Shown here piece by piece: positions 1-39,723 of a stretch of DNA of 39,723 nt (the stretch's first letter is position 1; every line of letters begins with the position of its first letter). This stretch comes from Candidatus Brocadia sp. (GTDB lineage Bacteria > Planctomycetota > Brocadiia > Brocadiales > Brocadiaceae). The position numbers and the translations under genes are program-made. The notes beneath the pieces were generated by a model. That model was not told the DNA's origin and did no database searches. It was given only the letters and a program-made list of their open reading frames with translations. Location of the stretch: positions 1 to 39,723 of the forward strand of contig JABWAQ010000021.1 of the NCBI GenBank assembly GCA_013360945.1, read 5' to 3'.

Positions 1-59
1 TTCATGAAACTATTATACAAGAACCATTTTGAAAAAGCCAGTTTATTCCTTTTCTTTTT

Positions 60-194
60 TACGTGTCAGTACTTGCGCTTATACTTGACGTAGCCCTGGA
101 TATCGATATGATACGGGATTGGGCGCCTGATCTGATTATCCTTGATGAGGCACAGAGGATTAAAAACTGGAAGGTTTCGCATGACAACAAATAA
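60..194 (+). pseudogene. SNF2-type helicase remnant (motif II)
   Basis: A reading frame with no start of its own runs from an upstream stop near position 30 to TAA at 192-194. Its last part reads PDLIILDEAQRIKNW, the Walker B (DEAQ box) region of SNF2/SWI2 helicases, preceded by an acidic LDVALDIDMIRDW stretch as in that family. No other helicase motif is in frame, so this is a short relic. The aminotransferase start at 181 lies inside its last codons, in another frame. The motif is clear, but the parent family is inferred from this one block. Confidence 0.5.
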
Positions 195-1524
195 CTATCC
201 CTGCATACGCACGAAACTGCCCGGTCCGAATGCTATCCAATACCTGGAGAAGGAAAAAAAATTTGTCTCACCATCCTCAACAAAGGGCTATCCCTTCGTG
301 GTAAAAAGCGCAAAAGGCATGGTCGTTACAGATGTCGATGATAATACCTTCCTCGACTTTACGGCGGGCGTTGCCGTTTGCAATGCCGGACACAACCATG
401 ACCAGATTATCTCATCAATCAACAAACAGGCAGAAACCCTTATCCATATGTCGGGTGCCGATTTTTATAATCCCCTCCATATCGAACTGGCCGAAAAGCT
501 TTCTACAATCTGTCCGGGACCCCACACAAAAAAAACCTTTTTTGGGAACTCGGGTGCAGAATCTGTGGAGGCTGCATTTAAATTGGCGCGCTACCATACA
601 AGACGTCCCATCGTCATTGCCTTTTATAATGCCTTTCACGGCAGGACCATGGGGGCGCTCTCCCTCACGGCAAGCAAATTAAACCAACGCAAACACTTTT
701 TACCCTTAATTCCCGATGTTGTTCATGTCCCGTATGCATATTGTTACCGGTGTCATTATGGCTTAACTCCGGACAGGTGCAATATGGCCTGCGTCACCTG
801 GATTCGTGAAGAATTATTCAAGACAAAGGTATCGCCTGATGATGTGGCGGCGGTTTTTGTTGAAATAGTGCAAGGAGAAGGCGGATATGTTGTACCGCCA
901 AAAGAATTTCACACCGCCTTGTATCAGCTGACACGTGATTATAACATCCTCTATGTTGCCGATGAGGTACAATCGGGTATGGGGCGGACCGGCAAAATGT
1001 TTGCTTGTGAACATTTTGATATAATCCCGGACATCATTACCCTTGCCAAAGGCATTGCGTCAGGACTTCCCTTGTCTGCCACGGTTGCTCGGGAAGAAAT
1101 CATGGACTGGTCGCCCGGCAGCCATGCAAGCACCTTTGGCGGTAATCCTGTTAGTTGCCGGGCAGCGCTCACAACCATCAAACTCCTTGAGGATGGACTC
1201 ATAGACAATGCGGCGAAACAAGGGGCATATATGATGCAGGAATTGAAGAAATTAGAACGCACGTATTCCATAATTGGGGATGTTAGAGGCCTGGGTCTCA
1301 TGATTGCCATTGAAATTGTGAAAGACAAAGAAACCAAGGCGTACGCACCGGAGGAGCGGGATCGTATCATCCAGAAGGCATTTTCAAAGGGACTTTTGCT
1401 GCTGGGCTGTGGACGCAGCGCCATTCGTTTCTGTCCATCTTTAATCCTTTCAAAAGACGACGCAGATATTGCGTTGTCCATAGTTGAAGAGTGCCTGAAA
1501 GAAACCGTGCAAAAGAAATTATAA
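181..1524 (+). CDS. Class III PLP-dependent aminotransferase (acetylornithine/4-aminobutyrate family)
   Basis: A fold-type I PLP enzyme of 447 residues that would move an amino group between an omega- or alpha-amino donor and an oxo-acid. Family landmarks seen are GNSGAESVEAAFKLAR (phosphate-binding region), FHGRTMGALSLT, the PLP-binding Asp in ADEVQSGMGRTG, and the Schiff-base lysine in TLAKGIASGLPLSA. The insert CYRCHYGLTPDRCNMAC is cysteine-rich. I recall similar inserts in archaeal and thermophile GabT/ArgD-like enzymes annotated 'acetyl ornithine aminotransferase family', some of which are broad-specificity aminotransferases or racemases. I prefer ATG 181, six bases after GGAAGG, over TTG 142, which would add 13 unrelated residues read from helicase remnant DNA. 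No arginine or GABA pathway genes are adjacent, so the substrate is unknown. Confidence 0.88.
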   Translation: MTTNNYPCIRTKLPGPNAIQYLEKEKKFVSPSSTKGYPFVVKSAKGMVVTDVDDNTFLDFTAGVAVCNAGHNHDQIISSINKQAETLIHMSGADFYNPLHIELAEKLSTICPGPHTKKTFFGNSGAESVEAAFKLARYHTRRPIVIAFYNAFHGRTMGALSLTASKLNQRKHFLPLIPDVVHVPYAYCYRCHYGLTPDRCNMACVTWIREELFKTKVSPDDVAAVFVEIVQGEGGYVVPPKEFHTALYQLTRDYNILYVADEVQSGMGRTGKMFACEHFDIIPDIITLAKGIASGLPLSATVAREEIMDWSPGSHASTFGGNPVSCRAALTTIKLLEDGLIDNAAKQGAYMMQELKKLERTYSIIGDVRGLGLMIAIEIVKDKETKAYAPEERDRIIQKAFSKGLLLLGCGRSAIRFCPSLILSKDDADIALSIVEECLKETVQKKL

Positions 1525-1605
1525 ATGCTACAAATAAAGTGATCTGTGAACAAAGTTCAGTTTTTCTCTCATGCCTGAAATTAAAAGGAGAAACAGCAAA
1601 ACACC

Positions 1606-3249
1606 GTGCCAAAAATCTTTGACAACATCGAAAACCATTTCGTTCAGGGATTGCATAATACCTTAGACGTGTCTCACAGGGGCGACTTCTGCGTTGGCTA
1701 TTTCAATTTGAGGGGATGGAAACAAGTTGCTATCCAGATGGATAATCTAAAAGGCGGCGATGGTAATTACTGCCGGCTGCTCATCGGCATGCAAAAACCT
1801 CTCCTTGAAATCATACGAGAATATTTTTATAAAACTGAGCAGGGTATTATTGACAATCAAACTGCAGCATCCATTAAAAAGAAACTGGCGCAGGAATTTA
1901 AGGATCAGTTAACCATTGGCATCCCGACGGAAGAAGACGAGATCGGCTTAAGAAGGTTATCGCAACAGATAAAAGACAAAAAAGTCGTTGTTAAACTATT
2001 TTTAAGACACCCATTGCACGCCAAATTATATCTCTTATTCAGAGATGACAAGATTAGTCCCATTATCGGTTACTTAGGCAGCAGTAATTTAACCCTTGCC
2101 GGCCTGCTTCATCAGGGAGAATTAAATGTTGACGTCTTGGAACAGGATGCAGCATCAAAGCTAACAAAATGGTTTGAAGACAGATGGAATGATAGATGGT
2201 GCATTGAAATATCCGGGGAACTGGCAGAAATAATTGATAATAGTTGGGCTGCAGACAGATTAGTTTCGCCTTATCACATCTATCTGAAAATTGCTTACCA
2301 CTTATCTCGTGAAGCCCGCGCAGGTTTGACTGAATTTAAAATCCCAAAGATTCTTCAGGAGAAATTACACAGTTTCCAGCTTCGACTTTTCATTCCGGAA
2401 GATAAGGATTTGGGTATATGCCCGGAGAAATTTATCGAAAGTATTGGAGGCAGGTTGAAAAAAAGGATAGAGGAAAATGCGGAGGTGGTTGGTTCTGACG
2501 AGGTATTTTTTGACGGCGACCCCGTTAAGATTCACGATTTTTACAACGAAAAACAGGGGATCCTTGATGAAGAAGATGACACAGAGGTTGATCTGGCGTC
2601 CTATGCTTATCAGATATGGAAAAATGCCACTGATGCCGACCCTACCCTGAAAAAGACAATCCCTGATTTGCCTCATGTAATTTATGCCACGAAGTCATTA
2701 AAACAGGAAGACGAAAAAAAGAACGAAGGCGTTGTCGTTTATACAAGAATGGCTGACGATAATGATGTCTTAGTATGGGTGGATAGAAATGGGGAAATCA
2801 TTACCCAATCTCAGCATGAAATTCTTAAAGCGGCAGAGTGCAATTCCGATACCCCGGCGTTATATAAACTGGATAATCATCACAAGCTCGTGGAGAAGGG
2901 CATTGAACACATAAGGCAAGTTGAAAGCGCCATTGGCGGTCAGTTAGGCAAAAAATCAGGCGCACGTTACCGGACATATATGCGGTTGAACCGCTACTAT
3001 GAGGAATACAAAGGCACCCTGTTTGTAAATGAGGCGCTGAAAAGGGCTATCGATGATATCTACAAATTTCCATTAAAAGAATTTGCCCGGGAAACATTAA
3101 ACAGGCAGTTAAAAGCCGGTATTTCTGACGAAGACCTGGCAAATCTGATAGTATCATTACGGAACGAAAATAAATTATGCAATACGAAGGAAGAGGAAAA
3201 GACCTATAAAGAACCACAAATCATTTGTTCTTTAGGATTAATTAGGTAG
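1606..3249 (+). CDS. PLD-domain protein, apparently an SNF2 helicase with its ATPase core deleted in frame
   Basis: The 547-residue frame starts with a phospholipase D-like domain: His138 and Lys140 in HPLHAKLYL, then GYLGSSNLTLAGL around 155-167. In the long PLD-SNF2 helicases this is followed by about 30 residues (SPYHIYLKIAYHLS, LTEFKIP), then FQ and the ATPase core. Here FQ at residue 258 is followed directly by LRLFIPEDKDLGI, which in those proteins lies after motif III. Walker A, DEAH and the SAT motif are therefore absent. The C-terminal part (KFPLKEFARETLNRQL, EPQIICSLGLI) resembles the normal helicase tail, and the stop codon TAG is supplied by the adjacent REP palindrome. The GTG start has AAAAGGAG 15 bases upstream, a long spacing. 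It may be a stable relic or a PLD-only protein. The parent alignment is from memory of the family. Confidence 0.7.
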   Translation: MPKIFDNIENHFVQGLHNTLDVSHRGDFCVGYFNLRGWKQVAIQMDNLKGGDGNYCRLLIGMQKPLLEIIREYFYKTEQGIIDNQTAASIKKKLAQEFKDQLTIGIPTEEDEIGLRRLSQQIKDKKVVVKLFLRHPLHAKLYLLFRDDKISPIIGYLGSSNLTLAGLLHQGELNVDVLEQDAASKLTKWFEDRWNDRWCIEISGELAEIIDNSWAADRLVSPYHIYLKIAYHLSREARAGLTEFKIPKILQEKLHSFQLRLFIPEDKDLGICPEKFIESIGGRLKKRIEENAEVVGSDEVFFDGDPVKIHDFYNEKQGILDEEDDTEVDLASYAYQIWKNATDADPTLKKTIPDLPHVIYATKSLKQEDEKKNEGVVVYTRMADDNDVLVWVDRNGEIITQSQHEILKAAECNSDTPALYKLDNHHKLVEKGIEHIRQVESAIGGQLGKKSGARYRTYMRLNRYYEEYKGTLFVNEALKRAIDDIYKFPLKEFARETLNRQLKAGISDEDLANLIVSLRNENKLCNTKEEEKTYKEPQIICSLGLIR

Positions 3250-3319
3250 GGGCGAAGCATTTTTTCACACCGAATAAATAATGCCAGAATCTTGTTCACA
3301 AAAAATGCTTCGCCCCTAC
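3246..3319. repeat. REP palindrome, copy 1
   Basis: The arms GTAGGGGCGAAGCATTTTTT and AAAAAATGCTTCGCCCCTAC form a near-perfect inverted repeat around an unrelated loop of about 34 bases. Related copies lie at 3689-3768 and 4159-4230, bracketing and entering the RAYT gene. The left arm supplies the stop codon of the PLD-domain gene. Confidence 0.9.
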
Positions 3320-3379
3320 AATCAACAATCAATAATTAACAACCAATGGAGTCGTAAATAACCATATAATAAAACAACC

Positions 3380-4150
3380 ATGCAACAAAACAAAAATACA
3401 AACTGCAATTCACAAAAACACCATCGCTGTTCAATAAGGCTGAAGGGATACGATTATACCTGGCCAGGCGCATATTTTGTGACCCTATGTACAGAAACAA
3501 GAAAATGCCTGTTTGGGGAAATTTCTGACGAAACCATGCAATTGAATACATTCGGCAATATGATTCATGCGTGTTGGAATAGCATACCAAAACATTTTGT
3601 ACACATTCGATTGGATGCATGTGTTGTTATGCCAAATCATATCCATGGAATTATAATTATTACGGAACGTGATTGTGGAAATAACGCCAATGGTAGGGGC
3701 GAAGCATTTTCCGTGACAAGACCCGGGCACAATTTTAATGGTGAGGAAAATGCTTCGCCCCTACCATTAAATCCACATTCACATCAAATGAATCGGCCGA
3801 ATGGAACATCATCTGGTTCGCTGGGGGCAATTATGCAAAACTTCAAGTCGGTCTCCACGAGAAAAATCAACCAATCAAACAAGACCCCTGGCGTTACGCT
3901 CTGGCAGCGCAACTATTATGAACACATCGTCCGGAATAAACATTCATTAAACGCCATTCGTCGTTATATTACCTATAATCCACTTATGTGGGCATATGAT
4001 ATGGATAATCCAGACAGGTATCACGTATCTGAAGAAGAATTGAAACACAAAATGAAAAAGAGATGTAATTTTACCGATGACGAATTGAATTTCATCGTCA
4101 ATTACGAAATCAAATACCACACGGGACGGGATCATGACAACAAACCGTGA
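3380..4150 (+). CDS. REP-associated tyrosine transposase (RAYT, Y1_Tnp family) with REP inside the frame
   Basis: A 256-residue single-strand transposase of the TnpA-REP/Y1 class, the family thought to mobilise REP/BIME palindromes. Seen: RLKGYDYTWPGAYFVTLCT at the N-terminus, the HUH metal-binding pair His87 and His89 in VVMPNHIHGII, and the candidate catalytic Tyr196 in RRYITYNPLMW. Residues about 104-129 (GRGEAF...ENASPLP) are encoded by a REP palindrome and separate the HUH half from the tyrosine half. REP copies also flank the gene on both sides, which fits self-recognised substrate sites. There is no good ribosome-binding site before ATG 3380. The reading frame is open, but activity with the insert is uncertain. 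The stop overlaps the start of the next ORF. Confidence 0.9.
   Translation: MQQNKNTNCNSQKHHRCSIRLKGYDYTWPGAYFVTLCTETRKCLFGEISDETMQLNTFGNMIHACWNSIPKHFVHIRLDACVVMPNHIHGIIIITERDCGNNANGRGEAFSVTRPGHNFNGEENASPLPLNPHSHQMNRPNGTSSGSLGAIMQNFKSVSTRKINQSNKTPGVTLWQRNYYEHIVRNKHSLNAIRRYITYNPLMWAYDMDNPDRYHVSEEELKHKMKKRCNFTDDELNFIVNYEIKYHTGRDHDNKP
3689..3768. repeat. REP palindrome, copy 2, inside the RAYT gene
   Basis: Arms AATGGTAGGGGCGAAGCATT and AATGCTTCGCCCCTACCATT are inverted copies. The palindrome is translated in frame as GRGEAF and ENASPLP within the RAYT protein. Confidence 0.9.
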
Positions 4151-4712
4151 TCAGAACCGTAGGGGCGAAGCATTTTTTTCACCCGATGAATTGCGCCAGG
4201 ATCTTGTGGCAAAAAATGCTTCGCCCCTACCTCGAAACAATTTACATTATATAGGCAATAAACAAATACTCGAACAATACAAAATCGCCTTCTTGTGCTC
4301 CCGCAAATGCCCGGCAGATATCATCCTCAAATCATATGACTGGGCAATAGAACAAAGAGAAAAAGGCATCTGCGTCGTATCAGGTTTTCATTCCAAAATA
4401 GAGAAAGACGTTTTGCATTACCTGCTGAAAGGCAATCAGTCTATCATACTGGTACTGGCAAGAGGGCTGAAAAAAAGACTCGAACCAGCACTACAAAAAG
4501 CCTTGGACAAAAACAGCCTCCTGCTTATTTCACAATTTGACAAGGATGTTAAAAGAGTTACTAGAGAAACTGCAAACCAGAGAAACCGTCTTATGGGAGA
4601 ACTGGCGGACGAAATATTTGTCGCCTATTCCACACAAGGCGGAAATATTGAAAAGCTCATTACGGACATTTCACATACAGGAAAAACAATTTCATCTTTT
4701 AAAACCAGGTAA
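4134..4712 (+). CDS. DprA/Smf-like Rossmann protein with REP-encoded N-terminus
   Basis: 192 residues. From about residue 36 the protein resembles the DprA/Smf Rossmann fold: YIGNKQILEQYKIAFLCSRKC, then GICVVSGFHSKIEKDVLHYL, and SQFDKDVKRVTRETANQRNRLM, matching the conserved DprA-type region where ssDNA-binding residues lie. Full DprA proteins run to about 280-370 residues and carry extra domains; this is the short stand-alone type, often annotated simply as DNA-processing protein and sometimes found near defence genes. Residues 10-32 (RGEAFF...KNASPLP) come from REP copy 3, and ATG 4134 lies in the last codons of the RAYT gene. The native start may therefore have been lost, with translation now coupled to the transposase. 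No function beyond nucleotide or ssDNA binding can be claimed. Confidence 0.7.
   Translation: MTTNRDQNRRGEAFFSPDELRQDLVAKNASPLPRNNLHYIGNKQILEQYKIAFLCSRKCPADIILKSYDWAIEQREKGICVVSGFHSKIEKDVLHYLLKGNQSIILVLARGLKKRLEPALQKALDKNSLLLISQFDKDVKRVTRETANQRNRLMGELADEIFVAYSTQGGNIEKLITDISHTGKTISSFKTR
4159..4230. repeat. REP palindrome, copy 3
   Basis: GTAGGGGCGAAGCATTTTTT is paired with AAAAAATGCTTCGCCCCTAC across a 30-base spacer that includes GATCTTGTGG. It lies inside the DprA-like reading frame just after its start. Confidence 0.9.
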
Positions 4713-4775
4713 AAAATCGGGATTATAGAACATATAAGATAAAACTCAATTAATTTATTGGATAAATATAATTCC

Positions 4776-5456
4776 ATGTCAAAAAAAATCCTTGTTGTAG
4801 ACGACGAGCAAGACCTTGTAAAATTAATCCGTTACCACCTTGGAAAAGAGGGGTATAAAGCACTATCGGCTTATGACGGTGAAGATGCACTGTTCCTGAC
4901 CAGGAAAGAAAGACCGGAGCTTGTTATACTGGACCTCATGTTACCCGGTATGGACGGTCTGGAGGTATGCAAAAAATTAAAGGCAGACCAGGAACTTGCT
5001 CAAATTGCGATCATTATGTTAACGGCAAAGGAGGAGGAGGCCGATATAACCATGGGCTTGAAACTGGGAGCCGATGATTATATGACAAAGCCTTTTAGCC
5101 CAAAAGAACTTGTAGCACGCGTGCAAGCGGTCCTCAGGCGAACCCAAAGTACAGCAACTACAAAAGATTATATCGAAATAGACGGCCTTACCATCGATTT
5201 GCCTAAACACGAGGTTGCTATAAAGAATGAAACTGTTCCATTGACCCTTACAGAATTCAAGCTTCTTCACCAGCTTGCCGGCAAACCCGGGCGAGTATTT
5301 ACACGAGATCAATTACTTGATGCGATTTCCGGATCCGAAACGTTTGTCATTGACCGTACAATAGATGTGCACATCGCAGCCTTAAGAAAAAAACTAAAAA
5401 CCTTTGCAAACCGCATAATTACGATCCGCGGAATCGGGTATAAGTTTCGGGAGTAA
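4776..5456 (+). CDS. OmpR/PhoB-family response regulator
   Basis: 226 residues from ATG 4776 (a TTG at 4758 would add six). The receiver domain has acidic pocket DDE at 9-11, phospho-acceptor Asp53 in LVILDLMLPGMDG and the conserved lysine in YMTKPFSPKEL. The C-terminal winged helix reads LTLTEFKLLHQLAGKPGRVFTRDQLL and ends with TIDVHIAALRKKL and IRGIGYKF, the OmpR/PhoB DNA-binding signature. It overlaps the downstream histidine kinase by one base (TAATG), so the two are translationally coupled and almost certainly partners. No phosphate transport genes are adjacent, so a PhoB role rests on sequence style alone. Confidence 0.93.
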   Translation: MSKKILVVDDEQDLVKLIRYHLGKEGYKALSAYDGEDALFLTRKERPELVILDLMLPGMDGLEVCKKLKADQELAQIAIIMLTAKEEEADITMGLKLGADDYMTKPFSPKELVARVQAVLRRTQSTATTKDYIEIDGLTIDLPKHEVAIKNETVPLTLTEFKLLHQLAGKPGRVFTRDQLLDAISGSETFVIDRTIDVHIAALRKKLKTFANRIITIRGIGYKFRE

Positions 5457-6913
5457 TGGGGATGTTTAAAAATAAATTATTTTGGAAGATTTTTACCGGC
5501 TATGTCGCCCTTTTATCCCTATCTCTTGCTCTCACAGGATATTTTGTGAGCAAGGTCATAAAAGGATATTATTCGAATTCTTTAACCAACAATCTGGAGT
5601 CCGATATTAAAACAACCATTTTATATATCCTCCTTACCTTTGCAATAGCATTGGTCATTGGTTTTATCCTCATGAGGATAAATACGTCCCCCTTATTAAA
5701 TATTACTCAGATAGCACAAAATTTCGCACGAGGCAACTTTGCGCGAAAGGCAGAGATCGTTTCTTCGGGTGAGATGGGAGTTCTGGCAAATGCAATTAAT
5801 GCTATGGGAACAGAACTCCAATCCAGCATGCAAACTATTCTCGATGACAAAAACCGACTGGATGCTATTATGGCTCACATGAATGACGCCATCATCACCA
5901 CTGACGTGGAGGAACGAATTGTCCTTATCAACAACGCTGCAAAAACCATGTTTGGTATATCAAGGATTGCTTTAAACAAAGACTATTTATGGGAAAAGAT
6001 ACGAAACGAGAAGTTATGCAATCTGGTCAGAGAAATAATCCTGTCCTCGACCAAAATCGTGGACAAAACACCAGCAACCAGGACAACCGAAATCGAGATT
6101 CCTTCACCCGAAAAGAAATTGTTGCAAGCCCATCTTTCCCCCATTCGGATTGATAAAAACACTTACGGAATTCTCCTGGTATTTCATGATATTACTGAAT
6201 TGCGGAAACTGGAAAATACACGCAGAGAATTCGTTGCCAATGTATCCCATGAACTAAGAACCCCCCTTGCTTCCATTAAGGGATACGTGGAAACACTGCT
6301 TGGAAATAATGCCATCAAGCATGAGGATAGACAAGAATTTCTCGGTATTATTATGAAACATTCGCTGAGGCTCGATAACCTTATCAAGGATATTTTGGAA
6401 TTATCCAGATTAGACTCTCACGATTTAAAGATAGAACTTAGCCATGTGGACATACGTCCTTGCATAGAAAATATTTTTTCGCAGTATAAGGAACATTGTA
6501 TAGAAAAAAACCAGTCCTTTGATCTGGATATACCCCATCGTATACCGACAATAGAAACAAATGAATATCTCTTACGTCAGTTGCTGACCAACTTGCTTGA
6601 TAACGCTATTAAATACACGTCAAAAGGTGGCACGGTAGGTTTAAAGGTTGGACCTGTCAACAAATCCATCCGGATTGAAATATCAGATACGGGCATCGGC
6701 ATTCCACAAGAGCACATTCCACGTATCTTTGAAAGGTTTTACCGCGTCGATCCTGCCCGCTCACGGGAAATGGGTGGAACCGGGCTAGGACTTTCCATTG
6801 TTAAACATATCGTTCATCTTCATCACGGGTCAATCAAAGTCGAAAGCTCGATAAATGTCGGAAGCAAATTCATCATTACTATACCTCAGCAACAGCCAGG
6901 ACACTCTGCATAA
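5456..6913 (+). CDS. PhoR-like sensor histidine kinase
   Basis: 485 residues. Two membrane segments (about 10-32 and 53-73) are followed by a HAMP-like linker (76-125), a PAS domain (about 131-250, ending VFHDITELRKLE), HisKA with phospho-acceptor His265 in VANVSHELRTPL, and a HATPase_c domain with N-box LLTNLLDNAIKY, G1 DTGIGIP, FERFYRVD and G2 GGTGLGLSIVK. The segment between the membrane helices is only about 20 residues, too short for a folded periplasmic sensor, so sensing is probably membrane-borne or through PAS. ATG 5462 has a better spaced GGGAG and is an equally good start. It would phosphorylate the regulator immediately upstream. Confidence 0.93.
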   Translation: MGMFKNKLFWKIFTGYVALLSLSLALTGYFVSKVIKGYYSNSLTNNLESDIKTTILYILLTFAIALVIGFILMRINTSPLLNITQIAQNFARGNFARKAEIVSSGEMGVLANAINAMGTELQSSMQTILDDKNRLDAIMAHMNDAIITTDVEERIVLINNAAKTMFGISRIALNKDYLWEKIRNEKLCNLVREIILSSTKIVDKTPATRTTEIEIPSPEKKLLQAHLSPIRIDKNTYGILLVFHDITELRKLENTRREFVANVSHELRTPLASIKGYVETLLGNNAIKHEDRQEFLGIIMKHSLRLDNLIKDILELSRLDSHDLKIELSHVDIRPCIENIFSQYKEHCIEKNQSFDLDIPHRIPTIETNEYLLRQLLTNLLDNAIKYTSKGGTVGLKVGPVNKSIRIEISDTGIGIPQEHIPRIFERFYRVDPARSREMGGTGLGLSIVKHIVHLHHGSIKVESSINVGSKFIITIPQQQPGHSA

Positions 6914-7139
6914 ATGGTTTTTGTAAGAGCGCTCAACAGACGAAAAACCCTTTATTAAGCGTGGCGGATTTTCAATCTAAAAATTTATTTATATTCCTAT
7001 AATAATTGATATAATATGGTGATATCTTTAACGCTTCTACATCAGTAGTAGTTATAAAAACTCCTCATAATTCCTGCCTGCAAAAGAGAATCTGTGATAT
7101 GAGGTGTTCTTATCGTCAATATTCGTGTAAAGGCATATT

Positions 7140-7829
7140 ATGGACCCTATTCTCGATACTATTGAAGGCATTCTTTATATTCACGGAGAGGTATTTTGGC
7201 TTAAAGAATGTATTACAGCATTCGAATCGGCATTAATTTTTCTCTTCTTCCGGTGGGTTATAAGTTGGAATTCAAGGCAAGCGGTACTTTTATTCCTATC
7301 TACTATTATTGGCATTGCCTGCATTTTTTTAGGCGATACCGGCTATTGGAGCGACAACGATGTGCTCAAATTCATTGCTCCCATTTCTTTATTCCTGCTG
7401 GTAAACAATAAAAACCGGCAAAATAATGCGCTCTTGTTCATATTTCTCGTCCCTTACTTTTTTACTTCTTATGAATTTTACCGGAGTTTCTTTGAAGTAA
7501 TAGGATCCATAGTATCACATGCATTAATTATCTTTTGTATCACCCTTGTAAAAAAATACCGGTATCTTTCTTTGGGTATTAGCGCTACGATTGGGGTACT
7601 TATTAATCTCATTGGTAATAACAGTCCACCGGGAACGAATGATATCTTCATGAATCCAGCAATAATTACCCTTGCTGTAAAAGGAATTGAATATCATACA
7701 AAAAATACTAAATATACCGACTTTTTAAAATCTTTCTGGGCAACCCTTGTATGCTTCGCCTTTTTCGGCAGCTGGATCTTTCACTATATAAAACCATTCT
7801 GTCCACTTTACTTCCATCATCAAAAATGA
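7140..7829 (+). CDS. Polytopic membrane protein of unknown function
   Basis: 229 residues with about six hydrophobic segments (for example ALIFLFFRWVISW, VLLFLSTIIGIACIFLG, APISLFLLV, ALLFIFLVPYFF, GSIVSHALIIFCITLV, FWATLVCFAFFGSWIF). I do not recognise the family; the repeated membrane spans and lack of catalytic motifs give no function. Its stop codon overlaps the start of the next gene (ATGA), so the two are probably one transcript. About 225 bases separate it from the kinase gene, with an AT-rich TATAAT-containing stretch near 7007-7017 that could be a promoter. Confidence 0.75.
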   Translation: MDPILDTIEGILYIHGEVFWLKECITAFESALIFLFFRWVISWNSRQAVLLFLSTIIGIACIFLGDTGYWSDNDVLKFIAPISLFLLVNNKNRQNNALLFIFLVPYFFTSYEFYRSFFEVIGSIVSHALIIFCITLVKKYRYLSLGISATIGVLINLIGNNSPPGTNDIFMNPAIITLAVKGIEYHTKNTKYTDFLKSFWATLVCFAFFGSWIFHYIKPFCPLYFHHQK

Positions 7830-8332
7830 CAGATACAAAAACTTTGCATAATAAGGAACCTGTTGCTATGAAAAGCACGGAAACTCAACCTATTCAATCA
7901 TTTAAACCAAGCGTCCGGCAATATTGGTCAATATTTGCCATTTCTCTCGTTTCGATCCTTTTGGCCTTTACATCATTTGGTATATATACCACCACAGGAT
8001 TATGCCTGTTGTCCATCAGCTGCCTCCTTATTGTTTATCGTATTCTTTCCGTTTACACAACTAGGTATGCAATCACCCATCAAGGCGTTTTGGTAAAAAA
8101 AGGCCCCTTTTCGAGAAAATTTACGGAATTGCCGTATTGTGATATTAACAACATCTCACTCAGGCAAAGAACACTGCAAAAACGATTGAAGGTAGGCGAC
8201 CTTACCATAAACACCAATCAGGTTAGCTGCGTGATGAAAGGGATAAAAAATCCCCATAAAATAAAAGAACTCATGAACCGAGAAAAAGCCTCCGCGTATG
8301 AAAGACGCACCTTTTTGAGAAAAATATTATAA
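7826..8332 (+). CDS. PH-domain (bPH2/DUF304-like) membrane protein
   Basis: 168 residues from ATG 7826. Two adjacent hydrophobic helices (about 30-70: WSIFAISLVSILLAFTSFG and TGLCLLSISCLLIVYRIL) are followed by TTRYAITHQGVLVKKGPFSRKF and ELPYCDINNISLRQRTLQK. That layout is typical of bacterial PH domain 2 (YdbS/YdbT-like) proteins, which sit in the inner membrane with a cytoplasmic PH fold of unclear ligand. It overlaps the preceding membrane gene by four bases. ATG 7868, preceded by AAGGA, is an alternative start. Family membership is fairly good; no cellular role is established. Confidence 0.78.
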   Translation: MTDTKTLHNKEPVAMKSTETQPIQSFKPSVRQYWSIFAISLVSILLAFTSFGIYTTTGLCLLSISCLLIVYRILSVYTTRYAITHQGVLVKKGPFSRKFTELPYCDINNISLRQRTLQKRLKVGDLTINTNQVSCVMKGIKNPHKIKELMNREKASAYERRTFLRKIL

Positions 8333-8374
8333 CCCCTTGTAAAATTCTATGCACAGATATTTCAGAGCACAATA

Positions 8375-9835
8375 TTGCCGCAAACAAATTCACCACACTC
8401 CATCCTTCAATATGCAAGAGGGGGCAAAAAAGTTGTTAAAAAGAGACTGTTTTTATGGAGAATTGCTTTGAGATACCTCTCTTTCTGCATGCTTGGCGTA
8501 TCACTCTTTTTATCCCTTAAAGTTGCAATTTCTTCATCTCCGGAGTCTGACGGCATTCTGGACAGGGAAATCATAAAAAAATACCAAAAAATACTCTTAC
8601 AAGAGCCTTCCAATCTTAATGCACACTTTAATCTCGGCATTCTTTACACCAGAAATGCCCACTTCGACGAAGCCATTCGTGAATTTAATAAGGTGCTTGA
8701 AATCAACCCTAATGATTCCGAAGCCTATTATAACCTTGGAAATATTTTTAACAAAAAGTCCCTTTTTGACGATGCTATCAAGGCATATAAAAAAGCCCTG
8801 GCAATTAATCCACGCGATGCTGAAGCATTCTATAATCTGGGGAATGCCTATGCTCATAAAGAGATGGTTGACGATGCCATTTCCTCTTACCGGAAGGCCA
8901 TCGAGACAAACCCAAACCTTGCTGAAAGTTATAAAAACATCGCGTACCTTTACAAGGAAAAAGGGCAACTATCAGAATCGATTTCCTCTTTTGAAAAAGC
9001 CGCCACTTTCGATCCCAAAGACACTGCCCTGCTTTTAGATCTGGCATCCTCGTATGAATCAAACGGATCACAAGACAGCGCCATCCTTACCTATAAAAAA
9101 GTGCTCTCCACAGAGCCAAACCATAAAGAGGCAAAAAACAGACTTGCCATGATTTATAACAATAAAGGCGTATCTCTTGCATTACAGGGTAAAAGGGACG
9201 AAGCAATCGCCGCATATAAAGAAGCCTTACAAAACAAAGAAGACTTTAAGGAAGTGTATAACAACCTCGGCGCCGCTTACGTCGACAAAGGAATGATTGA
9301 CGATGCAATTGCCACATACAAAAAGGCAATTGAAATCAGTCCAAATTTTGGCGAGGCATATAATAATTTAGGTGTAGCCTATACAAAAAACAAGGCCTAT
9401 GACGAGGCTGTTTCTGCATTTAAAAAAGCGTTGTCTTTAAACAAAAACCATGCAGGTGCACATTTTAATCTGGGGGTACTTTACGCAGAAAAAGGGATGC
9501 CGGCAGAAGCGATAGATGAATATAATGAGGTTTTAAGACTAACACCAAATGATCTCTCCGCGCTGTATAATCGCGGTTCCCTTTATTTAGAAAAGGATCG
9601 GTTAGAGGAGGCATCGGCGGACATGAAAAAAATAATTGAGCACAACCCGAAGCTGGTGGCTGCTCACGATAAACTTGGTGATATTTATCAAAAACAAGGG
9701 CAGCTCGACGATGCAATTGCTGAATATAAGCGGGCATTAGAGATATCACCTGAAATGGAAGATGCATTACAGAGTCTTGAAGATACTTACCGACTGAAAG
9801 AAAAAGAGGCTAAAAAGAAAGGGTTGGGAAAGTAA
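8375..9835 (+). CDS. Membrane-anchored TPR-repeat protein
   Basis: 486 residues. A basic N-terminus with one hydrophobic helix (about 30-52, FCMLGVSLFLSLKVAISSS) suggests a signal anchor. From about residue 77 there are 11 consecutive 34-residue tetratricopeptide repeats of the form A-YYNLG-Y-K-DDAI-Y-KALEINP. The sixth has an insertion of about seven residues (NNKGVSLALQGKRDEA). TPR arrays scaffold protein-protein contacts; nothing shows the partner. TTG 8375 is the only start that keeps the whole N-terminus and has no clear ribosome-binding site, so the exact start is unsure. It converges on the glycosyl-phosphate transferase gene, with only 24 bases between the stops. Confidence 0.9.
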   Translation: MPQTNSPHSILQYARGGKKVVKKRLFLWRIALRYLSFCMLGVSLFLSLKVAISSSPESDGILDREIIKKYQKILLQEPSNLNAHFNLGILYTRNAHFDEAIREFNKVLEINPNDSEAYYNLGNIFNKKSLFDDAIKAYKKALAINPRDAEAFYNLGNAYAHKEMVDDAISSYRKAIETNPNLAESYKNIAYLYKEKGQLSESISSFEKAATFDPKDTALLLDLASSYESNGSQDSAILTYKKVLSTEPNHKEAKNRLAMIYNNKGVSLALQGKRDEAIAAYKEALQNKEDFKEVYNNLGAAYVDKGMIDDAIATYKKAIEISPNFGEAYNNLGVAYTKNKAYDEAVSAFKKALSLNKNHAGAHFNLGVLYAEKGMPAEAIDEYNEVLRLTPNDLSALYNRGSLYLEKDRLEEASADMKKIIEHNPKLVAAHDKLGDIYQKQGQLDDAIAEYKRALEISPEMEDALQSLEDTYRLKEKEAKKKGLGK

Positions 9836-9859
9836 GGCAAAGATAATCACACCGACATT

Positions 9860-11251
9860 TTATTTTCCACTTCCAAAGAAAACCACCGTTATCGTTTTCA
9901 ACAATACCACCACATCCAGAATAAAAGACATATTTTTAATATAATAGAGGTCGTACTGTAATTTTTCTTCCGTTTGTTCTATGGAAGATGCATAAGGGTA
10001 CTTTACCTGCGCCCACCCGGTTAAGCCGGGCCTAACCGCAAGCCGCTGGGTATAAAACGGTATTTTTCCTTCAAAATCCTGTATAAAGACATACCGTTCC
10101 GGACGAGGGCCAATCAAACTCATCTCCCCCTTAATTACGTTTAGCAATTGAGGAATCTCATCCAACCTCCACTTTCTCAGAAATCTTCCAACCTTTGTAA
10201 TCCTGGGGTCGTTATCGGCTGTATAAACTGCACCGGTATTTGATTCGGCGTTTTCCACCATAGTGCGAAATTTTATTATGGTAAATTCTTTACCATCTTT
10301 ACCGATCCGCTCTTGTGTATAAAAAACCCTGCCCCTGGAATCGATTTTTATCAAGAGCGCTATAATCAGCATAGCGGGCATTAACAACACAAACAACGTC
10401 AGGGCAAAAAATATTTCAACGATGGACTTGATCAATTTACCGTATAATTTTGGCTTACTAATAACAACGTGCAACATCCACATGTCATTAATGTGCTTAA
10501 ACGGTATTTTGCCCGTAAGTTGTTCATAGATCGTAGGCATGTCAACGATATCTATTCCATTCCATGAACAATTAATCAATGCCTTAATGAGATCGGCATG
10601 TTTTTCGTGGGTAATAGCGTTTACGATCAGACCAACATCATTCTGACGAAGAACGGCATCTATAGCATATCGGCCGCCAAAGACAGGAACCCCATCAATC
10701 AGTTTATCCTGCTTTGACGGGTCATCATCAATAAAACCTGCAACCCGCAACCCCGATTTTTTTGACCTGTTTATCTCTTGTAAAATAGTTTTCCCAGCCC
10801 AACCGGCGCCGACGATTAAGACATTTCTCCTAAAAATCGGCTGTTCCAATAAATGACTATATAAAATCCTCCATCCAATGATAAAAAGGGTAATCAACAC
10901 ACCATTGATAACAAATACGCCCCGCCCTATCCGCAGAGACCAGTTTATATAAAATAAGAACGTTATAATAATAAAGGCGCTGGCAGATGCCAAGGCAATG
11001 GTCATGATATTCCCAATGGACTTAAAATCCTTCCGGGTATCGTAAAGTTCAGCAAAGAAGAACGTAAAAATAAAGACCATCCCTGTCAATACAAACGCTA
11101 CGGGATTACTTCTGATATAGACCCATCCGTCACTCAAACCCAAACGAATTATCGCCGACAAGAAGATCGAACCATTTACAATAAACAGGTCTCCTATGAT
11201 GAGCATTATGAGGCGTTTTGCGATTGGATAATTAAAAATCTTGATCGTCAT
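9860..11251 (-). CDS. Polyprenyl-phosphate sugar-1-phosphate transferase (WbaP/WcaJ type)
   Basis: 463 residues, the usual length for exopolysaccharide-initiating transferases. Four N-terminal membrane helices (about 10-125) are followed by a Rossmann-like CoA_binding_3 domain (VLIVGAGWAGKTILQEI, about 145-250), another hydrophobic segment (FFALTLFVLLMPAMLIIALL), and the catalytic bacterial sugar transferase domain with QERIGKDGKEFTIIKFRTM, WRLDEIPQLLNVIKGEMSL and IGPRPE. Such enzymes load the first sugar-phosphate on undecaprenyl phosphate to begin capsule, exopolysaccharide or O-antigen synthesis. It begins six bases after the stop of the radical SAM gene, so they share an operon. No other glycosyltransferases are adjacent. 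Confidence 0.94.
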   Translation of the reverse strand: MTIKIFNYPIAKRLIMLIIGDLFIVNGSIFLSAIIRLGLSDGWVYIRSNPVAFVLTGMVFIFTFFFAELYDTRKDFKSIGNIMTIALASASAFIIITFLFYINWSLRIGRGVFVINGVLITLFIIGWRILYSHLLEQPIFRRNVLIVGAGWAGKTILQEINRSKKSGLRVAGFIDDDPSKQDKLIDGVPVFGGRYAIDAVLRQNDVGLIVNAITHEKHADLIKALINCSWNGIDIVDMPTIYEQLTGKIPFKHINDMWMLHVVISKPKLYGKLIKSIVEIFFALTLFVLLMPAMLIIALLIKIDSRGRVFYTQERIGKDGKEFTIIKFRTMVENAESNTGAVYTADNDPRITKVGRFLRKWRLDEIPQLLNVIKGEMSLIGPRPERYVFIQDFEGKIPFYTQRLAVRPGLTGWAQVKYPYASSIEQTEEKLQYDLYYIKNMSFILDVVVLLKTITVVFFGSGK

Positions 11252-11257
11252 TTAGCG

Positions 11258-12748
11258 CTACCGTATCCATCCCAAAAATTTTTCAATATCATTAAAAAAA
11301 ATCCTGGGATTCTGCAAGTAGACATTACTTCTTGACCGCGCCCTTTCCAAGATACGCGCAACTCCTTTATTGTAAGTATGAAATGCTTCTTTAACCTCGT
11401 TTTCCAGGGTTATAAAGTCCTCATGGCCCATGGTATCTACCCGTCGGTTTACCTCTCTTAAATAATAATCACTCGGTATGCGATTGAAGAAATCTTCGTA
11501 TGACATTTCTCCCTTTACGAGCCCACATTCAACACCTACATCAAAGAGCTTTGTACCTGGAAACGGCTCATAGACGCCGATAGAGGCGAAACTGGGTTTT
11601 ATTTTATACAACAAATCAAGGGTCTTTTTGACATCCTCTTTGGTTTCCGTAGGTATACCCATCATAAAATAAGCCGTCCAATGAATTCCCACCTCCCGAA
11701 AAAGTCTGGAAGCCTCTTTTATACGCTCCAGGGTAATGCCTTTGTCCATTAACTTTAATATCCTTTCACTCCCTGACTCAATACCTACTTTTATACTGTT
11801 ACAGCCTGCCTTCTTCATAGTCCTCAGGAGTTCTGAATCCACCAGGTCTACCCGTGTATTGCAATCCCAATTGATCTTTATACCAGCATCAGTTAATTGA
11901 TTGCAAAATTCCATAACTCTTTTCCTGTTCACGGTAAAGGAATCATCCTTAAAGGTAAACTGGCGGGTCTTGTAACGAAGGTATACATGTTTGATTTCCT
12001 CTAAAATATTTTGCAGAGAACGATACCTTACCTTTCGCGTCCATATCTGCGTTGCGCAATAGGAACAACTATACGGGCAACCCCTACTTCCCATAAGCAG
12101 GCCCATATCCTCAGAAGTATACGTACCGGAACCCAGCAAGCTCTCTCTGTCCGGAAACGGAAGGCAATCTAAATTGTCAATAAAACTTCTTGTTGCATTG
12201 TGAATAATCTTATCTCCTTGCCGGTAAGAGACTCCACGTATTGCACTGAAGTGGCTGCCTTTTGCATGTAAAGTATTTACCAATTCAAGCAATGCAACCT
12301 CCCCCTCCCCATTCACTACAAAATCAACATCTTTCGTGCTTTTCAGTATCTCATCTGCCTTTAAAGTCGCATGAGGGCCGCCAAAGACAACGCAACAATC
12401 TCTGTTGTATTTTTTTGCCAGGGAGGCAATGGTAAAGGCAGATGCCGCCTTCGGAGTCATAACCGTTACTCCTATGACATCGGGCTGATATTCCAGAAAG
12501 GTTTGAGAAATCTCCTGTATGATCGGATTTTCCGGATTCTTCAATTCCTTCAAATAGGTGCGATATTTTTCAGGCAATCGCGCATAATCCATCCCCTTTG
12601 AATTTCTATTGCAGTCGGCATCGCAAATAGTCACCCGATGTCCGGCTTTTTTTAATGTCGAGGATAGATAACTTAACCCTAGAGGGAAATACCGGTTATA
12701 ATAATTAAAAAACCGGTAAAAAGGCGGGTCTATGAGGAGGATGTTCAT
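11258..12748 (-). CDS. B12-binding-domain radical SAM protein
   Basis: 496 residues. The N-terminus (MNILLIDPPF...YFPLGLSYLSSTLK; DVIGVTVMTPKA; VVFGGPHATLKADEIL) is the cobalamin-binding fold, and MGSRGCPYSCSYCATQIW holds the CxxxCxxC cluster ligands of radical SAM enzymes near 220-230. KVGIESGSERILKLMDKG and YFMMGIPTETKEDVKKTL are typical of the class B BchE/HpnJ-like group. Such proteins perform methylations, cyclisations and lipid or cofactor changes; the substrate cannot be read here. Pairing with a sugar-phosphate transferase suggests an envelope-lipid or polysaccharide role, which is inference. A 400-base non-coding stretch lies upstream. Confidence 0.92.
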   Translation of the reverse strand: MNILLIDPPFYRFFNYYNRYFPLGLSYLSSTLKKAGHRVTICDADCNRNSKGMDYARLPEKYRTYLKELKNPENPIIQEISQTFLEYQPDVIGVTVMTPKAASAFTIASLAKKYNRDCCVVFGGPHATLKADEILKSTKDVDFVVNGEGEVALLELVNTLHAKGSHFSAIRGVSYRQGDKIIHNATRSFIDNLDCLPFPDRESLLGSGTYTSEDMGLLMGSRGCPYSCSYCATQIWTRKVRYRSLQNILEEIKHVYLRYKTRQFTFKDDSFTVNRKRVMEFCNQLTDAGIKINWDCNTRVDLVDSELLRTMKKAGCNSIKVGIESGSERILKLMDKGITLERIKEASRLFREVGIHWTAYFMMGIPTETKEDVKKTLDLLYKIKPSFASIGVYEPFPGTKLFDVGVECGLVKGEMSYEDFFNRIPSDYYLREVNRRVDTMGHEDFITLENEVKEAFHTYNKGVARILERARSRSNVYLQNPRIFFNDIEKFLGWIR

Positions 12749-12942
12749 TTACACCTATTCAATATTTATTGCTCTACAGCTTATGTTGTGCTTGGAATTA
12801 TCCTTGTCTGTATACCTTTTGTGCTATTCTGAAAGTTCCCGATCAATTAAAAAATAATTTTAATACCAAAAGTTCATGTAATCAACCTTAAAACCCCAGA
12901 TAAAAAATATTCGCATTAGAAGAAACTTTCTAGGCCTGTAAC

Positions 12943-13034
12943 AGTTCAGCACCCCCACCTGACCTCCCCCATCGAGGGGGAGGAAGTGTTTTTCCCCGCC
13001 CCTGGTGGGAGGGGACAGGGGAGGGGGGTGAACT
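12943..13034. repeat. GC-rich palindromic intergenic repeat
   Basis: AGTTCA at the left and TGAACT at the right bound a unit with nested C-run/G-run arms, including CCTCCCCCATCGAGGGGGAGG. It lies in the roughly 400-base gap upstream of the radical SAM operon, where I see no gene. It resembles the units at 17183-17250, 29651-29749 and 37540-37582. Confidence 0.75.
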
Positions 13035-13154
13035 GATACCTAGGGGGTTTATATCATAACATCGTGAACTTACCCTGGTAGGTAAACGGGGCTTCTTCAA
13101 TACGTTTTAAAAGGTTTTTCTGATAATGTTTTGTGCCTGATGTTTTTCCATAAT

Positions 13155-13264
13155 CTATTTTCCCGGCAGTTTTCTGAGGTACTCTTTGTCTTTATCCGTC
13201 AGGCGGTATTTCTGTTTGCTAATTGATTAAGAACAGACTGTATCTGTGATTTTAGTTCCTTCAT
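13155..13264 (-). pseudogene. Short frameshifted wHTH-tail remnant
   Basis: Starting with an ATG that overlaps the stop of the AlbA_2 gene (ATGA), the minus strand reads MKELKSQIQSVLNQLANRNTA and stops. One frame over it continues KQKYRLTDKDKEYLRKLPGK and stops at 13155. The second half resembles the winged-helix C-terminus of the AlbA_2 protein next door (KYRTTEKGKELLEKLKK). It is probably a decayed small gene or tail duplicate. Confidence 0.35.
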
Positions 13265-14682
13265 TTCTTTAACTTCTCCAACAATTCTTTCCCTTTCTCT
13301 GTAGTCCTATACTTTTGCAGTCTACTTTGGGGTTTATTGGGGACAGTCATCTCCAATAAGCCCTCGGATAATAACGGATTGATGAATTTATTTCTGAATT
13401 TTGTGCGATTTGCCCATTCAAATTCCTTTTGCATATCCTGAATCGCTTTAGCAGTTGAACAATAAACTAATGTGCGCATCGCTTCTTCAGAACTTAGTCC
13501 CAACTTAATCCCAACTTGGTCCCAACTTAGTCCCAACTTGGTCTCAACTTGGTAGGTCTTTTTGTAAACAGTAACCATAAAACCGCCGCTTATTTCCTTG
13601 AATTCAGGAGTTGGAAGTCCATATTCCTTAAATCCGTTAAGAATTCTCTTAATGCCTGAGCCGTATTTCTCTATCAAACCAGCAGATTTAAAGGCCTCTG
13701 CTATCTTCTTGTTGCGGGCGATTGAAACATAATCACCTTTTAAAAGCTTGGCTATGGTTAGCCCATCAGGTAGCTTGCCGGGGTTAAAAAATTCAATTTT
13801 ATTATCATAAATCTTGATTATAGAGTCCGCCGGACTTGTGTAATCCCTGTGTATAATTGCATTAATGACTATTTCACGGATTGCATTAAGTGGATAATCC
13901 CATCGCTCTTCTCGCTGTGGCCTGCCGGTAATAATGTATGCCTTGTTGATATGTTTTTTAATAAAATCCATGACTCCCTCTACCTCTGAAAAAAGGTCGG
14001 CTTTGAGAGTGTCACCATCCTTAATAATGGTATCTGTCTGAAACCTGCCGAGTTCTATGGTGCTGATACCCGATTCTCCTGTCATAAAAAGGAGAAAGCA
14101 TGCGTGTGTTATTTTGCCTTCCCGCATCAATTCAAATTTCTGCAATACTGTCAGCGGGTCATCCAGAATAGGATTCTCTCTGTTCGTATTGGTACGCTCA
14201 ATGAAGCCCTGAACCTTATCAAGCGAAATGTCTTTTCCGGAGTGATGCTCATCAATATGGAAGTCCCAGCTTGAGTTGAATGTCCTGAGGTGTAAATTTA
14301 CCACTTCTGATACAGATAACTGGTGGTTTGCATTCTTGATGCGTTTGTAATATCTCCCCTTGCATGCAACAGGTTTCATTGGTGATTCCTGCACAGAAAG
14401 GATTACAATATTCTTCTTTTTGATTGTTCCAATCTCAACATCAGGTATTATTGCATGTGATGTATCTTGTTTGACATGATTAATCCAGTTTTGGACAGTC
14501 TCTTTGCCGACTTCTGTTCCGTTTATCTCTCCCTTATCGGATACGCCAATAAAAACCTTGCCGCCACTGGTATTGGCAAAGGCTACAAGGGTTTCTATAG
14601 CCTCCCGGTCAAAGCTGAGTTTGAATTCAACTGTCTCAGACTCGCCGGCATTAAGCATCTTGTTAGTTTTCGTATCCATCAT
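13261..14682 (-). CDS. AlbA_2 (Schlafen-like) DNA-binding / ATP-binding regulator
   Basis: 473 residues. An N-terminal AlbA_2 domain (ESETVEFKLSFD, LVAFANTSGGKVFIGVSDKG, ACKGRYYKRIKNANHQLS, about 10-125) is followed by a GHKL/HATPase_c_4-type region (YPLNAIREIVINAIIHRDYT, KIYDNKIEFFNPG, ARNKKIAEAF, EKYGSGIKRI) and a C-terminal winged helix ending YRTTEKGKELLEKLKK. These proteins are usually annotated as RecG-like or putative transcriptional regulators. The linker before the winged helix is written by six 11-nt repeats (IKLGLS, DQVG). The gene starts inside the tail of a decayed helicase. ATG 14682 and 14679 are adjacent alternatives. Role unproven; islands with PLD-SNF2 helicases suggest a defence or mobile context. 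Confidence 0.88.
   Translation of the reverse strand: MMDTKTNKMLNAGESETVEFKLSFDREAIETLVAFANTSGGKVFIGVSDKGEINGTEVGKETVQNWINHVKQDTSHAIIPDVEIGTIKKKNIVILSVQESPMKPVACKGRYYKRIKNANHQLSVSEVVNLHLRTFNSSWDFHIDEHHSGKDISLDKVQGFIERTNTNRENPILDDPLTVLQKFELMREGKITHACFLLFMTGESGISTIELGRFQTDTIIKDGDTLKADLFSEVEGVMDFIKKHINKAYIITGRPQREERWDYPLNAIREIVINAIIHRDYTSPADSIIKIYDNKIEFFNPGKLPDGLTIAKLLKGDYVSIARNKKIAEAFKSAGLIEKYGSGIKRILNGFKEYGLPTPEFKEISGGFMVTVYKKTYQVETKLGLSWDQVGIKLGLSSEEAMRTLVYCSTAKAIQDMQKEFEWANRTKFRNKFINPLLSEGLLEMTVPNKPQSRLQKYRTTEKGKELLEKLKK
13491..13556. repeat. Six 11-nt tandem repeats within the AlbA_2 gene
   Basis: Six consecutive units of the form AACTTRGTCCC (variants AACTTAATCCC, AACTTGGTCTC, AACTTGGTAGG). 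Eleven is not a multiple of three, so loss or gain of one unit would shift the frame ahead of the C-terminal winged helix. Confidence 0.9.
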
Positions 14683-14686
14683 TTAT

Positions 14687-15516
14687 TTCCCAGTCAGATA
14701 CATAGACAAAATAACTTCCCGTTTGCCAAATACCACAGGGTTCTGTTCGGCATAGTGTTCTTCCAGGAGTCATGTAGCGGGCATAATTGAATTCCTTCGC
14801 TATCAGTTCTATGGTTTTATTGAATATTTCGTCCTCCGTATCATTGAGCTCATAAAAAAGAGGAACGGGCTTTTCAACATCAGGGAATTTGAGGTTTTGG
14901 TTCTTTATGTCTTCACCAAAGTATTTTTCGATCTCTGTTCGGGTGCGGCGAACCATGAGATATTTGAGGACTTTTTCACGGAGTCGCCGTTACAAGGACA
15001 ATCCTTTTACCACGGCAGATTTCGGCCAATTTTTCATAGGTGACCGTTGTTTCCGTTCTAAAGCGGTGCGCCTCATCAATAATAATATTGGTGTATTTCT
15101 CTGTCCCTCTGTCAATAAGGTCGTCTAACTTGCCAAGCGATTCAAAGTCTGCCGTCACTTTGAAATCAGAAAACACATTGAGCCATGAGCCGGGATTTGA
15201 TTTTTCGAGAAGCACGGGCGGGGCAATCACAAGGGTTTCTGCCCTCAAGCTGACCTGCCAGCATTGCCGATATGTATGTCTTGCCTAACCCTACAACGTC
15301 AGAGATAAAGACACCTCCGTATTCCAGCAGTATTTTTCGTGCGTTTAAAACTGCCTGCTCCTGGTATTCCAGTTTTTTGAATTTTTCATGAAACCCGCTG
15401 GTATAGAAATAACCAACGAGGACGTCAAAAAGTCGAGTGTCTTCTATAAGCATCTTGAATCTTTCCGACAGATTTTCGTCTTCTTCGTTGGTAATAAAGG
15501 TTAAATCTGAATTCAT
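14687..15516 (-). pseudogene. Decayed PLD-SNF2 helicase
   Basis: Minus-strand pieces in order: the N-terminal PLD start RLFDVLVGYFYTSGFH joined directly to KKLEYQEQAVLNARKILLEYGG, so most of the PLD domain is missing; Walker A region DVVGLGKTYISAML; then a frameshift near 15248 into ETLVIAPPVLLEKSNPGSW, IIIDEAHRFR (motif II) and IVLVTATP (motif III). A deletion and a second frame change near 14970 lead into EKVLKYLMVRRTRTEIEKYF and FNYARYMTP, after which homology ends. The order matches one intact PLD-SNF2 parent gene of about 1,000 residues. The last 80 bases (LLEEHYAEQNPVVFGKREV in another frame) may be a further gene scrap before the AlbA_2 start. Confidence 0.8.
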
Positions 15517-15610
15517 ACCTTACTTAGACGCTTTTTTAGATTTACACTCCTTAAGATTAATTGTAACCGTTTTATCTTAATCACCTCTCATAGATAGTCT
15601 TAAAAGCTAT

Positions 15611-17146
15611 TCATTTCCATAAGCCCCTATCCAGTCCCCGGTATTGTATCGCCTCGGAGATATGCTCTACTTTTATAAGTTCACTCTCGCCCAGATCGGC
15701 TATGGTACGTGCCACTTTGAGGATCTTGCTGTGCCCGCGCGCTGAAAAGCATAATTCCATCATTGCCTGATGAAGAAGCGCCTCGGATGATTTATCCATT
15801 GCACAATACTTTTTGACTTGCCGGGAAGACATCTGCGCATTCGCTTTTATTGACTGCTCCCTAAAACGTTCTCTTTGCATCATACAGGCTACCGTTACTT
15901 TTTTCCTTATATCCAGGGAAGATTGCGCCTCATTATCGGCAATAAGCTCACTATATTGTACAGCAGGCACCTCCAGTTGAATATCCATTCTGTCTAATAA
16001 CGGCCCCGAAACCTTTGACATGTATTTTTGAATTTGATGCGGCGTGCAATGACACTCCCTCCGCTTATCAGAATAATACCCGCATGGACAAGGATTCATG
16101 GCACATACCAGCATAAAATGGGCAGGATAGGTAACCGAATTCAAGGCACGTGAAATCGTCACGTTGCCCGTCTCAAGGGGCTGTCGTAACACTTCCAGGG
16201 TTTTCCGATCAAATTCCGGCAGTTCATCTAAAAAAAGCACCCCGTTGTGTGAAATGCTGATCTCACCGGGTCTCGGAAATGAACCGCCTCCAATCAGCCC
16301 GGCGGTGCTAATCGTATGATGAGGGGCACGAAATGGCCGTGTTGCAACCAGGGACTGTCCAGGACCGAGGAGACCCAACACGCTATAAATCTTTGTTGTG
16401 TCTAAAGCCTCCTCTAAGGTAAGTGAAGGCATGATCGTAGGAATCCGCTGTGCAAGCATGGTCTTGCCAGCGCCTGGCGGCCCTACCATGATTACATTAT
16501 GATTGCCCGCCACAGCAACTGTTAAGGCCCTTTTGACATGCTCCTGGCCTTTTACGTCTGCAAAATCCACATCGTAGCCAGAAGACTCCCTGAACACCTC
16601 TTCCAGTTCAATCTTATAGGGGATCGAAGGGAGAGACTTGGTCAGAATCCCTACGGTATCCGCAAGGGTTTCAACGGGAATGATGTCGATTCCATCAACA
16701 ACCGCGGCCTCAGGTGCATTTTCAGAAGGAAGTAAAAATTTTTTTATCCCCAGTTCCCTGCACTTAATCGCCATTGACAAACAGCCTTTGACAGGGCGTA
16801 ACCTGCCGTCCAAAGATAACTCGCCTGCAATGGCATACGTTTGAATATCCGGAATCTCAATTTGTCCGGTTGCGATAAGTATCCCAACTGCTATGGGTAA
16901 TTCAAAAACGGGGCCTTCTTTCTTGCGGTCTGCCGGCGCAAGATTTATTGTCATGGGATTATAGGGAAACCGGTACCCGCTATTATTGATCGCCGCCTTT
17001 ACCCTATCACGGCTCTCCTTAACCGCCGTGTCCGGCAACCCAACGATGGCAATATAAGGCATATCGCCCGAGGCGATATAAACTTCGACATCTAACAAGT
17101 ATGCGTCAATACCAAAAACGGCGACGCTCTTGACTTTTGCCAGCAT
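15611..17146 (-). CDS. YifB/ComM-family Mg-chelatase-like AAA+ ATPase
   Basis: 511 residues, the standard family length. N-terminal ChlI-like domain (VKSVAVFGIDAYLLDVEV, IVGLPDTAVKESRDRVKAAI, PMTINLAPADRKKEGP), Walker A GPPGAGKTMLAQRIP near 220, Walker B VLFLDELPEF, sensor AMNPCPCGYY with zinc-like cysteines (CHCTPHQI), and a C-terminal helical domain (ARGHSKILKVARTIADL). ComM is a hexameric branch-migration helicase in natural transformation of proteobacteria; in other bacteria its role is less clear. The DprA-like gene at 4134 is the only other recombination gene in sight and is distant. Start ATG 17146 fits MLAKVKSVAVFG, the usual N-terminus. Confidence 0.95.
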   Translation of the reverse strand: MLAKVKSVAVFGIDAYLLDVEVYIASGDMPYIAIVGLPDTAVKESRDRVKAAINNSGYRFPYNPMTINLAPADRKKEGPVFELPIAVGILIATGQIEIPDIQTYAIAGELSLDGRLRPVKGCLSMAIKCRELGIKKFLLPSENAPEAAVVDGIDIIPVETLADTVGILTKSLPSIPYKIELEEVFRESSGYDVDFADVKGQEHVKRALTVAVAGNHNVIMVGPPGAGKTMLAQRIPTIMPSLTLEEALDTTKIYSVLGLLGPGQSLVATRPFRAPHHTISTAGLIGGGSFPRPGEISISHNGVLFLDELPEFDRKTLEVLRQPLETGNVTISRALNSVTYPAHFMLVCAMNPCPCGYYSDKRRECHCTPHQIQKYMSKVSGPLLDRMDIQLEVPAVQYSELIADNEAQSSLDIRKKVTVACMMQRERFREQSIKANAQMSSRQVKKYCAMDKSSEALLHQAMMELCFSARGHSKILKVARTIADLGESELIKVEHISEAIQYRGLDRGLWK

Positions 17147-17182
17147 GAATTAGGCCTTCGGCAACTTTTTATTATAAGGTTA

Positions 17183-17250
17183 AACCCACCCCTGAATCTC
17201 CTCCCAGGAGGGGACTTCTTTAGTCCCCTCTTGAGAGGGGGTTGGGGGTG
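17183..17250. repeat. C/G-run palindromic repeat
   Basis: ACCCACCCCTGAATCTCCTC pairs with GAGAGGGGGTTGGGGGTG over a central GGAGGGGACTTC/AGTCCCCTC arm set. It lies in the 253-base gap between the YifB and DUF542 genes, where I see no gene. Confidence 0.7.
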
Positions 17251-17399
17251 TGTAAGGCAATAGCAGAGAAGTTTGAAATTCTTATACGTTGAATTATGAT
17301 ACCAAAGATTGTGAGTAACCAAAATTATACTCTGAATGCACACACAGAGAAAACGGTTTGCCCCGGTTAAAATCACCTTTATATCAAAACAGTTCTCAT

Positions 17400-17609
17400 C
17401 TATTTGCTTGCTGCCAATGCAACTTTATTTAATGCCTTAAGCAGCGCATCTATGTCCGCCCCCCCCATTCCTACCGTTTTTTCAATGCTAAACCCTCCAC
17501 CACAGCAGGCATCTACCTTAAAGTTATTAAAAACGGTAACGGTCTTTGGATATTTTTTTATAACGTCATTTATGATCATGTCCTTCGTAATAATCATTTT
17601 TTCTTCCAT
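17400..17609 (-). CDS. DUF542 (RIC/ScdA N-terminal domain) protein
   Basis: A stand-alone domain of 69 residues: DMIINDVIKKYPKTVTVFNNF followed by DACCGGGFSIEKT, the double-cysteine signature of the N-terminal domain of ScdA/YtfE (RIC), and DIDALLKALNKVAL at the end. In full proteins the domain precedes a di-iron hemerythrin-like domain that repairs NO-damaged iron-sulfur clusters. The short version is also known in anaerobes and is thought to bind cysteine-ligated partners. A strong GGAGG lies seven bases before ATG 17609. It is divergent from the TDT transporter across about 290 bases, which would hold both promoters. Confidence 0.88.
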   Translation of the reverse strand: MEEKMIITKDMIINDVIKKYPKTVTVFNNFKVDACCGGGFSIEKTVGMGGADIDALLKALNKVALAASK

Positions 17610-17900
17610 TTGCTACCTCCAAAAGTATTTTAGTCATCAATTTTGCCACAATAATTATAATCAATCAAACTTGTTAATAGTAAAGCAAAATATAATCAAA
17701 AAGCAACGTATTTTTATCTACAACCACCAACCGTGAATTATCCGTTAACCTCTGCACTGCAACAAAGTTGAACCATCTATAAAATTTTGAAACATAATTT
17801 ATTTCACTTGGAATATTATTTGTTTTTTGGTATAAATCGCTAGTTATCAGTTAGATATTCTTACTGTCTCAGCGTTTTTCAGCAGTGGGTGTTTGGCAAA

Positions 17901-18995
17901 ATGAGCATTATAAGAAATACCATAAAGACTTTTCATCCAGCTTATTTTGCAATGGTGATGTCCACGGGCATCATTTCTATTGCATCTTCCCTGCTGGGTT
18001 TTAAAGGAATTGCATATGGGCTCTTTTGCTTAAATATCGTTGCATATACAATTATTTTGTCGTTACAGCTCCTGCGCGTAAGCTTGTTTTGGAGTAATCT
18101 ATACCATGATCTTTCCAACCCGAAATTAAGTCTCGTTTTTTTTACCACAGTCGCTGCAACCAATGTACTCGGAGCTCAATTTGTCAGTGTGACAGATCGT
18201 CCTGAAGTTGCTAAGATATTCTGGTATTTTGGTATATTTCTCTGGATAATCGTTTCGTTATCCACTTTCAATATCCTCTTTATTAAGTGCGAACAAAGGA
18301 TAGAGGTGGTCTTGCACGGAGGTTGGTTGATTGCTACCGTAGGAACACAATCCGTGGCTGTTCTTGGTGGTATACTTGCGCCAAAATTTGGAGATGCCGG
18401 AAGTTTTGTGATGTTTTCTTCCTATGTGTGGTGGATGATTGGAACCTTCCTTTATCTGGTCCTGATTACGCTCATTATTTACCGGCTCGTGTTTTTCAAA
18501 ATATCCCCGGATGCATTAGTACCGCCTTACTGGATAAACATGGGTGCCCTCGCGATCACAACGCTCGCTGGGTCGATTTTGTGTATAAGTATCCTTAAAA
18601 TAGAAGGCCCTTATAAAGATTTCCTGGGATTCACAAAGGGATTTACTCTGTTTTTCTGGTCCTTTGGCACATGGTGGATACCATTCTTGTTAATCATTGG
18701 GATATGGAAATATGTCTTTCACAAAACACCGTACAAGTATAACCCCCTTTACTGGGGTATGGTCTTCCCTTTGGGCATGTATACCGCCTGCACCATGAGA
18801 CTTTCGCAGGCCATCCAAATCCCTTTCATAGCCAATATCTCCAGTTATTTCATTTATGCAGCATACATCGCCTGGAGTTTTATATTTATCAGTATGATAC
18901 ATTCGATGGTAAAAGCAGTCACCGTAAAAAAGGCCGCACTAAAAAGGGAGGAAAAGATCCGCCAGCCCCAGATGATCCCCGTTGCTAAAGGGTAA
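17901..18995 (+). CDS. TDT/SLAC1-family anion transporter
   Basis: 364 residues with about ten hydrophobic spans. The N-terminus TFHPAYFAMVMSTGIISIAS and internal VFFTTVAATNVLGAQF, GAILAPKFGD-like (GGILAPKFGD), LFFWSFGTWWIPFLLIIGIW and YNPLYWGMVFPLGMYTACT are characteristic of the tellurite-resistance/dicarboxylate transporter (TDT; TehA, Mae1, SSU1, SLAC1) group. Substrates across the family include nitrate, sulfite, malate and chloride. ATG 17901 is preferred to GTG 17889 because it gives the usual short N-terminus before FHPAYFAM, though its ribosome-binding site is weak. It lies upstream of two FNT channels, so an inorganic anion such as nitrite is a reasonable but unproven substrate. Confidence 0.9.
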   Translation: MSIIRNTIKTFHPAYFAMVMSTGIISIASSLLGFKGIAYGLFCLNIVAYTIILSLQLLRVSLFWSNLYHDLSNPKLSLVFFTTVAATNVLGAQFVSVTDRPEVAKIFWYFGIFLWIIVSLSTFNILFIKCEQRIEVVLHGGWLIATVGTQSVAVLGGILAPKFGDAGSFVMFSSYVWWMIGTFLYLVLITLIIYRLVFFKISPDALVPPYWINMGALAITTLAGSILCISILKIEGPYKDFLGFTKGFTLFFWSFGTWWIPFLLIIGIWKYVFHKTPYKYNPLYWGMVFPLGMYTACTMRLSQAIQIPFIANISSYFIYAAYIAWSFIFISMIHSMVKAVTVKKAALKREEKIRQPQMIPVAKG

Positions 18996-19004
18996 AATTC
19001 CTTA

Positions 19005-19040
19005 CAATCAACCCGGAGGGTGGAGCTTTGGGTCGGTTGT
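19005..19040 (+). terminator. Possible stem-loop after the TDT gene
   Basis: ACAATCAACCC can pair with GGGTCGGTTGT (ten of eleven, one wobble). The tail is only moderately T-rich, so this could be a terminator or an RNA processing site. Confidence 0.35.
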
Positions 19041-19178
19041 CATTTAATTATCTCTACGAGGAAACGAATTTGTATGATTTTGTTTGTCATTTACCACGGA
19101 GAGTCGTTTGCAGAGTGGACGTTAAGTATAAATAAATTAATTATGTATTGTAAACACACGAATGAAAGGAGGTAATTT

Positions 19179-20078
19179 GTGGCTGATATGCAGACTGGCA
19201 GTACAAATACTCAGGAATATGCTGCACCCGTTATCGAGATCGATGCCTATGCGCCAGCAAAGATGGCCGATCGTGTTGGACAAGTCGGTATAGCGAAAGC
19301 GAAGCTCAGTACCTTAACCATTTTTGCGCTCAGTATTCTCGCCGGTGTTTTTATCGGTCTCGGTGCGCAGCTATCTATGTTAGTAACACATACCGCTACC
19401 TCGAATTACGGTTTAAATCAATTAGTGGGTGGCGTGGCTTTTACTTTAGCCTTGGTGTTAATTGTAATTGCAGGCGCAGAACTTTTCACGGGAAATTGTC
19501 TTATAGCGATGTCTTTTATGGCGCGGAAAATCACTGCGAAAGACCTTGGCAAAAATCTGACTATTGCCTTTATTGGCAATTTCATTGGCGCATTAACCCT
19601 CGTTTTATGGATTTATAACTCTAAGCAATGGACAATAAATAATTATTTACTGGGCGCTAAAATCGTCATGGCGGCTAATGATAAAACACATCTGCCCTTT
19701 GGCGTTGCCTTTTCCAGGGCGGTGCTTTGCAATGCCCTCGTATGCCTTGCTATCTGGTTGTGCTACAGCGGCAGAAGCAATATGGATAAGATCCTTTCGT
19801 TGCTCTGGCCCATCTCCTGTCTCATAGCCTGTGGATTTGAGCACTGTGTGGTAAATATGTGGCTTATCCCTATGGGGCTTGTGCTGAAGGGCAACAGTGA
19901 GGTGCTGGCAGCAGTGGAAAAACTCCATAACGGGAATTTAGATCTTTCGAATCTTACCTTTTTTAAAGGTTTTTTGATTGATAACATGTTCCCCGTTGTG
20001 CTTGGAAATTTATTCGGCGGCACTATTCTGGTCGCGGGTGTGTATTGGTTCATCTATTTGCGTCCTTCAAAGAAATAA
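19179..20078 (+). CDS. Formate/nitrite transporter (FNT) family channel, copy 1
   Basis: 299 residues with six membrane spans. Family marks: GVFIGLGAQLSMLV (N-terminal P-loop region), VIAGAELFTGNCLIA (filter-region Thr and first re-entrant loop), SRAVLCNALVCLAIW, and CGFEHCVVNMWLIPMG with the central pore histidine. FNT proteins form pentamers that pass formate, nitrite or hydrosulfide. GTG 19179 follows AAAGGAGGTAATTT, an excellent ribosome-binding site. The cytoplasmic N-terminus (VIEIDAYAPAKMADRVGQVG) is longer than in E. coli FocA and shared with the second copy. Copies 1 and 2 are tandem, 18 bases apart. In an anammox context nitrite is the likely cargo (inference). Confidence 0.95.
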   Translation: MADMQTGSTNTQEYAAPVIEIDAYAPAKMADRVGQVGIAKAKLSTLTIFALSILAGVFIGLGAQLSMLVTHTATSNYGLNQLVGGVAFTLALVLIVIAGAELFTGNCLIAMSFMARKITAKDLGKNLTIAFIGNFIGALTLVLWIYNSKQWTINNYLLGAKIVMAANDKTHLPFGVAFSRAVLCNALVCLAIWLCYSGRSNMDKILSLLWPISCLIACGFEHCVVNMWLIPMGLVLKGNSEVLAAVEKLHNGNLDLSNLTFFKGFLIDNMFPVVLGNLFGGTILVAGVYWFIYLRPSKK

Positions 20079-20096
20079 TTATAAGGAGATTACTCT

Positions 20097-21017
20097 ATGG
20101 CAGAAAATAACGTTCCAAAGACTATTCAGGTTATTGATATCGATGCCTATGCACCTCCGCAAATAGCCGACAGGATCGATAAGGTCGCCATGGTAAAGGC
20201 AAAGCTAACCTTTGCACAGACTTTTCTGCTGGGTATATTGGCAGGAGTTTATATTGCCATCGGCGCGCAATTCGCCACCTTTGTGACAAGTGACTCTGGG
20301 TTGCATTTCGGCCTTACTTCCATGATCGCAGGGATTACCTTCTCACTTGGCCTTATGTTGGTCGTCATTGCGGGCGCTGAACTTTTTACCGGCAACTGTT
20401 TAATTATTATGGGGTACGTGAGTAAAAGGGTCACCACCGGCCAGATGCTGAATAACTGGGTGGTTTCCTATGCAGGGAATTTATTGGGCAGTCTCACAAT
20501 GGTCTGTTGGATGTCCCAAACCCATCAATGGGAATTTTTTCACAATATGGTGGGTGCAAAGGCATTGCTTATCGCCCATACAAAAGTCAATCTTTCTTTT
20601 ACCACCGCCCTTGCAAGGGGTGTCCTTTGTAACTCCATGGTTTGCCTTGCGGTATGGCTTTGTTTCAGCGGCAGGAGTGTGGCAGACAAAATCTTTTGTA
20701 TTATCTTTCCCATTGGTGGCTTCGTTGCCAGCGGATTTGAACACTGTGTTGCAAACATGTACTTTATTCCCATGGGGATTGTGTTGAAGAAACACCCTGA
20801 AATCATTGACGCGGCTGAAAAAATGGCGGGAAAATCCCTCGATCTCTCCCTGCTTACCTGGAAGGGTTTTTTTATTAATAATCTTATTCCCGTTACCCTG
20901 GGAAACATCGTCGGCGGGGTTATCCTGGTTGGGGTTATGTTCTGGTTCGTTTATCTCAGGCCCCATATCAATTTATCTTTTAGCGTAAAACAAGACTTCT
21001 TCCACGAAAAGAAATAG
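20097..21017 (+). CDS. Formate/nitrite transporter (FNT) family channel, copy 2
   Basis: 306 residues and a clear paralogue of the preceding channel: VIDIDAYAPPQIADRIDKVA, GVYIAIGAQFATFV, VIAGAELFTGNCLIIMGYVS, ARGVLCNSMVCLAVWLCFSG and SGFEHCVANMYFIPMG with the pore histidine. ATAAGGAGATT precedes ATG 20097 at good spacing. The C-terminus is extended by a charged tail (LSFSVKQDFFHEKK) absent in copy 1. Both copies keep the Thr and His pore residues, so both should conduct. A strong terminator follows. The two may differ in affinity or direction or form mixed pentamers; sequence alone does not say. Confidence 0.95.
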   Translation: MAENNVPKTIQVIDIDAYAPPQIADRIDKVAMVKAKLTFAQTFLLGILAGVYIAIGAQFATFVTSDSGLHFGLTSMIAGITFSLGLMLVVIAGAELFTGNCLIIMGYVSKRVTTGQMLNNWVVSYAGNLLGSLTMVCWMSQTHQWEFFHNMVGAKALLIAHTKVNLSFTTALARGVLCNSMVCLAVWLCFSGRSVADKIFCIIFPIGGFVASGFEHCVANMYFIPMGIVLKKHPEIIDAAEKMAGKSLDLSLLTWKGFFINNLIPVTLGNIVGGVILVGVMFWFVYLRPHINLSFSVKQDFFHEKK

Positions 21018-21050
21018 CATTTCACCAGCTTTTAAACTATTGACTTGCAA

Positions 21051-21100
21051 AAATCCCAGTTTGAAATAAACTATATTCAAACTGGGATTTCTTTTTTTAT
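21051..21100 (+). terminator. Rho-independent terminator
   Basis: AAATCCCAGTTTGAA (21051-21065) is a perfect inverted copy of TTCAAACTGGGATTT (21077-21091), with an 11-base loop, followed by CTTTTTTTAT. It closes the FNT transcript. Confidence 0.92.
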
Positions 21101-21120
21101 CGAATGTCTTTGGGGGTTGC

Positions 21121-21471
21121 GTGCTTCTTCATTTCTTAATGACTATCTCTGCCCTGTCTCTTGTCGTATCAGGCGGAAGTTATTTTTCCGCTAAAATAAA
21201 AACCCTCTTTTGTATGCTCCTCTTGTTCTACACGTCTAATACCTTGCTTTCTTCTTTCTTAATTTATAACTTTAATATTATTTTTTTTTATACCATCGTA
21301 ACTTTTTTTGTTGTCTTGCCGCTTGTGTGCCTCATCCTGTTTGCCCTTGATGTATACTACGGATTGTTTTGTATAGACACCTCTTTTGTATTCGTCTTTA
21401 TCTGGCTATTGATCCCCGCATTTTTTACTATAAATCTTTTTTCTTATCTCCTAAAGGTATTTCATGCCTGA
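21121..21471 (+). CDS. Small hydrophobic membrane protein
   Basis: 116 residues from GTG 21121, almost entirely hydrophobic with about four spans (FLMTISALSLVVSGGSYF, LFCMLLLFYTSNTLLSSFLI, IIFFYTIVTFFVVLPLVCLI, FVFIWLLIPAFFTINLFSYL). I do not recognise a family. It overlaps the start of lpxB by eight bases, so the two are likely translated together. It starts only 30 bases after the FNT terminator, so its promoter must lie in or close to that terminator. A lipid A export or envelope role is possible from the overlap but not shown. Confidence 0.65.
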   Translation: MLLHFLMTISALSLVVSGGSYFSAKIKTLFCMLLLFYTSNTLLSSFLIYNFNIIFFYTIVTFFVVLPLVCLILFALDVYYGLFCIDTSFVFVFIWLLIPAFFTINLFSYLLKVFHA

Positions 21472-22615
21472 AATTTCCGGGAAGATATTTATTAGCGCAG
21501 GAGACCCATCGGGGGATATTCACGGGGCAAACCTTATACGCTGCTTGCTCGAAAAAGACCCTCACATTACCTTCTACGGACTTGGCAGAGAAAACATGAT
21601 ACAAGCGGGATTACATAGTCTCCATGACATGTCACAAAAATCTTTAATGTGGCTTCATGTCTTAACGGAGTTATCAACCTTCCTGCAAATGAAAAAAGAT
21701 TGCATCCGGTTTTTAAAACGGGAGAACCCTGGCGTGGTTGTTCTGATTGATTATTGCGGTTTCAATTTTTATATAGCAAAAGCGGCGAAAAAACTGGGTA
21801 TCCCTGTGGTTTACTATGTCAGCCCCCAACTCTGGGCACATGGTCCCTGGCGGATAAAAAAGATGAAAAAACTGGTAGACAAGCTGCTTGTCATCTACCC
21901 TTTTGAAAAACCCTTTTATGAGAATGCCGGTATTCCTGTCGTCTATGTGGGGCATCCGCTCTTCGATGAAATCATCAAAGAGGGAGGAAATGAAGGATTT
22001 GTTGATGACCTCAAAAAACAACCCGGTGAACCCGTCGTCTCTTTTCTTCCGGGCAGCCGCAGGCAGGAAATTGTCCGGTTATTGCCTTTGTTTCTGCAAT
22101 CAGCTGTGCAAATTCACCAAAAAATCCCCCTGGCACAATTTCTCATCTCCTGCAGCAATGAACAACACCGTGATCTTATCCATGAAATTGCGAAGGAATT
22201 CCGCATCCCACATAAAATTGTCTTAGGAAACGTTCATGAGATAATCAATGCATCCAGTCTTTGTATCGCCGGAGCCGGGACCATTACATTACAAATCGCC
22301 TATTACCGGAAACCGATGATTATTGTTTACAAAATATCGCCATTTGCTTACTTTATATCCAGGCCTTTCCTGACAACCCCGTATATCGGTCTTGTGAATA
22401 AGCTTGCTCATAAGATGATTGTCCCGGAACTCCTCATGTGCAGAGGGAATTACCCCTGGATTGCCGGTCAGGCGATACAATTACTCAGCAATCCTCAAAA
22501 AAGGCATGATTGTATTCAAGAACTATCCCTGCTCATGGATACCATTGCAAGGCCAGGTGCATCAGGACACGCGGCGGCAGAGATACTCAAATTAAGGATC
22601 CAACAATCACCATAA
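21464..22615 (+). CDS. lpxB: Lipid-A-disaccharide synthase
   Basis: 383 residues, the normal length. The N-terminus KIFISAGDPSGDIHGANLI is the classic LpxB signature; further family blocks are LMWLHVLTELSTFLQMKK, VVLIDYCGFNFYIAKAAKK, YVSPQLWAHGPWRIKKMKK, LLVIYPFEKPFYENAGIPVVYVGHPL, FLPGSRRQEI and ASSLCIAGAGTITLQIA. LpxB is a GT19 glycosyltransferase joining UDP-2,3-diacylglucosamine and lipid X on the inner membrane face. It shows the organism has lipid A and so an outer membrane. It starts inside the end of the small membrane gene. Other lpx genes are not in the window. Confidence 0.97.
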   Translation: MPEISGKIFISAGDPSGDIHGANLIRCLLEKDPHITFYGLGRENMIQAGLHSLHDMSQKSLMWLHVLTELSTFLQMKKDCIRFLKRENPGVVVLIDYCGFNFYIAKAAKKLGIPVVYYVSPQLWAHGPWRIKKMKKLVDKLLVIYPFEKPFYENAGIPVVYVGHPLFDEIIKEGGNEGFVDDLKKQPGEPVVSFLPGSRRQEIVRLLPLFLQSAVQIHQKIPLAQFLISCSNEQHRDLIHEIAKEFRIPHKIVLGNVHEIINASSLCIAGAGTITLQIAYYRKPMIIVYKISPFAYFISRPFLTTPYIGLVNKLAHKMIVPELLMCRGNYPWIAGQAIQLLSNPQKRHDCIQELSLLMDTIARPGASGHAAAEILKLRIQQSP

Positions 22616-22686
22616 ATGCATTTTAAAATGTTGCATCCTTTTATAATATTGTATACTCCGTGACCCCCTTGGCCATATCACGAATC

Positions 22687-23169
22687 TGTCCCCCGCTGGC
22701 GGGGGTGCAGGGGGTGGAAATGGAACGCGGAAATCATGCGAAAAAAACCAAAAGCCGACGGAACCAATAATTACGCCTACAACAAACGATTACAACCGAT
22801 TGAAACAGCCTGCGTAAGAAAATGACGAAAGCAGAGGCTTGCCTCTGGAAATATGCACTGCTAGCCGGACAGATTAAGGGCTATCAATTCAGGAGGCAAA
22901 GGCGCCCGTGCTGCAATATATCGCAGACTTCCTCTGTAAGGAATTGAAGCTGATCATTGAGGTTGATGGGATAACTCATTTAAACGTTGAAACAAGTAAA
23001 AAAGATAAGCGTAAGGCCTGTGCGCTTGAAAGCGCCGGGTTTACCATAATCAGGTTTACCGACGAAGATGTATTGAAGAATATGAGCGGTGTTATACAGA
23101 GGATTGTACGGGTAGTTGACATGATCGGGCGGTCTAGTCCACCCCCTGCACCCCCGCCAGCGGGGGACA
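22687..23169. mobile_element. Unit with 32-bp terminal inverted repeats carrying a DUF559 gene, copy A
   Basis: Positions 22687-22718 and 23138-23169 are perfect inverted copies (32 of 32); each arm contains its own GC palindrome (CCCCCGCTGGCGGGGG). Between them lies only a broken DUF559 endonuclease gene. A decayed unit with the same ends and fragments of the same interior is at 37109-37342. I see no transposase and no obvious target duplication. Confidence 0.75.
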
Positions 23170-23174
23170 TGTGA
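22736..23174 (+). pseudogene. DUF559 (Vsr-like) endonuclease, frameshifted
   Basis: The typical protein has about 120 residues: YNKRLQP..., LRKxMTKAEACLWKYxL, QFRRQRPVLQYIADFxC, ELKLIIEVDG, then FTIIRFTDEDVL. All these blocks are here but in three frames. YNKRLQPIE sits in the frame of ATG 22736; MTKAEACLWKYALLAG...GYQFRRQR begins at ATG 22822 in another; and PVLQYIADFLCKELKLIIEVDG to the end lies in the frame of GTG 22908. There are thus two frameshifts. DUF559 is related to Vsr and PD-(D/E)XK nucleases. The 88-residue 3' part alone is open but lacks the N-terminal helix. Confidence 0.85.
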
Positions 23175-23182
23175 ACAAAATT

Positions 23183-23215
23183 AACCCTGTCAGGGTTTTA
23201 AGCCCTGACAGGGTT
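23183..23215. repeat. Perfect hairpin repeat
   Basis: AACCCTGTCAGGG and CCCTGACAGGGTT (13-bp perfect stem) flank TTTTAAG. It directly follows the right inverted repeat of the DUF559 unit. It could form a stem-loop RNA or be a dispersed REP. Between it and 23443 I see no gene. Confidence 0.85.
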
Positions 23216-23442
23216 GACTCACGAATTTCGTGCTTCGGATTCGTCTTTTCCGACTTGTTCGGGTTAGGGTGTAGCATAAATGAGAGTTTAATGATAATTA
23301 TTGATTCCTTAACTTCATACGTATGGGGTAACCGGGGTTGTGATAATGGTAAAACAATCCCCTACCCCATGTGTATCAAGTTTTGGGGTAGTGCGATGTA
23401 CAGTTATTGGCAATGACTGCTCAATAGCAGCTTTTTGGATTT

Positions 23443-23682
23443 TTAACTAACGTATTGTTGCACACTACATAAATTTTTCTCATTCGTCAGAAGTGATTCA
23501 GATAGCAAAATGTGCTTTTGGTTTTTTACGTTTTGCCATAATTCAAGCTCGGTTTTACGTTCGTAATGATATGAAAGTACGGCATGCACTTGTAAAAGGG
23601 TAAGATGGGGAGGTGCAATTATAATATCTTCAGGCAACACCCCTGTGAGTTCGTGTCTGATAGCTGAAGGATGTTTTTCAAT
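23443..23682 (-). pseudogene. DUF433 antitoxin-like remnant
   Basis: In frame just after the stop of the SDR gene the minus strand reads IRHELTGVLPEDIIIAPPHL and then TLLQVHAVLSYHYERKTELE. This matches the second half of DUF433 proteins (WHELxGxSPDEIVxxYPHLTLAQVHAALAYYYD), small winged-helix-like antitoxin-type proteins. The first half is missing and the end (after about ELELWQ) is unrelated. No toxin (PIN/DUF5615) is adjacent. Confidence 0.5.
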
Positions 23683-24675
23683 TCAACCGGCCACTGGTAT
23701 CCGGTAGAGACATGTATGGATTTGTTCCGGATGAAAGATCATATGAGACGGGCGGTAATGATGCCAATCTCTGTCGTCCGGGACGTGGTGCTCCAGATAT
23801 GGCCACTTACGAAATGGGTCTACTCCTAATGCCTGAATGAGTTTCCGGTTGCTCATCGTAACATTTCCCGCTCTTGGAGGCATGGGGCCTGCCTCTTTAC
23901 GCATGCAGCCTTTCAGCAATTTTGAGGCATAACCACCAACCTTATTGACGATTTGCCCGATCTGATACAGGCTGAGATGCCGGTGTGAACCGAGATGGTA
24001 AATACCCCGGATTTTATTTCCCAGGGTGAGATCCATAACCTTATTGAAATCTTCACAATAGAAAGGAGATCTCACTTCATCATAATATAATGTGGCCGGG
24101 TTGTTTTTTTTAAACCGGGATAGTATCCAGTCAATGGCCCCTGCATGCCCATTGACGCTGACCCCCATGGGTAGCGATATGCGGAAAATTGTCGCAGACG
24201 GATATCTGAGCATAACAATCTCTTCGGCTACGGCCATCGTCTTGCCATACATGGTGACAGGGGATACCGTATTTTCCTCCGCGTATAATCCTTCTGCCTT
24301 TCCGGGAAATACCAAATCCGTAGAAAGGTGGATGAGTCGGGTATCATGGTTCCCGATCATCTCCAGCACGTTCAAAACCGATTGCACATTCACACGATAG
24401 GCCAGTACAGCATTCATTTCACAGGATTTTAAGGCGCAGGAGCCTGCCCCATTCAACACAGACCGGAACTTCTTCTGTTTCATCAACTCCACAAGCCCCC
24501 TGCGGTCTTCTATATCCAGAGGAATAATACCTTCCCCTTTGAGCGGCCAATAACGAACGGGACGGATACCAGTAACGTGGTTTGGATACTTTGCATGGAA
24601 ATATCGAAAGGCGCTATACCCGGGCACCCCGGTTACACCCGTAATTAGGAGTGGTAAAAAAGATGGTAAAGACAT
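23683..24675 (-). CDS. RmlD-like SDR-family oxidoreductase
   Basis: 330 residues from ATG 24675 (TTG 24684 is an alternative). An extended short-chain dehydrogenase: nucleotide motif LLITGVTGVPGYSAF near residue 8, RLIHLSTDLVFPGKAEG with the conserved Ser-Thr-Asp, and catalytic YGKT (Tyr-x-x-x-Lys form). GIYHLGSHRHLSLYQIGQIV and RAGNVTMSNRKLIQALGVDP fit the RmlD substrate-binding C-terminus. RmlD itself reduces dTDP-4-dehydrorhamnose; relatives act on other nucleotide sugars. No rml genes are present, so the substrate is unknown. It lies about 110 bases downstream of the acyl-CoA ligase gene on the same strand. Confidence 0.85.
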   Translation of the reverse strand: MSLPSFLPLLITGVTGVPGYSAFRYFHAKYPNHVTGIRPVRYWPLKGEGIIPLDIEDRRGLVELMKQKKFRSVLNGAGSCALKSCEMNAVLAYRVNVQSVLNVLEMIGNHDTRLIHLSTDLVFPGKAEGLYAEENTVSPVTMYGKTMAVAEEIVMLRYPSATIFRISLPMGVSVNGHAGAIDWILSRFKKNNPATLYYDEVRSPFYCEDFNKVMDLTLGNKIRGIYHLGSHRHLSLYQIGQIVNKVGGYASKLLKGCMRKEAGPMPPRAGNVTMSNRKLIQALGVDPFRKWPYLEHHVPDDRDWHHYRPSHMIFHPEQIHTCLYRIPVAG

Positions 24676-24792
24676 ATCACGCAAGCCACATAATACCAGG
24701 ATAGCAAGTGGCGACAGTATAGTGGCTGGGAAAAGGGATTATCCGTGTTATATAACTGAGAGGTCGCAAGATTGTCACGCTCCAATAATCGG

Positions 24793-26244
24793 TCATTTCA
24801 ACGCCCTTTTTAGAACCTTGCCGGTGGGGCCGTGCGGTAACTCCTTGCAAAATTCAAAATATTTGGGTACTTTGTAATGGGGCAATCGCTGCGTGCAGTA
24901 GTTCCTAATTTCTTCCTCACTGCATGTTGCATGTTCATGCAGCGCTATATATGCCTTGGGCACTTCGCCGCGAACCTTGTCCGGCACTCCGACAACGGCT
25001 ACCTCAAAGACCTTCTCATGCCCGCTGATAACATATTCAATCTCGGTGGGGGATACATTTTCCCCGCTGATAATGATTAATTCCTTTTTTCTGCCCGTAA
25101 TCCACAAAAATCCATCTTCGTCCAGCCTGCCGTAATCACCAGTCTTTAGCCACCCATCTGATGCGATGGTCTCCGCCGTCTCTTTGGGCAATTTGTAATA
25201 CCCCTTCATTACATTCGGTCCCTTTACCCATATCTCACCATCCTTATTGACGGGCTGTTCCTGACCATTATCGTCCACAATCTTCACCTCAAGATTATCC
25301 AGTGGCGGACCAATGCTTCCCGGCTTACATCTTTCGGGAAGATTCACAGAGACTATCGCTGTGGCTTCCGTTAATCCATAACCCTCGGTTAATGGAACGG
25401 GAAATGTTTTCCTGAATGCCAGCAGAACGTCACCCGGCAAGGGTTCTCCTCCTGATGTGCAAAGCCTCAGCGTGCTCAGGTCATGTTTGGTTGTCTCAGC
25501 CGTTCGCAGAAGCACCCGGTACATGGATGGAATAGCAAACAAGGATGTGACTCTATATTTCTCAATCATTTCCAGGACCTTTGGACCCGAAAACCGTGCG
25601 AGATAGACGCTCGTTGCACCTGCACAGACAGGTAATATCAGGGTCGTGGTTAAGGCATAGGTATGAAACAGGGGAAGGATGCCCAGCAATACATCCTTTT
25701 CGGTAAAATGAAATGCATGGATGCACCCATCAAGGTTACTCAAGAAGTTTCTATGTGTTAACATCACCCCTTTCGGGTTGGCATTCGTACCGGATGTGTA
25801 CAGTATCGCCGCCTGTTCATCAGCATCCCCGTGCTTAACCTGTTCTTCATCAAACGGTACAGATGCACAAGAACTTCTCTCTTCCACAGGAAGAATCTTT
25901 TTTATCTGATTTCCCAGCTGCGGTGCGAACAGGCTGTTTGTGAAGATGGTATTTATGCCTGCATCCTGAATTACGTAAAGTAATTGAGCCGGTGAGAGCA
26001 AGTAATTTAACGGGACAGGTGTTTTTCCCGTCATGAGGATTCCGTAAAATGCCGTTACGAAATCTTTCCCATTGGGAAGGAGTATTCCGATATTTCTCCC
26101 GCTATCCGCTGATAATAGTCGTGCAGCGCACTCAATAGCTTCCCGGCAGATGTCTTCATACGTGGTCGCTCCAGCCTGGTCGATAACGGCTATCTTCCTG
26201 GCGTGTTTTTTGCAGGTATGTAAAAACGTTTCAACTATTGTCAT
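24793..26244 (-). CDS. AMP-dependent acyl-CoA synthetase/ligase
   Basis: 483 residues from ATG 26244. ANL-superfamily marks: P-loop AILYTSGTNANPKGVMLTHRN near 150-170 (the usual TSGTTG is TSGTNA here), LCTSGGEPLPGD, LTEGYGLTEATAI (A5), WLKTGDYGRLDEDGFLWITGRKKELIIISGENV (A7-A8 region, Asp and Arg present), and the catalytic lysine in GPTGKVLKRAL at the end. It would activate a carboxylic acid as acyl-AMP and transfer it to CoA or a carrier. The length is shorter than long-chain FadD enzymes and closer to medium-chain or carrier-loading ligases. Substrate unknown. Confidence 0.93.
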   Translation of the reverse strand: MTIVETFLHTCKKHARKIAVIDQAGATTYEDICREAIECAARLLSADSGRNIGILLPNGKDFVTAFYGILMTGKTPVPLNYLLSPAQLLYVIQDAGINTIFTNSLFAPQLGNQIKKILPVEERSSCASVPFDEEQVKHGDADEQAAILYTSGTNANPKGVMLTHRNFLSNLDGCIHAFHFTEKDVLLGILPLFHTYALTTTLILPVCAGATSVYLARFSGPKVLEMIEKYRVTSLFAIPSMYRVLLRTAETTKHDLSTLRLCTSGGEPLPGDVLLAFRKTFPVPLTEGYGLTEATAIVSVNLPERCKPGSIGPPLDNLEVKIVDDNGQEQPVNKDGEIWVKGPNVMKGYYKLPKETAETIASDGWLKTGDYGRLDEDGFLWITGRKKELIIISGENVSPTEIEYVISGHEKVFEVAVVGVPDKVRGEVPKAYIALHEHATCSEEEIRNYCTQRLPHYKVPKYFEFCKELPHGPTGKVLKRALK

Positions 26245-26266
26245 CAATCGGACGTCTTTTTAAAAA

Positions 26267-26752
26267 CTAGTTTCTATTGTCATCGTATTCAAATTCGATA
26301 ATTTTCTTTTTCAGTTCTTTTTTGCCAATTTCACATGCTTCATTATTTTCTGAGTTGCCAAAAACTTCTTCTGTCCCATATCTTCCCAGAGTAGTTTTTT
26401 CGTTGCATACCCTTTCCTCTTCTTCCTTGCAACTAATACAAAGCGTAGCAAATGGAATGGCCTTTAATCGCGCTTTTTTTATCATTTGGCCACATTGTTC
26501 ACAAACCCCATAATGACCTGCCCTGATACGGGCAAGGGCATCTTCAATCTGTTTCAATTCCCTCGCACCCTCTTCCGCGACAGCTATCTCCAACTCACCA
26601 TGTAAAGAACTGGATGCTATCTCTACAATATCCGTCACCTTATCGGTATTGGTATCACGGTATTTTTTCAGGCGCTTCTCAACTGCCCGCAACAATGTAT
26701 TCTTTCGGTTCAAAAGGAGACTTTCCATTTGTTTTACTTCTTTCTTCTGCAT
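26267..26752 (-). CDS. TraR/DksA-family zinc-finger protein
   Basis: 161 residues. A coiled-coil N-terminal half (about 1-80, VEKRLKKYRDTNTDKVTDIVE) leads into a C4 zinc finger: CEQCGQMIKKARLKAIPF followed by LCISCKEEEE, the DksA signature. The acidic coiled-coil tip is less obvious than in E. coli DksA. Such proteins enter the RNA polymerase secondary channel and alter rRNA and stress transcription, often with ppGpp. The acidic C-terminal extension after the finger (about 45 residues, NSENNEACEIGKKELKKK) is unlike DksA. It lies between gyrB and the ligase gene. Confidence 0.9.
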   Translation of the reverse strand: MQKKEVKQMESLLLNRKNTLLRAVEKRLKKYRDTNTDKVTDIVEIASSSLHGELEIAVAEEGARELKQIEDALARIRAGHYGVCEQCGQMIKKARLKAIPFATLCISCKEEEERVCNEKTTLGRYGTEEVFGNSENNEACEIGKKELKKKIIEFEYDDNRN

Positions 26753-26781
26753 GACAACACGGTAACTCCCATTATAAAAAA

Positions 26782-29569
<2,788 letters not shown>

Positions 29570-29650
29570 CGTGCAACGTCTCCCTCAATACGTGTTTATA
29601 TGATTATACCTAATGTGGCTTTGCCGTAACCAAAACACATGGTTAAAGAA

Positions 29651-29749
29651 ACAACCCCCTGTATTCCCCTTTATTAATGGGGAACTCAGAAATCCCCATT
29701 AGGGGGGCATCAGCAATCCCACTTAGTAAAGGGGGATACAGGGGGTTGT
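29651..29749. repeat. 99-bp unit with 23-bp inverted ends between dciA and dnaN
   Basis: The first 23 bases (ACAACCCCCTGTATTCCCCT...) match the reverse of the last 23 (...AGGGGGATACAGGGGGTTGT) with one mismatch. Inner arms (ATTAATGGGGA, TCCCCATTAGG) also pair. It has no ORF. It lies where recF is expected. Confidence 0.85.
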
Positions 29750-29795
29750 CAAAAAACTTGCAAAAAAAGAAAGAATTTATCCGGTAACAATCACT

Positions 29796-30893
29796 TCACC
29801 TCTCAATGGGCATGATAACCTCCACCTGTTCATGCCCCGTTCTGAACAATGCTGCGTTATCGTTCCCACCGAACTCCATCGTAACCGTTTCACTGTCTGA
29901 AGACTTCAGGGCGTCCACAACATAATCCGGATTAAAACTTATCTCAAAAGCAGATCCCTCATAACTGACAGCAACTTCTATTTCCGCCTCCCCAACATCC
30001 GCAGCCCTCGATACAAGCCTTAGCTTCCCGTCTTTAAAAACAAGTTTTACCACCCGATACCCCTCGTTTGTCATAAACGACGCCATTCTCACCCCGGATA
30101 ACAACTCATTCCTATTCACCTCCACCTTCCTATCATTTCCCACCGGTAGCAGATACTCATATCTTGGATACTGTCCATCTATCAACTGTGATATGACCTC
30201 ACCCTTCTCTCCCGCAAAGCGTATCTGAAACTCACCTATTCCTATCCTTAACATTCCCCTACACTCTGCAACAAATCGCTGCAAATATGTCAGACACTTC
30301 ACTGCAATTATCCCATCCATGGAAACCCCACTTGAGTTGTGCACTTTACGCTTTATACAGGACATCCTGTTCCCGTCCGCTGCCACCATAACAATATCTT
30401 CCCCCAAAATCCTGATAAAGACGCCACAAAAAGCGCTTCTCACCTTCACCGTCGAAACGGAATGCATCACCCTTCTCGCCATATCACTAACAACTTCACC
30501 ATCTATCTCCACCATATCCTTTGCCTCCGGCACAACAACATCTGGAAACTGCCCGGCATCTTCCCCCGCGATCTTGAAATACCCGCCTTTAGACTTTAAC
30601 AGACAAGCGCTACCTTCCACAGACATCAATACGTCCTCATTGCCCGCCCATTCTCTTAACACATTAGTAACACGAACCGCTGGTAAAACGATACTGCCCT
30701 CTTCTGCACATTCCTTTACTGATGGCCTGTATTTAACTAATACCTCCAGGTCTGTTGCCGTAAATTCCACGCGATTGTTCCTACTTTCTACTTTAACACC
30801 CTTTAGCACATTTTTAATCGCCGAGGATGGTACAATACCGGCTGCCAGATTAAAACCATTATAGAGATCATTTCCTGAAAAGTTTATATTCAT
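29796..30893 (-). CDS. dnaN: DNA polymerase III beta clamp
   Basis: 365 residues, the usual length for a three-domain sliding clamp. Seen: LAAGIVPSSAIKNVLKGVKVE (N-terminal domain), RNNRVEFTATDLEVLVKY, GSIVLPAVRVTNVLREW, GGYFKIAGEDAGQFPDVVVP (the dnaN FP..P block), VMVAADGNRMSCIKR, QLIDGQYPRYEYLLP (second domain, normally G-FPDY), and the C-terminal VIMPIER in place of the usual MP(M/I)R. This is the ring that holds the replicative polymerase on DNA. dnaA lies 252 bases upstream on the same strand. Confidence 0.96.
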   Translation of the reverse strand: MNINFSGNDLYNGFNLAAGIVPSSAIKNVLKGVKVESRNNRVEFTATDLEVLVKYRPSVKECAEEGSIVLPAVRVTNVLREWAGNEDVLMSVEGSACLLKSKGGYFKIAGEDAGQFPDVVVPEAKDMVEIDGEVVSDMARRVMHSVSTVKVRSAFCGVFIRILGEDIVMVAADGNRMSCIKRKVHNSSGVSMDGIIAVKCLTYLQRFVAECRGMLRIGIGEFQIRFAGEKGEVISQLIDGQYPRYEYLLPVGNDRKVEVNRNELLSGVRMASFMTNEGYRVVKLVFKDGKLRLVSRAADVGEAEIEVAVSYEGSAFEISFNPDYVVDALKSSDSETVTMEFGGNDNAALFRTGHEQVEVIMPIER

Positions 30894-31145
30894 TTGTTCT
30901 TCCTAATATTATAATATATTTTAAGTAATTAAATATCGTAGAATTATTATATAATGATTATAACTTAACCTGAATTATCAAATCGCCCGTGAAACAAAGA
31001 CTTACATCATCTGACACATTGTAGAAAACAGGTATATAATATGTTTCATAGAAAACGGATATTCATGGTTAGTAATCGGGTCGCACCGACACCTGTTCAT
31101 CAATCGTTGATAACGTTAACAAATATTCTACATGTTATGAACACC
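30894..31145. other. Candidate oriC in the dnaA-dnaN gap
   Basis: The 252-base gap has a very AT-rich block at 30900-30970 (AATATTATAATATATTTTAA) that would suit a DNA-unwinding element. Next to it are degenerate DnaA-box-like motifs at about 31092-31110 and 31135-31143 (TTATGAACA, one mismatch to TTATNCACA). A better box (GTATTCACA, one mismatch) lies on the other side of dnaA at 32674-32682. No perfect box is seen. Confidence 0.35.
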
Positions 31146-32525
31146 CTACCTTTGCAATTCACTTTCCAATTTTTGTATAATAAAGAGAAGATTTTTATCC
31201 TTTTTTGATAGTTGCATTATTTTTTCGTCTGCATGAATTACGGTAGAGTGATCTCTCCCGCCTATGTATCCTCCGATTTCCATAAGTGACATATTTGTCA
31301 GTTTTCTTGAAAGATACATGGCTATTTGTCTTGGCAGAGTCAGACTCCTTGTTCTTCGTTTTGACTGGAGTTGTGAAACACTCACATGAAACCTTTTTGA
31401 AACGGCTTCAATGACCGCTTCAATGTTAACCGTTTTTTTATTTCCGGAAAGATCCCTGACTACCTTTCGGACGAGGTCTAAGGTGACTGTGTTCTTGGTT
31501 ATCTTTTCCTCCTTGCTTAGCCGGGTGATAGCGCCCTCAAGTTCGCGGATATTACCGGAAATATTTTCGGCGAGATATGTCGCATACTCATGAGGCAGGT
31601 TGATACCCCAGAGAGAGGCCTTTTTTTCGGCGATTGCAATACGCGTTTCAATGGTTGCATTATCTATACCGCAGAGCAGACCCCATTTAAAACGGGAAAC
31701 AAGCCTGTCTTCAAGGGAGGCTATGAATTCCGGCGGACAGTCGCTGGTAATGACGATTTGTTTCCTGGCATTATAGAGGGTGTTAAATGTGTGGAAAAAT
31801 TCCTCCCTGCTTCCTTGCGAATTTTCAAATAATTGTATGTCGTCCAGAAGAAGTGCGTCCGTATTCCGGTATAATTCCCTGAAGGAATCCCAACTGTTCG
31901 ATCGAATTGTGGAAATATAGTGATTGACAAAACGTTCGCATGAAAGGAAGATCGTTTTCATCATGCGTTTGGATACCAGAACGTTATTTATAGCGTGTAA
32001 AAGATGCGTCTTTCCAAGACCTGATGCGCCGTGGATAAAGAGGGGATTATATGCACATCCTGGTGACTCTGAGACGGCAACAGCGGCTGCATGCGCAAGT
32101 CTGTTGCACGGTCCAACGACAAAATTTTCGAAACTGTAGTATTTGTTTAACGGTATCGCGTAATAGTCGTCAGAGGGATTCATAATAGTTGGGACTGTGT
32201 CATTCGCAGAAAATGGAGGCGCTGATGCTTGCCCGAAGACCGCCTCTTCCGTAGAAAAGATTACTTCCCGTGAGGAATTCAATACTTTATAGACGGCGCC
32301 AGAAAAAAGGTCTTTATAATTACTATAAAGCCATTCCCTGATAAAATTGTTTGGCGCAACGAACGTAATGCTATTATCTGTGACAGATAATATTCTCAGA
32401 CAAGAAAACCATATATCAAATTGCTGTGCGGTGACGACCTTCTTTATTACAGATAATATACCTTTTAATATAAAATCTTTTTCGCTTTCAGAAACGTTGA
32501 CTTTCTGTACAATCGTCTTTAGCAT
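31146..32525 (-). CDS. dnaA: Chromosomal replication initiator DnaA
   Basis: 459 residues. Domain I-like N-terminus (WFSCLRILSVTDNSITFVAP), variable domain II (about 100-125), AAA+ domain III with YNPLFIHGASGLGKTHLLHA (Walker A), ALLLDDIQLFE (Walker B), LEDRLVSRFKWGLLCGID (sensor/box VII) and NIRELEGAITRL; domain IV with SKRRTRSLTLPRQIAMYLSR and the DnaA signature GGRDHSTVIHA, which recognises DnaA boxes. Length and domains are normal. The N-terminus lacks the usual strong start context, but ATG 32525 is preceded by a plausible AT-rich region. Confidence 0.97.
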   Translation of the reverse strand: MLKTIVQKVNVSESEKDFILKGILSVIKKVVTAQQFDIWFSCLRILSVTDNSITFVAPNNFIREWLYSNYKDLFSGAVYKVLNSSREVIFSTEEAVFGQASAPPFSANDTVPTIMNPSDDYYAIPLNKYYSFENFVVGPCNRLAHAAAVAVSESPGCAYNPLFIHGASGLGKTHLLHAINNVLVSKRMMKTIFLSCERFVNHYISTIRSNSWDSFRELYRNTDALLLDDIQLFENSQGSREEFFHTFNTLYNARKQIVITSDCPPEFIASLEDRLVSRFKWGLLCGIDNATIETRIAIAEKKASLWGINLPHEYATYLAENISGNIRELEGAITRLSKEEKITKNTVTLDLVRKVVRDLSGNKKTVNIEAVIEAVSKRFHVSVSQLQSKRRTRSLTLPRQIAMYLSRKLTNMSLMEIGGYIGGRDHSTVIHADEKIMQLSKKDKNLLFIIQKLESELQR

Positions 32526-32717
32526 GGCGTGAGTTTATCACTATGTTTAGAATTACAACAAACTTTTGAATCAAGAGAAACGGAACGGGGAAGATAATAC
32601 CAAGAAAGAACTGCTAAGTCAAATCATAATGTTGTCTCCGCATCGTACTAATATCAATTATATATACTTATAAGTATTCACATAACTTACGTGTCATAAA
32701 AATTTTTAATTTTTTTG

Positions 32718-32746
32718 TTGACTGAGGTATATTTGCGTGTTATATT
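32718..32746 (+). promoter_or_regulatory. Sigma-70-like promoter upstream of S-layer-like gene
   Basis: TTGACT at 32718-32723 and TATATT at 32741-32746 are spaced by 17 bases. It would give a leader of almost 500 nt before the main ORF. Confidence 0.55.
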
Positions 32747-32819
32747 TGCCTAACCAACAATAGCCTATCTCATAGATTTTTAGTAATTTTAGTTTAGATT
32801 GTCGTGTCTTGTTACCAGG

Positions 32820-32828
32820 AAAGGAGGT
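32820..32828 (+). promoter_or_regulatory. Perfect Shine-Dalgarno without a canonical start
   Basis: AAAGGAGGT is followed by TAATTATCGGG, with no ATG/GTG/TTG at normal distance. An ATC at about 32832 opens a short frame (IGKTIIDSPAKRR) to a stop, but such a start would be unusual. Confidence 0.45.
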
Positions 32829-32964
32829 AATTATCGGGAAAACAATAATTGATTCTCCTGCAAAACGCCGGACGAGTAATTTTTTATTAACGTCTGTTCT
32901 TCGTGAGTGATGCAGTAAATCAACGCTTGATTTTTCCCAGCTCTTGTTCTATCATTCTCCAGGG

Positions 32965-32983
32965 AAAGGAGGTGATGGAGTAG
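32965..32983 (+). promoter_or_regulatory. Second Shine-Dalgarno and a two-codon ORF
   Basis: AAAGGAGGTGATGGAGTAG: the first 11 bases are exactly complementary to the usual 16S 3' tail, and ATG-GAG-TAG follows with almost no spacing. It is likely a ribosome-standby or leader element, not a coding gene. Confidence 0.45.
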
Positions 32984-33022
32984 TAAAGAGGGGTCGAAGT
33001 TGATTTGGGAGAGGAAAGATAT

Positions 33023-33050
33023 TTGACAAGTAATAGTTTCCTTAGATTAT
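33023..33050 (+). promoter_or_regulatory. Second promoter-like pair
   Basis: TTGACA (33023-33028) is perfect, and GATTAT (33045-33050) is four of six to TATAAT with 16-base spacing. It lies 44 bases before the small leader ORF. Confidence 0.45.
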
Positions 33051-33093
33051 GTGGCGTTCATTATAAATAACTAAGAAACATCAAAGGAGGTGT

Positions 33094-33222
33094 ATGGAAA
33101 GAGTAATGAAGTTTGCCAAAACATTCTTTGGCTGCAGAGTAATTTCAAGATATCGAGTGTTAAAGGATTTTTTTCCAGTTTTGGTAAAATGCCCTTATTT
33201 AAATTTTGGTAGAGAAGTATAG
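33094..33222 (+). CDS. Small leader ORF upstream of S-layer-like gene
   Basis: 42 codons from ATG 33094, just after TCAAAGGAGGTGT, to TAG 33220-33222. The product begins MERVMKFAKTFFGCRVISRY and ends PYLNFGREV; it is basic and mildly hydrophobic with two cysteines and no signal peptide shape. The next gene starts 17 bases later, with AAAAGGAG between. The strong ribosome-binding site and tight spacing support translation; the protein resembles nothing I know. It may be a leader peptide whose translation controls the downstream gene. Alternatively the frame is chance and the SD belongs to a ribosome-loading leader. Confidence 0.5.
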   Translation: MERVMKFAKTFFGCRVISRYRVLKDFFPVLVKCPYLNFGREV

Positions 33223-33239
33223 AAAAGGAGAGTGAAAAG

Positions 33240-36200
33240 ATGTATAAATTTATCAAGAGAAGTAGATGGGCGTTTTTGTTTTTTGCGTTAGTAGCGTTTT
33301 CCGCCTTGAGCGGCGTTGAGGTTCAAAAGGCCCAGGGCGATACCACGGTAGTAGGTGACCCTGTCGCTGCATACTCTGGTAATGTGATAGTAAGTAGCGA
33401 TGGAACCGATGATCCTGAACCTAATTTGAATCAAAGTATTTTTATAACTGCCGATAGCGCAGGTGATTTGTTTTCGGGATCAACAATAGTTATAGAAGCT
33501 CCGGCAGGTACAACATTTAGCGTTGATCCTCTTGATTTACCAACTTTCACAAACGACCCTACTTCCACGGGTAGTATTGGAATAGATGGCACTACTCTAG
33601 CGCCAGGCGACCCTATAGATTTAGATGCCTCTTTTATATCATCTGGGACAAAAATTGTGATTCCTGTTACTGGAGCTAATACAGATGTCGGAACTTTTGT
33701 GATTTCTAATAATTTCCTTTTGTCACCTACGCAAGACTCAATAAATAATGATGTAAATTCACCAAATCAAAAGCTTAAAGTGACAACTAATTCTGGGACA
33801 AGCAAAGCCAGGACGGATAGTTTAGGGGATATTGATCTGCTTGCACGACCAAAGATCACTCGTGCTGTGGCGACATCGAATAACGTTGTAGAGCTCACAT
33901 TTAATGTTGATGTATCAGATCCTAGCGGTTCAACTGTAGTTCCTGTGCCGGAGGCTATTTTTATCAATGATGACGGCAACGGAACAGGGCAGCTTGGTGG
34001 CTTTGAGCCTCTCATTACTGGTACAGATATTGTAACAAGGGTGGCCGGCACAAACAATAAATTAAGGATTACCCTTAATAGCCAGATACTTGATTTCGAT
34101 GCATTCCCTCAAGTCGCGGTTGATCCTAATGATCCTCCACTTGGGGACTTTATCTCTAATAGGGACGGCTTACCTGTGCAAAGCCCAAACGTTAATGTAG
34201 ATTTAGATGATGATATTACCAGAAAACCCATTCCTATTATGAATGGTTCGAGTGCTGCTATTTCTGGGTTATCTCTGGATAAAACTACGGTTGGCGCAAG
34301 GGGTGAGGCGGGCGAGGCTTTGTTGTCTTCAAATAGATTTTCAGCGACAATTAACGTTACACCAAACCAACCGATAAAAGTAAAGTTAGTAAGAAACAAT
34401 GATCCTTTGGCTAACCCTGTGCCTCTCGACACAGTAGGTGTAGCAGCCTCTATCGGTGGCGCGGCACTTGGTAAAGAAGATGCAACTAATGATGATGATG
34501 ACCAGTTCAGCAATGATGTTTTTGTTATACCTGGAACAAGAAGCGCGTCAGGCACGGTAAAGATTGATTTTGTATTAGGTAATCTAGATGGTGGTGCCGC
34601 TGATCCTGTTGATGGTTTTGGTATAGACGGTGAAACAGATGGATATCACTTTCTCAATACCGCTGTAAATCCTGCACAGGAAATTCCTTTGGGGTCTGAG
34701 GAAAACATTAACGTCCTCGCAAGTCTTGATAATTTTCAAACAACCTCGTCAAGCGTCGTTTCTAACGCCTTTACTCGTTCTAACAACCTTATGGTTGATA
34801 AAAAAGGACCAGAAGTTGTTCAGACAGGGGCTAATAAACCGTCAGTGCCTACACGGACTCAATTTGTAGTTACTTTCAATGAAGAGTTAGATCCATCTAC
34901 CGCTACAATTGTTACTAAATGGGCGATAAGAAACAGTAGTGATGGACTACATACCATTTCTTCGGTTTCGTTGTCGACAGACAGAAAAACAGTCACTCTT
35001 AATACGACGTCTCTTTTCCCGCCAGGTGACGAAATCAGTTTGTTCACTATTGGAGGCGCTGGTGAGCCATTGAAAAGTGTTGAGGATAGTTATAACAATC
35101 CTATAATTGAGGGGCCGCCACCGTATAATGTGGACGAAAGCTTAATAGCAACGGCAATTGCACCTGTTGGCACGATTAATGCTCTTCTCATTGGACCATC
35201 CGGAGCTGGGAATTTTGATCTTTCTAATAGTAAGGGTTTAGATCCAGATACGAATGAGATTAAGCTTACTTTAAATGCCGACGGTGGATTAAATGTGGGT
35301 AATATATTTTTTGTGGCGGTTGATGCCACTGCTCAGTCTCTGACTAACAGACAAGGTCTTATCCTTGCCGGGAATAACCTTGATGGTAATGGTGGCACAA
35401 ACCTTGTTGAGGTAAATAACGGTGTTTATCAGGGGATTTACAGACCAAACGACGCTTTAGTATTTAATTCTATTGTGCTTTTAGCAGATATTGGTAACGA
35501 CCCCCCGGAAAACGATGATGATTTGGCTGATGCGATAGTATCAAACGCGTTGAATGTTGATAATACCACCCCGAAGGTAAATAGCCCCGCCCAATTTGAT
35601 CCAGCTGCAAATTCCATTCTCGTCCAATTTAGTGAGGCAATGAATGCAACAAGCTTGGTCAATAATCTGGCTAGTGTGCAAGTTTTGAAAACAACAGGCG
35701 GATCTATTGATGTCACCGGTATAACTGTCGCTGGCGATAGAATGCATGCTACATATAATTTACTTCAAACTCCAGAGGAAAGTGTATCCTACGTATTTGA
35801 CGTTAGAGATGGGAATATAACGGATGATGCTGGGAATCCAACGTTATTTGGTGCTAATGTAGCTGGCACTGATAGGGCTGTATTTGATACAAAAACAACA
35901 TTGCCAACACCTACTCCGACGCCAACACCAGTTCCTGGATCCATTTCCGGAAAGGTAACTGATGAAACAACCGGTGCAGGTATAAGCGGCGCTAATGTTG
36001 CGTTTGGTACGTCGCCTCAAAATATCGTTGCTAACACGACAACCGATGCTGATGGTAACTATAGTTTTGCTAATGTAGCACCAGGCACTTACGCTGTAGC
36101 GGTGCAAGCAGCCGGTTACGAACCAGAGCCACCTGTCCAGGACGTTGCGGTTGATGAGGGTGAGGCAGAAGTAGTTGACTTCGCCCTAACGCCAACTCCA

Positions 36201-36794
36201 ACTCCAACACCGACGCCGACACCGACGGTTGGCAATATCGGAGGTCAAGTCACAGACGGGACAACAGGGGCAGGTATTGTTGGCGCTACGGTAGCAATTG
36301 AAACCGGTGAGTCAGCTACAACAATTGCAAATGGCGTATATGCAATACAAAATGTGGCTGCAGGCGTTCATACGGTAACGGCAAGTGCAGCAGGCTATAG
36401 TTCTGACGCTAAGACAATTGAGCTGGCAGGCGGTGAAAATGAAAGGGTTGATTTCGCGCTAATTCCTGAATCGACGCCAACACCGACACCAACGCCGGCG
36501 CCGTGCACACCTACGAAAATGACTGCAGATCCGACAAAGGCGAAGGTTGCTGTAGGTGGTAGCGCAACAGAGACGATAACAGTTACCAATGCGGATGGTA
36601 TTCCATGTGAGGGTGTGCAAGTAACGTCTGAGATTAAGAAGGGCAAGAAAAAAATCTCTGTTACACCGGTAAGTCAGACGACCAATGCAGATGGTCAGGC
36701 GGTATTTGAAATTGACGGTGTAAAGAAAGGTGATGCAGAGGTCAAGTTCACATCCGGCGATTTGAAGGTTAAAGTGAAGGTAAAGGTAAAGTAA
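33240..36794 (+). CDS. Large secreted S-layer-like surface protein
   Basis: 1,184 residues. A Sec signal peptide (WAFLFFALVAFSALSG, cleavage near residue 33) is followed by beta-rich, Asp/Asn/Thr-rich sequence. SbsA-like Ig domains are visible at about 520-620 (RTQFVVTFNEELDPSTATIV) and 775-883 (ILVQFSEAMNATSL, DDAGNPTLFG). Three Thr-Pro linkers (about 890, 984, 1079) separate two CarboxypepD_reg-like folds (GSISGKVTDETTGAGISGAN; GQVTDGTTGAGIVGATVAIE) and a C-terminal Ig-like domain (TADPTKAKVAVGGSATETI) ending KVKVKVKVK. The only two cysteines I see are in that last domain and may pair. The long leader and terminator suggest high expression. S-layer identity is inference from architecture; adhesin is an alternative. 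Confidence 0.8.
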   Translation: MYKFIKRSRWAFLFFALVAFSALSGVEVQKAQGDTTVVGDPVAAYSGNVIVSSDGTDDPEPNLNQSIFITADSAGDLFSGSTIVIEAPAGTTFSVDPLDLPTFTNDPTSTGSIGIDGTTLAPGDPIDLDASFISSGTKIVIPVTGANTDVGTFVISNNFLLSPTQDSINNDVNSPNQKLKVTTNSGTSKARTDSLGDIDLLARPKITRAVATSNNVVELTFNVDVSDPSGSTVVPVPEAIFINDDGNGTGQLGGFEPLITGTDIVTRVAGTNNKLRITLNSQILDFDAFPQVAVDPNDPPLGDFISNRDGLPVQSPNVNVDLDDDITRKPIPIMNGSSAAISGLSLDKTTVGARGEAGEALLSSNRFSATINVTPNQPIKVKLVRNNDPLANPVPLDTVGVAASIGGAALGKEDATNDDDDQFSNDVFVIPGTRSASGTVKIDFVLGNLDGGAADPVDGFGIDGETDGYHFLNTAVNPAQEIPLGSEENINVLASLDNFQTTSSSVVSNAFTRSNNLMVDKKGPEVVQTGANKPSVPTRTQFVVTFNEELDPSTATIVTKWAIRNSSDGLHTISSVSLSTDRKTVTLNTTSLFPPGDEISLFTIGGAGEPLKSVEDSYNNPIIEGPPPYNVDESLIATAIAPVGTINALLIGPSGAGNFDLSNSKGLDPDTNEIKLTLNADGGLNVGNIFFVAVDATAQSLTNRQGLILAGNNLDGNGGTNLVEVNNGVYQGIYRPNDALVFNSIVLLADIGNDPPENDDDLADAIVSNALNVDNTTPKVNSPAQFDPAANSILVQFSEAMNATSLVNNLASVQVLKTTGGSIDVTGITVAGDRMHATYNLLQTPEESVSYVFDVRDGNITDDAGNPTLFGANVAGTDRAVFDTKTTLPTPTPTPTPVPGSISGKVTDETTGAGISGANVAFGTSPQNIVANTTTDADGNYSFANVAPGTYAVAVQAAGYEPEPPVQDVAVDEGEAEVVDFALTPTPTPTPTPTPTVGNIGGQVTDGTTGAGIVGATVAIETGESATTIANGVYAIQNVAAGVHTVTASAAGYSSDAKTIELAGGENERVDFALIPESTPTPTPTPAPCTPTKMTADPTKAKVAVGGSATETITVTNADGIPCEGVQVTSEIKKGKKKISVTPVSQTTNADGQAVFEIDGVKKGDAEVKFTSGDLKVKVKVKVK

Positions 36795-36830
36795 GGAGTA
36801 GTTAGTCGGAATTACCTTAGAAGTTAAAGA

Positions 36831-36873
36831 AAAGGGGTGTCATGTCGAAAGATATGGCACCCCTTTCTTTTTT
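36831..36873 (+). terminator. Rho-independent terminator after the S-layer-like gene
   Basis: AAAGGGGTGTCAT pairs with ATGGCACCCCTTT (one G-T wobble), with a 10-base loop, then CTTTTTT. Confidence 0.9.
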
Positions 36874-37108
36874 GCCTTAATGCCAGGGATTTCAAACAAG
36901 CGCACCTCCACATTAATCCACCTCACCGGAGGACAACCATCTGTCCCCCGCTGTCGGGGTGAAGGGCATACGTGTTAAGTTAAACGATTGGGTTGGGTGG
37001 CATGGCATGGACAAATCATATTTCTGTATGTCTTGAACAGAGATAGTTTTTCTGTGTCATTCTTGCAACACATAACGGCAAAATCCACTGGAAACGTGGC
37101 TAACCACC

Positions 37109-37342
37109 GTCCCCCGCTGGCGGGGGTTGGGGGTGGAAAAGAAACGCGAAAATACTGTGGGAAAAACTACAAACCGGTGAAACGAATAATTATGACTACA
37201 ACAAATAGTTGCAACCGTTTGCAAACAACCTGCATAATAGTATGTACCGGAGAATATGGGTGGTGTTATACAAAGAGTTGAAAAGTGGTAGGCGTGGTCG
37301 GACTATCCAGTCCACCCCCTGCACCCCCGCCAGCGGGGGACA
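37109..37342. mobile_element. Decayed DUF559 TIR unit, copy B
   Basis: The ends are GTCCCCCGCTGGCGGGGG at the left (missing two bases relative to copy A) and a right arm at 37311-37342 identical to that of copy A. The inside keeps the first part (CGAATAATTATGACTACAAC, cf. CCAATAATTACGCCTACAAC) and the last part (AATATGGGTGGTGTTATACA, cf. AATATGAGCGGTGTTATACA) of the DUF559 gene, with the middle lost. Confidence 0.7.
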
Positions 37343-37539
37343 TGACTGATTCAGCACGAATAAGGGATTAATTGTTATTTCTTAACTTAACAGGTATGGG
37401 GTGAAGGGGGTGGCCCACTGTCGTAAAAATTTGCATTTAATGAAAATGCAAGCCTTGAATTGTAAACTATTGTAAAATGTAGTAAAATTAATATTTTATA
37501 GTGGTAACAATTCAGTTTTTTAACTTATAGGAATTTCAA

Positions 37540-37582
37540 ACACCCCCCATAATCCCCCCGTTTACGGGGGGAAACAGGGGGT
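37540..37582. repeat. C/G-run palindromic repeat
   Basis: ACCCCCCATAATCCCCCCGT pairs with ACGGGGGGAAACAGGGGGT. It is similar to the unit at 29651-29749 in base composition and nested arms. Confidence 0.7.
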
Positions 37583-37642
37583 AAGTCGACGAAGACCTAA
37601 TTAAATTTCAGTAGTTGCCTTTATTGCAGGAAATTAATCTCA

Positions 37643-38311
37643 TTGCGAAGAGATCACGGTTTTACGCTTATTGAGTTAATTGTTGTGCTGGTGATTATGG
37701 GTATTGTTGCTGGTGTAGCCATACCCAGATATGCAGGTTCTTTTGACTCCATCAGATTCAGGAAGACGATGTCTGAGTTTGTATATTTTCTCAGGGAGGC
37801 ACGTATCAGGGCAATGGCAACGGCAGAAACAACGTACGTCACCATGGATCTCCATGGAGGTTTTTGCTGGAACAATGATAAAAAGATACTTAGACTGCCA
37901 GATAAAATAGAAATGTTTACCGATAAGATAGAGGCGCAGGATGACCAAACGAAAATATTTACGTTTTATCCAAATGGGATGGCATTGGACGAAAAGATAG
38001 GGTTTGTTTGTGAGGAAATGGTGGCCGTTGTGCATGTGGAACCTTTAGGTGGGTTAGCCTATTACAAAACCAATAAAGAAATGGAGCAGGTCGTTCGTTT
38101 CACAAGGGATGCAGAAGAACGAAGCGACGAGGGTATCAAAAAAGATATTGATAAATTAAAAGAATCTGATACAGTAACAAAAAATATACAGACTGGCGGA
38201 GCGAAGATAAACGATGCTTTTGACGCTGAAGACTATGAAGCGGTGGATTATGAGCCGGACGATGCAGGGGCTTTTGATGACGAAGATGAGGAAGATTCGG
38301 GAGATGAGTAA
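37643..38311 (+). CDS. GspH/FimT-type pseudopilin with acidic tail
   Basis: 222 residues from TTG 37643. The class III signal (short basic leader RRDHG, then FTLIELIVVLVIMGIVAGVA) shows prepilin peptidase cleavage between Gly and Phe and Glu at +5. YFLREARIRAMATAETTYVT matches the minor pseudopilin GspH/FimT helix. The globular domain is followed by a very acidic tail of about 30 residues (AEDYEAVDYEPDDAGAFDDE), which is not typical. It probably belongs to a type II secretion pseudopilus along with the downstream GspG. The start is unsure because TTG is rare, although the leader length is right. Confidence 0.85.
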   Translation: MRRDHGFTLIELIVVLVIMGIVAGVAIPRYAGSFDSIRFRKTMSEFVYFLREARIRAMATAETTYVTMDLHGGFCWNNDKKILRLPDKIEMFTDKIEAQDDQTKIFTFYPNGMALDEKIGFVCEEMVAVVHVEPLGGLAYYKTNKEMEQVVRFTRDAEERSDEGIKKDIDKLKESDTVTKNIQTGGAKINDAFDAEDYEAVDYEPDDAGAFDDEDEEDSGDE

Positions 38312-38350
38312 TGTGTTTTTAAAGAATTTCGGTTTTTAAGGTATTATGAT

Positions 38351-38977
38351 ATGCCATCCGTAAGAGATAGAGTTAGCACCCTCGAGAGGGTGCTTGAGGA
38401 ATACATTAAAAATGTTGGTAATGCCCAGATGCAGACGGAAAGGGAACTCCGGGAGTTTAAGGGAGAGATGCGGGAGTTTAAAGAAGAGATGAGGGCATTT
38501 AAAGATGAGATGAGAGAAGACAGGAAGAAGATGTATAAGAAATGGGGAGAAATTGCCAACAAAATGGGGACAGTGGCAGAGGACATTGTCGCGCCTAACA
38601 TTCCAAGGATTGCACAGGAATATTTTGGATGCAAAGAGCTTGAATTTTTCGGATTGAGGGTGCACAAGAGAAATGTAAAAGATAGGTCAAAAAGCAGGGA
38701 GTTTGACATCATAGCCGTTGGTGATGATGCGCTGATAATAAACGAAACCAAGTCTTCTCCGCGGGTTGATTACATCAACGAGTTCAGCGAGGTGCTAAAG
38801 GAAATGTATGATTATTTTCCTGAGTATCGGGGGAAAAAAATAATCCCGATATTTTCTTCTCTCTATATTCCTGATACTGTGGTGACGTATCTCACCAAAA
38901 TCAAAATCTATGCGAAGGCTATGAAAGACGATGCTATGGAACTGCTGAATTATGAAAGATTTAAGCAGCCCGTTTAA
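38351..38977 (+). CDS. PD-(D/E)XK nuclease-like protein with coiled coil (DUF3782-like)
   Basis: 208 residues. A coiled coil at about 5-75 with heptad-like repeats of REFKGEMREFKEEMRAFKDE leads into a compact domain: VAPNIPRIAQEYFGC, then SREFDIIAVGDDALIINETK. Asp and the Glu-x-Lys pair lie where PD-(D/E)XK nucleases have their metal ligands. Such coiled-coil plus nuclease-fold proteins are common in cyanobacteria and planctomycetes, and no role is settled. ATG 38351 is close to a poor ribosome-binding site. It separates two pseudopilin genes and may be an insertion. Catalytic function is inferred from three residues. Confidence 0.75.
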   Translation: MPSVRDRVSTLERVLEEYIKNVGNAQMQTERELREFKGEMREFKEEMRAFKDEMREDRKKMYKKWGEIANKMGTVAEDIVAPNIPRIAQEYFGCKELEFFGLRVHKRNVKDRSKSREFDIIAVGDDALIINETKSSPRVDYINEFSEVLKEMYDYFPEYRGKKIIPIFSSLYIPDTVVTYLTKIKIYAKAMKDDAMELLNYERFKQPV

Positions 38978-38991
38978 GGACGGGATTTTTA
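38969..38991 (+). terminator. Short terminator-like hairpin
   Basis: CCCGT and ACGGG flank TTAAGG and are followed by ATTTTT. It overlaps the stop of the nuclease-like gene; the stem is only five pairs, so it is weak. Confidence 0.4.
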
Positions 38992-39062
38992 TAACGACGA
39001 TTATAGCTTTTGGAGCTGAATAAGCGTGTTACCTTTTATTAAATTATACGGAGTGATTGAAT

Positions 39063-39500
39063 ATGAAAAATAGGCTAATGCCGGAATTGTTAAAAAAAGG
39101 TGGTTTTACATTGCTGGAACTGCTCATTGTCATGATCATTATAGGATTACTTGCCGCATTGATAGGTCCTAAGATGATCGGTCGTGTTGGTGAATCCCGC
39201 CAAACCGTTGCCAAGCAGCAGATAGAGGGTTTTTCGAGCGCCCTGGAGATGTATAAACTCGATACGACGAAATATCCTACACAGGAGCAGGGTTTGGAGG
39301 CGCTTGTAGCAGAACCACAAGGGACTGTTAACTGGAAGGGCCCGTATTTAAAAAAGAAGTTTGTCCCAAAAGACCCGTGGGGGAACAATTATGTTTATGT
39401 CTATCCGGGTGAACATGGGGACTATGACATCCTTTCATACGGTGCAGATGGCAATACGGGAGGAGATGATGAAGATAAGGACGTGGCAAGTTGGGAGTAA
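39063..39500 (+). CDS. gspG: Type II secretion major pseudopilin GspG
   Basis: 145 residues from ATG 39063 (TTG 39057 would add two). Class III signal KKGGFTLLELLIVMIIIGLL with Glu +5, then GESRQTVAKQQIEGFSSALE, YPTQEQGLEALV and GPYLKKKFVPKDPWGNNYVY, the full GspG signature with the calcium-site region DYDILSYGADGNTGGDDEDK. GspG polymerises into the pseudopilus that pushes folded proteins through the secretin. GspH lies 750 bases upstream with the nuclease-like gene between. Other gsp genes are expected beyond the window edge or elsewhere. Confidence 0.95.
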   Translation: MKNRLMPELLKKGGFTLLELLIVMIIIGLLAALIGPKMIGRVGESRQTVAKQQIEGFSSALEMYKLDTTKYPTQEQGLEALVAEPQGTVNWKGPYLKKKFVPKDPWGNNYVYVYPGEHGDYDILSYGADGNTGGDDEDKDVASWE

Positions 39501-39647
39501 GGGGATATTAGTTATGTTGGGCTGATGGAACAATATTTACTCCCTGGGTGGGGTGTATTCCCAATTTTTTGTAAAAAAAATGAACGAACGGCATAACTGG
39601 GTATATCGTATAAAATTGTAGCAACAAGGCGTGCCTTGCCATATGGA

Positions 39648-39718
39648 GTAGGGTGGGCATCGCCCACCAAAAAATAGGCAACGTGAACGAGATGTTTGGT
39701 GGGCGATGCCCACCCTAC
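39648..39718. repeat. REP-like inverted repeat
   Basis: GTAGGGTGGGCATCGCCCAC (39648 on) is an inverted copy of the arm at 39696-39718; each arm is 23 bases and is itself palindromic. It lies at the window edge, and the region before it (39501-39647) holds no gene I can see. Confidence 0.85.
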
Positions 39719-39723
39719 CAGGT

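Follow-up and report, generated by a model that had tools for sequence, protein, structure and literature searches.

A DUF559 nuclease gene between inverted hairpin repeats in Candidatus Brocadia and other bacteria: a possible transposase-free mobile family

The window analysed here is a stretch of 39,723 nucleotides from Candidatus Brocadia sp. (contig JABWAQ010000021.1, assembly GCA_013360945.1). A unit enclosed by two inverted repeats occupies positions 22687–23169, between ORF 21464–22615, which we take to be lpxB, and the minus-strand ORF 23683–24684. The left end (22687..22718, plus strand) consists of a hairpin, CCCCCGCTGGCGGGGG, followed by an inward tail, AGGGGGTGGA; the right end (23138..23169, minus strand) is its exact inverted copy over 32 nt, as the original prediction had it, and the two are spaced by 419 nt. 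The 18-nt hairpin core occurs five times in the window (at most three mismatches), a count reached in 0 of 100 shuffles (mean 0.02). A solitary degenerate copy of the hairpin lies at 36943..36960 (plus strand, two mismatches). The ends had also been expected to fold as palindromes. By sequence they are palindromic (CCCCCGCTGGCGGGGG), but in the best predicted fold of the single-stranded 32-mer the tail is paired in place of the hairpin, and shuffles fold as well (z −0.91). Hairpins are predicted for the left end of a second copy in the window (z −1.29; see below) and for four ends from other clades (z −2.2 to −3.5).

The cargo between the ends is DUF559 (PF04480), but the gene is not intact: Pfam recognised it as two plus-strand pieces in different frames. 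The first (22792..22902, PF04480 positions 4–39) has one TGA within it; the second (22899..23117, positions 38–108) belongs to ORF 22908–23174, which continues through the right end. Since the domain is split over two frames and interrupted by a stop, the focal copy looks dead, and we read the unit as a decayed member of a family. An intact DUF559 copy with the same layout is present elsewhere in this genome (G000:C155:33948–34425, where G000 is this genome).

To see how the place is arranged in relatives, we used lpxB as a landmark. It was present in 27 of 30 relatives, and 17 of these, of the same family, were inspected at the focal place. None of these 17 carried the hairpin core (at most two mismatches) downstream of lpxB. 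In nine, lpxB is followed by the same gene as here, with a gap of 18–482 nt in eight and of 1100 nt in one, compared with 1074 nt in the window. By gene order, rather than by aligned junctions, the focal gene pair thus appears without the unit in nine relatives.

The second copy, at 37109–37342, had been described as having the same ends and a deleted interior. Its right end (37311..37342, minus strand) is identical to the focal right end over 32 nt, and its interior consists of two plus-strand remnants, one from the left part of the unit (37122..37224, 75% identity to 22703–22805) and one from the right part of the DUF559 gene (37242..37280, 79% identity to 23068–23106). The left end (37109..37137, plus strand) differs in a few letters (GTTGGGGGTGGA for GTGCAGGGGGTGGA), so the description held except at that end. 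The idea that this copy spread by itself was not borne out: around it lies a larger repeat, which has its own pair of inverted ends, CATACGTGTTAAGTTAA at 36967..36983 (plus strand, no mismatches) and 37382..37398 (minus strand, one mismatch). Copy 2 is a deletion derivative enclosed by this larger repeat. A degenerate inverted end of the larger outer repeat also lies beside the focal unit (23309..23325, minus strand, two mismatches to TTAACTTAACACGTATG); within 600 nt, the best candidate for its left partner has eight mismatches.

We then asked how the repeats are distributed in the genome (3.85 Mb in 196 contigs). There are 42 copies of the hairpin core (at most two mismatches). Counted by eye, 20 of these make up 10 pairs that face inward at a distance of no more than 600 bp, and there are no outward pairs; five of the 42 lie at a DUF559 place (two on C155, two on C176, one on C26) and 37 do not. 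The counter-argument foreseen with the original prediction was that the end is mostly a solitary repeat, with no enrichment of DUF559 between copies. Ends without DUF559 do prevail here (37 of 42), but DUF559 is enriched between ends (75/91 versus 12/743, detailed below). Pfam placed DUF559 at seven places in this genome (eight matches), and reading of the flanks revealed a GC palindrome adjoining every one of them. Palindromes are present on both sides at C26, C58, C63 and C155, as at the focal unit, and the places on C193 and C162 run into contig ends. The palindromes differ within the genome, being CCCCCGCTGGCGGGGG at C155 and C176, CCCCCTTTTTTAAAGGGGG at C58 and CCCCTCTAAAAAGAGGGG at C162. 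The nearest named match to DUF559 of this genome was in a Candidatus Brocadia MAG (96%). At C162 (locus L036) the open frame of DUF559 continues into an ORF upstream (382 aa), after which the contig ends; Pfam families found there (E up to 0.01) are of nuclease type only and confined to the DUF559 part.

The core (at most one mismatch) was found in 31 of 59 genomes, this one included. In four genomes, pairs within 600 bp counted by eye were inward-facing in 26 cases versus two outward (10/0 in this genome, 3/2 in G002, 1/0 in G005 and 12/0 in G020), which is a REPIN-like inverted pairing; the 12 pairs of G020 are largely copies of one repeat and hence not independent. G020, a Kuenenia-like genome, holds 65 ends, and longer outer flanks are common to 11 of its 12 pairs (by eye). 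It is without DUF559 of this kind, giving one weak match (1.9e-4; MTES_1575 scores 69 versus 24 bits). G001 has 15 ends and a single weak DUF559 match (2.9e-5). In these two genomes, either DUF559 was lost after the ends had spread, or the ends are able to spread without it. The G020 pairs (L296–L307) are multi-copy, with a spacing of mostly ~239 or 123 bp, and are nested in the longer shared flanks.

The outer repeats raise the possibility that larger elements with outer inverted ends, moved by a putative transposase, carry DUF559 and its palindromes in their interior. Among 15 clade-11 units, at least one outer end was nearby in four, with both ends at L075 and one L097 unit and a single end at L082 and L095 (at most two mismatches; the best match in 500 shuffles of one stretch had three). 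Together with the shared outer flanks in G020, this indicates that other, larger elements moved such copies. As a general explanation of the units we consider it unlikely: 11 of the 15 clade-11 units have no outer end within 600 nt of the domain, and an HsdS insertion described below begins a few bases from the palindrome.

To obtain a broader estimate of how often DUF559 is bracketed by such repeats, we located the domain with a home-made HMM in this genome, its relatives, the phylum, named contigs and a plasmid collection (25 of 40 records, hand-picked for spread). No phylum locus weaker than ~1e-20 was taken, nor were all partial matches in the relatives, and the sample is weighted to Planctomycetota. 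The survey covers 133 distinct domains, 105 of them full length; 104 have usable flanks, of which 91 belong to ORFs no longer than 300 aa and 13 to larger ORFs. The 91 are distinct full-length domains with at least 60 nt on both flanks; partial domains, the broken focal copy and copies at contig ends fall outside this set. An inverted repeat scoring at least 14 flanked 75 of the 91 (median score 21) versus 12 of 743 control ORFs (median 8), where the DUF559 search windows begin at the domain and the control windows at the ORF. With windows made equal, 4/153 control ORFs and 5/521 virtual positions passed. These controls, and those for the plasmid collection given below, rule out chance palindromes.

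The layout is present in many genomes, and the claim that palindromic ends pair around DUF559 recurrently was borne out. Divided by source, the 91 comprise 80 loci from elsewhere, 70 of which pass, and 11 from the plasmid collection, five of which pass; with 14 further plasmid-collection loci added to these 11, 15/25 pass versus 3/62 controls. When the 91 proteins were collapsed at 70% identity, 38 of 51 clusters had a flanked member, and at 50% identity 21 of 25 did. The passing plasmid-collection loci belong to Cyanobacteriota (Pseudanabaena, Picosynechococcus PCC 7003), Deinococcota and Alphaproteobacteria; units between repeats therefore occur in four phyla, Planctomycetota included. No paired repeat reached a score of 14 at 16 of the 91 loci or at 10 of the 25 plasmid-collection loci. 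These ten are L214 (Neisseria), L216 (E. coli), L218 (Azospirillum brasilense), L219 and L220 (Synechocystis), L223 (Photobacterium), L347 (Shinella), L352 (Picosynechococcus PCC 7002), L357 (Thermoactinomyces) and L358 (Methylobacterium). Both Bacteroidota loci (L101, L102) and the Phycisphaerae locus L106 fail too. At L219, L220 and L352 hairpin-like repeats are nevertheless visible by eye. Ten of the 13 domains in larger ORFs pass, and L036, L079 and L109 fail. L071, an HsdR case, falls below the threshold with a score of 13.

By reading, most ends follow one plan: a C-rich arm, a short loop, a G-rich arm and, 1–6 nt further on, another run of G and its T/G-rich tail. In the HsdS-borne units and in L212 a second hairpin, GGGGTGGC...TGACGGGGTGG, sets off the tail, and Novosphingobium L350 has a similar second-hairpin plan. 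Classified by regular expression at 85 loci, the tail points inward in 40, outward in five and both ways in 23, with 17 unclassified, so that an inward tail is a tendency only. The reading frame enters the right repeat in 57 of 75 short-ORF units.

Within a single locus the left and the right end resemble each other more closely (median score 24) than they resemble ends at other loci of the same clade (14.5) or of other clades (9). Across the 85 passing loci, end distance tracks protein distance (Mantel rho 0.43, with 0 of 2000 permutations as high, in a test inflated by shared ancestry), and rho is still 0.32 where the protein distance exceeds 0.35. Protein clades thus tend to have a hairpin each of their own. 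The coexistence of several clades with different ends in one genome argues against host composition as the sole cause. These data bear on the view that DUF559 is a passenger, and that the palindromes are ordinary REP- or MITE-type repeats, spread in trans by another enzyme, between which it settles or survives. The excess of ends over DUF559 genes, the 12 inward pairs of G020 without a cognate DUF559, and the position of copy 2 and most G020 pairs inside larger repeats are all in its favour. Against it, the two ends of a locus match and tend to track the protein clade, one genome holds different ends for several clades, and none of the 16 Y1-transposase loci of this genome carries these ends. 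We regard the passenger view as a minor, though real, possibility.

Insertions with empty counterparts were found in restriction-modification genes. DUF559 with its repeats lies inside HsdS with the frame kept on both sides at L068, L130, L133, L237 and L238, and at L131 only the C-terminal half is in the same frame. It also lies inside HsdR (L074, L121 and the interrupted L071) and inside HsdM (L073); L071 was assigned to HsdR by its match to L074, as Pfam named no HsdR domain there. The insertions in HsdS, HsdR and HsdM are in frame, and within HsdS and HsdR the palindromes themselves are translated. Two HsdR genes are reciprocal, L074 carrying the insertion at site A but not at site B and L121 at B but not at A. 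Four others (L268, L292, L269 and L270) have DUF559 at neither site. Neither of the HsdS genes L325 and L319 is interrupted; the L325 linker has near-identical bases on either side. At L130 the left junction starts within a few bases of the palindrome, and ~24 nt of linker-like sequence are found at the right. Inspection of the junctions by eye revealed no target-site duplication. The homologous HsdR and HsdS genes with and without an insertion, together with the nine relatives that have the focal gene pair without the unit, bear out the initial impression of a mobile unit.

In Sphingomonas parapaucimobilis, DUF559 genes separate sufB from sufC and one NAD(P) transhydrogenase gene from another, and three Deinococcus plasmids carry DUF559 in one hpa gene cluster, at a different place in each; this is the pattern that repeated insertion would give. 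In the HsdR of L270 (G043:C7), palindrome-like peptides, SPYPSPTPSPTGRGRGEG and SPQPSPSGRG, are translated in frame without DUF559. At L079 and L109, a DNA methylase gene contains an intein-like stretch (its Intein_splicing matches fall short of the Pfam cut-off) that houses DUF559, accompanied by Pro/Gly-rich stretches that resemble translated palindromes.

Such placements could mean that DUF559 homes into restriction-modification and other genes by itself and that the palindromes are neutral linkers or flanking debris. The intein-like stretches at L079 and L109 and the several insertions that share one HsdS linker agree with this, as does the placement of a DUF559 gene in the EDxHD homing nuclease family in an excerpt of PMC9403480. 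Set against this, most domains (91 of 104) occupy short ORFs (up to 300 aa) and not a large target gene, the insertions in HsdR are at two different sites, and the matched ends would go unexplained. We judge site-bound homing of this sort quite improbable.

In the DUF559 protein, W20, Q37, F47, E57, H63 and D72 are invariant in a 56-sequence alignment; among all 104 sequences, the catalytic-type residues E57, H63 and D72 reach 100% after rounding, and D59, also of catalytic type, 96%. The median dN/dS was 0.17 (171 non-independent pairs with dS between 0.05 and 1.5), which indicates purifying selection for function and does not indicate which function; the Pfam entry still reads 'unknown function'. 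When the profile was compared with solved structures (E up to 1), four matches were obtained: 3hrl (7e-34), 3r3p, a 'Mobile intron protein' (9e-6), which we take to be the catalytic domain of I-Bth0305I, and two PvuRts1I chains (0.32). Vsr was not among these four. In the stand-alone ORFs L020 and L032, Pfam gave nuclease-type families only and no Y1 (HUH) transposase.

Vsr mismatch endonucleases resemble DUF559 in being PD-(D/E)XK-type nucleases, and PMC12907096 describes Caulobacter VsrA as a Vsr-like DUF559 protein functionally linked to a methyltransferase, with a predicted role in mismatch repair. The DUF559 unit differs in that no methyltransferase gene was seen inside it. The VsrA case, and the fact that some units lie within restriction-modification genes, would fit a host repair or defence nuclease flanked by terminators or regulatory hairpins. 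Against this, palindromes are translated in frame within HsdS and HsdR, and gene-less pairs and broken copies occur; we give the host-gene explanation very little weight.

A close parallel in layout is REP/REPIN with RAYT (TnpA-REP), which likewise has short palindromes in inward-facing pairs, a palindrome type that goes with the linked gene, and pairs lacking a gene (PMC3116915, in excerpt). The enzyme there is a Y1 (HUH) transposase, whereas the DUF559 unit has a PD-(D/E)XK-type nuclease. The window contains a normal REP/RAYT neighbourhood at 3246–4230, with a Y1-transposase (RAYT-like) match at 3815–3976 between GTAG palindromes, GTAGGGGCGAAGCATT. The clade-I core (at most two mismatches, either strand) was found at 0 of the 16 Y1 loci of this genome, which rules out RAYT as the partner of the DUF559-unit ends. 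Four of the 16 have GTAG in their best flanking pair, the score being low (11.5) at one of these, L151. No GTAG or CGTC tag of the REPIN/RAYT type was seen by reading at the DUF559 unit ends, which have a G-rich tail instead.

EDxHD homing endonucleases of the I-Bth0305I type share a related catalytic domain (3r3p, E 9e-6) and conserved acidic and His residues with DUF559, two copies of which are in intein-like stretches. The units differ from them by their inverted hairpin brackets and by their many unrelated places, mostly without intron or intein; empty HsdR and HsdS sites exist beside occupied ones, but the units are found at many sites. Rickettsia palindromic elements are likewise read in frame within protein genes; the portion of PMC10969869 read mentions no nuclease gene, which sets them apart. 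Mitochondrial mobile GC clusters and double-hairpin elements are GC-rich palindromes that are thought mobile, with nuclease help suggested, but they are organellar and the nucleases are intron-encoded, outside the element (PMC4478555, in excerpt). Compared with MITEs moved by a transposase, the units have outer inverted ends at some copies and no junction duplication recognised by eye. In the open-access literature, which mostly excludes subscription papers, searches gave nothing on DUF559 with inverted repeats and nothing on Vsr with repetitive extragenic palindromic sequences. We file the element under no known family: it resembles REPIN in layout, homing elements in its enzyme and Rickettsia palindromes in its in-frame insertions, but shows neither the Y1 transposase nor the GTAG tag of REPIN/RAYT.

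We favour, at a probability of roughly 0.5, the reading that these are a family of small mobile units in which one DUF559 gene, encoding a Vsr-like or EDxHD-type nuclease, lies between inverted hairpin-plus-tail repeats, and which spreads without a transposase, in a homing-like manner, by cutting of the ends and repair. The DUF559 nuclease would recognise its own kind of end and cut or nick the DNA at that cognate end; repair would then copy the unit, or a gene-less end pair, into the break. We infer, in other words, that DUF559 is the cause of movement, the ends its substrate and repair the copier. More tentatively, and at somewhat less than even odds, bacteria of at least four phyla may harbour a second class of palindromic mobile elements, independent of RAYT and with DUF559 as its dedicated enzyme. 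In such a class a homing-type nuclease would cut cognate ends and host repair would copy both units and gene-less pairs, and restriction-modification genes would be among those invaded in frame. The genomes examined here are crowded with such GC palindromes, which have no known driver. If DUF559 and the palindromes belong together, a nuclease without transposase activity would spread REP-like repeats. Homing nucleases would then be linked to REP elements, the origin of the palindromes would become testable, and the odd Pro/Gly-rich linkers and extra nuclease domains in HsdS, HsdR and HsdM would be explained.

The window holds further repeats. An inverted pair of 33 nt (88%, 33 nt apart) at 29651–29749 is of another, CCCCC/GGGGG palindrome type. 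A tandem repeat of an 11-bp unit, CTTAGTCCCAA, occupies 13482–13547, and an exact 24-nt inverted pair, GTAGGGTGGGCATCGCCCACC, lies at the window edge (39648–39718).
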